DNA from: Nitrospira sp.
GTDB taxonomy: Bacteria; Nitrospirota; Nitrospiria; Nitrospirales; Nitrospiraceae
Assembly: GCA_029865485.1 (NCBI GenBank)
Contig: JAOUGT010000004.1
Coordinates: 1 to 54,736 of the forward strand
Length of the DNA: 54,736 nucleotides
Reading direction: 5' to 3'
Positions 1 through 54,736 of the stretch are shown one piece after another. The notes beneath the pieces are model-generated. The model saw only the letters and a program-made list of their open reading frames with translations, ran no database searches and was not told the DNA's origin. Within the stretch, counting starts at the first letter, position 1; each line of letters begins with the position of its first letter. A program made the position numbers and the translations under genes.

Positions 1-54
1 CCTGTTTTGTTGTTTCTTGCGGGTTTAGGTTGTCTGAGGTTGGATCTGAGACAG

Positions 55-99
55 TTTGTAAACCGCAGGTTGGAGGTTCGATTCCTCTCGCCAGCTCCA
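55..99 (+). other. 3' half of a tRNA-Thr(TGT), 5' half absent (att-like fragment)
   Basis: TTTGTAA anticodon loop, ACCGC, AGGTT variable loop, GGAGG-TTCGATT-CCTCT T-arm, CGCCAGC acceptor strand, T, CCA. Expected 5' partners (GCTGGCG acceptor, GCGGT anticodon stem, D-arm) are not in bases 1-54. Confidence 0.65.
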
Positions 100-300
100 T
101 ACCGCACTTCGTGCGTACCGCCGACTCCTTATCGTTGTATCGTAACTACCGTCGGCGGATAAACACCTTCAGTATCTCTATCTTTGAACCTCCAACCCTT
201 CAGGGGTTTCGAAGAGGATGTGTCCTCTTCGTGGGGAACATGCGCTGGGGTTGGCTCCCTCTGCAGAAGCCGTAAGGCCCGCTGTCAGGCCGAGCAGCGA

Positions 301-334
301 CGGTTGGGCGATTCGATTCCTCTCGCCAACCTTA
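301..334 (+). other. Second degenerate copy of the tRNA-Thr 3' end
   Basis: 17-bp exact direct repeat TTCGATTCCTCTCGCCA at 77-93 and 312-328, preceded in both by GGTTGG; T-stem no longer pairs in the second copy. Confidence 0.5.
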
Positions 335-366
335 ACTCTCCGGCAGCAATCGCTTGGAGTGTGATA

Positions 367-1614
367 CTACCCAAGCCCCCGTAGAATGTCTTGATAATAG
401 ACATCCAACATGACTGCACGGGTTTCCTCCACAATGACCAACTGGCGTTGGTCGAAGGTATTGGCGCAGTACAGATAGTGATACCCTGGAAACTTTCCAC
501 GCTCGACATGCATCTGCCGACCGTCCGGCTCCTGGCGCGTGGTATCGACGAGCACCTCTCGATCAACTACCTGCTCCCATGCGGCTTGAGCTGAGGGCCA
601 ATGATTTTCGTAGAGGGGACTCTCGGGATCGGTCGGGGTCGCCAGTGCTTCAGGAGAAAATGGGCGGCCCTCATCCGGTTCCGGGGATTCATCCCAAGCG
701 ACACGCTCCTGACTTCCGCGCTGCAACCAATAGAGTGGTCCGTCGTCGACCAGTTCCTCGACTGAGTGGTATCGGACTGAGGTTGGAGGTTCAAGGAGCT
801 GTAGCCCCCTCGCCGCCAGGGCTCGCTGAAAGGGTACTCGTCTACCGAGTTGCCGCGTTTTCTCACACAGGATCATGTGGCCATCTGACGACAGGACTTC
901 CATGAGAGTGTCCAATCGGCGGCCCAGCCCGGTTCGCTGTTCAAATGCCGACTGTCGTACTGAATCGTGCCCACGTTCAAAAGTTTGCCAACTTCGACTT
1001 GGAAGCCCAGGATCTTGCTCAGCCTGAAGCAGCGCATGGGTGGCCACCACAAGATCGTAGCAACCGGAAAGCGGCTCTGCGTCTCCATCCACACAGTCGA
1101 ACCGGAGATTGCGCAAGCCGAGCCTATCCGCTTGTTCCTGCGCAACAGCAATGGACGCGGATGACCGATCGACCCCCACGAACTGCTTATCAGGAAATAG
1201 TCGCGCACAAAAGGAGGTCAGGATGCCCAACCCGCAACCGAAGTCGAGTATCGCGGTCGCCTCGTCACAATGCGCTGCAATCTGTGAGGCGATCACCTCG
1301 TAATAGTCATACCGCTGGCTGTACAGCACCGGAAAGATCTTCGGATGGGCTGCGGCATCATAGAAGGCCATCTCATCATGACGATCACCTTTGCGTTTTT
1401 GCTCGGCACGCGCTGCCAGCTGTTTCAGATCTTCAGGAGAGAGTTGTTGCTGCTGCCAGGCAAAGTAGGCGGGGTCGGACGTAAATTGCCGGAGTCCCCA
1501 CCAGGCCAGATGCTCGTGAAGCGCGGCTCGCAACTCATGGCTCGCGTTTCGAGTTGAGAGTTTCAAGTTTGGAGTTTCAACGCGAAGAGGCCTCCGATAC
1601 TCGGAACGTTTCAC
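367..1614 (-). CDS. SAM-dependent methyltransferase domain protein; true start probably downstream of 1614
   Basis: ILDFGCGLGILTSFCARLFPDKQFVGVDRS motif I; N-terminal part of the ORF is encoded by intergenic repeat-like DNA. Confidence 0.75.
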   Translation of the reverse strand: MKRSEYRRPLRVETPNLKLSTRNASHELRAALHEHLAWWGLRQFTSDPAYFAWQQQQLSPEDLKQLAARAEQKRKGDRHDEMAFYDAAAHPKIFPVLYSQRYDYYEVIASQIAAHCDEATAILDFGCGLGILTSFCARLFPDKQFVGVDRSSASIAVAQEQADRLGLRNLRFDCVDGDAEPLSGCYDLVVATHALLQAEQDPGLPSRSWQTFERGHDSVRQSAFEQRTGLGRRLDTLMEVLSSDGHMILCEKTRQLGRRVPFQRALAARGLQLLEPPTSVRYHSVEELVDDGPLYWLQRGSQERVAWDESPEPDEGRPFSPEALATPTDPESPLYENHWPSAQAAWEQVVDREVLVDTTRQEPDGRQMHVERGKFPGYHYLYCANTFDQRQLVIVEETRAVMLDVYYQDILRGLG

Positions 1615-1634
1615 GCCTGACGCTTCACGCAGGT
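1553..1634. repeat. Intergenic low-complexity GTTTCAAGTTT / TTTCACGC-CTTCACGC short repeats
   Basis: gagttgagagtttcaagtttggagtttcaacg ... cgtttcacgcctgacgcttcacgc; a similar motif occurs at 27557-27586. Confidence 0.5.
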
Positions 1635-3001
1635 CACGGCCGCTTCAGCATGATCGCATCAAAGTACGTCTCCGGCACCGGATGGGGCAGCTGCAGCTGG
1701 CCGGCCCCGAATGCCACATACTTCTCACAGGTCAGCTGCTCCAGACCAATCGGGCCCTTCGCATGCAGCTTACCGACACTCAACCCCATGTCACGTCCGA
1801 TGCCGAAACTTTCACCGGCGTGGAGCCTGGTCGACGCATTCACCAACACGGCGGCGGCATCGACTTCTTTGGTGAATCGCATAGCAGACTCGTAGCGGTT
1901 AGTGACGATCGCCGCCGTCAGAGAGGGACGATGGGCAGCGATGTGGGCGAGTGCCTCGTCCAGACCATCGACCATCTTAATGGCTAAGGTCGGTCCGGCA
2001 AACTGGGTCATCCAATCCGCCTCCGTCGCAGGCACGATTGCCGTATGACCCGTCATGGCCATCTGCCCCATGAGGGCGACGGTCTTGGGGCACGCATGGA
2101 CTTCCACCTTAAACTCATCGAGCAACCGATTGATGAGCGGCGGCAGGAACTGCCGGCCGATGACTTGTTGAACCAACAGGGTGTCCAAGGAGTTGGAGGC
2201 TCCTGACTGTTGGACCTTCGAGTTGATCACCAGATTTTGCGCCATCGGGATATCGGTGTCGCCGTCGACATAGAGGTGCGTCAGCCCCCCGTCATCGCAG
2301 AGCACGGGCATCTTCGCCTGCTCCGCCACCGCCTTTCGCAGCCCAGCCCCGCCACGCACGATGAGCGCATCCACGCCTTTCGCCGATCGCATCAGCTCGA
2401 GCGCCACGTCCTTCTCCGTCCGATCGATCAGAATCCAGGCCCTCGCCGGCACGCCACTCTTCCCGGCGGCCTCATGCAATCCCGCGTCAATCGCCTGGTG
2501 CGTATGCCGCCATTCTGAAGCGCCACGAAGCACACAGAAGTTCCCCGACTTCAGCCCCAGCGCAATCGATTCCACTGTGACGAGCGGACTGCGCTCCGAG
2601 AGCACCCCGAGCACGCCGATCGGCGCCTTGACCCGCGAAACTTGTAACCCATCAGGGCGCTCCTGCCGTGACACCACCAGCCCCACCGGATCCGGCAACT
2701 CAGCAATCTGATGAAGTTGCTCGACCAGGTCACGAATCTGCTCAGCCGTCACTCGCACATGCGCCACGGCAGCCTTCATCCGCTCCTTCGCGGCCCCCTC
2801 TCCGAAAGACTTCCCGACCGCCTCGACATCCCTTGCGTTCGCGGTTAGAATTGTGTCGAGGTCGGAAGCCAGGCGTTCGGCCATCGCATGAAGGGCCGTT
2901 GCCTTGACCGAGCCAGGAAGGATCGCCAGCCCCCTGGCAATACTCCGTGAGTCTTTGAGCAGCTTTTCGATGTATAATTTGGCAGGAACGTCAATCGCCA
3001 T
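1634..3001 (-). CDS. proA: Glutamate-5-semialdehyde dehydrogenase (gamma-glutamyl phosphate reductase)
   Basis: Full-length ProA-like sequence (RLHAGESFGIGRDMGLSVGKLHAKGPIGLEQLTCEKYV). Confidence 0.95.
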   Translation of the reverse strand: MAIDVPAKLYIEKLLKDSRSIARGLAILPGSVKATALHAMAERLASDLDTILTANARDVEAVGKSFGEGAAKERMKAAVAHVRVTAEQIRDLVEQLHQIAELPDPVGLVVSRQERPDGLQVSRVKAPIGVLGVLSERSPLVTVESIALGLKSGNFCVLRGASEWRHTHQAIDAGLHEAAGKSGVPARAWILIDRTEKDVALELMRSAKGVDALIVRGGAGLRKAVAEQAKMPVLCDDGGLTHLYVDGDTDIPMAQNLVINSKVQQSGASNSLDTLLVQQVIGRQFLPPLINRLLDEFKVEVHACPKTVALMGQMAMTGHTAIVPATEADWMTQFAGPTLAIKMVDGLDEALAHIAAHRPSLTAAIVTNRYESAMRFTKEVDAAAVLVNASTRLHAGESFGIGRDMGLSVGKLHAKGPIGLEQLTCEKYVAFGAGQLQLPHPVPETYFDAIMLKRP

Positions 3002-3243
3002 AGGCCTCATGATCCGGTACAGAATAGGTTGAACTGCGTCGTTGCCATCACGATCTTCCTTGAGCAAAACACTCATGTGAGTAACAGCCGACTATAACAC
3101 GCGTTTTTTCGATCAGTAAACCACGGTTGACATCTCGGGCATGCCGAGCAGGGTGCTGATCAATACGGTTCACGAATAACACGCCGGCACGAGCACATCG
3201 AGGAGGGCCGGACGAAGGAGGAACAATGGGGTCTGGAGTGCAC

Positions 3244-4056
3244 ATGAACGGACGCGGCTACGACCTGGCGCTCTGCCTGATCATGACAACAACCTTGGGA
3301 GCCTGTGCCGAGTTGAAATCCAGCCATACCTTGGGGCCGCCAACGCAGGCGACGCCTGACCAAACCGCCGAACGAGAACGTGAGAGCCAACCACCGAAGG
3401 CCGTGCAAGCGCGTTCGGCCGAAAGCCCCCATCAAGCCTGCCTGGTTACCTTCGACGACGAAGCCGCACTCGGACAAATCTACGGGCAGGCCCGCTCGAC
3501 CTTGGCCCTCAAAACCAGCCGTGGATCGAACGGACAACTGCAAATTTGCGACAGCACCAAGCACAGCAACTGCTGGACCTACCGCCAGCACTGCTCACGC
3601 AGCGATATCAACCTCGATACCATCGGCTCAGCCCATTACCATTTGAGCATGGAAACAGGGATCGAGTGCTACACTCTCCCGGATCCTGGAGACGGCCTAG
3701 GCCGCGGATTCGGCAGGCTCGTGGAATGGAAATGCACCGATGTCGATTGGGTGAAGACCCCGCGCGTTCTGACTTCCCATGACCAAAGCCAGTGGGTCAA
3801 GGTGTGGGCCAGCACAACGGACACCCGATTGCCCATGTACTTCGACCTGGACTCGATTCAGGTGCTCCCCGATACCTCAATCCAGCTCTGGTTCCGAAAG
3901 CGCGATGGCACCTGGTGGTTTTGGCCTGAGCTGCAAGCCGGCACCACCTGGACGTTCCGTGAGCATGTACGCGATGTCTCGGAAGTGCGGATCCGAGGAG
4001 CCAAAGCAGGACGAACCAGCTCCTACGTGATCGGCTCGGTCACAATCCGCGACTGA
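3244..4056 (+). CDS. Putative lipoprotein, surface-adhesin-E-like C-terminal region
   Basis: Lipobox-like LGAC; QWVKVWASTTDTRLPMYFDLDSIQV segment. Confidence 0.6.
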   Translation: MNGRGYDLALCLIMTTTLGACAELKSSHTLGPPTQATPDQTAERERESQPPKAVQARSAESPHQACLVTFDDEAALGQIYGQARSTLALKTSRGSNGQLQICDSTKHSNCWTYRQHCSRSDINLDTIGSAHYHLSMETGIECYTLPDPGDGLGRGFGRLVEWKCTDVDWVKTPRVLTSHDQSQWVKVWASTTDTRLPMYFDLDSIQVLPDTSIQLWFRKRDGTWWFWPELQAGTTWTFREHVRDVSEVRIRGAKAGRTSSYVIGSVTIRD

Positions 4057-4196
4057 GCGCAGCGTGTCCACGTCCGTGCATAGCAGAGCACCCCATTCTG
4101 TAGGTGTCACAGCGCTCGGCACGAATGGTATGTCGAGCGTTCCTTCGCGCGCTACATTAAAAATGGAGTCGGCTTACCTGTTCCGAACTCGCAGAG

Positions 4197-5486
4197 TCAG
4201 GCTGCAGAATCTGTCGATTGTTGCTTTTCTTGCTGAGCCAGCACCCTGGCTAACCACGCCCAGATCAGCATCAACGGCACCATGGCCCATGCAATCTGAG
4301 CCGTCGTGGCACCGAGGGCTTTCACCCCTGTGACCAGCCATCCGGTTGACGCATCGCCGCCGCGAGAGATGGCCGTATCGATGAAATTCTTGGCCTTGTA
4401 CTTTTCTTCTCGAGTGACGACCGTGAACAGCACTTCACGCGCCGGCTTCGAGAGCGCATATTCTCCGACCCGTCGCAGGACGGAAAATACAACGTAGAGC
4501 CCAAGGGTCGGCCACAAAGCGATACCCAAAAACCCGATCACACTGATCACGGGCAAGAACAGCAACGGGGCGATCAGACCAAATCGCCGAATCACGCGCT
4601 GCGTCACAAACACCTGGGTCAGCCACGTCAACAGCCCGGTCGTAAAGTCGAGACTGGAGAACAGGCGTGTGCGGGCCTCCGGCTGATCGAGATATTCAGA
4701 CACCAAGCGTGTCTGCTCGAGATAAAGAAAAGTGGCGGTCATGGTCAAACAAGCCAGGTACCCACAGATCTTCATTAAATAGGGTGAGGAGAATGTCAGA
4801 CGAATGCCGGCCAAGAAGCTACCGTGGAGCGGGTCACCCGGTCGTGGCTGGTGATGTTCGGACCGTTCACGCCCCCATCGCTCGAGTCGATAGATACACC
4901 CCAAACACAAGAACAGAAATCCCGCCGAGGCCAGCATGAGCACCGGCACCGGGAAGATAAACGTCAGTCCCGTTGTGATCAACGGACCGACCAAGGCTCC
5001 GCTACTCCCGCCTGCCGCAATCACGCCGAACAGTCTCGTCCCCTGCTCGGTGGTGAACAGGTCGGCCATGAAGCTCCAGAATACCGACACGATCAACAGG
5101 TTGATCACCGACAGCCACACAAAAAAGCTTCGGGCCACCCACTCGGGCTGCACATGACTTGTCATCAACAGGTAGTACGCGAGCAGATTCACAATAATGA
5201 ACCCGTAGACCGTCAGCAGCAATCGAGAGCGTGAGCATCGCGCGGACAGCCACCCGAACAACGGCGTCACGGCAAGCAGGGTGAGAAACGTCGCCGTCAT
5301 CATCCACGGGAGATGCTTGAGTCCCCCTTCAATGGCCATCTCGTCGCGCACGGGACGGAGGATGGAATACCCGCAGAGCAGGCAGAAGAAATACGCGAAG
5401 GCCCAGGCCAACGGCAGCAGCTCATCCGGTTTGGCCCCAAGAAAATCAGCCCATCGCTGAAACTGAGAACGCGGTAGTGCATCCAT
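4197..5486 (-). CDS. NTP/NDP exchange transporter-like MFS membrane protein
   Basis: Polytopic hydrophobic protein; FFCLLCGYSILRPVRDEMAIEGG and KAKNFIDTAISRGGDASTGW motifs typical of this group. Confidence 0.75.
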   Translation of the reverse strand: MDALPRSQFQRWADFLGAKPDELLPLAWAFAYFFCLLCGYSILRPVRDEMAIEGGLKHLPWMMTATFLTLLAVTPLFGWLSARCSRSRLLLTVYGFIIVNLLAYYLLMTSHVQPEWVARSFFVWLSVINLLIVSVFWSFMADLFTTEQGTRLFGVIAAGGSSGALVGPLITTGLTFIFPVPVLMLASAGFLFLCLGCIYRLERWGRERSEHHQPRPGDPLHGSFLAGIRLTFSSPYLMKICGYLACLTMTATFLYLEQTRLVSEYLDQPEARTRLFSSLDFTTGLLTWLTQVFVTQRVIRRFGLIAPLLFLPVISVIGFLGIALWPTLGLYVVFSVLRRVGEYALSKPAREVLFTVVTREEKYKAKNFIDTAISRGGDASTGWLVTGVKALGATTAQIAWAMVPLMLIWAWLARVLAQQEKQQSTDSAA

Positions 5487-5571
5487 GCGCCCGCAGTGTA
5501 GCAGGTGTATCGTCGCCTGCAAGTAGAAGATCTGCTACAATGCCCCGCTGACGTCTGAGGAGGCCGTAGGG

Positions 5572-6603
5572 ATGATCGATCTTCGTAGCGACACCGTGAC
5601 CAAACCGACCGACGACATGCGCAAGGCGATGGCCCGCGCCGACGTGGGCGATGACGTCTACGGTGAAGATCCGACCGTCAATCGGCTTCAAGACATGGCC
5701 GGAACGATGCTGGGCAAGCGGTTCTGCCTCTTCGTCCCCTCCGGGACCATGGCCAATCAACTGGCGATTCGCGTTCAGACCCAGCCGGGACAAGAAATCA
5801 TCGTCGAAAGCAAAAGCCACATCGTCCGATACGAGCAGGGCGCTGCCGGCGCGCTGGCCGGCGTACAGCTCCACTGGGTGCAGGGAGAGCGCGGTATCAT
5901 CACGGCCGAACAGGTCGAAGCCGCCATTCGGCCGACCGATCCGCACAGCATCACGACCGCGCTGATCTGTCTGGAGAATACACACAATGCCGGCGGCGGT
6001 ACCATTTACCCCCTTTCGACGATCGAAAAAATTCGAACGATCGCGGTGAAACACGGCATCCCGATGCATCTAGATGGGGCCAGACTGTTTAATGCCGTGG
6101 CCGCCACGACGCTTCCTCCGACCGCCTACGCGCAACATTTTGAAACCGTCTCCCTCTGCCTCTCCAAGGGACTCGGCGCTCCCGTCGGATCGCTGCTCCT
6201 CTCCAATGATCCCAAGCTCATCGAGCGAGCGCGTCGCTTTCGTCGTATGTACGGAGGCGCCATGCGCCAGGCCGGCGTGTTAGCCGCCGCAGGGATCTAT
6301 GCGTTGGAGCGACATGTGGCTCGGCTCAAAACCGACCACGAGCATGCGAAGAAACTGGCCCGGCTGCTCCAGCACATACCAGCCATCCAGATCGCGCCGC
6401 AGCATGTGGAAACAAATATCGTGATCTTCGACGTTCTCGACGAGGGACGCTCGCCAAGTGAACTGGTCGCTGCGCTCAAAGACCATGGCGTACTCATCAA
6501 CTCCGTCGGTGGAAAGAGCTATCGCGCCGTCACCCACCTGGACATCACAGAGCCGCAGATCGAAGAAGCCGCGGCAGCCTTCACGAGAGTCCTCCTCCGA
6601 TGA
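5572..6603 (+). CDS. ltaE: Low-specificity L-threonine aldolase
   Basis: [55 protein letters not shown]-lysine region. Confidence 0.95.
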
Positions 6604-6734
6604 TCGTTCGACATTGACAGGCTCTCCTTTGATCCATAGAATGCCGAAGTGATGTCGTTCGAGAACGACCTTGCACGCTGCAACGTGTAAGACATCCAGC
6701 ATCGAGACACGGCCCTCCACAATCACGGATACTT

Positions 6735-7520
6735 ATGGACTCCAACACCGTCACCACCACGCCTACTCGGGAAGAACTGAATGCCGAGCTGCTTGAAGTT
6801 CCAGAGCCGCCGGAACAACCGGAGAGTCCTTCCCCGCCGGGATTTGAAGAAGGCATAGAAATCGCCATCCGGCATGTGAAGGGTCGCAGAGGAGGCGATC
6901 TAGTCGGCATCCTCCTCGTCGGGTCCGGGGCACGACGCACACTCACCCCCCACAGTGACATCGATCTGCTCGCCCTCGTCAAAGGCGACGCCGACGGTCA
7001 TGAAATTCTCCGAGTCGGCGAACGATTTGCCGACATCCGCTATCATGGGTACCGTTCGGTCGAAGATGACCTGGCCTATTCCCTCCGACTCCCCTCACTC
7101 TTGAGAAAAAGCCGGATCCTCTACGATCATGACGGTGTCTGTGCCAAGCTGCTCGACAAAGTCCATCAACGCTTCCGCCAAGGGCCCCCTTCGGCATCCA
7201 TCAATGAGCAGATTCGACTCAAGGCGGAATGCTATCACCTCTTAGGAAAAGCACAGGATCTCGTAGAGAAACCAGGCACCGCCTACTATTTATTGACACT
7301 GTTTTATGAGGATTGCATCTCCGCCTTCTTTCGGCTGAGAGGGTTTTGGCTGGTCGCCCCGGTGGATATCCATCGGTTCATGTTTTCCCGTGAGCCAGCC
7401 CTCGCCGACCTAGCCGGACAGTTCCTGACCGCCACGACACTCACCGACCGGCTCAACTTTGGCCGGCAATTTGCCGATCTCCTCTTTAAGGATGTCCCTA
7501 ACCCGGCTCGTATCGACTGA
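6735..7520 (+). CDS. Nucleotidyltransferase-domain protein with HEPN-like C-terminal region
   Basis: GSGARRTLTPHSDIDLLALV (GS..R...SDIDL). Confidence 0.75.
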   Translation: MDSNTVTTTPTREELNAELLEVPEPPEQPESPSPPGFEEGIEIAIRHVKGRRGGDLVGILLVGSGARRTLTPHSDIDLLALVKGDADGHEILRVGERFADIRYHGYRSVEDDLAYSLRLPSLLRKSRILYDHDGVCAKLLDKVHQRFRQGPPSASINEQIRLKAECYHLLGKAQDLVEKPGTAYYLLTLFYEDCISAFFRLRGFWLVAPVDIHRFMFSREPALADLAGQFLTATTLTDRLNFGRQFADLLFKDVPNPARID

Positions 7521-7655
7521 CCGCCGGGAAGTACAGCACCAGCAGCGTCCGTATTACGACGTTGTTTCGCATGCGATGGAAGAGACGTCCCGACCGTGTA
7601 CGCGATCGGCGGGTATCAATTCGCTGTCACCGACCTACATACCAAGGAGCCCTTT

Positions 7656-8549
7656 ATGGAACTGGGATTTATCGGGTTAGGCAAGATGGGCATGAACATG
7701 GTCATCCGTCTACGCCGCGATCAACATCGCGTGGTCGTCTATGACCGATCGAACGACCTGATTCAACAGGCTGAGGGCCATGGCTGTGTCGGCTCCACCT
7801 CGCTTGCCGATTTGGTGAGCAAGCTCAGCGCCCCGCGTGCGGTCTGGATTATGGTTCCCTCCGGCACTCCGACGGAAGAAACGGTACAAGCCGTGGCCGC
7901 CTTGTTGAAACCTGGGGACACCATCATCGACGGGGGCAATACCAGATTTCACGACGATGTGCGGCGCGCCGCGGTATTGAAAACACAGGGGCTCCACTAT
8001 GTCGACGCCGGGACCAGCGGAGGAATCTGGGGACTGAAAGTCGGCTACTGTCTCATGGTCGGCGGGGAAGAGGCTGCCGTGCAACGACTTGCCCCGTTGT
8101 TCAAGACCCTCGCTCCGGACAACGGATGGGCTCACGTCGGCGCCGTCGGGGCAGGTCACTATGTGAAAATGGTGCACAATGGAATCGAATACAGCATGAT
8201 GCAAGGCTATGCGGAAGGCTTTGAGCTGATGTCGAAGAGCGAGTACAAGCTGGATCTTGGGCGCGTCGCCGATCTCTGGATGCATGGCAGCGTGGTGCGT
8301 TCGTGGCTGCTGGAGCTCGCCGTGGGCGCACTCAAGCAGGATCCAAAACTCGAACAGCTGAAAGGGTACGTGCAAGACTCCGGAGAAGGACGCTGGATGA
8401 TCGCCGATGCCATCGAAAAAGACGTTCCGGTCCCCACACTGACGACCGCGCTCTTCACACGGTTTCGATCACGACAGGACCAATCATTTGCAGAGAAGAT
8501 GTTGGCGGCCCTCCGCAACGCCTTCGGTGGTCACGCGATCCGTCGATAA
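7656..8549 (+). CDS. gnd: 6-phosphogluconate dehydrogenase (decarboxylating, short type)
   Basis: MELGFIGLGKMGMNM; DAGTSGGIWGLKVGYCLMVGG; HNGIEYSMMQGYAEGFELM. Confidence 0.95.
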   Translation: MELGFIGLGKMGMNMVIRLRRDQHRVVVYDRSNDLIQQAEGHGCVGSTSLADLVSKLSAPRAVWIMVPSGTPTEETVQAVAALLKPGDTIIDGGNTRFHDDVRRAAVLKTQGLHYVDAGTSGGIWGLKVGYCLMVGGEEAAVQRLAPLFKTLAPDNGWAHVGAVGAGHYVKMVHNGIEYSMMQGYAEGFELMSKSEYKLDLGRVADLWMHGSVVRSWLLELAVGALKQDPKLEQLKGYVQDSGEGRWMIADAIEKDVPVPTLTTALFTRFRSRQDQSFAEKMLAALRNAFGGHAIRR

Positions 8550-8576
8550 TGAGACGATCTCACTGAGGAGACTTCT

Positions 8577-10124
8577 ATGGCGCCGACGAACGGTCCACGC
8601 ATCGACATCAATCCGGCACAGGAACCGTTGCCACCGGTTGAACCCTGTACCCTGGTCATTTTTGGTGGTTCGGGAGATTTGGCCCGTCGGCGCCTGATCC
8701 CTGCCGTCTATAATCTCTTGCTCGACGGATTGCTTCCGTCGAACTATGTCGTGCTCGGACTCGGCCGCACACCCATGAGCGACGAGGAATTCCGTTCGAC
8801 TGTCCGCGATGGCGTCGTCAAACACTCTCGGCAAGCGCTCATCGAAGATACCTGGAACGCCTTTTCCCAACACCTGTTCTACATGGCAGGCGGCAATGAT
8901 GACACCCAGACCTTTGACCGATTGAGGGAACGCGTCGAGGAACTGGAGCAGAAATTCCAACTCCCGGGGAACCGCATTTTCTATCTCAGCATTCCCCCGA
9001 GTTCCTTCACCGACGTCTGTGAAGGATTGTCCCGCTCCGGACTCGCCGGAACGCCAGGAGCTCGATCACCCTATACACGCATCATCGTCGAAAAACCGGT
9101 CGGGCGCGATCTGGCCTCCGCGCAAGCCATTAACGAAGTCACCGGTCGTGTCTTTGACGAATCACAGATTTTCCGGATCGATCATTACCTGGGCAAAGAA
9201 ACCGTGCAGAATCTGATGGTCGTCCGATTTGCCAACAGCATCTTTGAGCCGATCTGGAACCACAAATATGTCGATCACGTTCAAATCACCGTCAGCGAAG
9301 CCGAGGGGGTTGGAACGAGAGCCTCCTACTACGAAGAAGCCGGCGCGCTTCGAGACATGATTCAGAATCATCTCCTCCAGCTGCTCTGCCTTGTGGCGAT
9401 GGAACCGCCCTATTCGCTGGACCCCAACGTCGTGCGCAATGCCAAAATGGAAGTCCTTCGCTGCCTGCGACCCATCACGGCCAAGGATGTGGACACCTGC
9501 ACTGTACGGGCACAATACACAGAGGGGAAAGTCCATGGGACACCGGTACCGGGCTATCGCCGTGAAAAAGGCGTCAAGCCGGACTCCACCACCGAAACCT
9601 ATGTGGCGGTGAAATGTTTTGTTGAGAACTGGCGGTGGTCGGGGGTCCCGTTTTACTTGCGGACCGGAAAAGCCTTGCCGCTGCGGGCCAGCGAAGTCGC
9701 TGTCCAATTCAAAGAGATTCCGCAGATCCTCTTCAACGCCAACCAGCAAAACCCTCAAGCTCCGAACGTGTTGGCCTTGAAGATTCAGCCGGAAGAAGGG
9801 TTGTCGCTTCGGATCGTCTCACGCGTCCCCGGTACGCGCGCGCAAACCCACCCGGTCGAGATGAACTTCAAATATGGGGAAGTCTTCGGTCGCCCCTCTC
9901 CAGAAGCTTATGAGCGCCTGCTGCTCGATGTGATGGCGGGGGATGCGTCCCGCTTCATGCGCCGTGACGCCGTTGAAGCCTCCTGGGCCTGGATCACCCA
10001 GATCCTTGAAGCGTGGGAGAAGTCTGGACAGCGCTGGCTCCCTGAATACCAAGCCGGTACCTGGGGACCGGTCGAAGCCGACCGCCTGATCCAAAAGGAC
10101 GGCCGCACCTGGCGAGTGCTGTGA
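8577..10124 (+). CDS. zwf: Glucose-6-phosphate 1-dehydrogenase
   Basis: VIFGGSGDLARRRLIPAVYNL; RIDHYLGKETVQNLMVVRFAN. Confidence 0.97.
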   Translation: MAPTNGPRIDINPAQEPLPPVEPCTLVIFGGSGDLARRRLIPAVYNLLLDGLLPSNYVVLGLGRTPMSDEEFRSTVRDGVVKHSRQALIEDTWNAFSQHLFYMAGGNDDTQTFDRLRERVEELEQKFQLPGNRIFYLSIPPSSFTDVCEGLSRSGLAGTPGARSPYTRIIVEKPVGRDLASAQAINEVTGRVFDESQIFRIDHYLGKETVQNLMVVRFANSIFEPIWNHKYVDHVQITVSEAEGVGTRASYYEEAGALRDMIQNHLLQLLCLVAMEPPYSLDPNVVRNAKMEVLRCLRPITAKDVDTCTVRAQYTEGKVHGTPVPGYRREKGVKPDSTTETYVAVKCFVENWRWSGVPFYLRTGKALPLRASEVAVQFKEIPQILFNANQQNPQAPNVLALKIQPEEGLSLRIVSRVPGTRAQTHPVEMNFKYGEVFGRPSPEAYERLLLDVMAGDASRFMRRDAVEASWAWITQILEAWEKSGQRWLPEYQAGTWGPVEADRLIQKDGRTWRVL

Positions 10125-10139
10125 GCCGCGCACCGAACG

Positions 10140-10478
10140 TCAGAATGAGCCGGACAACGCGGACTCAATCTGCGTCCGTATTGCCTCCTTCTTCCCAAGC
10201 CCTCCGATAAAGGTTGCAAACTCGCCGTTCTTATAGAGCGCCAGCGCCGGCAGTGACGAGATCTCCAATTCCGCAGGAATTTGAAACTGTTCCTCCACGT
10301 TCATCGTCAGGATCTGCACTCGCTCACCCAGCTCGGCCTGCAGCTGCTCGAGCTCTTTCATCAGCACACGGCAATGGCCGCAACCTGGTTTCCAAAACTC
10401 CACCAACACCGGAACGGAGCTGGCCTCGACGACGTGATCGAACGCTCGATCGGTGATGGCTTGCAGTTCGGAGTTCAC
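10140..10478 (-). CDS. Thioredoxin family protein with CGHC active site
   Basis: VLVEFWKPGCGHCRVLMKELEQL. Confidence 0.9.
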   Translation of the reverse strand: MNSELQAITDRAFDHVVEASSVPVLVEFWKPGCGHCRVLMKELEQLQAELGERVQILTMNVEEQFQIPAELEISSLPALALYKNGEFATFIGGLGKKEAIRTQIESALSGSF

Positions 10479-11113
10479 GATCGAGAGGTTCTCGCGACCA
10501 ATGGCCTCAGAATATGAGCGACCTGCTCAGCAAATACCCGATAGCCCTCGGTGGTCAGATGAATGCCATCGTTTGAGTAGCCCGCCTCCAGTTGGCCGCT
10601 CTCAGGCTCTGCCGTTGCAGCGAACAAATCGACGTGGGCAAGCTGTTTAGAATCGGCATAGGCATGGATCAGCCGGTTCAACTGACGTCGACGAGCCACA
10701 TGCTCCTGCACCCAGTCCTGTCCCTCTTGGCTCCCAGCCGCATCTTCCACTCGAATCGATGGGACCGTCACCGGAATCGGCACTACACCGGACGTGAGGG
10801 TCCGCTCATACATCGTGATGAGATTGCGCATAATTTCTGGTGGTGAGGCATTCCATCCAAGATCGTTCGTGCCGCCCAGGATCGGCACATAGGCCGGGTG
10901 GCGCTCAAGCACATCACGCTGAAATCGGATCACCATTTCTCCTGTCAGTTCACCGCAGATTCCGCTGGTGTGAACTTCAACCGCAGAGCCCAGATAGGAC
11001 TGGAGGAATTGCCCGTATGGAGTATCCCGTCCGGTTGGATTCTCCCTTGTCGGAGATTGAAATCCTGCCGTCAGGCTATCCCCAAAACAGATCACGAGAA
11101 GTGGTCGACTCAT
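10475..11113 (-). CDS. SGNH/GDSL hydrolase, arylesterase TesA-like
   Basis: ICFGDSLTAGF, GGTNDLGW, DGIHLTTEGY blocks; 4-bp ATGA overlap with the thioredoxin gene. Confidence 0.88.
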   Translation of the reverse strand: MSRPLLVICFGDSLTAGFQSPTRENPTGRDTPYGQFLQSYLGSAVEVHTSGICGELTGEMVIRFQRDVLERHPAYVPILGGTNDLGWNASPPEIMRNLITMYERTLTSGVVPIPVTVPSIRVEDAAGSQEGQDWVQEHVARRRQLNRLIHAYADSKQLAHVDLFAATAEPESGQLEAGYSNDGIHLTTEGYRVFAEQVAHILRPLVARTSRS

Positions 11114-11390
11114 GGTGCAGATCGATTCTACCGCCGCCCCGGATGTCAGACAAGCCGTTCGCACTGCATCGCTTCAGACCACCAGACCGTGAGGCCTCAC
11201 GACATGACAGCCCTGGATCCCTTTTATGCCCTCGGCGGCACCCGCCGACGCGTGCTTTCCTTCACCACAGCTTCGGAGGACACCCCCTGTGCATTTCCTC
11301 TAAGCTGTACAGATGTGGTTTCCTCCATAGGTAGGCAAAGAATAGTGATTTTCTTGACGAATACTTGATCTCTCGGTAGGTCTTACCCTT

Positions 11391-13211
11391 ATGTCCACGA
11401 ACGTCACGTCGGCGCAGGAGATGCTTGCGGCGGCCGTCCCAGCACGAGGCGCGGAAGATCCGGAAGTCGCCTCAATCAAACGTGTCCTGAAGTTGCTGGA
11501 CAAAACTGCAAAGTCCAATCGAACGTACGGTTCCGCCAACCCGGTCGCACAAAAATTTTCGCAGCAATTCTTCGAAGAGCTCAGCACCCACCTGGCAACC
11601 TATGACAAGCTGTCCTTCCTGGTCCAGCGCACTGCCCTCCTGTACAAAGAGTCTGTGGTCTATCAGGAGGAGCAAAACGGTGGCGGGGAAAGTATGGCGT
11701 TTAAGCTGTACGCGGACGGCATCCGGGAATTATCCCTTCATCAGGGTCTGACGCAAGAAGATGTTGGATTCTTTCTGGACTCCTTGTGGGGAGGACTCGA
11801 CCCGACCAACGACGATGATGACATCGTCACACGGATCTGGGGAAAGAACCTCTCGACCATTTCCATCGTGACGGCGGAAGAAGTGGCCAGTGCCTCGGTC
11901 GGTCAAGGGGAATTCGTTCGGCTCGACAGTACCCAAAGCTTTTCTGACTCAACACTTCGCGATCTCATTGATCGTGAAAAAACTCGCAGCAAGCAAGCAT
12001 CTGAGGACAAGACCACCAGCGGCTCTGAAAAGAGCGGCAGCACGCAGGACCGTCATCTTCAAGCAGGGCACCTCGGTTACGAAGTCACTGAGGAAGAACT
12101 CACGGCATTAGCCGAAGAAATTGAGGCCGAGAGGCGCCGAGACTCTCTGGCATACATTCTCGATGCGCTGACCGCCATTCTCTCCTCTGAACAATCCTCG
12201 ACTCTCCTGACAAAACTGCTCAGCATCTGGGGCGCCGTTGTCGAATCCCTCCTCCGCGAGGGGAAATGGACGGTGTTGGAGCATGTGGTGAGTCTCCTGC
12301 ATGAAAGCGATGCCGTCAGGCCCGACCTCACCGAGGAACATCAGCAGCAGCTCGCCTCTATCCTGAATGGGCTCGGGCGCACCGAACGCATCAAGACCAT
12401 CGAAAGCTATTTGAATCGAAGTCCGGATGCCAACGTTGAAGGTCTGTCGACTATCCTGCTCCTAATGACGCCGGATGCCGTGCCTGGTCTCTGCACGCTG
12501 CTGGCAAACCTCACCTCCCCGGCGCACCAGGCCATTGTTGTCGAAGTCCTCACCCTCTTGGCGAAAGATAAACCGGATGCTGTGGTGCGGGGACTCATGG
12601 ATCGTCGACCGGCCTATGTCCGCAATCTTCTTTCCATCCTCCTCAAATGGAATACTCCCAGATTCGTAGAGTCGATTGAAAAGTTAATCCGCTATCCAGA
12701 CGCACAGGTCCGACGCGACGTCGTGCGCGCAATCGGCCAGCTCCGCCCGAACGGATCCGGAGTGAAACTGGTGCCCTTGACCAGTGACACGGACGAGAGC
12801 GTTCGCTTTGCGGCACTCAAACTTCTCATATCCGGCCAATACACGGTCCCCTTCACGCAATGGTCTCCGCTTGTCCTTGAGGATGGCTTTATGGACCGGC
12901 CCATCAGCGAACGCCGAGCCGTGTTCCAAGCCATGCGGATGTCGTGTGGAGATGAAGCCGTGCCCTACTGGCAGGAACTCATGACAACCTGGACCTGGAC
13001 CAACCGTAGGAAAAGGGAAGAACTCGCGGTGCTTGCGGCAGAGACGCTCGGGAAGCTTGCCACGCCCGTGGCGATATCGGCGTTGGAACGGGGCTCGAAA
13101 AAGGGAAATGCAGCCGTTCGCCAAGCGTGCAGCGTGGCTCTGACGCAAGCCCTCAAGCGCCAGCAGCAACAACCCTCGGCCACCAAAGCGACGGATGGAG
13201 AAACAGCATGA
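11391..13211 (+). CDS. HEAT-repeat domain protein
   Basis: Helical repeats (DAQVRRDVVRAIGQLRPNGSGVKLVPLTSDTDESVRFAALKLL). Confidence 0.75.
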   Translation: MSTNVTSAQEMLAAAVPARGAEDPEVASIKRVLKLLDKTAKSNRTYGSANPVAQKFSQQFFEELSTHLATYDKLSFLVQRTALLYKESVVYQEEQNGGGESMAFKLYADGIRELSLHQGLTQEDVGFFLDSLWGGLDPTNDDDDIVTRIWGKNLSTISIVTAEEVASASVGQGEFVRLDSTQSFSDSTLRDLIDREKTRSKQASEDKTTSGSEKSGSTQDRHLQAGHLGYEVTEEELTALAEEIEAERRRDSLAYILDALTAILSSEQSSTLLTKLLSIWGAVVESLLREGKWTVLEHVVSLLHESDAVRPDLTEEHQQQLASILNGLGRTERIKTIESYLNRSPDANVEGLSTILLLMTPDAVPGLCTLLANLTSPAHQAIVVEVLTLLAKDKPDAVVRGLMDRRPAYVRNLLSILLKWNTPRFVESIEKLIRYPDAQVRRDVVRAIGQLRPNGSGVKLVPLTSDTDESVRFAALKLLISGQYTVPFTQWSPLVLEDGFMDRPISERRAVFQAMRMSCGDEAVPYWQELMTTWTWTNRRKREELAVLAAETLGKLATPVAISALERGSKKGNAAVRQACSVALTQALKRQQQQPSATKATDGETA

Positions 13212-14776
13212 CAGTCCCTAAGGTCGCACTGCCAACGACGAAGGTGAGCACTGGCCAGACCGAACCACTTCTAACTCATGAAAAATCCCTCGCCCAGAAA
13301 ATCGGGCAAGGGTCCGAAGCCGGCGACATTCTTGATCAACAACTGGCTATGCTGGGGTTCCAGCTCATCACACAGCTGAACACGCTCATCAAGACCTCTC
13401 GCATCCATGGGAGAACGAATGCGGCACTCGACAAACCCGTTGAGACCATGCTGACACTGATTCAAACCCTGGCCCACGATCAACCCGTCACTGTGCGAAT
13501 TCAGAACGATTTTCTCTTTCTTGGTCAACGCCACCTCAAGATCAATGCCCAGCAAATGCTGATCGCCTCCAGTATCATCGATACGATGACCACCTGGAAG
13601 ATCGGTGGGCTCACCTTTACATCCTCCACATCCTCCAACGACCTTCGGGAGCTCGCCTACCTGTTCGTCACACTCGATCCTGCCACGAAATCGCTCCAGG
13701 ACTTTCGCCAGGAACTCAAGGCGCTGAACATCTCTACCATCCAACTACAAGATCGTCAGGAACTGGCACTCAAAAACGAGACCCCTTCAGATCAGACTCT
13801 GGGACCTGACCAAGGGGCAAAGGCCCGTCAGAAAGCCAAATCGAAGGTTGCATACGGAAAGGCTGCCAACGAAGTCGGACACCTCACCCAATCAGCACGG
13901 GCAGGCGGCACGTTAAACTTCAAGCAAGCCAAGCGAGCCATCCAAAACATCGTGGACCTCATGATGCAGGATGAAGCGACGGTGCTCGGCCTGACGACGC
14001 TCCGGTGTCACGACCAATATACCCACAACCATTCCGTCAACGTTTCCCTCCTCTCGCTCGCACTCGCTAATCGAGCTGGCTTTCCCAAGATCGAACTGGC
14101 CGACCTCGGATTAGCCGCGCTGTTTCATGACATGGGCAAGGCCAGCATTCCACTGGAGGTTCTGAACAAGCCCGGCGAATTCACGGAAGATGAGTGGACC
14201 ATGATGCGCAATCATCCGACCGAAGGTGTCTTGAGTCTCACACAAATTCGTGGCGTGACTAGCCTCCCGGCACGCATGGTTGCCGCGTCATTCGAGCACC
14301 ATATGAACCTCGACTATTCCGGCTATCCCAGATTGAAGACCCCATGGAAGCTCTCGCTAACCGGCCGCATCCTGATGATTGCGGATTGCTATGACGCGAT
14401 GACCTCGTCACGCGTCTATCGACGAGAGCCGATGTCTCCATCAAAAGTGCTGAACATCATGTTCTCAAAGTCCGGAAAGAGCTTTGACCCCACCCTTCTT
14501 AAGCTCTTCGTCAACTGTGTCGGCATCGTTCCAATCGGCAGCCTGGTCCTGTTGGACACCGACGAGCTGGCCGTGGTCCTCAAACCAGCCGTCAACAAAG
14601 CCAATGCGGAACGCCCGCTGGTCAAAGTGATCACCGATCGGCACGGCGCGCCAATCGAGAACGGACCAGAGCTGGATCTCACCGAAGAAGACGAGGCGGG
14701 CAACCATCGTCACAGTATCATCCGATTGGTCGATACCACCGAATATAAGATCGATACCAGCCGCTACTTTGTCTAA
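13208..14776 (+). CDS. HD-GYP domain protein (putative c-di-GMP phosphodiesterase)
   Basis: HDQYTHNHSVNVSLLSLAL, FHDMGKASIPLEVLNKPGEFTEDEW, HHMNLDYSGYP; 4-bp overlap with the HEAT gene. Confidence 0.92.
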   Translation: MTVPKVALPTTKVSTGQTEPLLTHEKSLAQKIGQGSEAGDILDQQLAMLGFQLITQLNTLIKTSRIHGRTNAALDKPVETMLTLIQTLAHDQPVTVRIQNDFLFLGQRHLKINAQQMLIASSIIDTMTTWKIGGLTFTSSTSSNDLRELAYLFVTLDPATKSLQDFRQELKALNISTIQLQDRQELALKNETPSDQTLGPDQGAKARQKAKSKVAYGKAANEVGHLTQSARAGGTLNFKQAKRAIQNIVDLMMQDEATVLGLTTLRCHDQYTHNHSVNVSLLSLALANRAGFPKIELADLGLAALFHDMGKASIPLEVLNKPGEFTEDEWTMMRNHPTEGVLSLTQIRGVTSLPARMVAASFEHHMNLDYSGYPRLKTPWKLSLTGRILMIADCYDAMTSSRVYRREPMSPSKVLNIMFSKSGKSFDPTLLKLFVNCVGIVPIGSLVLLDTDELAVVLKPAVNKANAERPLVKVITDRHGAPIENGPELDLTEEDEAGNHRHSIIRLVDTTEYKIDTSRYFV

Positions 14777-14873
14777 CCAAGCCGCCCACATCCACCATCG
14801 CCACTGACAGCCCCCTCTGGATTTCCCTCTTCCTGGCTTGACAGGTCAAAAGATGATCTTCGACAATGCTCTC

Positions 14874-15809
14874 ATGCCCGACCAGATCCGCATCGAGCGA
14901 TTGGAGTTTCGTGCTCGTTGCGGCGTGACAGTCGAAGAACGTGCGCGTCTGCAACCCCTCGCCGTTGATCTGGAGCTGGATTGCCGGATGGATCACGCCG
15001 GGCTCTCTGACGACTTACGCTACACCATCGACTATGCAACCGTAGCCCGCCGCGTCGTCGAAATCGGAACAAGTCGAGAGGCGCAGCTCCTGGAGTCCAT
15101 CGTCGAACAGCTGTTTGTTGTCATCTTTTCGGAGTTCCCTGTTGATCGGATCAAAATCTGGTTACGCAAATTGCATCCGCCGATCGTTCACATCACGACA
15201 TCCGTCGGCATCACCTGTGAGCGGACCAGGGTCGCCCAGACAATCCTCCGCGCAGATCCCCGCCCGGCGCGATTTCTTGTGCAGCAGCTGCATCGCCTGC
15301 CAAAGGGAACGGTCCTCGACGTAGCCGCAGGAAGAGGACGACACACGTTATTTCTCTCATCGCTGGGTTACCAGGTGGAGGCCATCGACCGCGATGAACA
15401 AGCCCTTGCGCAGCTGATGACCGACGCTCGCTCTAGGCACCTGGCCGACATCACAATACAAGCACTCAACTTGGAATCACCGCCTCCGCCGACTCTCGGG
15501 AAAGACCGGTACGACGCCATTCTCGTCTTCTTGTATCTGGCCAGACCGATCTTTCCGCCACTCATTCATGCGTTGAAGCCTGGCGGCGTGTTGGTCTACG
15601 AAACCTTTCTCATCGATCATCACCTCCACTATCAACACCCACGGCGTCGGGAATTCTGTTTGGGACATGGGGAACTCTTAACCCTGACCTCCGGGCTCCG
15701 CGTCCTCCATTATGATGAGGGGCTGCACGAAGGGGCTCGAGATGGAGAATCGGCCTATACCGCCCAACTGGTGGCACAAAAACCCTTCACGCCTGGAGCT
15801 TCAGCATGA
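14874..15809 (+). CDS. Dihydroneopterin aldolase (FolB) fused to a class I SAM methyltransferase
   Basis: FolB-like IRIERLEFRARCGVTVEERARLQPLAVDLELD...TIDYATVARRVVE followed in the same frame by VLDVAAGRGRHTLFLSSLGYQVEAIDRDEQAL. Confidence 0.85.
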   Translation: MPDQIRIERLEFRARCGVTVEERARLQPLAVDLELDCRMDHAGLSDDLRYTIDYATVARRVVEIGTSREAQLLESIVEQLFVVIFSEFPVDRIKIWLRKLHPPIVHITTSVGITCERTRVAQTILRADPRPARFLVQQLHRLPKGTVLDVAAGRGRHTLFLSSLGYQVEAIDRDEQALAQLMTDARSRHLADITIQALNLESPPPPTLGKDRYDAILVFLYLARPIFPPLIHALKPGGVLVYETFLIDHHLHYQHPRRREFCLGHGELLTLTSGLRVLHYDEGLHEGARDGESAYTAQLVAQKPFTPGASA

Positions 15810-16654
15810 GCCGCTTGGACCTTCACCTCCATACCACCCACTCTGACGGGAGCTGTACACCGACAGAGGTCCTCGACCTGGCACACCAGGCAGGAGTGAC
15901 CACTCTTGCCATCACGGATCATGACATCATGACAGGTGTCGCCGAGGCGACTACGGCGGGGGAGCACTATGGGATTGAAGTGATCCCAGGCGTCGAGATC
16001 AGCTCGATCATGGGCCAATCAGAGCTGCACATCCTTGGCTACTTTCTTGACTGGCAAGATCCTATCTTAAACGAACGATTCACGACCTTGCGAGAGAGTC
16101 GGCATCGGCGCAATCCACAGATCGTTGAACGGCTCCAAGCACTCGGGATTGACATCACCTATGACGAAGTCAGGACCCTCGCGGGCAGCGACTCGGTGGG
16201 AAGACCCCACATCGCTCGCGCATTGATGGATAAACAGGTGGTCTCGTCGGCGAAGGAAGCCTTCGATCGTTTTCTGGCCAACGGAAAGCCTGCCTACGTC
16301 CCTCGCGATCTTCCGACTTCGGCCGAAGCCATTCAGTGGATCAAAGCCGCGAGAGGGCTTGCCGTCTTGGCCCATCCGACCTGGGTCAAACTCGCTGATC
16401 GCTCGTTAGTCGAGCTGCTTCGAGAGCTCAAGACCGCCGGACTCGACGGCGTAGAGGTCTACTACAGCACCCATGCCAGTCGGCAAACACGTGAGTATCT
16501 CAGCCTTGCCCAGCAGCTCGGCCTGTTGGTCACCGGGGGAAGCGACTTCCATGGTCTCACGAAACCCGATATTGAGGTGGGGATCGGCAAAGGCACGCTG
16601 CATGTCCCCACCTCACTGCTTCCCAAGATGAAGGCGGCGGTCGGACAAATCTAG
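15806..16654 (+). CDS. PHP-domain phosphoesterase (RNase AM/YciV-like)
   Basis: DLHLHTTHSDGSCTPTEVLDLAHQAGVTTLAITDHDIMTG. Confidence 0.92.
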   Translation: MSRLDLHLHTTHSDGSCTPTEVLDLAHQAGVTTLAITDHDIMTGVAEATTAGEHYGIEVIPGVEISSIMGQSELHILGYFLDWQDPILNERFTTLRESRHRRNPQIVERLQALGIDITYDEVRTLAGSDSVGRPHIARALMDKQVVSSAKEAFDRFLANGKPAYVPRDLPTSAEAIQWIKAARGLAVLAHPTWVKLADRSLVELLRELKTAGLDGVEVYYSTHASRQTREYLSLAQQLGLLVTGGSDFHGLTKPDIEVGIGKGTLHVPTSLLPKMKAAVGQI

Positions 16655-16731
16655 CGTCGTAGACATGGCATGATTTCTCCTATCCATTGACTCCCCTCTC
16701 AGATCCGCTAGACTCTGCCTGTCTTCTCAAC

Positions 16732-18132
16732 ATGCCCGCTATGAGCAACCCCTCACGTTGGACCCTACAGTATCTTCTGGTGGCCTGCGCGGTTCTGGTA
16801 GTTGGCCCCCTGTTCAGCAAACTCCCCGCAGCCCAATCATTTCCGCTCACCCTCTTCGGTCTGAGTGGTTCCCAAACCGTGCACCTCATCACCGAGGCCG
16901 TCGGGTTGGTGATCCTCTGTATAGTTTCGATTCACATCGTTCGTACGATGCCAGAGGACGGACAAGGCTATTCGTTCCTCAAACGGATGATCAGTCCCGT
17001 CACAACCCTCCTCGTCGTGATTACGATAGATAAAACCCTTCGAGTCCTTGGACTCTCCCTGATCGATGGCTTTGGAACTGCACGCTATGCCATCACACAC
17101 ACAGCAGTCCTGATAGTAGCCGGCCTCTGGATTACGACAACCTGGCTATTGAACTTCACTGAGCTCCACCAATTCTTTGCGAAACCCGCTCAAGCGGCTC
17201 GCCGTACGACATCCCTCACAGAAACGGATGGGGCCCAACAAGAAGAGGCTGACGAACGTGACAGGAACACCTCACCTCGTCACTCCACCCCGCAGACCGG
17301 CACACCTTCCACTCTTGGTCGCTATCGGGTCTTGAAGGAGTTGGGACGCGGGGCGATGGGTGTGGTGTATCTCGGAAAGGATCCGACCATCCATCGGTTC
17401 GTGGCCATCAAGACCATGCGGCTCGACGAAACCGACGATCCCGACAAACTCCAGGACGTAAAGACACGGTTCTTTCGAGAAGCTGAATCCACAGGACGGT
17501 TGTCACACCCAAACATTGTCACGATTTTCGACGCGGGTGAGGAAGGAGACCTTGGATACATCGCGATGGAACTGCTCGAAGGGACAACACTCAAGGACTG
17601 GTCACGGAAACCAAAGCTTCTGCCGTTCGACAAGGTGATCTCAAGCATCGCCACCGTCGCGGAAGCGATGGACTATGCCCACCAACAAGGCGTGGTCCAT
17701 CGCGACATCAAACCGGCCAACATCATGGTGACCAAGACCCAGGTCATCAAGATCATGGACTTCGGCATCGCCAAGATGGCCATGTCCACAAAGACTCAGC
17801 CGAATATCGTGATGGGAACACCGAGCTACATGTCTCCAGAACAGATCGCAGGAAAGAAGGTGGATGGACGCTCTGATATATTCTCACTCGCCGTCGTCAT
17901 GTTCGAACTGCTGGCCGGCCGTCCCCCGTTCATGGCAGACAACGTCTCCGCACTCCTGTTTGCGATCGCCCAGACGCCCCATCCCAGCTTGAAAGCGTTC
18001 AGGCCCGATCTGCCACCCACGGTCAAAACCGTCCTTGATCGTGCCTTACAGAAAGACCCGGCCCAACGCTACCGCCGCGCCAACGAGTTCGCCACAGCAC
18101 TCCGCAGTTGCAGCGAGGGACTGGCCGCATAA
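16732..18132 (+). CDS. Serine/threonine protein kinase with N-terminal membrane domain
   Basis: LGRYRVLKELGRGAMGVVYLGKDP, VVHRDIKPANIMVT, IMDFGIAK; several hydrophobic helices before the kinase. Confidence 0.93.
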   Translation: MPAMSNPSRWTLQYLLVACAVLVVGPLFSKLPAAQSFPLTLFGLSGSQTVHLITEAVGLVILCIVSIHIVRTMPEDGQGYSFLKRMISPVTTLLVVITIDKTLRVLGLSLIDGFGTARYAITHTAVLIVAGLWITTTWLLNFTELHQFFAKPAQAARRTTSLTETDGAQQEEADERDRNTSPRHSTPQTGTPSTLGRYRVLKELGRGAMGVVYLGKDPTIHRFVAIKTMRLDETDDPDKLQDVKTRFFREAESTGRLSHPNIVTIFDAGEEGDLGYIAMELLEGTTLKDWSRKPKLLPFDKVISSIATVAEAMDYAHQQGVVHRDIKPANIMVTKTQVIKIMDFGIAKMAMSTKTQPNIVMGTPSYMSPEQIAGKKVDGRSDIFSLAVVMFELLAGRPPFMADNVSALLFAIAQTPHPSLKAFRPDLPPTVKTVLDRALQKDPAQRYRRANEFATALRSCSEGLAA

Positions 18133-18205
18133 CAATGAAGTCCATGAACTCTCGGTATCGTGAAAGTCAGCGTTTAGGTCAGAATAACCCGCAGGACGGA
18201 GTTCT

Positions 18206-18898
18206 TCAGTTTCTAAAGTGAAGCCGCCCTTTCGGCAGGGTTTGATAGCAGGCGTCAGAGAGATCTTGTTCGTGTCCTTGTAAACACGCAAGAATGCGTC
18301 CCTCCCCAAGCTCCATGGCCGGACACACTCGTTTGGCATCGGCTGCACAAGCAACCCGATACCCATCAGCAGTTTTCCAACGCACCATGCGTTGTCGGAC
18401 GATTTGCTGACAAGGTTGGGCAAACTGTCGCATGCGCTGCATCACACAGTGTCGCCTCTCGTCCCCGATGAGTGTGTCTGGGCAAAGCTCCTGGACTTGT
18501 GCATCGCACCGCACCTCCGCAATTTGCCTCGCACGGCTGTCTTGCAGGGCAGCCTCGCCACTAATCGCCGTACCACGTGACGATTCGCCCGTTCCCGTCA
18601 TTCCCCGGACAGACTGGCGTAGAACGCCGGGGATCGTCAGATCAAGTTCAGCTTGGCGAGGCCTTTCTGCGGACGACGTTGTCGAGAGAGCAGACAAGAG
18701 GTCTTCCTTCGAAGGAAGATTGGCCCACACAATCACCCAGACAAGGATCAACCCACCTCCTGTCACGAGACTTGCAATGGTCCGTGCAGATTGCTCCGTC
18801 TGTTTTGGCTGCATCATCGAGGTGAGAATAAAATAAAGCCGCCGGAAAATCACCGAAACAGGTGTTTTGCGCAGAGCCTTCGCATGGAGTGACACCAA
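18206..18898 (-). CDS. Membrane-anchored protein with two Cys-rich (GLG1/FGFR-type) repeats
   Basis: CDAQVQELCPDTLIGDERRHCVMQRMRQFAQPC and CAADAKRVCPAMELGEGRILACLQGHEQDLSDAC. Confidence 0.65.
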   Translation of the reverse strand: MVSLHAKALRKTPVSVIFRRLYFILTSMMQPKQTEQSARTIASLVTGGGLILVWVIVWANLPSKEDLLSALSTTSSAERPRQAELDLTIPGVLRQSVRGMTGTGESSRGTAISGEAALQDSRARQIAEVRCDAQVQELCPDTLIGDERRHCVMQRMRQFAQPCQQIVRQRMVRWKTADGYRVACAADAKRVCPAMELGEGRILACLQGHEQDLSDACYQTLPKGRLHFRN

Positions 18899-18936
18899 CT
18901 GAAGAAATATCGGGAAGCTGAACTGGGCGGGTGAGG

Positions 18937-19950
18937 TTAGTTCTCTGGAGCTTCTACGATATGATTCTCAAACCTGGTACAGCCTTCGGCCAAGAGACGG
19001 TTGGTCAGCATTTCGCCTGGCCATTCAATCGGCAGATCCGCCGTGAACACCCAGACGTCCGGTGAGGTCCAGACCGGACCATGCTCTTCGGGAAGTTCCG
19101 GATCGAACAGGTCGGTCCAGACCGGCATATAGACTCCATTCCCACATTGGGTGTGAAGATGGACGATGGTGCGAGACCGGACGAGCGGATCCAACTCTCG
19201 CCACACGGCAGCCGTCTCATCAGCCAGATGGTGAAGCCGCACGGCATTTTGTGCATCAAACATCGCATAGGCGGCATACACCGGCGCCTCAATCATGTCG
19301 GGCGCGCACGCGACCTCGGGACATTGCTTGACGAGTCCCTCGAGAATCTCCCGACGCTGATGATCTTCCCACGAGTCCGGCAATCCAGGATCCGGCGCTC
19401 CCATCATCTCAAACAAGAGAAAGGCGGTATTCTCAACCGGCGGAAGCAACCGAGCGGCGACGGACTGTACGCGTCGTGAGTCTGCCACCGTCACAAGGTG
19501 GTCATGGAATAGCTGGAGGTTCAGCATTTCCAAGGTGGCATCGGTCAACAATCGCGATTCAACACGAACGACCGTACCTGGAGGAAGCTCCAGATGTTTG
19601 TGCAGCAAATCGGCGGTCGCGATCGGATCGATCTTCAGTTTCAGCGGAGAGGTCAAATTCGCCTGGAGTGGAAGCGCCAGCGCGGCCATCGTGGCGTAGG
19701 TCGGTTTTTCATCATGCGGCCCGTCCAAGAGCAGCGTACAACTCGCCTCGGCAACCAGATCAAACAGCCACTCGGCCATTTCTTCATCGAGCGCGGCCAG
19801 GACGGTCAACAGATCATGCTCACGCCCCTGCTCGAGAAATGCCTGCAGCGTATCGATGGCGTCATCGGCATCCCCATGCTCATGACGGCGGGCGTTGATG
19901 AGATGGATCAGATCACGTGTCAGCGGGTCTGGACGAGACCAGGCTAGCAT
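18937..19950 (-). CDS. Hypothetical protein
   Basis: Long ORF (337 aa), acidic helical composition, no overlapping better ORF. Confidence 0.65.
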   Translation of the reverse strand: MLAWSRPDPLTRDLIHLINARRHEHGDADDAIDTLQAFLEQGREHDLLTVLAALDEEMAEWLFDLVAEASCTLLLDGPHDEKPTYATMAALALPLQANLTSPLKLKIDPIATADLLHKHLELPPGTVVRVESRLLTDATLEMLNLQLFHDHLVTVADSRRVQSVAARLLPPVENTAFLLFEMMGAPDPGLPDSWEDHQRREILEGLVKQCPEVACAPDMIEAPVYAAYAMFDAQNAVRLHHLADETAAVWRELDPLVRSRTIVHLHTQCGNGVYMPVWTDLFDPELPEEHGPVWTSPDVWVFTADLPIEWPGEMLTNRLLAEGCTRFENHIVEAPEN

Positions 19951-20083
19951 TGCTGTTCCTTATGATGCGAGCCAAGACCGATGGCCCGATAACTTATGCT
20001 GCATGTTGCCAAACTTTTACACCCCACGCAAGCGCGAACCGCATTGCCGGCACCATGACGGCCCCCACGCGCAGAATCTGCTC

Positions 20084-20497
20084 TTACTCGCCGATAATTT
20101 TGACGAGCACACGCTTGCGCCGACACCCGTCGAACTCCCCGTAAAAAATTTGCTCCCAGGGGCCAAAATCAAGGCGACCATCTGTAATCGCGACGACCAC
20201 TTCACGCCCCATCACCTGCCGTTTGAGGTGCGCATCCCCATTGTCTTCACCGGTGTCATTGTGCCGATAGCGCGCCTCATGCGGGGCAAGCCGCTCAAGA
20301 AAATCATCATAGTCCCGTAGGAGGCCCGGCTCATCGTCATTGATATACACACTCGCCGTAATATGCATGGCGTTTACCAACACCAGCCCTTCCCGTACCC
20401 CGCTCTTGTGGATCAAGACTTCAATCTGCGGTGTGATATTGATGTAGGCCCGCCTGGTCTTCGTCTCAAACCAGAGTTCTTCGCGATAGGATTTCAT
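20084..20497 (-). CDS. YjbQ family protein (UPF0047)
   Basis: [57 protein letters not shown]. Confidence 0.93.
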
Positions 20498-20617
20498 GAT
20501 GATCAACCGTCGCATTCTGCCTTCCGGTGCGAGCCACATGCAAGAGGCCCAGTCCATTCAGTCTCGCGTGCAATGTTCCAACATCCAGGAAAGAGCTATA
20601 ATTGAGACGGTCTCCCC

Positions 20618-22348
20618 ATGGGCATTAGGAACCACACACCGCGACTGTCTCCCAATGCACTGACGGTTCTACGCCAGCGTTACTTGGCTAAGAACGAACG
20701 GGGCGTCGCCATCGAATCCCCCACCGCGCTCTTTCATCGCGTCGCCGATGATATCGCCTCGATCGAACCGCCTGTGCACAGACGCCGGCTGGCCCGCCAA
20801 TTCTACGAGGTTCTGGCGTCGCTGACATTTCTCCCAAATTCACCGACCCTCATGAACGCCGGACGTCCTCTTCAGCAGCTCTCGGCTTGCTTCGTGCTGC
20901 CGATAGAGGATTCCCTGGAATCAATCTTCGACGCCGTGAAGCATCAGGCTCTCATTCATCAATCCGGCGGAGGAACCGGGTTTTCGTTCAATCATATCCG
21001 GCCTCATGCCGACCGAGTCGCCACCACCAATGGACTCGCATCAGGTCCCATCTCGTTCATGCGCCTATTCAATCTATCGACCGATGTCATCAAGCAGGGC
21101 GGCACCAGACGAGGCGCCAATATGGGGATCCTGAGAGTCGACCATCCCGACATTTTGGATTTCATCGCGTTGAAACTCCAGCCGCATGAAATGGCAAATT
21201 TCAATCTGTCCGTGGGGCTCACCGACCGATTTATGAAGGCCGTTACACAGAATCGGTCCTATGCGCTCATCAACCCACGGAGCGCCACACCCATCCGACG
21301 CCTCCCCGCCAAGATGGTCTTCGATCGGCTGGTCGAAGCAGCCTGGCAATCAGGTGAGCCCGGTGTCCTCTTCCTCGATACCATCAACAGAGCGAACCCG
21401 ACGCCTCACCTGGGCACGATCGAAGCCACAAACCCGTGCGGGGAACAACCGCTATTGGCCTATGAATCATGTACGCTCGGGGCGATCAATGTCGCCCGAT
21501 GTCTGACCACGCATCGAGGCACACGCTGCATCGACTACGAACGACTCGGAGACATCATTCCGCTGGCGATTCGCTTCCTCGACAATGTACTTGATCGAAC
21601 CCGCTTCCTATTGCCCTCGATCGAGACCCGGACGAAACGCACCAGAAAAATCGGGCTGGGTATCATGGGGTTCGCCGATCTTCTGATTCGGCTAGGGATC
21701 CCCTACGATACCGACGAGGCCTTGCACATTGCGGATCAGTTGATGGGATTTGTTCGGCAACAAGCCCACGAAGCCTCGCGTCAGCTGGCACTGGAGCGAG
21801 GCCATTTTCCAGCGTACAAAGGCAGTCGGTTGGAGGCTGAAAGCCTTCCCCGGCGAAATGCGACGGTCACGACCATCGCACCGACGGGGAGCATTAGCAT
21901 TCTGGCGGATTGCTCGGCCGGAATTGAACCGCTCTACGGAATCAGTGTCTCCCATACGATCATGGAAGGCGTTCGGCTCCAGCGCCTTCACCCGGAGTTC
22001 CTTCGACAAGCTCGAGCCCGACACCTTCCCCTCAGCGAGTTACGGGAAGAGATCGGCCGGCATGAATCGATTCAACACCTGTCCCAGATCCCTGACGATC
22101 TTCGTCGGCTGTTTGTAACCGCCCACGATATCGCTCCGGCGCATCATGTTCGGATGCAGGCCGTCTTTCAACGACACAGTGACAGCGGCGTGTCCAAAAC
22201 GATCAATCTGCCTCCTTCTGCGACGACCGCGGATGTAGCCGCCGCCTTCGTGCTGGCCCATGAACTGGGCTGCAAAGGCCTGACCGTCTATCGGGCCGGG
22301 AGCCGAGCCCATCAGGTGCTCTCGTGCTCCCACGTGCAATCCTGCTGA
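20618..22348 (+). CDS. nrdJ: Adenosylcobalamin-dependent (class II) ribonucleoside-diphosphate reductase
   Basis: LPNSPTLMNAG, GGGTGFSFNHIRP, NPCGEQPLLAYESCTLGAINV, IAPTGSISILADCSAGIEP. Confidence 0.9.
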   Translation: MGIRNHTPRLSPNALTVLRQRYLAKNERGVAIESPTALFHRVADDIASIEPPVHRRRLARQFYEVLASLTFLPNSPTLMNAGRPLQQLSACFVLPIEDSLESIFDAVKHQALIHQSGGGTGFSFNHIRPHADRVATTNGLASGPISFMRLFNLSTDVIKQGGTRRGANMGILRVDHPDILDFIALKLQPHEMANFNLSVGLTDRFMKAVTQNRSYALINPRSATPIRRLPAKMVFDRLVEAAWQSGEPGVLFLDTINRANPTPHLGTIEATNPCGEQPLLAYESCTLGAINVARCLTTHRGTRCIDYERLGDIIPLAIRFLDNVLDRTRFLLPSIETRTKRTRKIGLGIMGFADLLIRLGIPYDTDEALHIADQLMGFVRQQAHEASRQLALERGHFPAYKGSRLEAESLPRRNATVTTIAPTGSISILADCSAGIEPLYGISVSHTIMEGVRLQRLHPEFLRQARARHLPLSELREEIGRHESIQHLSQIPDDLRRLFVTAHDIAPAHHVRMQAVFQRHSDSGVSKTINLPPSATTADVAAAFVLAHELGCKGLTVYRAGSRAHQVLSCSHVQSC

Positions 22349-22494
22349 TCGGATACGGCTGAATCTTCACACAAAATTGACAGTCTACGCGCCAGATGAT
22401 AAGTACTTTTCGAGAGATTACGATGCCGTCTGCTAGAGGGAGGTGCTCGATGTTTGCTACTGCTGGAGGTCCGTCGTTCGCCGAGAATCCTCTC

Positions 22495-23223
22495 ATGTGG
22501 AACCTGTTCTTCGCGCGTCAACCTGAACCGGATTTAGAATTCACCGAAGAGGAGTTGGAGCAGACGACCACCGTTCGATCACCGTCACCGGTCAAGCCGC
22601 CCAAGCCGTCAAATAAGCGCCCGCTCATCGTGGTCATCTTGATCCTCCTGCTCGGTGGCGGCGCCTATCTTGCGATGGAGCCGGACCTGATCACCGAATA
22701 CCTTGGCCCGCTCCTCGGCGACGCCCCAGCCGAGCAACCTCAAACACCGATCGCTCGAAAGCCGGCGCCCCCAGTTCCAGTCCCAGTCTCTCCACCAACA
22801 GCGCCAAAGGCCGTGGCGCCACCACCGGCCCCTGCGGTCACGCCGGTTGAGACACCGCAAGCAGCAGCTCCGGCTCCAGTCCCTGCACCACCGGTGCCGA
22901 CGGCTTCGACTCCAGCACCGGCGCCACCAACGTCGTCCTCGATTCCGGCGCCGACTCCGGCCCCTCCGGTTGTCGCAACTCCGACGCCACTCTTTAGTGA
23001 GGGACAGCGGGTCAGTGTCGCACCGAATCCAGCCGCGCCCGCTCAGAAAGTGCAGCTCAGTCAAGACGCTGAAGGGACGAAGCCAGGGCCGGCCATTCCC
23101 CCAGGCACCGTGCTCACGATTCTCGATGGCGACCTGCAGCAAAATGGCTGGGTCTACTCCGTTCGCTCCGACTTCGGCACGAAGGGGTGGCTGACGGAAA
23201 AGCAGCTCAAACTGAAGCCCTGA
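22495..23223 (+). CDS. Single-TM protein with Pro/Ala-rich linker and C-terminal SH3-like domain
   Basis: TM RPLIVVILILLLGGGAYLAM, about 80-residue P/A/V-rich linker, NGWVYSVRSDFGTKGWLTEKQLK. Confidence 0.8.
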   Translation: MWNLFFARQPEPDLEFTEEELEQTTTVRSPSPVKPPKPSNKRPLIVVILILLLGGGAYLAMEPDLITEYLGPLLGDAPAEQPQTPIARKPAPPVPVPVSPPTAPKAVAPPPAPAVTPVETPQAAAPAPVPAPPVPTASTPAPAPPTSSSIPAPTPAPPVVATPTPLFSEGQRVSVAPNPAAPAQKVQLSQDAEGTKPGPAIPPGTVLTILDGDLQQNGWVYSVRSDFGTKGWLTEKQLKLKP

Positions 23224-23244
23224 TCGTCCACGGTCCATCTCCCA

Positions 23245-23278
23245 CAAGAGGGTAGGTAATCCTACCACTACCCTCTTG
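23245..23278. other. Strong inverted repeat (11-bp stem, 12-nt loop), possible terminator or attenuator-like hairpin
   Basis: CAAGAGGGTAG / CTACCCTCTTG; no clear T-tract. Confidence 0.5.
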
Positions 23279-23338
23279 CTGTGCTATAATGCCGCCCGTC
23301 CACATTGGCAAGCACGACATCACAACCGGTAGGAGCTC

Positions 23339-24022
23339 ATGCGCGCTGTAATCTTTGATTTTGACGGTGTCATCGCCGACACCGAGCCTCTTCACTTTGA
23401 GGGCCTCCGCCGGACACTGGCGGAGATCCGGATCACCTTGACCGAGAAGGATTATTACACCGACTATTTGGGATTCGATGATCGTGGATGCATCCTGGAA
23501 GCACTTCGAGTCAATCACCGTCCAATTGCAAGTTCACTGGTCGAGGACCTGATGGCCAAGAAGGCTGTCGCCTACATGGCCTCGATGAAGGAGCACCTCG
23601 TCATCTTCCCCGGTGTGAAAACATTCATCGAAGAAGCAGCGGCCGCCTATCCGCTTGCCATTGCGTCTGGCGCCCTCCGACCGGAGATAGAACTGGTGCT
23701 CGAACAGATCGGCATCCGCAAGGCATTTGCTCACATCACAAGCGCCGAAGATGTCGCAAATGGCAAACCCCATCCGGAACCGTTTCTTCAGGCCCTGGCT
23801 GGATTGAACCGCCGTCAGTCGATGAGTGCGATTCCGGCCGGCTCATGCTTAGTCATCGAAGATTCCCGGCCAGGTATCCGGGCTGCAAAGGCCGCCGGCA
23901 TGCGGGTCTTAGCTGTCGCCAATACCCATACCGTGCAAGATCTTCACGAAGCCGATGCCATCAGCCTAAACTTGAGCGACACACGCTTGGACGAGCTGCG
24001 CACCCGATTGTGGCAGGCCTAG
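23339..24022 (+). CDS. HAD superfamily hydrolase (beta-phosphoglucomutase/CbbY-like)
   Basis: VIFDFDGVIADTEPLHFEG; VIEDSRPGIRAAKAAGMRVLAV. Confidence 0.92.
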   Translation: MRAVIFDFDGVIADTEPLHFEGLRRTLAEIRITLTEKDYYTDYLGFDDRGCILEALRVNHRPIASSLVEDLMAKKAVAYMASMKEHLVIFPGVKTFIEEAAAAYPLAIASGALRPEIELVLEQIGIRKAFAHITSAEDVANGKPHPEPFLQALAGLNRRQSMSAIPAGSCLVIEDSRPGIRAAKAAGMRVLAVANTHTVQDLHEADAISLNLSDTRLDELRTRLWQA

Positions 24023-24035
24023 GTTCGAGACAACC

Positions 24036-24977
24036 ATGAGAATCTGCTCACTGATCCCAGGTGCCACAGAGGTGATCGCCGCACTCGGTTTGGAACACCA
24101 ACTGGTCGGTATCAGCCATGAATGTGACTTTCCTCCATCGATTCGCCAGGTTCCTGTTATGATCGAACCGCTGGTCGAGGCAGAGCACACCACAAGCAAT
24201 GCGATCGACCAACGAGTCAAAGAACTGGTCACAACGGGACAACAACTCTATCGCTTGAAGGAGGAGGCCTTTCGTCACGCTCGCCCTGATCTCATCCTGA
24301 CACAGGACCTTTGTCACGTCTGCTCCGTGACGCCAGACCAACTCACCAGGGCCATGCACGCGTTTCAATACCGACCAGAGATGCTGACCCTCAGCCCAAC
24401 GACCTTACAGGACATGATTCATGACATCGAACGGATTGCCAGGGCCGTTGGTGCGGTTCCGAAAGGAAAAGCCCTTGCCGCCGATCTCCAGGATCGACTA
24501 GACAGAGTTCGACACCGGACAGAGAACGTGAGTGTCCGCCCGCGGGTCGTGTGCCTTGAATGGCTTGATCCTCTGTATGTCGCCGGTCATTGGGTTCCGG
24601 AAATGATAGACTGGGCTGGAGGCCACAACGTCCTGGGATCCAAGGACACTCCCTCGTATCAGACGACCTGGGACGAGGTGGCCGCAGCACGGCCTGATGT
24701 GGTGATCGTGATGCCCTGTGGGTACTCGGTTGATCGAACGCTCCACGAACTCCGGCAGGTTGGCCCTGTTCAAGCAGCATGGCAACGGGCACGGACATCC
24801 TGGTCGAACATCTATATCGTGGATGCCAACTCCTACTTCAGCCGCCCCGGCCCTCGACTCATCGACGGGGTGGAGCTCCTGGCCGCCATTCTCCACCCGA
24901 ACCAAGAGCACCCGCTCAATCGCTCTCAGGCGGTCAAACTAGACACATCCTTACTGGCTGGAGACAGCGCGCCATGA
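24036..24977 (+). CDS. BtuF-like cobalamin/metal-chelate binding protein without signal peptide
   Basis: MRICSLIPGATEVIAALGLEHQLVGISHECDFP; DVVIVMPCGY. Confidence 0.88.
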   Translation: MRICSLIPGATEVIAALGLEHQLVGISHECDFPPSIRQVPVMIEPLVEAEHTTSNAIDQRVKELVTTGQQLYRLKEEAFRHARPDLILTQDLCHVCSVTPDQLTRAMHAFQYRPEMLTLSPTTLQDMIHDIERIARAVGAVPKGKALAADLQDRLDRVRHRTENVSVRPRVVCLEWLDPLYVAGHWVPEMIDWAGGHNVLGSKDTPSYQTTWDEVAAARPDVVIVMPCGYSVDRTLHELRQVGPVQAAWQRARTSWSNIYIVDANSYFSRPGPRLIDGVELLAAILHPNQEHPLNRSQAVKLDTSLLAGDSAP

Positions 24978-25834
24978 AGGCCTCGGACGCTCAAGCGTAT
25001 TGCACGACCTACACCAAGAAAAGCGGCAGCAATTTCTACTATTCGTTCCTGTTTCTTCCCAAAGCCAAACGCGACGCCATGTACACGGTCTATGCCTTCT
25101 GCAAGGCTGTGGACAGTGCCGTCGATGAACCGGCCGCCGGCAGCAATCCCAAGGACGAGTTGAAGCGCTGGCGCGAAGAACTGGACGCCGTGTATTCGGG
25201 GACTCCGACGACCCCTATCATGGTGAGCCTCGCACACCATGTGAAAGCATTGAACATTCCCAAAGCATACTTTGAGGAGCTGATCAAGGGCGTCGAGATG
25301 GATCTCTTCAACAACCGCTATGTCACGTTCGATGAGCTCTCGCTCTATTGCTATCGTGTGGCGTCCGTCGTCGGGCTCATCTGTCTCCATGTCTTTGGCG
25401 TCACGTCCGCACGCGCGCAAGACTATGCGGTTGCCCTGGGCATGGCATTCCAGCTGACGAACATCTTGCGTGATGTGGGAGCCGATGCGGCAGCGGGACG
25501 CATCTACCTCCCCTTGGACGACCTGCGAAAATGGAACTATCCAGAGAAGGCGATGCTCAACCAGAGCTATTCCCCTGAATTCCGGGTCTTGATGGAATAC
25601 GAAGCGTCACAGGCTCATCACTACTATAAGCGAGCCGAAGCCGCCCTTGCCGGACTCTCCCCGAGTGAACGACGCGCGCTCACGGTGGCGGAAATCATGC
25701 GCGGAATCTATAGACGGATTCTGGAACGGATCGAACGGTCGAATTATCAGGTATTCGGACCACGGATCAGCCTCACCACCACTCAGCGTGTGCTGATCGC
25801 CTTAGGCGTGTGGCTCCGCTCGCGATTCTCGTGA
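24974..25834 (+). CDS. hpnD: Presqualene diphosphate synthase (squalene/phytoene synthase family)
   Basis: YYSFLFLPKAKRDAMYTVYAFCKAVDSAVDE; LTNILRDVGADAAAGRIYLP. Confidence 0.9.
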   Translation: MKASDAQAYCTTYTKKSGSNFYYSFLFLPKAKRDAMYTVYAFCKAVDSAVDEPAAGSNPKDELKRWREELDAVYSGTPTTPIMVSLAHHVKALNIPKAYFEELIKGVEMDLFNNRYVTFDELSLYCYRVASVVGLICLHVFGVTSARAQDYAVALGMAFQLTNILRDVGADAAAGRIYLPLDDLRKWNYPEKAMLNQSYSPEFRVLMEYEASQAHHYYKRAEAALAGLSPSERRALTVAEIMRGIYRRILERIERSNYQVFGPRISLTTTQRVLIALGVWLRSRFS

Positions 25835-27147
25835 CTGCCCCCCCCTCTCACAGCGTGCTGATTGTGGGTGCCGGACTTGCGGGCCTCGCAACCGCCTATC
25901 AACTCCACCAACAGGGCTACCAGGTCACCCTCCTCGAGTACGCCGACTGGCCCGATGGATTCCAGGCCAATGCGTCCGATCCCGCATCGATCACCCTTGG
26001 CTGCCATCAGGAGACCACGCAGGTACTCAAGACCTTCGACCAAGGACAACGCTCGATCTCCGACCAGCCCATTCCGCTCGAATTTCGACTTCCCACGGGG
26101 AAGACCGTGCCCTATCAGTCCGCCCGTCTCCCGGGTGCCTTTCAGTGGATGATGAGTTTTTTCAGTTTCCAGGGCTTGTCCTGGCAGGACCGTTGGAGAC
26201 TGTTCTCGCATGTCGAACAGATTTGGGAACAGGCCGAAACCCTTCCGGCAGATCTCGAGAATCGCACAGCCGATGAGTGGCTCACTGCCACCGGCCAGAG
26301 TGCGGAAGCCAGAGAACGGACTTGGGCCCCGCTTGCTCAGTGGTTGACCGGCAACGCACTGGCCCGTCTGTCCGCCGCAACCTTCGTCCAGATCCTGTCA
26401 ACCGTGTTCCTCAGTGATGCGTCAGACGCCAGGCTCACTCACCGATCCGGAACCATTGCCCAGCGCTTTCTCACTCCTATGAAGGAGATTCTCCGAAACC
26501 ACGTCCGATTCATTCCACTTGCCCAGCCGCCGCACATCCGGTTTCGGCACGATGGAATCCAGGACATACGACTCCATGACGGGACAACCCTGCAGGCCGG
26601 TTGGTACATCAGTGCACTGTCGTACCAATACCTCCTCCGCCTGCTGCCAGAACGGTTTCTCACCCGCTATGCCTACTTTGCCCATTTGACGGAACTCCAA
26701 AGCCTCAGTGAAATCATGGTCCAACTGACCGTCACACAAACAATCAGCCCACCACCTCGACTGCTCCTATTAGCCGGCAAACCGTTCAATTACCTCACGA
26801 GCACTCCCGTTGGCCCACATGAGATCGTCGTTCGACTGACAGGGACGGAGACCTCGCTGATGGGATTGGGCGAGGATCAGATGATCGAGGCGGCACAAGC
26901 CGAGATGGGCAGAGTGTTTCCCGAGATTTCCAGGAGCGACATCACATCTCGACAAATCTCTCGAGAAAGTTACGCGGCACTGCTGCTCGCACCAGGGGCA
27001 GCAAGACTCAGACCGCTCCAGCAGAGCCCCCTGCCAAACTTGCTCGTCGCCGGAGCCTGGACCGATACCGGGTGGCCAGCTAATGTGGAAAGTGCGCTTG
27101 TCAGCGCCCGCCGCTGCGCCGACATCATCGCCGGGTACCGACCTTGA
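25810..27147 (+). CDS. hpnE: FAD-dependent hydroxysqualene dehydroxylase; start codon uncertain
   Basis: VLIVGAGLAGLATAYQLHQQGYQVTLLE; C-terminal VAGAWTDTGWPANVESALVSARRCADII; directly follows hpnD. Confidence 0.87.
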   Translation: MAPLAILVTAPPSHSVLIVGAGLAGLATAYQLHQQGYQVTLLEYADWPDGFQANASDPASITLGCHQETTQVLKTFDQGQRSISDQPIPLEFRLPTGKTVPYQSARLPGAFQWMMSFFSFQGLSWQDRWRLFSHVEQIWEQAETLPADLENRTADEWLTATGQSAEARERTWAPLAQWLTGNALARLSAATFVQILSTVFLSDASDARLTHRSGTIAQRFLTPMKEILRNHVRFIPLAQPPHIRFRHDGIQDIRLHDGTTLQAGWYISALSYQYLLRLLPERFLTRYAYFAHLTELQSLSEIMVQLTVTQTISPPPRLLLLAGKPFNYLTSTPVGPHEIVVRLTGTETSLMGLGEDQMIEAAQAEMGRVFPEISRSDITSRQISRESYAALLLAPGAARLRPLQQSPLPNLLVAGAWTDTGWPANVESALVSARRCADIIAGYRP

Positions 27148-27178
27148 CCTCAGATGGCTTGGATGGTACGAGTAAGCC

Positions 27179-27487
27179 ATGATCTCATGGATCACACTTC
27201 TTGGATTGGTGCTGGTGACATTCACTTCCGGTTGCGCACAAAGTCCTTACGAACGCGGACGTCATCCGACTGGATACAGTCGCTATGACGTGGAGCGAGA
27301 CTATCGTGACTGCGAGATCAAGGCGAGGTTAGCAAACGACCCCTTCTTCTACAGCCAAAGTTCTCCCTTTCCATTTAGCCCCGGTCCCATGAGTCCCGCC
27401 GATCAAGCCCGCGCATTGCATAGCATGACCACCATCAACGCCATGCGAGACACCTGCCTTACCTCAAAAGGCTACCGAGTCGAATAA
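27179..27487 (+). CDS. Small putative lipoprotein
   Basis: LVLVTFTSGCAQSPYERG lipobox. Confidence 0.6.
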   Translation: MISWITLLGLVLVTFTSGCAQSPYERGRHPTGYSRYDVERDYRDCEIKARLANDPFFYSQSSPFPFSPGPMSPADQARALHSMTTINAMRDTCLTSKGYRVE

Positions 27488-27599
27488 TCGATTGTTTCAT
27501 TCGTTTTTCAGCGTTGACTTCACCCCAGTCCCCCTCCTATAAGATGCCTTCCGGCTTTTCACGATGTACGTTTCACGTTTTACATCTGTAGTTAATGCC

Positions 27600-28256
27600 A
27601 TGGTACTTACTCCCCTTCAAGAATTGGCTCAGTCCCTCGTCAATTGCGAACGCTGCAAACTGGCCAAGCTGGGGCGAAGCCAGGTCGTCTTCGGGGTGGG
27701 AAATCCACAGGCCAGCATCATGTTTGTCGGAGAAGCGCCAGGATTTAATGAGGATCAGAAGGGTGAGCCGTTCGTAGGGGCAGCCGGCAAACTCTTGAAT
27801 GATTTGTTGGCTTCAGCAGGACTCTCGCGTGACCAGATCTACATTGCCAATGTCATCAAGTGTCGCCCGCCAAATAATCGTGACCCAGAGCAAGACGAAG
27901 TCGAGACCTGTAAACCGTTTCTGATGCAGCAGATTCAGCTAATCAAACCGAAGCTGGTCTGCACCCTAGGCAACTGGGCCACTCAGACGTTGTTGGAGCG
28001 AAAAGTCGGCATCACCAAAGTGAAGGCGCAGGCTTTTTACATGAAGGATTTCGTGCTCTTCCCGCTGCTACATCCAGCCGCGGCCCTCCATCAAGGCAAT
28101 CTGCTCCCCACGTTGAAGGAAGATTTTAAAAAGCTGAAGGAATTTCTCGACCGGCACTCCACGCCGGCTGAGCCGACTAGCTCAGCCCCAACTCCAGCCA
28201 CGCCAGTCCTCAACATCGAATCGCCTCAACCGGCACAGATGGATTTGTTCGGCTAA
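27600..28256 (+). CDS. Family 4 uracil-DNA glycosylase
   Basis: CERCKLAKLGRSQVVFGVGNPQASIMFVGEAPGFNEDQKGEPFVGAAGKLL; Fe-S Cys pattern. Confidence 0.95.
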   Translation: MVLTPLQELAQSLVNCERCKLAKLGRSQVVFGVGNPQASIMFVGEAPGFNEDQKGEPFVGAAGKLLNDLLASAGLSRDQIYIANVIKCRPPNNRDPEQDEVETCKPFLMQQIQLIKPKLVCTLGNWATQTLLERKVGITKVKAQAFYMKDFVLFPLLHPAAALHQGNLLPTLKEDFKKLKEFLDRHSTPAEPTSSAPTPATPVLNIESPQPAQMDLFG

Positions 28257-28290
28257 CCTGGCTGCTTCACGCCCATGGTGCACGGGCCAC

Positions 28291-28584
28291 TCAGTTTTCT
28301 CCCCTTGCGAGCAGTAAAGCCCTCAGTTCTTCGTACACATTTCGCCGTGGACCGACAAAGACGATGTCTAGGCACGACTCGTCATCAGCAATGCGGTAGA
28401 TAATTCGATAGGTCCGAACACGATAGGATCGAAGTCCGGCGAGTTCAAACTGGAGCGTATGACCTGTAAGGGGAGAAACCAGCAGCTCCCGAATGGCTTC
28501 TCTGATTTCCTGTTTAACTTGAGGATGGAACTTACGGATACGCTCAGCTGCCTCCGGCGTATACCGAGCTCGGTAGCTTTTCAC
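28291..28584 (-). CDS. RelE/ParE family toxin
   Basis: YRARYTPEAAERIRKFHPQVKQEI...LRSYRVRTYRIIYRI. Confidence 0.9.
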   Translation of the reverse strand: MKSYRARYTPEAAERIRKFHPQVKQEIREAIRELLVSPLTGHTLQFELAGLRSYRVRTYRIIYRIADDESCLDIVFVGPRRNVYEELRALLLARGEN

Positions 28585-28859
28585 GAGTTCTCGCGGCCAA
28601 ATACCGTATCATGGCTCACCCACTGCCCCTTCTCTGCCTGCTTCAACGATCGACGGAGCGCACGCATCGACTTCTGATCGCTCAGAATCTCGATCGTCTC
28701 CATAAGCCCATCAAACTGATCCATGCTCAACAGCACAGCAGAAGGAACACCATCGCGCGTAATAGCGACAACCTCCTGCCTGTGCTTCATCCGTCTGATC
28801 AAATCCAGCAACTTATTCTTGGCTTCACTGACGGAAACGAACTCATCGACCTGTGGCAT
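28581..28859 (-). CDS. Phd/YefM family antitoxin
   Basis: VSVSEAKNKLLDLIRRMKHRQEVVAITRDGVPSAVLLSMDQFDGLMETIEIL; 4-bp overlap with toxin. Confidence 0.9.
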   Translation of the reverse strand: MPQVDEFVSVSEAKNKLLDLIRRMKHRQEVVAITRDGVPSAVLLSMDQFDGLMETIEILSDQKSMRALRRSLKQAEKGQWVSHDTVFGRENS

Positions 28860-28886
28860 ATGTCACCTCATTCTAGCCTCATTAGT

Positions 28887-28919
28887 AGCCATTATAATGG
28901 CTTATCCACCCACAGGCAA
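28887..28919 (-). promoter_or_regulatory. TA promoter with operator palindrome over the -10
   Basis: Minus strand TTGCCT - 17 nt - TATAAT; perfect 16-bp palindrome AGCCATTATAATGGCT at 28887-28902, about 28 bp upstream of antitoxin start. Confidence 0.65.
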
Positions 28920-29314
28920 GCAGGCCCGTAAAGAGTGCTGTTTGCCGCATCAGCCCTCAATATCAAATCACCGAAGCGGGCACATATGGAATTGCTGGGC
29001 CACCAAGCTACCCACTCCGCCTAAAACGGCCATGTGATGTAGTCGCGACTATGGCTCACAATACTCCCCGAATGAGCATTGGTAGATCTATCGGTAGATA
29101 TATCAGAGGAGGCGGGAGACGACCCAAGGCCGAGACGATTCTGACCTGCATGCAAGGCCGGTCCCATTCTTTCGAGCTTTTGCGAATCGATTGGCAACAT
29201 GATGATTGCAGTACAAAACCTCATTCCCCATGGTCCAACCGTAGCCCCAAGATGACGTGATCACCGGCGGGCCTTATGAAGGAGTTGTTCTTCAAACAAC
29301 AGCTGGGAAAGGTG

Positions 29315-29773
29315 CTAGGCTTTGGATTTAATGGTCGACGCAGATTCTGAACTGGCAGGCTGACTATCATCGTTTTCTTCGGCAGGTTTCTCTTCTTCCG
29401 GCACATCGAACCACTGCACCAGCATCTCGTCCCACCAGGCTTCGGTCACGTCCTCGCCTGGATCCGTTCCCAGAAAGGCTACGTCCTCGTTCTTGATGCT
29501 GGTGCCGACGAGCTGCGGTTGGAACTTCGCGCGGTTGATGACCTCTTTCGTGGCATAGCCGCCGATGATCCAGGAGTCCGGATCGGCCCGGCGCGACTTG
29601 TAGGCCTTCAACCCGAGCTTGAGATACATGAAAACCTGCTGCTGAATCGGATCCATCACGCCGGACTGCGGCAGGCTCAAGGTCTTCTCGATGCGTTTGC
29701 GCCAATGCCGATCGTCGTAGCGCGACGTGATCAGCTGCAGCATCTTCTTTCCCAGTTCGGCATCAAGTGGCAT
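29315..29773 (-). CDS. Conserved-looking hypothetical protein
   Basis: 152-aa ORF with acidic tail; no competing ORF. Confidence 0.65.
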   Translation of the reverse strand: MPLDAELGKKMLQLITSRYDDRHWRKRIEKTLSLPQSGVMDPIQQQVFMYLKLGLKAYKSRRADPDSWIIGGYATKEVINRAKFQPQLVGTSIKNEDVAFLGTDPGEDVTEAWWDEMLVQWFDVPEEEKPAEENDDSQPASSESASTIKSKA

Positions 29774-29793
29774 GGGATGTATCCGGCTTGTCC

Positions 29794-30354
29794 TTACTTG
29801 CGGCTATACCGACCGGTGAACGAGGCCTTGGCCAGAGCATTCTGGTTCAAATAGAACCCGACCATTGCCGCGGGCGTCGCGGACTTCAGCGAGAACTGCT
29901 CTACTTTCAGCGCATATACCGTAAAGATATATCGATGCGGCTTGTGCCCGGTGGGTGGACAGGGCCCGCCGTACCCAGGCTCACCGAAATCCGTCATGCT
30001 CTGCACACTACCCTGGGGCGCACCGGGACCGCTCGGTTTTCCGGCATCCGCAGCGAGGGCCGTGATATCGGGAGGAATGTTGAAGATCACCCAATGCCAC
30101 CAGCCGCTGCCCGTCGGCGCATCGGGGTCGTACACCGTCACGGCAAAGCTCTTGGTCCCCTTCGGGGCATTCGCCCAGCGCAACTCAGGAGAGACATTAT
30201 CGCCTGTGCATCCAAACCCGTCAAAGACATGTGCCTTGCCGATGGTCTGCTTCGGCTTAATGGTCGGGCTGGTGAGCTGAAACTCGGCCGCAGCGCTGAT
30301 GCCCGGGATGAGCGTCATCGCAAACAGAATACCGGTCCATATCAATCTCATCAC
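29794..30354 (-). CDS. YbhB/YbcL family Raf-kinase-inhibitor-like (PEBP) protein with signal peptide
   Basis: GDNVSPELRWANAPKGTKSFAVTVYDPDAPTGSGWWHWVIFNIP. Confidence 0.95.
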   Translation of the reverse strand: MMRLIWTGILFAMTLIPGISAAAEFQLTSPTIKPKQTIGKAHVFDGFGCTGDNVSPELRWANAPKGTKSFAVTVYDPDAPTGSGWWHWVIFNIPPDITALAADAGKPSGPGAPQGSVQSMTDFGEPGYGGPCPPTGHKPHRYIFTVYALKVEQFSLKSATPAAMVGFYLNQNALAKASFTGRYSRK

Positions 30355-30408
30355 TCGTCACCTCTCGAACAACAAAAGTTCTCTGGTTTCTCTCGCGCGT
30401 CGGACGAG

Positions 30409-31113
30409 CTAGCCGAGATGTTGCTTGAGGAAGGCCTTCGTCCTGGCCCAAGCATCCCTTGCCGCCTCCGGCCGATACACTGATGGATCCGTGTCTCGGA
30501 AAAACGCATGGGGTGCGCGGGGATAGGTTTTAATCTCACCAGGCTTATTGTATTTCTTCAACGCCGCGGCCAGCCGCTGGACGTCTGCCTTCGTAATCCA
30601 GCCATCGTCTTCACCATAGAAGTACAGCACTGGACAGGCCAGCTTCTGAATGGGTGTATCGGGGTTCGGCACCTGGCCATAGAACGGCACCGCTGCCTTA
30701 ATCTCTTGATTCACGCAAGGCAGCATGAGGGCATAGGAACCGCCCATGCAAAAGCCGGTGATACCGATCTTGGCCGTATCCACTTCTGGGACCGACTTGA
30801 GATAGGCCACCGTGGCATTCAGATCAGCAAGACCATCCTCCTGTTTCAGCCTATCCATGAGTTTGCCGGCCTCTCCGGCATCCGTCGTCAGTGCGTGGCC
30901 AAGGCGTGAATAGAGGTCCGGAACAATCGCCACATAGCCTTCCGACGCATACCGCTTCGCAATGTCCTTGATGTGATCGGAGAGTCCCCACCATTCCTGG
31001 ACCACAATGATGACCGGCCGCTTCTCCTTGGTCTGCGGCGCCGCCACGAAGGCCTTCATGCCCACACTGCCGCTCTGAAACTGAACGGTCGTTTCTCGAA
31101 TCGATTCAGTCAT
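30409..31113 (-). CDS. Dienelactone hydrolase family protein
   Basis: VVQEWWGLSDHIKDIAKRYASEGYVAIVPDLY; GITGFCMGGSYAL. Confidence 0.95.
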   Translation of the reverse strand: MTESIRETTVQFQSGSVGMKAFVAAPQTKEKRPVIIVVQEWWGLSDHIKDIAKRYASEGYVAIVPDLYSRLGHALTTDAGEAGKLMDRLKQEDGLADLNATVAYLKSVPEVDTAKIGITGFCMGGSYALMLPCVNQEIKAAVPFYGQVPNPDTPIQKLACPVLYFYGEDDGWITKADVQRLAAALKKYNKPGEIKTYPRAPHAFFRDTDPSVYRPEAARDAWARTKAFLKQHLG

Positions 31114-31233
31114 AAATCACCACCGCACACAGGGTACCAGGCTAACTATCGAGTGCTGAGTGCTACGTCATAAATTCGAAACTGAAGACTTCCTTGGACT
31201 TGTTGGGTTCCACACTCAAGGCTCAGCACTTCC

Positions 31234-32610
31234 TCAATTACCCGCCACCATCATCTCAGAAATCTTGACTGTCGGGCTGGCAATCCGACCTCGGAATACC
31301 AGATCGTTCCCGACCACGTCGATATCCTTCAGCATATGTTTCAGATTGCCCGCGATGGTAATTTCTTCAACCGGGTAGGCCAGCTCTCCGTTCTCGATCC
31401 AGAACCCGCAGGCTCCCCGAGAGTAATCGCCGGTCACCATATTGATGCCGAACCCGATCAACTCCGTCACAAAGAGGCCTTCTTTAATGGAGCCAATGAT
31501 CTCTTGCTGACTCTTCATACCAGGAACCAGATAAAAGTTGGTTGGCCCCACGGAGGGACTCTCCCCCACACTGCGCGAGGCGCTACCCGTCGAGGGCAAA
31601 CCCAGCTTCTTGCCGGAATAGGTATCAAGCAAATAGCTCTTTAACACCCCTCGTTCGACGATCGTATTCTTGCGTGTTGCCAGCCCCTCACCATCGAATG
31701 GACGTGACCCAAAGCCGCCGACCATACGGCCGTCGTCGTAGATGGTGATCAAATCAGATGCGATCGTCTGGCCCAACTGATCGAGCAGAAACGACGCGCG
31801 CTTATAGAGCCCGTAGCCGGAGACAGCGCTGCATACGTTCGCCAGAAGACTCCCAGCCGTCTCTTGATCGAACACCACCGGCACGCGTTTCGTCGCCACC
31901 TTGCGCGCACCCAATCGACGAATCGCACGACGCGCTGCTTCCTGTCCGATGGATTCAGCCGATGCCAATCGAGCAAACTTGCGCTGGACCTGATACCAGG
32001 CATCCCGCTGCATGCCACCGGTCGCAGACTCGGTCGCAATCGGGGAAACAGAGAGGGAAAAGTTCGAGCTTTTATACGACCCCACGAACCCATGACTATT
32101 CGCCAGCACGACGCGGCCCGATGAGGAATCGAATTCCGCACCTTCGGAATTCGTCACCCGTGGATCGGTCGCAAAGGCCGCCGCCTCTCCGCGCTTCGCC
32201 CAATCGATCTGGGTGTCCGTATCCAGCACCGTGCTATCAAAAAGATCAAGATCCGGCTGCTCCGTGGCCATGTGACCGACCTCCGGCAATCCCGAGACAT
32301 CATCTTCGACCACCGCGCCGGCCAAGGTGCAAGTGTCCGCGACGAGCCGATCGAGAGAGGCCCGGGAGAAATCGGACGTGGACGTTGTGGCGGACCGCTT
32401 CCCGATAAAGACGCGCAAGCCGAGACGTTTCTCTCTCGCCTTGGTGAGCCGGTCAACCGCCCCCACTCGCACCTGAACCGAAAAGGTCTCTCCGTCGGCC
32501 ACGACGATATCCGCTTCAGTCGCCCCGCAGGTCTTGGCCCGAGCCAGCACATCAGCCGCCAGTTGGGCATATCCGTTTGCACTAGTTGGCATGGTCGTTT
32601 TTTCAAGCAT
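31234..32610 (-). CDS. pmbA: TldD/PmbA family metalloprotease component (PmbA-like)
   Basis: PVVFDQETAGSLLANVCSAVSG; STGSASRSVGESPSVGPTNFYLVPG. Confidence 0.88.
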   Translation of the reverse strand: MLEKTTMPTSANGYAQLAADVLARAKTCGATEADIVVADGETFSVQVRVGAVDRLTKAREKRLGLRVFIGKRSATTSTSDFSRASLDRLVADTCTLAGAVVEDDVSGLPEVGHMATEQPDLDLFDSTVLDTDTQIDWAKRGEAAAFATDPRVTNSEGAEFDSSSGRVVLANSHGFVGSYKSSNFSLSVSPIATESATGGMQRDAWYQVQRKFARLASAESIGQEAARRAIRRLGARKVATKRVPVVFDQETAGSLLANVCSAVSGYGLYKRASFLLDQLGQTIASDLITIYDDGRMVGGFGSRPFDGEGLATRKNTIVERGVLKSYLLDTYSGKKLGLPSTGSASRSVGESPSVGPTNFYLVPGMKSQQEIIGSIKEGLFVTELIGFGINMVTGDYSRGACGFWIENGELAYPVEEITIAGNLKHMLKDIDVVGNDLVFRGRIASPTVKISEMMVAGN

Positions 32611-32689
32611 TATGGTCTGTTCTCAGAGGCCATCCATCAACCATATCCTGACCGATTGGAAGATGCGCCATGAGGTGTGAGTCGGCTGG

Positions 32690-34120
32690 TTATCGTTGTG
32701 TACCGCCGACGGTAATTTCGTCCACCTTGATGGTCGGCAGGCCTACCCCGACCGGCACCGATTGACCATCTTTCCCGCAGGTACCGATGCCGTTGTCGAG
32801 TTTGAGATCGTGCCCGACCATCGACACCTTGGTCAGAATTTCCGGGCCATTGCCGATCAGCGTCGCCCCCTTCACCGGTTTGGTAATCTGGCCATCTTCG
32901 ATGAGATAGGCTTCGCTGGCGGAAAACACAAATTTTCCGTTCGTGATATCAACCTGCCCCCCCCCAAACGACACGGCATAGAGGCCCTTCTTGACGGATC
33001 GAATGATGTCGTGGGGATCCGACACACCAGCCAGCATGAACGTATTGGTCATTCGAGGAAGCACCACGCTTTGATAATTCTCGCGCCGTCCGTTCCCAGT
33101 CAAGGGAATCCCCATGAGGCGTGCATTGAGCTTGTCCGTGATATAGCCACGGAGGATACCCTTCTCGATGAGCGTGGTACAGCCGGTCGGGGTACCTTCA
33201 TCATCCATATTCAGAGAACCCCGTCGAAAGGGAATGGTGCCGTCATCCACGATCGTACAGACGTCCGATGCAACCCGTTTGCCGATCAAGCTCGAAAATG
33301 CCGAAGTCTTCTTTCGATTGAAGTCGGCTTCAAGCCCATGGCCGATCGCTTCGTGCAACAAAATCCCGGGCCACCCACCGGCCAACACCACCGGCATCAC
33401 TCCAGCCGGCGCATCAACGGCGGACAGATTCAGAATGGCTTCCCGCGCGGCTTCCCTGGCATAACCCAAATGGCGATTGTCTTCGCGATAATAGGCAAAG
33501 GCGACCCGACCACCACCGCCAAAACTGCCCACTTGGCGATTTTCGCCGTCCTCAGCAATACAGGTGATCTGTAGGCGCGACAACGGCTGGATATCACTGA
33601 CGAGTGTCCCATCCGAGGTCGCCACCACCACGACCTTATATTCCGTATTAAATGAAGCCAGCACGTTCTTAATACGGGGATCATAGCGCCTGGCTTCGGC
33701 GTCAATTTCATTCAAGAGCGCCACGCGTTCGGCTGTCGCGACCTCGGCCTTCGCGCCCTCGATCGGATAGAGATCATGGGTCGGTCGTCGCTGCGTAGGC
33801 ACCGGAACGTTGGAGTGTCCTTTTGGAGAATTGGCGATATACCGAGCAGTATCAGCGGCAATCTCGAGATCCCGCTTTGTCAACTCATCGGAATACGCAA
33901 ACCCCGTCTTTTCCCCCGCAGTGGCTCGGACCCCAACCCCCTGCGACACACTCTTGGCCGCCCGCTTGACGATGCCCTCTTCCATCGAGACCGATTCGGA
34001 CGTACGCGATTCAAAATAGAGGTCCGCATACTCAACATCTCGGACCTTCACTCGATCGAGCGCTTGCTGGGCCTCGATCTCTGTGACACCGAACGTCGTC
34101 AGTTGAACCGGCTCAGGCAT
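32690..34120 (-). CDS. tldD: TldD family metalloprotease
   Basis: GWPGILLHEAIGHGLEADFNRKKTSAFSSLIGKRVASDVCTIVDDGTIP (HExxxH). Confidence 0.94.
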   Translation of the reverse strand: MPEPVQLTTFGVTEIEAQQALDRVKVRDVEYADLYFESRTSESVSMEEGIVKRAAKSVSQGVGVRATAGEKTGFAYSDELTKRDLEIAADTARYIANSPKGHSNVPVPTQRRPTHDLYPIEGAKAEVATAERVALLNEIDAEARRYDPRIKNVLASFNTEYKVVVVATSDGTLVSDIQPLSRLQITCIAEDGENRQVGSFGGGGRVAFAYYREDNRHLGYAREAAREAILNLSAVDAPAGVMPVVLAGGWPGILLHEAIGHGLEADFNRKKTSAFSSLIGKRVASDVCTIVDDGTIPFRRGSLNMDDEGTPTGCTTLIEKGILRGYITDKLNARLMGIPLTGNGRRENYQSVVLPRMTNTFMLAGVSDPHDIIRSVKKGLYAVSFGGGQVDITNGKFVFSASEAYLIEDGQITKPVKGATLIGNGPEILTKVSMVGHDLKLDNGIGTCGKDGQSVPVGVGLPTIKVDEITVGGTQR

Positions 34121-34326
34121 ACAGGTTTCGTGCTCCTTCCTCAGAGTCGACTGGAATGGGGAGTATAGCCCATTCGTTTCCGACCTCGCAATGGAACAAT
34201 CCGTGAAACCTCGTATTTCTTAGTATTTTCCAGGAGATCGTTTGACTTTCCAGGCTCCCGTCAGTAGACTCTGCACACGATTCTGCCCACTCATGGCGGC
34301 CATCATCACGCTTGCTCAGGACACTT

Positions 34327-35112
34327 ATGACTCGCAGCCCCACCGGAGATCTCGACCACCTGCCTGAAAGCGAATTGAGTGCCAAGCTGGAAGCGGACCT
34401 CTTGCCGAAGCATGTGGCCGTCATCATGGACGGCAATGGGCGCTGGGCGGAGCTGCGCGGGCTCCCCCGTATCGCGGGCCATCGTGAAGGGATCAACTCC
34501 GTCCGGGAAATGATTACGCTCTGCTTGGAGCTCGGGATCCATGCCCTGACCATCTACGCCTTTTCTCAGGAGAATTGGAACCGTCCCACCCAAGAAATCA
34601 GCGCCTTAATGGGACTCTTGGAACATTACCTCTCCACGGAGCGAGCCAGTCTGATCGAGCAGGGCGTCCGCTTTCGAGCCGTCGGGCGACACGAGCTGCT
34701 TCCGCCCTCCGCGCAACACTGGGTTCGCACGACTGAGAAAGAAACGGCCCATCTCGAGAAATTGATTCTCACCGTCGCCCTCAGCTATGGAGGACGCGCG
34801 GAAATCGTGGATGCGGTGAAAGCCTTGGTGAGGGACGCCCACGCCGGGACCGTTCAGACCGAGCTGATCGACGAAAACACGGTCCAACGGTATCTCTCGA
34901 CGCATCCACTCCCCGACCCAGACCTGTTGATCCGAACAAGCGGAGAGGCCAGAATCAGCAACTTCCTCCTGTGGCAGTTGGCATACACCGAGCTGTGTTT
35001 TACCCCGACCCTCTGGCCTGATTTTCGGCGACGAGAGTTTTTCCTCGCGCTGATTGAGTATCAACGCCGGGAACGTCGATTCGGCAGGGTGCTGAGTACC
35101 GTACCATCATAA
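34327..35112 (+). CDS. uppS: Isoprenyl (undecaprenyl) diphosphate synthase
   Basis: HVAVIMDGNGRWAELRGLPRIAGHREG; DLLIRTSGEARISNFLLWQLAYTELCF. Confidence 0.97.
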   Translation: MTRSPTGDLDHLPESELSAKLEADLLPKHVAVIMDGNGRWAELRGLPRIAGHREGINSVREMITLCLELGIHALTIYAFSQENWNRPTQEISALMGLLEHYLSTERASLIEQGVRFRAVGRHELLPPSAQHWVRTTEKETAHLEKLILTVALSYGGRAEIVDAVKALVRDAHAGTVQTELIDENTVQRYLSTHPLPDPDLLIRTSGEARISNFLLWQLAYTELCFTPTLWPDFRRREFFLALIEYQRRERRFGRVLSTVPS

Positions 35113-35123
35113 TAACAATCCTT

Positions 35124-36014
35124 GTGGGATACCCTCTCGCTACAGACGCGATCGTCCACCATTCGAGATTTGTGACCACTTCACCTGCACGCACGCGACA
35201 GTTTGATATCCGGCGTCTCTATACCGCCGCGGCGCTGATTCCGACCGTCTACCTCATCATCGTCCACCTTGCGCCATGGGCCCTCACACTCCTCCTCATT
35301 GCTGTCGGCTCGATTGCACTGCTCGAACTGTATCGACTCAGCTTCCAATCCCGCTTGAATGACGTGCTCGTCGGCGTCGGAATGGCTGTTTTTCTCCTGA
35401 CCATCGCCCGCTCGCACATTTCACTGCCCCTCCCGGAATTGCTGCTCGGAGGTGCGTTCGTTGTGATGGTTACGGCGGTGCTTGTCGGCACCTCCTCAGC
35501 ACACCGATGGAAAGACCCGCTCATCGTCCTATTCGGAGTTCTCTACGTGGGCATCCCCTTGAGCACAGTCGTATCGGCGCGGTCGCTACCATCAGGCGCA
35601 TTCCTTGTCTTGTTCTTGGCGGTCGTCACCTGGGCATCAGACTCGGCCGCCTACTATGCCGGCACCTTGTGGGGCAAACATCCACTCATGCCTTCCATCA
35701 GCCCAAAGAAGACCTATGAAGGGCTGCTCGGCGGGCTTGTGGGAGCCGTTGCAGCCGCCCTCTTGGCACAGCTGTGGTTTGCCTCGGAGCTTTCGTGGAT
35801 CGACGCAGTCGCACTCGGCATCCTCTTGACCCTCACAGGCCTGGTCGGAGACCTCTTTGAATCGGCGATCAAACGCCGGGCAGGGGTCAAAGACTCGGGA
35901 GGCATTCTCCCGGGACATGGTGGAATGCTGGACCGAATTGATAGTCTCTTGTTCACCGCTCCCACTTTTTACTACTATGTCGCGTATGTTCGAGGCTTGT
36001 TGCCGCCTCTATAG
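35124..36014 (+). CDS. cdsA: Phosphatidate cytidylyltransferase
   Basis: SPKKTYEGLLGG; GDLFESAIKRRAGVKDSGGILPGHGGMLDRIDSLLFTAP. Confidence 0.95.
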   Translation: MGYPLATDAIVHHSRFVTTSPARTRQFDIRRLYTAAALIPTVYLIIVHLAPWALTLLLIAVGSIALLELYRLSFQSRLNDVLVGVGMAVFLLTIARSHISLPLPELLLGGAFVVMVTAVLVGTSSAHRWKDPLIVLFGVLYVGIPLSTVVSARSLPSGAFLVLFLAVVTWASDSAAYYAGTLWGKHPLMPSISPKKTYEGLLGGLVGAVAAALLAQLWFASELSWIDAVALGILLTLTGLVGDLFESAIKRRAGVKDSGGILPGHGGMLDRIDSLLFTAPTFYYYVAYVRGLLPPL

Positions 36015-36044
36015 CCCTCTACTCAGAGACGGAGAGGAGATGAC

Positions 36045-37208
36045 ATGAAGTCAATTATCATCCTGGGATCGACCGGATCGATCGGCACCAATACCCTGGA
36101 TATCGTCCAACGATTTCCCGATGAATTCCGAGTGGTCGGATTGACGGCCGGCAACAACATCGACAGGTTAGAGGAGCAAATTCGCCGCTTTCGGCCTCAG
36201 GCAGTCGCCGTCTCGACTGAATCTTCTGCCGCACTGCTTCGAGCCCGATGTGCAACCCTTCCAGTGGAGATTCTGTCCGGAGAAGAAGGGATCGCCTCTA
36301 TCGCCTCGGGACTTAATGCCGAATTGGTGATTTCCGCCATCGTCGGCGCCGCCGGCCTCCTCCCGACCCTGTCCGCCATCCGCAGCGAAAAGCACATTGC
36401 CCTGGCAAATAAGGAACCAATGGTCATGGCCGGCAAGTTGATGCAGGAGGAGGCTCGGAAATACGGAGTTCGGATTTTTCCTGTTGACAGCGAACACAGC
36501 GCTATTTTCCAGTCATTGGAAGGACACCGGATTGAGGACGTCCGCCGATTGATTCTGACGGCGTCGGGAGGAGCGCTTTGGACCCTCTCGCAGGAAGACC
36601 TCCAGCACGTCACACCGGAACGAGCCCTCCAGCATCCGAACTGGAAGATGGGCGCCAAGATCACCATCGATTCCGCAACTCTCATGAATAAGGGATTGGA
36701 GGTCGTCGAGGCCCGCTGGCTGTTCGATATTCCTGAGTCCCGCATCGATGTCATGGTACATCGAGAAAGCATTATTCACTCTCTAGTGGAATATCATGAT
36801 CGTTCGATGATCGCGCAGTTGGGACTTCCTGACATGCGAACCCCCATCTCGTATGCCATGCACTATCCTGGGAGAATGGTGCTCGATCTTCCCTCTTTGG
36901 ACCTGACGGAGATCGGTCGACTCTCCTTCTGTAAACCCGATCATTACCGCTTTCCCTGCCTCAATCTGGGATACGAGTCGCTTCGAGTCGGAGGAACCAT
37001 GCCCGCCGTGATGAATGCGGCCAACGAAATCGCCGTTGACGCCTTTCTCAACCATGGCCTCCGCTTTATCGAAATTGCAGCGGTCATCCGCAATACCATG
37101 GATGCGCATACCCAGCAGGAGATCTCATCCCTCGATGATGCCTTGGAAGCGGATCGCTGGGCCCGAGAAAAGGCCGAATCCCTGGTGCATGCGTTGCCGC
37201 GCTCATGA
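36045..37208 (+). CDS. dxr: 1-deoxy-D-xylulose 5-phosphate reductoisomerase
   Basis: IILGSTGSIGTNTLDIV; PVDSEHSAIFQSL; GAKITIDSATLMNKGLEVVEA. Confidence 0.97.
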   Translation: MKSIIILGSTGSIGTNTLDIVQRFPDEFRVVGLTAGNNIDRLEEQIRRFRPQAVAVSTESSAALLRARCATLPVEILSGEEGIASIASGLNAELVISAIVGAAGLLPTLSAIRSEKHIALANKEPMVMAGKLMQEEARKYGVRIFPVDSEHSAIFQSLEGHRIEDVRRLILTASGGALWTLSQEDLQHVTPERALQHPNWKMGAKITIDSATLMNKGLEVVEARWLFDIPESRIDVMVHRESIIHSLVEYHDRSMIAQLGLPDMRTPISYAMHYPGRMVLDLPSLDLTEIGRLSFCKPDHYRFPCLNLGYESLRVGGTMPAVMNAANEIAVDAFLNHGLRFIEIAAVIRNTMDAHTQQEISSLDDALEADRWAREKAESLVHALPRS

Positions 37209-37269
37209 TCGTTTGCATTTCACGCCGCGAATGTTAGAGTAGAAGACTGAACTGAGACAGGGAGTTTCC

Positions 37270-38661
37270 ATGACGTCTGTACTTTCCTGGTCGCCTGATA
37301 CCTTGTGGTTGCTGCTCCAGAAAGCCTGGTGGTTTCTCGTGGTCCTCGGCGTGTTGGTCGCCTTTCATGAGCTCGGCCATTTTTTGGCCGCACGCTGGGT
37401 TGGGGTCAAAGTCCTCAAATTTTCCATAGGCTTCGGTCCGAAGCTCTTTGGCCGACAGGTCGGAGAGACCGAGTATCTCGTGTCTGCCGTGCCGCTGGGC
37501 GGTTATGTCAAATTGTTCGGAGAGGACGAGGCAGAGGCGACGACCCCCGACGACCGTCGACGATCATTCGCTCACCAGGGACTCTGGGGCAAAGTCCTGA
37601 TCGTTGCAGCCGGTCCTGGATTTAACTTCATCCTCGCCTATTTGATTTTTGCCGGATGGTTGTCAACCGGAACCCCCTTGTTTGTCCCGACCTTTCGCGA
37701 CCTCAGTGCCGACATCGAAGCCTTGGTTCCCGATTCCCCCGCCGCAAAAGCAGGGATGGAAGTCGGCGACCGGGTGGTCAAGGTCAACGGGAAAGATATT
37801 TCGACGAAGACCGAGCTCTTGGATCTCATCGCAAGAAGCAAGGGACAACCCGTCATACTCGAAGTCCGCCGCGAGGGACAAGCGAAAACCATCACCGCAA
37901 CCCCCATCACAACCACGGGAGAGGGCACCCGAGACGACGAGCCACTGTATACGATCGGGGTTGAAGAAACGCCTCCGCTGGTTACATCGGTGATGCATGG
38001 ATCACCGGCAGCAGCGGCCGGAGTGCATCCAGGCGATCGTGTCGTCGCGATCGACGGGCACACCATCTATACCTGGGCACAAATGACGGCGCAGGTCAGA
38101 GAACACCCGCTCAAATCACTGGCGTTCGAAGTGCTTCGAGAGGGAACCAGGACAACGTTGAGCGTGACGCCAACCAGCGAAAAGGTCACCGCCAACGGCC
38201 AGACTGTTGAGGTTGGGAAGATCGGCATTTCAGGCCCTGGCCGTTCCCTGATGCGCTCCGACAACCCGGCGGAAGCCCTCTACCGTGGACTGGAAGCCAC
38301 CTGGGGATGGACCGAACTCACGGCGGTTGGTCTCTACAAAATGGTCGTCGGCGACATCTCAAGTAAGAACATCGGAGGGCCGCTGACGATCGCCAATATT
38401 TCGGGAGAAGCCGCCTCTCAGGGTGCCTCCAGCGTCGTCTTTTTGATCGCCATCCTCAGCATCAATCTCGGTGTGCTCAACCTGCTACCCATTCCCATCC
38501 TCGACGGTGGGCACTTGCTCTTTTTCTTGATTGAGGGCATCCTACGAAAACCGCTCGGCGAACGCCAACGGGAGGTTGCCCAGCAGGTCGGCTTGGTGCT
38601 CTTGGTCGGAGTGATGATCTTCGCCTTCTGGAACGATCTAGAACGCATCTTCGCCCGCTAG
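37270..38661 (+). CDS. rseP: RIP metalloprotease RseP with two PDZ regions
   Basis: LVAFHELGHFLAARWVGVKV; NLLPIPILDGGHLLFFLIEG. Confidence 0.96.
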   Translation: MTSVLSWSPDTLWLLLQKAWWFLVVLGVLVAFHELGHFLAARWVGVKVLKFSIGFGPKLFGRQVGETEYLVSAVPLGGYVKLFGEDEAEATTPDDRRRSFAHQGLWGKVLIVAAGPGFNFILAYLIFAGWLSTGTPLFVPTFRDLSADIEALVPDSPAAKAGMEVGDRVVKVNGKDISTKTELLDLIARSKGQPVILEVRREGQAKTITATPITTTGEGTRDDEPLYTIGVEETPPLVTSVMHGSPAAAAGVHPGDRVVAIDGHTIYTWAQMTAQVREHPLKSLAFEVLREGTRTTLSVTPTSEKVTANGQTVEVGKIGISGPGRSLMRSDNPAEALYRGLEATWGWTELTAVGLYKMVVGDISSKNIGGPLTIANISGEAASQGASSVVFLIAILSINLGVLNLLPIPILDGGHLLFFLIEGILRKPLGERQREVAQQVGLVLLVGVMIFAFWNDLERIFAR

Positions 38662-38715
38662 ACGGAATGCTAAAACCTTCCACTGTTCAACTCATACGCA
38701 GATAGTTACAACACC

Positions 38716-40434
38716 ATGAAAATGTCTCAATTGCTTATCCCCACCTTGCGGGACGATCCCGGTGAAGCCGAAACGGTCAGCCATCGATTGATGTTGCGCG
38801 CCGGCATGATTCGGAAAGTGGCTGCGGGCATCTATACCTATCTCCCGCTCGGTCTCCGTGTGATCCGAAAAATCGAACAGATCATCCGGGAGGAAATGAA
38901 CCGCGCCGGAGCGCAGGAACTCCTGATGCCGATCGCCTCTCCCGCCGAGCTCTGGAAGGAAACGGCTCGTTGGGACTACTACGGTAAGGAGCTCCTCCGG
39001 TTCAAGGACCGTCATGAACGAGATTTTTGCCTGGGTCCCACGCATGAGGAAGTCATTACCGATCTCTTCAGGCGGGAAGTCCGTTCCTATCGTCAACTCC
39101 CGCTGAACCTGTATCAAATTCAGACCAAGTTTCGAGATGAGATCCGTCCTCGCTTTGGGCTCATGCGAGGCCGTGAATTCATCATGAAGGATGCCTATAG
39201 CTTCGACATCGATGAAAGCGGCGCCAAGACCAGCTATCAAACGATGTACGACGCCTACACCAGGATCTTTACTCGATGCGGACTGACCTTCCGGGCGGTC
39301 GAAGCCGATACGGGTCTCATCGGCGGAGATGTCTCACATGAGTTCATGGTGCTGGCAGAAACCGGTGAAGCCACTGTGGCCTACAGCAACGAAGGCTCAT
39401 ACGCTGCCAACCTCGAGCGCGCGGAAGTGCTTCCTCCCTCCGATGTCGACACGACTCCTCATCAACCCATGACGCCCATTGCCACACCGCAGCGAAGGAC
39501 GGTGGACGAGGTCACAACCTTTCTCAAGATTTCTCCTCGTCAACTGGTCAAAACTCTTTTGTATCGTGCCGGTGTCGACACCGTTGCCGTACTGATCCGA
39601 GGGGATCACGAGGTGAACGAGGTCAAATTGGCGCGGCTCCTCCAAGTTACCGACGTAGTGTTGGCCGATCCGGAGACCGTCCAACGTATAACTGGAGCCC
39701 CTCCTGGCTTCGCCGGACCGGTCGGCCTGGAGCAGGTCAGAATCTTGGCCGATCACGCCATCAAGGGGATGAGAAACGTCGTCATCGGGGCCAACAAAGC
39801 CGATACCCACTACCAGAACGCCAATCTCGATCGAGACTTTCGCGTCGAACAATTCGTGGATCTGCGCAACGCCCAACCTGGAGATCCTTCTCCGAGGGGA
39901 ACCGGCATGTTGTCGCTCGCAAAAGGCATTGAGGTTGGGCAAGTCTTCTTGCTTGGAACAAAGTATAGCCAAAAGATGACGGCCACCGTTTTGGACGACC
40001 AAGGGAAGGAACGTCCGGCCATCATGGGTTGCTACGGCATCGGTGTCGGACGGACCGCCGCAGCGGCGATCGAGCAGAACCATGATGAGAAGGGCATCAG
40101 CTGGCCTTATCCCATCGCGCCATTCCATGCGCATCTCTTGACCGTCAGCCAGTCTGAGAGGACAACCGACGTCGCCTCTCGCCTCTATACCGATCTGATG
40201 GCTGCGGGTTTTGAAGTCTTATGGGACGATCGAGGCGAGCGAGCCGGTGTCAAGTTCAACGACGCCGATCTGATCGGGGCGCCGTTTCAACTCATCGTCG
40301 GCGACAAAGGACTGGCCGATGGCGTCATCGAGATGAAGATACGAAGAAGTGGAACCAAGTCTCGTATCGCACCACACGAGCTCATCGCCCATCTCAAAAC
40401 ACTCTCCCTCGAAATTGGCCAATCGGCAGGGTAA
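38716..40434 (+). CDS. proS: Prolyl-tRNA synthetase (bacterial type)
   Basis: LCLGPTHEEVITDLFRREVRSYRQLPLNLYQIQTKFRDEIRPRFGLMRGREF-like block; editing domain insertion. Confidence 0.97.
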   Translation: MKMSQLLIPTLRDDPGEAETVSHRLMLRAGMIRKVAAGIYTYLPLGLRVIRKIEQIIREEMNRAGAQELLMPIASPAELWKETARWDYYGKELLRFKDRHERDFCLGPTHEEVITDLFRREVRSYRQLPLNLYQIQTKFRDEIRPRFGLMRGREFIMKDAYSFDIDESGAKTSYQTMYDAYTRIFTRCGLTFRAVEADTGLIGGDVSHEFMVLAETGEATVAYSNEGSYAANLERAEVLPPSDVDTTPHQPMTPIATPQRRTVDEVTTFLKISPRQLVKTLLYRAGVDTVAVLIRGDHEVNEVKLARLLQVTDVVLADPETVQRITGAPPGFAGPVGLEQVRILADHAIKGMRNVVIGANKADTHYQNANLDRDFRVEQFVDLRNAQPGDPSPRGTGMLSLAKGIEVGQVFLLGTKYSQKMTATVLDDQGKERPAIMGCYGIGVGRTAAAAIEQNHDEKGISWPYPIAPFHAHLLTVSQSERTTDVASRLYTDLMAAGFEVLWDDRGERAGVKFNDADLIGAPFQLIVGDKGLADGVIEMKIRRSGTKSRIAPHELIAHLKTLSLEIGQSAG

Positions 40435-40760
40435 ACGGTCTCTTATTCCTCCGCTCACATTGCGTGCACAAACCGCACTCCATCGACAGAAATCGCCTTT
40501 CCCTTGCCTTCTGACCTCGTTCGTCTAGACTACGCTTATACAGCCGTCAGCAGGTGAAGAGGCGGGGAGGCGCTTTCTCTTTGACGTTCCGTCCGTTGCA
40601 CCTCCGAACGATAGAAGAACGAGGTTGGTGGGATTTGTTGGCGTCGTGTTGCCACCGAACTCTGTGACCACGTCATGACTACGCACCACTTGATCCAGCG
40701 CGGACCCCGACTCCTACCTGTCTGGTCCTCAACCATCCCAGTCGGGTACGCACCACATCG

Positions 40761-43061
40761 ATGATGCAGAATGTCCAGGAGCTCCAGCACAAGGTCGATC
40801 ATGCGGAACATCTGAAGCGTATCACCGCACAAATTCACGCAGCCAGCCATCTTGACCACATCCTCCTTGATCTTCACAAGGACATCCTCAGCGTCTTTGA
40901 TGCTCAAGACCTGACGCTCTTCGCGTTCGACTCGGAGAAGAAGGAAATCTTCTCGAAGGTTCCCCATCTCGACGGCGCCGAAGAAGTCCGTATTCCGATT
41001 AGCGAGCAGAGCTTGGCCGGATTCTGTGCGAAGTACCTTCGCCCCGTCAATATCACCGATGCGTACAACCTTGCAGAACTGCGCGCGATCCACCCGGCGT
41101 TGCTCCACGACACGTCCTACGACAAACGCACCGGCTTCAGGACCAAACAAGTCCTGACCTACCCGGTCGTGGCAGACAATAAATACCTCATGGGCGTGCT
41201 CCAACTACTCAACAAAAAGAGTGGCAGTCGCTTTACGCGAAAGGACGAAGAAGCTGTCGACGAAATCGCCAAGGCCCTGGGCATCGCCTTTTTCAATCTC
41301 AAAAAAACATCCAAAAAGAATCCCACCAAGTTCGATCTCTTGGTCGGCAGCAACCGCATTACGCAGAACGATTTGGAGCAGGCGCTCGCCGATTCTCGCA
41401 AGGGCTTGAGCGACCTGGAAAGCATTTTGCTCGAAAAGTACAAGGTCCCGAAACTCGATCTCGGCAAATCCCTCGCCCAGTTCTACAAGTGTCCCTACAT
41501 TGAGTACAGCGAACGAACGATCGTTGATGCCGAACTGTTGAAGAACCTCAATGTCGACTACCTCAAAAAGAACCACTGGATGCCGCTGAAGCGGGACCGT
41601 ACGGCCATCGAGATCTTGACTGATGATCCAGGAGATCTGGACCGCGTCCAAGACATCAAGCGCACCTTCCCAGGACTCAATATTCGGTTCGCGGTCAGCC
41701 TTCGCCGTGACATTGCGCAGTTTCTCACGTCGGTAACTGGACAAAGTGACGGCGGAGGGCGGAAACTTGATGAAAATGTGTCTGATATTCTCGGTGAACT
41801 GGTCACTGAGGCGCAGGCCGAGGCCATGGAGGAATCTTCCGCCGCCGGGCTCGACGAGAACGACAGCGCCATCGTCCGGCTGGCCAACCAGATCATTGCC
41901 GACGCCTACCGTCAAAATGCTTCGGATATTCACATCGAACCGTATGGAGAGAAGCGAGAGACCCTGGTCAGGTTCAGAGTCGACGGGGACTGTTTCGAAT
42001 ATATGAAAATTCCGCAGAGCTACCGGCGTGCCATCGTCTCCCGACTCAAAATCATGGCCAGTCTGGACATCGCCGAGCGCCGCAAACCTCAAGATGGAAA
42101 GATTAAATTCAAACTTTCCGAGACAAAAGAAATCGAACTCCGCGTGGCCACACTTCCCACTGCTGGATATAACGAAGACGTGGTGATGCGTATCCTCGCG
42201 GCAAGCGAGCCACTGCCGCTCGACAAGATGGGATTCTCAGATCGCAATCTCCGAGTCCTCAAGGAAATATCGGAAAAACCCTACGGCATCATTTTATGTG
42301 TCGGTCCGACTGGCTCAGGGAAAACGACCACCTTGCACTCGGTCCTAGGGAACATCAACACCCCGGACATCAAGATCTGGACCGCGGAAGATCCAGTCGA
42401 AATTACTCAGTACGGACTGCGACAGGTGCAAGTCCAGCCAAAGATCGGGTTCACCTTCGCAAGTGCCATGCGGGCATTTCTTCGTGCCGACCCGGACGTC
42501 ATCATGGTGGGAGAAATGCGGGATAAGGAAACGGCCGACACCGGGATCGAGGCGTCCCTCACCGGCCATCTCGTCTTGAGCACCTTACATACCAACAGTG
42601 CGGTGGAGACCGTTACCCGCCTGCTCGATATGGGCTGCGACCCGTTCAGCTTTGCCGACGCAATGTTGGGCGTGTTGGCACAGCGGTTGGCTCGCCGGAT
42701 CTGCAAGGACTGCAAGGAACAGTATGTCGGAACCAAAGAGGAGTACGAAGAGCTCCGACAAGGATACGGGCCTGACTATTGGGACAAGCTTGATATCAAG
42801 CAAGATAATACGTTCAGGTTGACTCGCGGGAAAGGCTGTGAAACCTGCAATCGATCCGGCTTTAAGGGACGCGTGGCGCTACACGAACTACTCCTCGGAA
42901 CAGACCGCATGAAACGGATGGTGCAACAAAAGGCGCGCACTGAAGATATGTTGAAGGCTGCGCTTGAGGATGGGATGACTACGCTCGTCCAAGACGGGAT
43001 CCATAAAGTCATGCAAGGCCACACGACATATAAGGAAGTGAAAGCCGTCGCCATCAAATAG
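40761..43061 (+). CDS. GspE/PilB family ATPase with N-terminal GAF domain and MshEN-like region
   Basis: GAF-like residues about 10-180; GPTGSGKTTTLHSVL; EDPVEITQYGLRQVQV; CKDCKEQY...CETCNRSGFKGR zinc motif. Confidence 0.93.
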   Translation: MMQNVQELQHKVDHAEHLKRITAQIHAASHLDHILLDLHKDILSVFDAQDLTLFAFDSEKKEIFSKVPHLDGAEEVRIPISEQSLAGFCAKYLRPVNITDAYNLAELRAIHPALLHDTSYDKRTGFRTKQVLTYPVVADNKYLMGVLQLLNKKSGSRFTRKDEEAVDEIAKALGIAFFNLKKTSKKNPTKFDLLVGSNRITQNDLEQALADSRKGLSDLESILLEKYKVPKLDLGKSLAQFYKCPYIEYSERTIVDAELLKNLNVDYLKKNHWMPLKRDRTAIEILTDDPGDLDRVQDIKRTFPGLNIRFAVSLRRDIAQFLTSVTGQSDGGGRKLDENVSDILGELVTEAQAEAMEESSAAGLDENDSAIVRLANQIIADAYRQNASDIHIEPYGEKRETLVRFRVDGDCFEYMKIPQSYRRAIVSRLKIMASLDIAERRKPQDGKIKFKLSETKEIELRVATLPTAGYNEDVVMRILAASEPLPLDKMGFSDRNLRVLKEISEKPYGIILCVGPTGSGKTTTLHSVLGNINTPDIKIWTAEDPVEITQYGLRQVQVQPKIGFTFASAMRAFLRADPDVIMVGEMRDKETADTGIEASLTGHLVLSTLHTNSAVETVTRLLDMGCDPFSFADAMLGVLAQRLARRICKDCKEQYVGTKEEYEELRQGYGPDYWDKLDIKQDNTFRLTRGKGCETCNRSGFKGRVALHELLLGTDRMKRMVQQKARTEDMLKAALEDGMTTLVQDGIHKVMQGHTTYKEVKAVAIK

Positions 43062-43159
43062 CGGTTCAATCAACCGTCGCCTGCATTGCAGACTCCAGCT
43101 CTTCAGTTTCTACACACAACCAGATAGAATAGGCCCATTCTTACGGAGGTGCCCTTACC

Positions 43160-44392
43160 ATGCGAGCATCGATCTTCCTGCTTGCCTCACTCCTATTGCT
43201 CGGTGGATGCGAATCCGCGGACCGAGTGCTGACCAACACGGAACGAGTGCTCGGCAGTCGTACCGGACGGACCGTTCTCGACATTGCCACGGGGAAAGAC
43301 CCCAAACAAATACTCAAAGAGCGCGTCGATGCCTACCAGCGCGACCCCGAGGCCGTCCTCAGAGATCTGCGGACGATTCAACGCGATTTCAACACGATCA
43401 TGACTGCCCTGACAGGGAAGGTCCGACAGACCTGGGGCGAGAAGGAAGTCAAGATTCCGGAACAAAAAAAGTACGTCAAATATACCCAGAACTACATGAG
43501 CCGCACCATCGTCGATTTCGACAATGGGACAATCGTGGTGGAAACCCTGGACGACAAATCACCCAAAGAGAGTTTGAAAAACGCCATCGTGACAACCTTG
43601 CTGACACCGGACGACCCACGCTCTGTCGATCTGTTTTCCGATAAGCCGGTGACCCTGACCAGCGACCATGCTCCCTATTTACTAGGGCTGGTGCTGGATC
43701 AGGCAGGACAGCCGATCCGCACCCCAGCTCAGGCGGAAGCCTTTGCCGCATCCAGTCTCGAGAGCGCCAAGGCAAGGCCGGTCGACCAGAACGGCGTCAC
43801 AAAACAAGCGCTGATTGCCGAAATCAAGATGGTGGCGAACTTCTCGAACAAACAAGCGGACAAATATCGATCAACGGTCACCAGATTTGCCGAGCAATTC
43901 AAAATCAGCCCAAGCCTCATTTTTGCCGTGATTCGGACCGAGAGTAACTTCAACCCATTTGCCGTGAGCTCCGCTCCTGCCTTTGGTTTGATGCAGCTGG
44001 TTCCAACCAGCGGAGGTCGCGATGCGTATCGAAAAGCAAAGGGGAAAGACACAATTCCCTCGCGCGAGTACCTATTCGACCCGGAGAACAACATCGAACT
44101 CGGCAGCGCCTATCTGAACGTCCTGTCGTACAACCTGCTTGAACAGGTCGATAATGAGGTGTCACGAGAATATTGTGTCATCTCGGCATATAACACCGGA
44201 ACGGGAAATGTCTTCAAGGCGTTTGCGGCCAACTCCACGTCCGCCGTCAATCAGATTAACAGCCTTGAGCCGCCGGCCGTCTATGACCGGTTACGCACCA
44301 ATCTCCCGTATCAAGAAACCAGAGACTATCTGGTGAAAGTCGTGGGCTTTCGCAAGCAGTTTGTTTCGCTGGCAGACGGCCCCGGGCGTTGA
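43160..44392 (+). CDS. MltC-like membrane-bound lytic murein transglycosylase
   Basis: Lipobox LLLLGGC; SLIFAVIRTESNFNPFAVSSAPAFGLMQLVP; MltC-type N-terminal domain. Confidence 0.9.
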   Translation: MRASIFLLASLLLLGGCESADRVLTNTERVLGSRTGRTVLDIATGKDPKQILKERVDAYQRDPEAVLRDLRTIQRDFNTIMTALTGKVRQTWGEKEVKIPEQKKYVKYTQNYMSRTIVDFDNGTIVVETLDDKSPKESLKNAIVTTLLTPDDPRSVDLFSDKPVTLTSDHAPYLLGLVLDQAGQPIRTPAQAEAFAASSLESAKARPVDQNGVTKQALIAEIKMVANFSNKQADKYRSTVTRFAEQFKISPSLIFAVIRTESNFNPFAVSSAPAFGLMQLVPTSGGRDAYRKAKGKDTIPSREYLFDPENNIELGSAYLNVLSYNLLEQVDNEVSREYCVISAYNTGTGNVFKAFAANSTSAVNQINSLEPPAVYDRLRTNLPYQETRDYLVKVVGFRKQFVSLADGPGR

Positions 44393-44442
44393 TCCCCTGG
44401 CGGCAATCAACGCACTCGTCCAGCACGTTCCACGGAGGAGAA

Positions 44443-44847
44443 TCAGGCGGTCAGTCTGGCCTCGGGCTTCGACTGATGAGTCATGAAGGCCTGAAGGTGT
44501 TGGTTGTCGTGAGGAGACAGCCCCTCAAACTCTACCCCATAAATCTGTTCCTTGCCCCAGCGAACGGTCGCAGTTTCAATCACCATCGATGCTGACTGAG
44601 TCGGCAATCGCAACTGCATGGCAATGCGGTCACCAGGCGTAATCACCGCTTCCGTCATGACCCGCACCCCTTTTTCCGACACATCATAGACGATCCCTAC
44701 CCCTTGTTCGGACACGCCGTTTCTCAAGCGCCCCACACGCGCAAACGAACAGGGAAAGGGAGCCGACACGCGGACCCGCGGATATCGGCGCAACTGAGGC
44801 ACACTCCTTACACCATTTGAATTGAAGTCTGGATCATCCATGATCAT
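44443..44847 (-). CDS. PilZ domain protein
   Basis: RRYPRVRVSAPFPCSF...VYDVSEKGVRVMTEAVITPGDRIAMQLRLP. Confidence 0.82.
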   Translation of the reverse strand: MIMDDPDFNSNGVRSVPQLRRYPRVRVSAPFPCSFARVGRLRNGVSEQGVGIVYDVSEKGVRVMTEAVITPGDRIAMQLRLPTQSASMVIETATVRWGKEQIYGVEFEGLSPHDNQHLQAFMTHQSKPEARLTA

Positions 44848-45228
44848 CTACTCCTCCTCCCTGGCTGTGGCATTCATGTACGCCACCAACTGCTGAGACG
44901 CCGACTCGGACACCATCCGGAATGCAAGTCCATGGAACTGATGATTCCGCCAACACACAGTCGCAACCGCGACTTCTGCCGGAGGAGCGCTCTTAGTCAA
45001 TCGGAGGGTCAGGGACACCTGATCACCCGGCTCGATCGGCGCATCCGTACTGACACAGACCCCGCCGGTCGACAGATCATGAACCAGGCCGACATCATGC
45101 ACGGATTTGCGAAACCACCGGCCTGCGCGCAGTGAAGAAAGAGAACAACTGAAAGGCGTAAGAATCCGAACCCGAGGGTATCGCCGTGGCTTGCTGACAG
45201 TCGCACTCGGCTGTTGAATCGTTTGCAT
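44848..45228 (-). CDS. PilZ domain protein (tandem paralogue)
   Basis: RRYPRVRILTPFSCSL...VHDLSTGGVCVSTDAPIEPGDQVSLTLRL. Confidence 0.84.
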   Translation of the reverse strand: MQTIQQPSATVSKPRRYPRVRILTPFSCSLSSLRAGRWFRKSVHDVGLVHDLSTGGVCVSTDAPIEPGDQVSLTLRLTKSAPPAEVAVATVCWRNHQFHGLAFRMVSESASQQLVAYMNATAREEE

Positions 45229-45231
45229 GAC

Positions 45232-45266
45232 CCACCTCGTGAGGACTACTGTATCTCACGAGGTGG
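45232..45266 (-). promoter_or_regulatory. 5'UTR hairpin sequestering the Shine-Dalgarno of the first PilZ gene
   Basis: Minus strand CCACCTCGTGAG-ATACAGTAGTC-CTCACGAGGTGG-GTC-ATG: perfect 12-bp stem, AGGTGG in the 3' arm. Confidence 0.65.
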
Positions 45267-45289
45267 ATTCTGCGAACTATTTTCCAACT

Positions 45290-46576
45290 TTATGTACGTA
45301 GTGCCGACGTCGTCCCATGTGACGACGGCTTGGCATGAGGCCGTCGACGGCTGCGGAATGGGCGGGATTGATCAGGTCTTGCCTGACTTCCAGCTGAACG
45401 ATTAGTCCGAGGAATATCTTGGCCCTTGCTCGGACTTGCATGCACTGGAGGCCTGCTTCCTGGAACAACCGGAACGGCCTGTCCCAGAAGACGCTCGATC
45501 GCGCGGAGTTGTTGCGTATCTTCGCTGGTCACAAAACTCGTGGCACGGCCGGTCGTTTTCATCCGAGCCGTACGCCCGATCCGATGCACGTAGTCTTCGG
45601 GAACGTTCGGCAGGTCGAAATTGATCACGTGACCGATGTTGGCAACATCAATCCCACGGGCCGCAATATCCGTCGCCACCAGGACCCGAAAGGATCCTCG
45701 TCGAAAACCTTCCAGCGCGGCACGTCTCTGTGACAAGCTCCGGTCACCGTGCAACACCGCCACCCGATGACCCGCATGATCCAGCATGCGCCCGACTCGA
45801 TCGGCACGGTGCTTCGTTCGGGTAAAAACAAGCGCAGTATCTTTATCGGCCTCCAAGAGAGTCAAGAGCAGATCGGGCTTATCGGCATGCGAGGTATGAT
45901 GCACCGCTTGGGTCACGCCGTCAGCGGTTGTCGCGGATGGTGTAACCATGACGCGGACAGGGTTGTTGACACTGGCTTGAACCAACCGGGCGAGATCCGC
46001 CGGGAGCGTAGCCGAAAAGAGCAAGGTCTGCCGCTCCTCCGGTAATGCATCAAGAATCTGATTGATTTGAGGCGCAAAGCCCATATCCAACATCCGGTCT
46101 GCCTCATCCAACACCAACATCTTGATGGACGACAACAAAATGGTGCCGTTCCACATATGATCAAGAAGTCGACCCGGCGTCGCCACCAGGATATCCGGTC
46201 GCTGTCGCAAGCCTCGCACTTGGGCTTGCATGTCGGCGCCCCCCACGATGACGGTGGCCGAGATGCGCCGACTCCGTCCAAGTTTCTCAATCGTCGTCAG
46301 CGTCTGCAAGGCAAGCTCACGCGTCGGCGCAAGGATCAACGCTTTCGGCTGCCCTTTGGGCAAGGTGGACAACCGTTCAACCATCGGAATCACAAACGCC
46401 GCCGTTTTTCCCGTGCCGGTCTGGGCGCATCCGATCACATCTCGTCCCGCCAGAGCGGGAGGGATGGCTTGTTCTTGAATAGGAGTTGGTGAAACAAACC
46501 TGGCATCAGCCAGGTCCTGTAAAAGAGCCTCGGACAAGCCGAGGGCATGAAAAGTGCGTGAAACAGACGTATCCAC
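45290..46576 (-). CDS. DEAD/DEAH box RNA helicase (RhlE-like)
   Basis: GCAQTGTGKTAAFVIP, LVLDEADRMLDMGF, FSATLP, HRIGRTAR. Confidence 0.95.
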   Translation of the reverse strand: MDTSVSRTFHALGLSEALLQDLADARFVSPTPIQEQAIPPALAGRDVIGCAQTGTGKTAAFVIPMVERLSTLPKGQPKALILAPTRELALQTLTTIEKLGRSRRISATVIVGGADMQAQVRGLRQRPDILVATPGRLLDHMWNGTILLSSIKMLVLDEADRMLDMGFAPQINQILDALPEERQTLLFSATLPADLARLVQASVNNPVRVMVTPSATTADGVTQAVHHTSHADKPDLLLTLLEADKDTALVFTRTKHRADRVGRMLDHAGHRVAVLHGDRSLSQRRAALEGFRRGSFRVLVATDIAARGIDVANIGHVINFDLPNVPEDYVHRIGRTARMKTTGRATSFVTSEDTQQLRAIERLLGQAVPVVPGSRPPVHASPSKGQDIPRTNRSAGSQARPDQSRPFRSRRRPHAKPSSHGTTSALRT

Positions 46577-46877
46577 TAAACTATCCTTTCAGTTTGATCG
46601 CATTATGACGGGATCAGAGAACCGAGGGGAGAAACAACCGGGGCTGGTGCCGCTCCAAACTGGACCTGGTCGCGATGCGATCGCGAAGTCCGTTATGGCT
46701 GAAGCATTTCTCTCGCCGGACTAGCACAAGTGAAATGTAGCGTTACCATACCCTATCGGTCTTGATACGTCAACTCGTACTGAGTTTGCTGTCAGGCTCG
46801 CAGGCCTGAGGCAGCAGTCACCGACGATGGGGCTTTCGCCCTACACCAAGACCATCTTAACCTTCACCCACGTTGAA

Positions 46878-46894
46878 GGATTATGAGATAATCC
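46878..46894 (+). other. Short inverted repeat just upstream of permease start
   Basis: GGATTAT-GAG-ATAATCC, 4 nt before ATG at 46899. Confidence 0.45.
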
Positions 46895-46898
46895 GTCT

Positions 46899-48713
46899 AT
46901 GTTTCTGAAGCGCTGGTTGGTTGGAGACCCCCTGAAGACCGCTCAAGCAAGGCATGAACGGCTCTCCAAAACAATTGCACTTGCCATCTTCTCATCGAAC
47001 GCCATTTCGTCCGTCGCCTATGGGACGGAAGAAATCCTCCTCGTCTTGATTCTCGCCGGTCCAGCAGCCATCGCCTGGTCGATTCCTGTCAGCTTCGCCA
47101 TCTTGTTTCTCGTGGTGATGTTGACGATCTCCTACCGGCAAATCATCCACGAATATCCTGAAGGAGGTGGGGCCTACGTCGTTGCACGGACAAACCTGGG
47201 TGACCGGCCGGCTCTCGTGGCGGCGGCAGCCCTGATGATCGACTATGTCCTGACCGTGGCGGTCAGCGTGGCTGCCGGCATTGCAGCCCTGACATCTGCC
47301 ATCCCAAGTTTATTCGTTCACCGCGAAGCCCTTGGATTGGTCGCCATTCTGTTCATGATCATCATGAATCTCCGTGGAGTTCGCGAGTCCGGAAAGTTTT
47401 TTGCGATTCCGACTTATTTTGCCATCGGAGCCCTTGGCCTTCTGGTTCTCCTGGGGACCGTTCGATCGCTCGCAAGTGCCGGCACGGTCCTCCCCCCCTC
47501 CACCCCTGTCGAGACAGAAGCGCTGACCCTGTTTCTCATTCTCCGCGCCTTTGCAGCAGGATGCTCAGCGGTGACCGGAATGGAAGTGATTTCAAACGGG
47601 GTCAAGGCCTTTCGTCCCCCAGAGCCACAGAACGCCGCCATCACGATGGTCTGGATGTCCGCGATCCTGGCCTCGCTCTTCATGGGTATCAGTTGGATGG
47701 CCTATCACTATGGCATTTTGGCGAAGGTCGATGAAACCGTCATTTCTCAACTCGCTCGATTGACGTTCGGCACAGGCCCCATCTACTACTCCGTACAAAT
47801 CGGTACCATGGCCTTGTTGGTCTTGGCTGCAAACAGTGCCTTTGCCGGGTTTCCACACCTGGCGTCGATTCTGGCCCGCGACGGGTTCATGCCGCATCAG
47901 ATGGCGACATTCGGCGATCGGCTGGTGTTCTCGAACGGCATTATCATCCTTGGGTTCTTTGCCTGCCTGCTGCTCGTCATCTTCGAGGGAGACACCCATG
48001 GATTGATCCCTTTGTACGCCATCGGGGTGTTTGCCTCGTTTACGCTCTCTCAGGCCGGTATGGTCAAACGATGGCTCGTCAAAAAGGGACCTCACTGGCA
48101 GACGAAACTGATCGTCAACGGAGCCGGCGCCCTGACGACCGGCATTGCGACGATTATCATCGCCAGCACCAAGTTCATGCAGGGAGCCTGGATCGTCTTC
48201 GTCTTGGTGATGATTTTATTATTGATGTTCCAAGGCATTCGTTCGCACTATAAGGCCGTCAGCGAGCAGATCGCGCTGGACCGTCGAGGGGAACGACCGC
48301 CATTGCCTCGGCGCAATATCGTCATTATTCCCGTCAGCGGGATGAATCGTGCCGTGGTTCGCGCACTGGACTATGCGAGGAGTCGCCCAGGCGAAATTCG
48401 GGCCGTGTTCATCGACGTGGATCCCGAGGAGAGCGCCAAGGTCAAGATCCAGTGGGCCCAATGGGGAGGCGGCGTGAATTTGATCGCGCTGTCCTCACCC
48501 TATCGCTCAGTTCTTGGGTCGTTACTCGACTACGTCGAAGAAGTCCTCGAAAAGGATCAGAACACCTGGGTGACCGTCGTGATCCCGGAGATCCTTCCGG
48601 CACGGTGGTGGCAGAACATCCTCCATAACCAACGGGCGTTCATGCTCAAAGCCTCACTACTGTTCAAAGAGCGCGTGATTCTCATCGACGTCCCCTATCA
48701 TTTGACGCGATGA
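46899..48713 (+). CDS. APC superfamily permease, KimA-like (putative K+ uptake)
   Basis: SKTIALAIFSSNAISSVAYGTEEILLVL; YPEGGGAYVVARTNLG; cytosolic C-terminal domain. Confidence 0.88.
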   Translation: MFLKRWLVGDPLKTAQARHERLSKTIALAIFSSNAISSVAYGTEEILLVLILAGPAAIAWSIPVSFAILFLVVMLTISYRQIIHEYPEGGGAYVVARTNLGDRPALVAAAALMIDYVLTVAVSVAAGIAALTSAIPSLFVHREALGLVAILFMIIMNLRGVRESGKFFAIPTYFAIGALGLLVLLGTVRSLASAGTVLPPSTPVETEALTLFLILRAFAAGCSAVTGMEVISNGVKAFRPPEPQNAAITMVWMSAILASLFMGISWMAYHYGILAKVDETVISQLARLTFGTGPIYYSVQIGTMALLVLAANSAFAGFPHLASILARDGFMPHQMATFGDRLVFSNGIIILGFFACLLLVIFEGDTHGLIPLYAIGVFASFTLSQAGMVKRWLVKKGPHWQTKLIVNGAGALTTGIATIIIASTKFMQGAWIVFVLVMILLLMFQGIRSHYKAVSEQIALDRRGERPPLPRRNIVIIPVSGMNRAVVRALDYARSRPGEIRAVFIDVDPEESAKVKIQWAQWGGGVNLIALSSPYRSVLGSLLDYVEEVLEKDQNTWVTVVIPEILPARWWQNILHNQRAFMLKASLLFKERVILIDVPYHLTR

Positions 48714-49774
48714 CCATGCGTCGTGAAGCGTGGCTTGGAAAACGTGACGCGCAGCGTCGGATCTCTCGCCTCGCTCTCTTCACCGCGTGCCTTGCAATGG
48801 CTTCGCCGGTTCATGCCTTCACAATCACTGAGCCAGCAGAAGGTGCCCAGCTCGCGGCAGGAACCACCATGACAGCGCGTGTGGATTTGGGCAAAGACGC
48901 CGGCATCGTCAAGGTCCGCTACTACTGGTACAACGAGCAGGATGAGGTCCTAGTCGAACAGGATGACGCAACCGCCACAGGGTCCATCGTGGCACCAGTC
49001 GCCATGGTGAGCTCCCTCGAACAGGAGCCTGCGTTTGGCGGTCCACTCAAGGTTCCACAGGACAGCATTGGGCCGATGCGCCTCTTGGCTGTGGCTGAGA
49101 TTTCTCGTGGACGATTGGGAACCAGATCCGTGTTCGATGAAGTGATCGTACAGGTCACGCCCCCTGCCCCCCTCACCACGATTGACTTTGAAACAGAGAA
49201 GCCGTTGCAACTGGGACGAGCCGGGCAATCGTCGGCCTTCGGCCATGTCGATTCGTTGGGAAAAGTCTTTGCCCTTCCCATCGTCGGTGAGTTTGCCGAC
49301 GGCATCACCCGACGGATCAGTTCACCGGCCAGTGGAACCACCTATACCACATCAAATACTCGAGTGATTAAGATTGTAGGGGACGGACTACTTCAGATTG
49401 TCGGCAATGGCAAAGCCACCATCACTGTCACCAATCGTGGCAAACAAGCCTCACTGGACGTCGACGTCAATGTGAATGACGAACCGAATGAACCACCGAT
49501 TGCCGATGCCGGGACGAACAAATCCGTCAAGGCCGGTACCAGAGTAAAGCTGAGTGGACTTAAGAGCCGCGATCCTGAAGGCGAAGCGCTCTACTATAGT
49601 TGGAGCCAAGTGCGCGGCAGCAAGGTCTCGCTGCTCGATGCCAACAACTCAGAGGCGTCCTTCCTCGCACCAGCCGTCTCAGAGCCGAGAATGTATCGTT
49701 TTAAACTGCGCGTGACCGACAAGAAGGGCGCCGACAGCTCGCCGGCATTTGTAGATGTGACGGTGGAGCCGTAA
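48710..49774 (+). CDS. Exported protein with C-terminal PKD/Ig-like domain
   Basis: Signal peptide; IADAGTNKSVKAGTRVKLSGLKSRDPEGEALYYSWSQVRG...YRFKLRVTDKKG. Confidence 0.78.
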   Translation: MTMRREAWLGKRDAQRRISRLALFTACLAMASPVHAFTITEPAEGAQLAAGTTMTARVDLGKDAGIVKVRYYWYNEQDEVLVEQDDATATGSIVAPVAMVSSLEQEPAFGGPLKVPQDSIGPMRLLAVAEISRGRLGTRSVFDEVIVQVTPPAPLTTIDFETEKPLQLGRAGQSSAFGHVDSLGKVFALPIVGEFADGITRRISSPASGTTYTTSNTRVIKIVGDGLLQIVGNGKATITVTNRGKQASLDVDVNVNDEPNEPPIADAGTNKSVKAGTRVKLSGLKSRDPEGEALYYSWSQVRGSKVSLLDANNSEASFLAPAVSEPRMYRFKLRVTDKKGADSSPAFVDVTVEP

Positions 49775-49856
49775 GCTAGATTTAGGGGATGATCTGAGCC
49801 TTACGTCATACACATCCAAGCGTTTGAGTTGTGATCAATGAACGAGAAGAAGTGAC

Positions 49857-50531
49857 ATGGACAAGTTGACTGAGCAAGGTTACCTGATTGTCCCCAATGT
49901 CTTCTCGAAAGAGGAATGTGATCAGCTTCTCGAGGAGTTAGCTAATTGGACAGTCGGTAGAGGCAGAGCTGGGATTCGACACCTCATGAGCTGTCCAGCG
50001 ATCTCATCGTTTGCTCGTGACAAACGCTTGCAAACTATTGCTGCGACGGCACTCATGGAAACTGCCATCCCATACCGCGCTACACTGTTCGAAAAATCCC
50101 AAGAGTCAAACTGGCTAGTAGTATGGCATCAGGACACAGCCCTGCCCTTAGAAAAAAGGTTTACTTCACCAGAGTGGGGGCCCTGGTCGACAAAATCCGG
50201 GATCATGTATGCCCATGCTCCTGCTTGGGCTTTGGAGCGTATCATCACCCTACGGATCCAATTGGATGCATGTGGTCAAGATGACGGCCCTCTGCGCGTT
50301 ATTCCAGGTTCCCACTTAAAAGGAATCCTGTCTGATTCAGATACGCAGCTCATCACCAAACATGAACCTTCCGTGGAGTGCCTCGTTCCGCGAGGAGGAG
50401 TGCTTGTTATGAAACCTCTTATCATCCATGCCTCTTCAAAATCCCATGGAAACACTCCTCGACGTGTGCTGCATATTGAGTATGCACCAGCCTCCGGTAT
50501 TTCCGAAACCGTCCAAATCGCCGTTGCCTAA
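49857..50531 (+). CDS. Phytanoyl-CoA dioxygenase (PhyH) family protein
   Basis: WHQDTALPL; GPLRVIPGSHLKG; LIIHASSKSHGNTPRRVLHIEYAP. Confidence 0.88.
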   Translation: MDKLTEQGYLIVPNVFSKEECDQLLEELANWTVGRGRAGIRHLMSCPAISSFARDKRLQTIAATALMETAIPYRATLFEKSQESNWLVVWHQDTALPLEKRFTSPEWGPWSTKSGIMYAHAPAWALERIITLRIQLDACGQDDGPLRVIPGSHLKGILSDSDTQLITKHEPSVECLVPRGGVLVMKPLIIHASSKSHGNTPRRVLHIEYAPASGISETVQIAVA

Positions 50532-50672
50532 ATCAGTTACACTGGAGTTCCCTACAAACAATTGACCAATCAGGGCCTGCTAAACACCTTGTGTATCGTT
50601 TGCCCTTCCCCAGTTTTTCCAATATACTGAAAGCACCTATAGGGTCCCACGCATTGCAAGGAGCCGAGGATC

Positions 50673-50870
50673 ATGACCACTGTAACGGTCTCCCTCTCTG
50701 ATGAAGAAATGCGCCGATTGGAAGAGCTGAGTAAGCGAGAAGGTTTGACTATTGAACAGATGGTCCGACTCGGTATCAATGACTTCATCGGCCAGCCAGA
50801 CGAATCCTTCCGTGCCGCTGCGCGGCGTATCATGGAGAAAAACGCCGAACTCTACCGTCGCCTCTCGTGA
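50673..50870 (+). CDS. Ribbon-helix-helix-like antitoxin
   Basis: MTTVTVSLSDEEMRRLEELSKREGLTIEQMVRLGINDFI; directly upstream of doc remnant. Confidence 0.75.
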   Translation: MTTVTVSLSDEEMRRLEELSKREGLTIEQMVRLGINDFIGQPDESFRAAARRIMEKNAELYRRLS

Positions 50871-51258
50871 TTCGCTATCTTTCCTTAGCTGAGGTTCTCG
50901 CACTCCACAGAGTTGTACTTGATCGCTGGGGTGGTGCGGCTGGGATTTGAGATCTCGGTGCTCTGGAATCTGCATTGGCCCAACCACGCCAGAGTTTTCC
51001 GGACAAGATCTCTATCCCACTCTCACCAGTAAAGCTGCGGCTCTTTGCTTTTCCTTGGTCCTCAATCATCCCTTCATCGACGGAAACAAAAGGATCGGAC
51101 ATGCCGCAATGGAAACTTTCCTGGTCCTCAACGGATATGAACTCGATGCGACCGCCGACGAACAAGAACGAATCATGCTGGATCTAGCGGCGGGAAATCT
51201 TTCTCGGAACATATTTGAAGATTGGATACAACAACACACCAACCAGCCAGCAAAATAG
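50867..51258 (+). pseudogene. Doc (Fic/Doc family) toxin pseudogene: TGA plus frameshift
   Basis: MIRYLSLAEVLALHRVVLDRWGGAAGI*DLGALESALAQPRQSF, then shifted frame GQDLYPTLTSKAAALCFSLVLNHPFIDGNKRIGHAAMETFLVLNGYELDATADEQERIML. Confidence 0.85.
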
Positions 51259-51470
51259 CCGCTCACCAAACCATTCGTCAGACCGATTCAACCCGACCAT
51301 CCTGTAAGTTTAGCGGACTTGCTGAAGTTATTTGTTGGCCCCATGGAACTCTAAGAAGTTTGAGCACATACAATAGAGGTTCGGTGTGGAAAAATGCGTC
51401 AGAATACGCGGGCTAAGCCATTGCCTATATGTCCTCGGCTTCACATATTGTCGCGGAACAGAATGGATCG

Positions 51471-52025
51471 CTACTGATCCGCCGCACCCCCTCCCCGCAC
51501 GCACCAGACTTTGAAGGCAGAAGCTTTACTGGCCATGTGGACATGGCCATCGCTCAAGTGGAGATGCCAGGCCTTTGAGGGATCGGCATCTGCAGAAGCC
51601 GACCAATAGAATCCAGTGGGGTTATTCAGAAACGGATGCCCGGACGGCAGCATCGCAGCAGAATCCTGGACAGATGGGTCAAGTAGGCTGGTCAGTTCCA
51701 CAATCGACGGTAACCTCCACCCTCTCTGGCCACCAATCGTCTTATTCAGACAAGCAGACTTGGCCGCCTTCCAATCAGTGCGTGCCGTAGCAGGAGATCG
51801 CTCCCAGAGCAGACCCGTGTCTTGATCCAACACCGCCTCACTGTTGAAGTTCGCTAAGACGATGAACCGCGCCTCCGTCGGCAGAGTTCGATTCCACGAA
51901 GCGACGAACGGAGATGACCGATCCGGCGTAGGTTGAGCCTGCCCCACATCGGCCAGACCAACACTAAAGACAAGGGCACTGCTGACAACTCCATTGATGA
52001 TTCGCCGACGCTTCGGTTCCACCAT
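51471..52025 (-). CDS. DUF1566 domain protein with signal peptide
   Basis: DTGLLWERSPATARTDWKAAKSAC...GWRLPSIVELTSLLD...YWSASADADPSKAW. Confidence 0.85.
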   Translation of the reverse strand: MVEPKRRRIINGVVSSALVFSVGLADVGQAQPTPDRSSPFVASWNRTLPTEARFIVLANFNSEAVLDQDTGLLWERSPATARTDWKAAKSACLNKTIGGQRGWRLPSIVELTSLLDPSVQDSAAMLPSGHPFLNNPTGFYWSASADADPSKAWHLHLSDGHVHMASKASAFKVWCVRGGGAADQ

Positions 52026-52151
52026 AACCCGCCCCTCCAGACGATCAAGCGACCAACCACACTCATCCGATTGCGCCAATGCTGTTGCCGAGGTTCGTGA
52101 GAGAACAACACCTATCGAGAATTGATGGAAGACCAGAGTGAGATCCTTACG

Positions 52152-52739
52152 CTAGGCCCCCTGCTTTGCCTTGCCGCGCGCAACGAGGGCAACCACCTGC
52201 AGCAGTTTTTCAACTCGGGCCTTGTATTGATTCATGAATTGAGCCGTCCACATTGTGTTGTATTCGATGGCCGCACTCTTCTTCATCCCGGCATCTTTTT
52301 CTCCGACCGGAGAGGAGTAGTGCGCGATCAGACGATCCAGTTCCTCTTCGCCGAAATTTCTCGAATAGGCCTGTTTCAGGTGATCATGGAGGGTTTCCAT
52401 CCTCCCCATGGACTGTCGAATATCTTTCAGGAAGGCCTCAAGCAGCCGTTCTATCTCCTTCTTGGTCTCACCTGACACGTTGGGGTAGCTGGCTGCGATG
52501 GACTTTCGGATTTGTTGCTCGTATTCGCTGACGTATTTCTGCGTGAGGGACTCGTATTCTGACTCCAGTTCCGAAACTCGGATCAGGGTCAGCAACCTCT
52601 CAATCTTGATGGACTTGGAATTCTCGATCGTGGCCGCGCTTGCAGCAGTCCCAGCAACCCCCAACGTCATGCCACAGAAGCATCCAAGTAAAGCAACCTG
52701 TGCAATGCTGCCAAGATGTCGTCTCTCCCGGTCGCGCAT
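52152..52739 (-). CDS. Exported DUF2059-like protein
   Basis: Signal peptide and RNFGEEELDRLIAHYSSPVGEKDAGMKKSAAI. Confidence 0.72.
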   Translation of the reverse strand: MRDRERRHLGSIAQVALLGCFCGMTLGVAGTAASAATIENSKSIKIERLLTLIRVSELESEYESLTQKYVSEYEQQIRKSIAASYPNVSGETKKEIERLLEAFLKDIRQSMGRMETLHDHLKQAYSRNFGEEELDRLIAHYSSPVGEKDAGMKKSAAIEYNTMWTAQFMNQYKARVEKLLQVVALVARGKAKQGA

Positions 52740-52802
52740 GGTCTCACCTCTTGCGACCGAGTCTACTCCGATTGGATTGATCGTCAAGAAATTGAGCGCC
52801 TT

Positions 52803-54374
52803 CTACGACCTGACGTCACTCGCGCGAATCGGTCCATAGGTGTGGCGTGCTCGCTGAAGTTCCTTGATATGCCGGCGCAACGCAGGGCCAAATGAGGATC
52901 GTTCCACCTCTGGACGAAACCGCTCACTCATTCGCGCGACATGAGTCATGGCCTCAGCCAACTCCTGCACGAGTGTGCGACCAGGGCCGGTCAGCCACCC
53001 TAACTGTTCATCGGCATACTGCAGATCGAGCAAAGAATACCGGACCGATTCCACTTCTTCCACACAACGGAAGCGCGCGCGCTGTAGGTCTCGCTGGGAA
53101 AGCCCGGCTTGCTTCCATCTCACTGATCCGTTACGCCCCGCCCCCCATGAGGCAAGATGCTGGAAGAGCAGCGCACCCATAGTAAAGGTGAAGGTCGCGT
53201 GAAGGATGCCCCGCAAGGGCCGAAGACTTCGTCTCCATGGAGAGTAGAAAATCTGCTGATTGTGGTCCCCACGATACATGACGTTCTTGCGCAGCAAGAG
53301 ATTCAAATGATGATGACTGTTCTCGTGAATGAGGTCATCAATCAGATCGAGATTGTCACGATCGAAACAATTGATAAACGACAGACCCGGTCGATGCCGA
53401 TAGCTGAAGCTGACCACACCCTTTGCATGAAGCGGGATGATGCGATTGGTCAACAGTGCCAGCACCTCATGACCATCAGGCCAGGCAAGTCGAATCGTCT
53501 CCCACGCACGAGTGATGCGTTCAACCTGGCGCCGATCAGTGGGCACGACCCTTCTCGGCTGGCGATCCTTCCCATAGACCAGCGTTGGACCAACGGTGAC
53601 GGGGCCAGCCTTGCCTTGGACCGCGATCACAGGAGAGTAGTATGCCCAATGCCATTGCCCAGTCTTCTCCTGAGCGGACCAGACCGGTGACACCATTCGA
53701 CCGACCCTCATCTTGATGCCGCGAGAATCGATTCGAAAGACCACAGCCCCCGACGCCTGTGACACGGCCTTTCGCACATCATGCGAGGCCTGACACCAGG
53801 CTCCAGCAATCCCCGTGGAGACAGTGCCGGGAGGTTCCGCCTTTTCAAAATTGTCCTTAAGATGGCCTGGTACATCCCATCGCTGCATCTTCTGCTGTTG
53901 CATCCAGGTGACCGACACCCCCGGATCAAACCAGAGCGCCTCCTGCATCAGTTCCCCTGCCAATCGTCGGCAGAGCCCAAACACCCGCCTTTCCAGACCA
54001 CGAGCTTGCGGACGTCCGCTTGGGAAGAGGTCATCGAAGTAGCCATGTTCGAAAAACTTCTCCTGACACTCAGCAAAGAACTGCGCGGTAAACTCCCGCC
54101 GATCCTGCTCCATTTTGAGCTGTCGGCACACATCAAGAAGGTACAAGAGATCATTCAGCGTCTCGATCCAGCCAACAACTTTCCAGGTGGAATAGGACTC
54201 CAGGGGGAAGACTGAACGGAGACGGTCAAAGAAACCGACTGGAAGTCTCAACTCCTGAGTTAGATCAACATAGTCAATGCGCAGTTCCCGACAGAGATCA
54301 GCATGAAGTCGACGCATCGAGAGGCGAAATTCATGCTGCAATTTGACGAGTGGATGTAGATCAAGCAAGGGCAT
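52803..54374 (-). CDS. HExxH-motif protein resembling RiPP-associated peptide-modification (putative aKG-HExxH beta-hydroxylase) proteins
   Basis: DLIDDLIHENSHHHLNLLL at 53307-53327 region, followed by QIFYSPWRRSLRPLRGILHATFTFTMGALLFQHLA. Confidence 0.72.
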   Translation of the reverse strand: MPLLDLHPLVKLQHEFRLSMRRLHADLCRELRIDYVDLTQELRLPVGFFDRLRSVFPLESYSTWKVVGWIETLNDLLYLLDVCRQLKMEQDRREFTAQFFAECQEKFFEHGYFDDLFPSGRPQARGLERRVFGLCRRLAGELMQEALWFDPGVSVTWMQQQKMQRWDVPGHLKDNFEKAEPPGTVSTGIAGAWCQASHDVRKAVSQASGAVVFRIDSRGIKMRVGRMVSPVWSAQEKTGQWHWAYYSPVIAVQGKAGPVTVGPTLVYGKDRQPRRVVPTDRRQVERITRAWETIRLAWPDGHEVLALLTNRIIPLHAKGVVSFSYRHRPGLSFINCFDRDNLDLIDDLIHENSHHHLNLLLRKNVMYRGDHNQQIFYSPWRRSLRPLRGILHATFTFTMGALLFQHLASWGAGRNGSVRWKQAGLSQRDLQRARFRCVEEVESVRYSLLDLQYADEQLGWLTGPGRTLVQELAEAMTHVARMSERFRPEVERSSFGPALRRHIKELQRARHTYGPIRASDVRS

Positions 54375-54491
54375 GTTGCAACGGCTACACTAATCTGGAC
54401 GGGACTCTAGCGCAGCAGACCAGTCCGTGCAAGGACGAAGACTGACTGCCTGGATATTCTCCCTCCCACGCTCTAACATAGACCTGCCATG

Positions 54492-54661
54492 CAGGCTGTT
54501 GAGAAAGCCCGCCAGCGGCGTTCTCGCATCGCTCAGAGGCTCAACGTACGGCCTGGGGAAATGCCTGTTCATACAGGCGATGGGTGGGCCGGGTGAAAAC
54601 AGTCGACGATTCGCCTCTTCGCTCGCTGCGGCCTTGCCGGACGGCCTTTCTGAACAGCCTG
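54492..54661. mobile_element. MITE/REP-like palindromic element, about 170 bp
   Basis: Terminal inverted repeats CAGGCTGTTGAGAAAGCC (54492-54509) and GGCCTTTCTGAACAGCCTG (54643-54661), with weaker internal complementarity. Confidence 0.7.
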
Positions 54662-54736
54662 GAGGCCACTGTGCTTCCGTTGGTGATCTCCAATGCTGTA
54701 CGTTTTCAGCATCGTGAATGTATTCGTCAACACACT

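Follow-up and report, generated by a model that had tools for sequence, protein, structure and literature searches.

A stand-alone gene of the aKG-HExxH family (positions 52803–54374, minus strand, 523 amino acids) lies in the analyzed stretch of DNA, a whole contig of 54,736 nucleotides referred to here as the window, from a Nitrospira genome that is 3.5 Mb in length and 86% complete. It is a working, vertically inherited, and near-universal core gene of the host's family, which we take to be Nitrospiraceae. We estimate a probability of roughly 55% that its product is an Fe(II)/aKG hydroxylase belonging to the core gene set of the lineage, with a substrate in trans that is either a cellular protein or a peptide encoded elsewhere. 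A narrower version of this reading, put forward more tentatively, is that the enzyme has no part in RiPP biosynthesis and serves the host's family as a housekeeping hydroxylase that modifies a conserved cellular protein. Known aKG-HExxH enzymes hold iron via HExxH and act on RiPP precursors, where they beta-hydroxylate His, Asp, Phe, Gln, or Pro; some cut the backbone oxidatively (PMC12636437, PMC13060819).

The earlier note had placed the product in the mod_HExxH/aKG-HExxH families and had named a missing HMM match as grounds for dropping that assignment. The predicted protein scored 73.2 and 75.7 bits against TIGR04267 (aKG-HExxH-type peptide beta-hydroxylase), for which the curated cut-off is 40 bits. 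The matched mod_HExxH domain covers residues 288–423 (53106–53513, minus strand) and NCBIfam profile positions 2–142 of 177. Among all solved structures, the best match of the protein is ChlH (8s5f, E = 3.9e-10), which is also matched by the family profile (E = 8e-12), and the alignment spans HExxH and a SPWR..LRP..G.LHA.F.FT block; the second-best match is 22nu, a radical-SAM/HExxH entry (E about 0.01). The protein had no match in Pfam, PADLOC, or PHROGs, and 23 orthologues searched against Pfam gave no consistent match, with a weak, low-complexity-like match in six. A structure model built from the single sequence had a mean pLDDT of 38, too low to be usable. Membership of the aKG-HExxH family, as opposed to that of an unrelated zinc protease, is supported at the level of profiles and alignments. 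A zincin-class metalloprotease is nonetheless a rival to consider: the zincin motif is itself HExxH, a zincin-like fold is reported for ChlH, and PflC hydrolyzes a leaderless substrate (PMC12636437). We regard it as very unlikely, given that none of the 23 orthologues matched a Pfam peptidase family and that the SPWR..RP..G block has the aKG-HExxH pattern.

The open reading frame encodes HENSHHH and, as described in the earlier note, a second block about 25 residues further on; the extra histidine and the long N-terminal region that it had pointed out are both conserved in relatives. In the 523-residue product, HENSHHH occupies residues 350–356 (53307–53327, minus strand) and is accompanied by SPWRRSLRPLRGILHATFTF. 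The motif is present in 40 of 41 homologous loci, with HEDSHHH in the remaining one. The second block, YSPWRRSLRPLRGILHATFTF, spans residues 377–397 (53184–53246, minus strand) and aligns with the ChlH block SPWREDLRPPSGLLHAIFVFT. Residues P379, R385, P386, and G389 are invariant across all aligned TIGR04267 copies, and H350, E351, and H354 are invariant in RiPP-type copies as well; together with S322 and S324, these are the residues that the core gene and the RiPP-type copies have in common. H392 is not universal and is therefore unlikely to be a third metal ligand. The N-terminal region (residues 1–287; 53514–54374, minus strand) has no Pfam match and is conserved within the host's family, while matches outside the family are confined to the catalytic block. 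This region is a candidate substrate-recognition part. Compared with close relatives, dN/dS is 0.014–0.036 (where calculable) across residues 317–405 and 0.14–0.24 in the N- and C-terminal regions. The catalytic core is under extreme constraint.

A draw across the phylum yielded orthologues with 50–80% identity in 77 of 79 host-family genomes, and in a draw across the class 120 of 123 host-family genomes had a TIGR04267 match. The gene is normally present in one copy per genome in the host's family; the rest of the phylum produced weak matches that are limited to the catalytic block. Three absences were inspected. In one genome (G362), the contig stops where the gene ought to start, and in another (G181), the full NFACT neighbor is missing as well, so an assembly gap is likely. 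The third (G197) retains the flanking genes with the enzyme gene gone and is a real loss, the only clear one of the three. Pairwise protein distances for the enzyme correlate with those for the adjacent NFACT gene (r = 0.93) and for two other neighbors (r = 0.79 and 0.88). A mobile origin was considered and rejected, with no match in plasmids or phages and none confirmed in viral contigs.

An NFACT/RqcH-like gene is positioned divergently upstream of the enzyme gene in 34 of 41 loci, with gene starts approximately 190–220 bp apart in the closest relatives. This arrangement raises the alternative that the function is tied to the NFACT/RqcH gene and to ribosome quality control. We consider such a tie highly improbable: the early-branching loci L063–L067 have different upstream genes, and NFACT does not adjoin the enzyme gene that they retain, so the association looks like inherited gene order. 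In some of these early-branching loci, the upstream genes were assigned by eye, one to a metallo-beta-lactamase-fold protein and one to a DUF151-like protein. A promoter-like element, TTGCAC-N17-TAGAGT, is located 29 nt before the ATG (54404–54432, minus strand) and occupies the same position in many relatives, and close relatives share with the window the conserved form TTGCRC-N16-18-TAGAGT immediately ahead of the gene. A stricter promoter scan did not report the TTGCAC-N17-TAGAGT element. Based on its conservation upstream of the gene, the enzyme gene probably has its own promoter.

Downstream, 15 nt away on the same strand, is a gene for a DUF2059 protein (52152–52787, minus strand); a neighbor of this type occurs in only 12 of 41 loci and is therefore regarded as context. 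Several other features of the window were recorded. A PhyH-type Fe(II)/aKG oxygenase of 224 amino acids (49857–50531, plus strand) lies about 2.3 kb from the enzyme gene and is outside the set of conserved neighbors. At 50673–51258 (plus strand), genes for a ribbon-helix-helix protein and, after it, a death-on-curing (Doc/Fic) protein likely form a toxin-antitoxin pair. At 31234–34120 (minus strand), there is a PmbA/TldE homolog (31234–32610) with an adjoining open reading frame that may be TldD. PmbA/TldE-TldD-type proteases mature some RiPPs. Between the enzyme gene and the contig end is a dispersed repeat (54491–54661) made of paired units of approximately 60 bp, which is context and not part of the gene. 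Because this repeat has 64 matches in the genome and occupies that stretch, it is the likely reason for the contig end.

The earlier note had reported no radical SAM enzyme or precursor to the left of the gene in the window, which we confirmed, and had offered two options: a stand-alone branch, or half of a RiPP cluster that continues past position 54736. The former is supported; the latter is not, as the 41 loci are without RiPP genes. The window stops just past the 64-match repeat, and in the corresponding region of relatives the divergent NFACT/RqcH-like gene comes first, followed either by the three genes for a response regulator, a 2OG-Fe(II) oxygenase, and an RRM protein or by genes of the FtsX/HlyD type. 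Of the 41 loci, 17 have a 2OG-Fe(II) oxygenase gene (PF13661; L037:18515–19177, minus strand) in the vicinity of the NFACT/HExxH genes. No partner maturase or peptide transporter occurs among the annotated recurrent neighbors in the 41 loci, and ABC-2 membrane protein or FtsX/HlyD genes are located farther upstream in subsets of loci. The small open reading frames that recur near the gene comprise members of a CxxC zinc-ribbon-like paralogue family, antitoxin-like frames, and antisense frames. A 70-residue CxxC protein upstream in 19 loci was examined as a candidate precursor and rejected, as each genome has 2–16 zinc-ribbon-like paralogues of which it is one, and as it is absent or decayed (L036) in loci that keep the enzyme. 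Members of this CxxC family (L051:7671–7886, plus strand, and paralogues) have approximately 65–90 amino acids, two CxxC pairs, and no Pfam match.

A RiPP enzyme of a split cluster, with its precursor and partners elsewhere in the genome, is the alternative that we take most seriously, although we judge it to be unlikely. The characterized relatives in the cited literature all act on RiPP precursors (PMC12636437, PMC13060819, PMC12257519), core status by itself may be compatible with a conserved peptide product from a precursor elsewhere, and a core MNIO-superfamily protein of approximately 505 amino acids (PF05114, 60 bits; L092:9262–10779, plus strand, also L092–L110 and G000:C102:11688–13163) is encoded in the same genomes. 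The latter is nearly universal in the host's family and also occurs in neighboring families; its His/Glu/Asp positions are conserved in a metal-ligand-like pattern, and in L092, its gene and that of a dihydrouridine synthase overlap by 4 bp in an operon-like arrangement. MNIO and aKG-HExxH enzymes are known to co-occur in RiPP clusters (PMC12636437, PMC13060819). Against a split cluster, there is no conserved precursor-like small open reading frame within 2.5 kb of the gene in 41 loci, no FxsB-type maturase over the cut-off in 61 host-family genomes, and no NHLP leader in a search that ran without a positive control. Nor is the MNIO-like gene a strict partner, as it is present without the HExxH gene in genomes of three families (f2, f3, and f5) and absent from a genome that has the HExxH gene (G239). 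Co-occurrence therefore does not support a core pathway in which the MNIO-like protein is the second enzyme, and, with MNIO-like genes in genomes that have no HExxH gene, no link is claimed.

Other TIGR04267 copies examined in the class have a different context. All six (L072–L077) have a radical-SAM gene no more than two genes away; HMM matches identified four of these genes, and sequence resemblance to L074 the other two (L075 and L076). Two of these neighbors (L074 and L077) are cyclophane maturases of the YhhB type (NF041707, 495 and 498 bits, cut-off 445) that adjoin the HExxH gene or are one gene off; in L072, a radical-SAM/SPASM-like gene overlaps the HExxH gene, and in L073, a radical-SAM-like gene is two genes away. 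The catalytic positions of these copies are invariant and the same as in the core gene, but identity to the window protein is 16%–22%, the copies are patchy in occurrence, and the N-terminal parts are shorter or unrelated. Their context fits RiPP enzymes, whereas the core gene is without such partners. ChlH likewise shares HExxH and the SPWR..LRP..G.LHA.F.FT block with the window protein, but has 368 amino acids and acts on a cyclophane-bearing precursor in a RiPP pathway that includes a radical SAM enzyme, compared to 523 amino acids, no cluster, and a family-specific N-terminal region for the window protein. PflC/PosC, BpmH, and PesO are from the same family (IPR026337/TIGR04267) and from MNIO-containing RiPP clusters, where they hydroxylate Gln, Pro, and other residues; their genes are beside precursor and MNIO genes (PMC12636437, PMC13060819), in contrast to the window gene, which has no such neighbors.

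Since neither a precursor nor a partner is encoded in cis, and given its core status, the enzyme probably targets a cellular protein or a peptide encoded in trans. Alternatively, the enzyme might hydroxylate or oxidize a small molecule or lipid, a metabolic function that would also fit core status and the lack of a peptide partner. We consider that role unlikely, since the characterized family members in the cited literature all modify peptides and the conserved block is common to the peptide hydroxylase ChlH. Under the preferred reading of a hydroxylase acting in trans, homology predicts that the window protein binds Fe(II) and aKG and that its hydroxylation substrate is a peptide or protein. 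Its fold would be ChlH-like and zincin-related; from the alignment, both histidines of HENSH would hold Fe(II), and the SPWRRSLRP block may contribute to the shape of the aKG/substrate site. Substrate recognition would fall to the family-specific N-terminal region, and the side chain that is beta-hydroxylated in trans would belong to a cellular protein or to a peptide from another locus in the genome. The uL16 oxygenase YcfD is a cupin/JmjC oxygenase and not a member of the HExxH family. It would be a functional analog in that it is an Fe/aKG hydroxylase that works alone on a cellular protein (PMC5862935). We found no description of such a core aKG-HExxH copy in the open-access literature.

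Characterized aKG-HExxH enzymes in the cited open-access literature otherwise belong to RiPP pathways. A near-universal member outside of any cluster and under extreme constraint suggests a conserved cellular job for this family, and makes testable the question of which protein of these bacteria bears the hydroxyl group.
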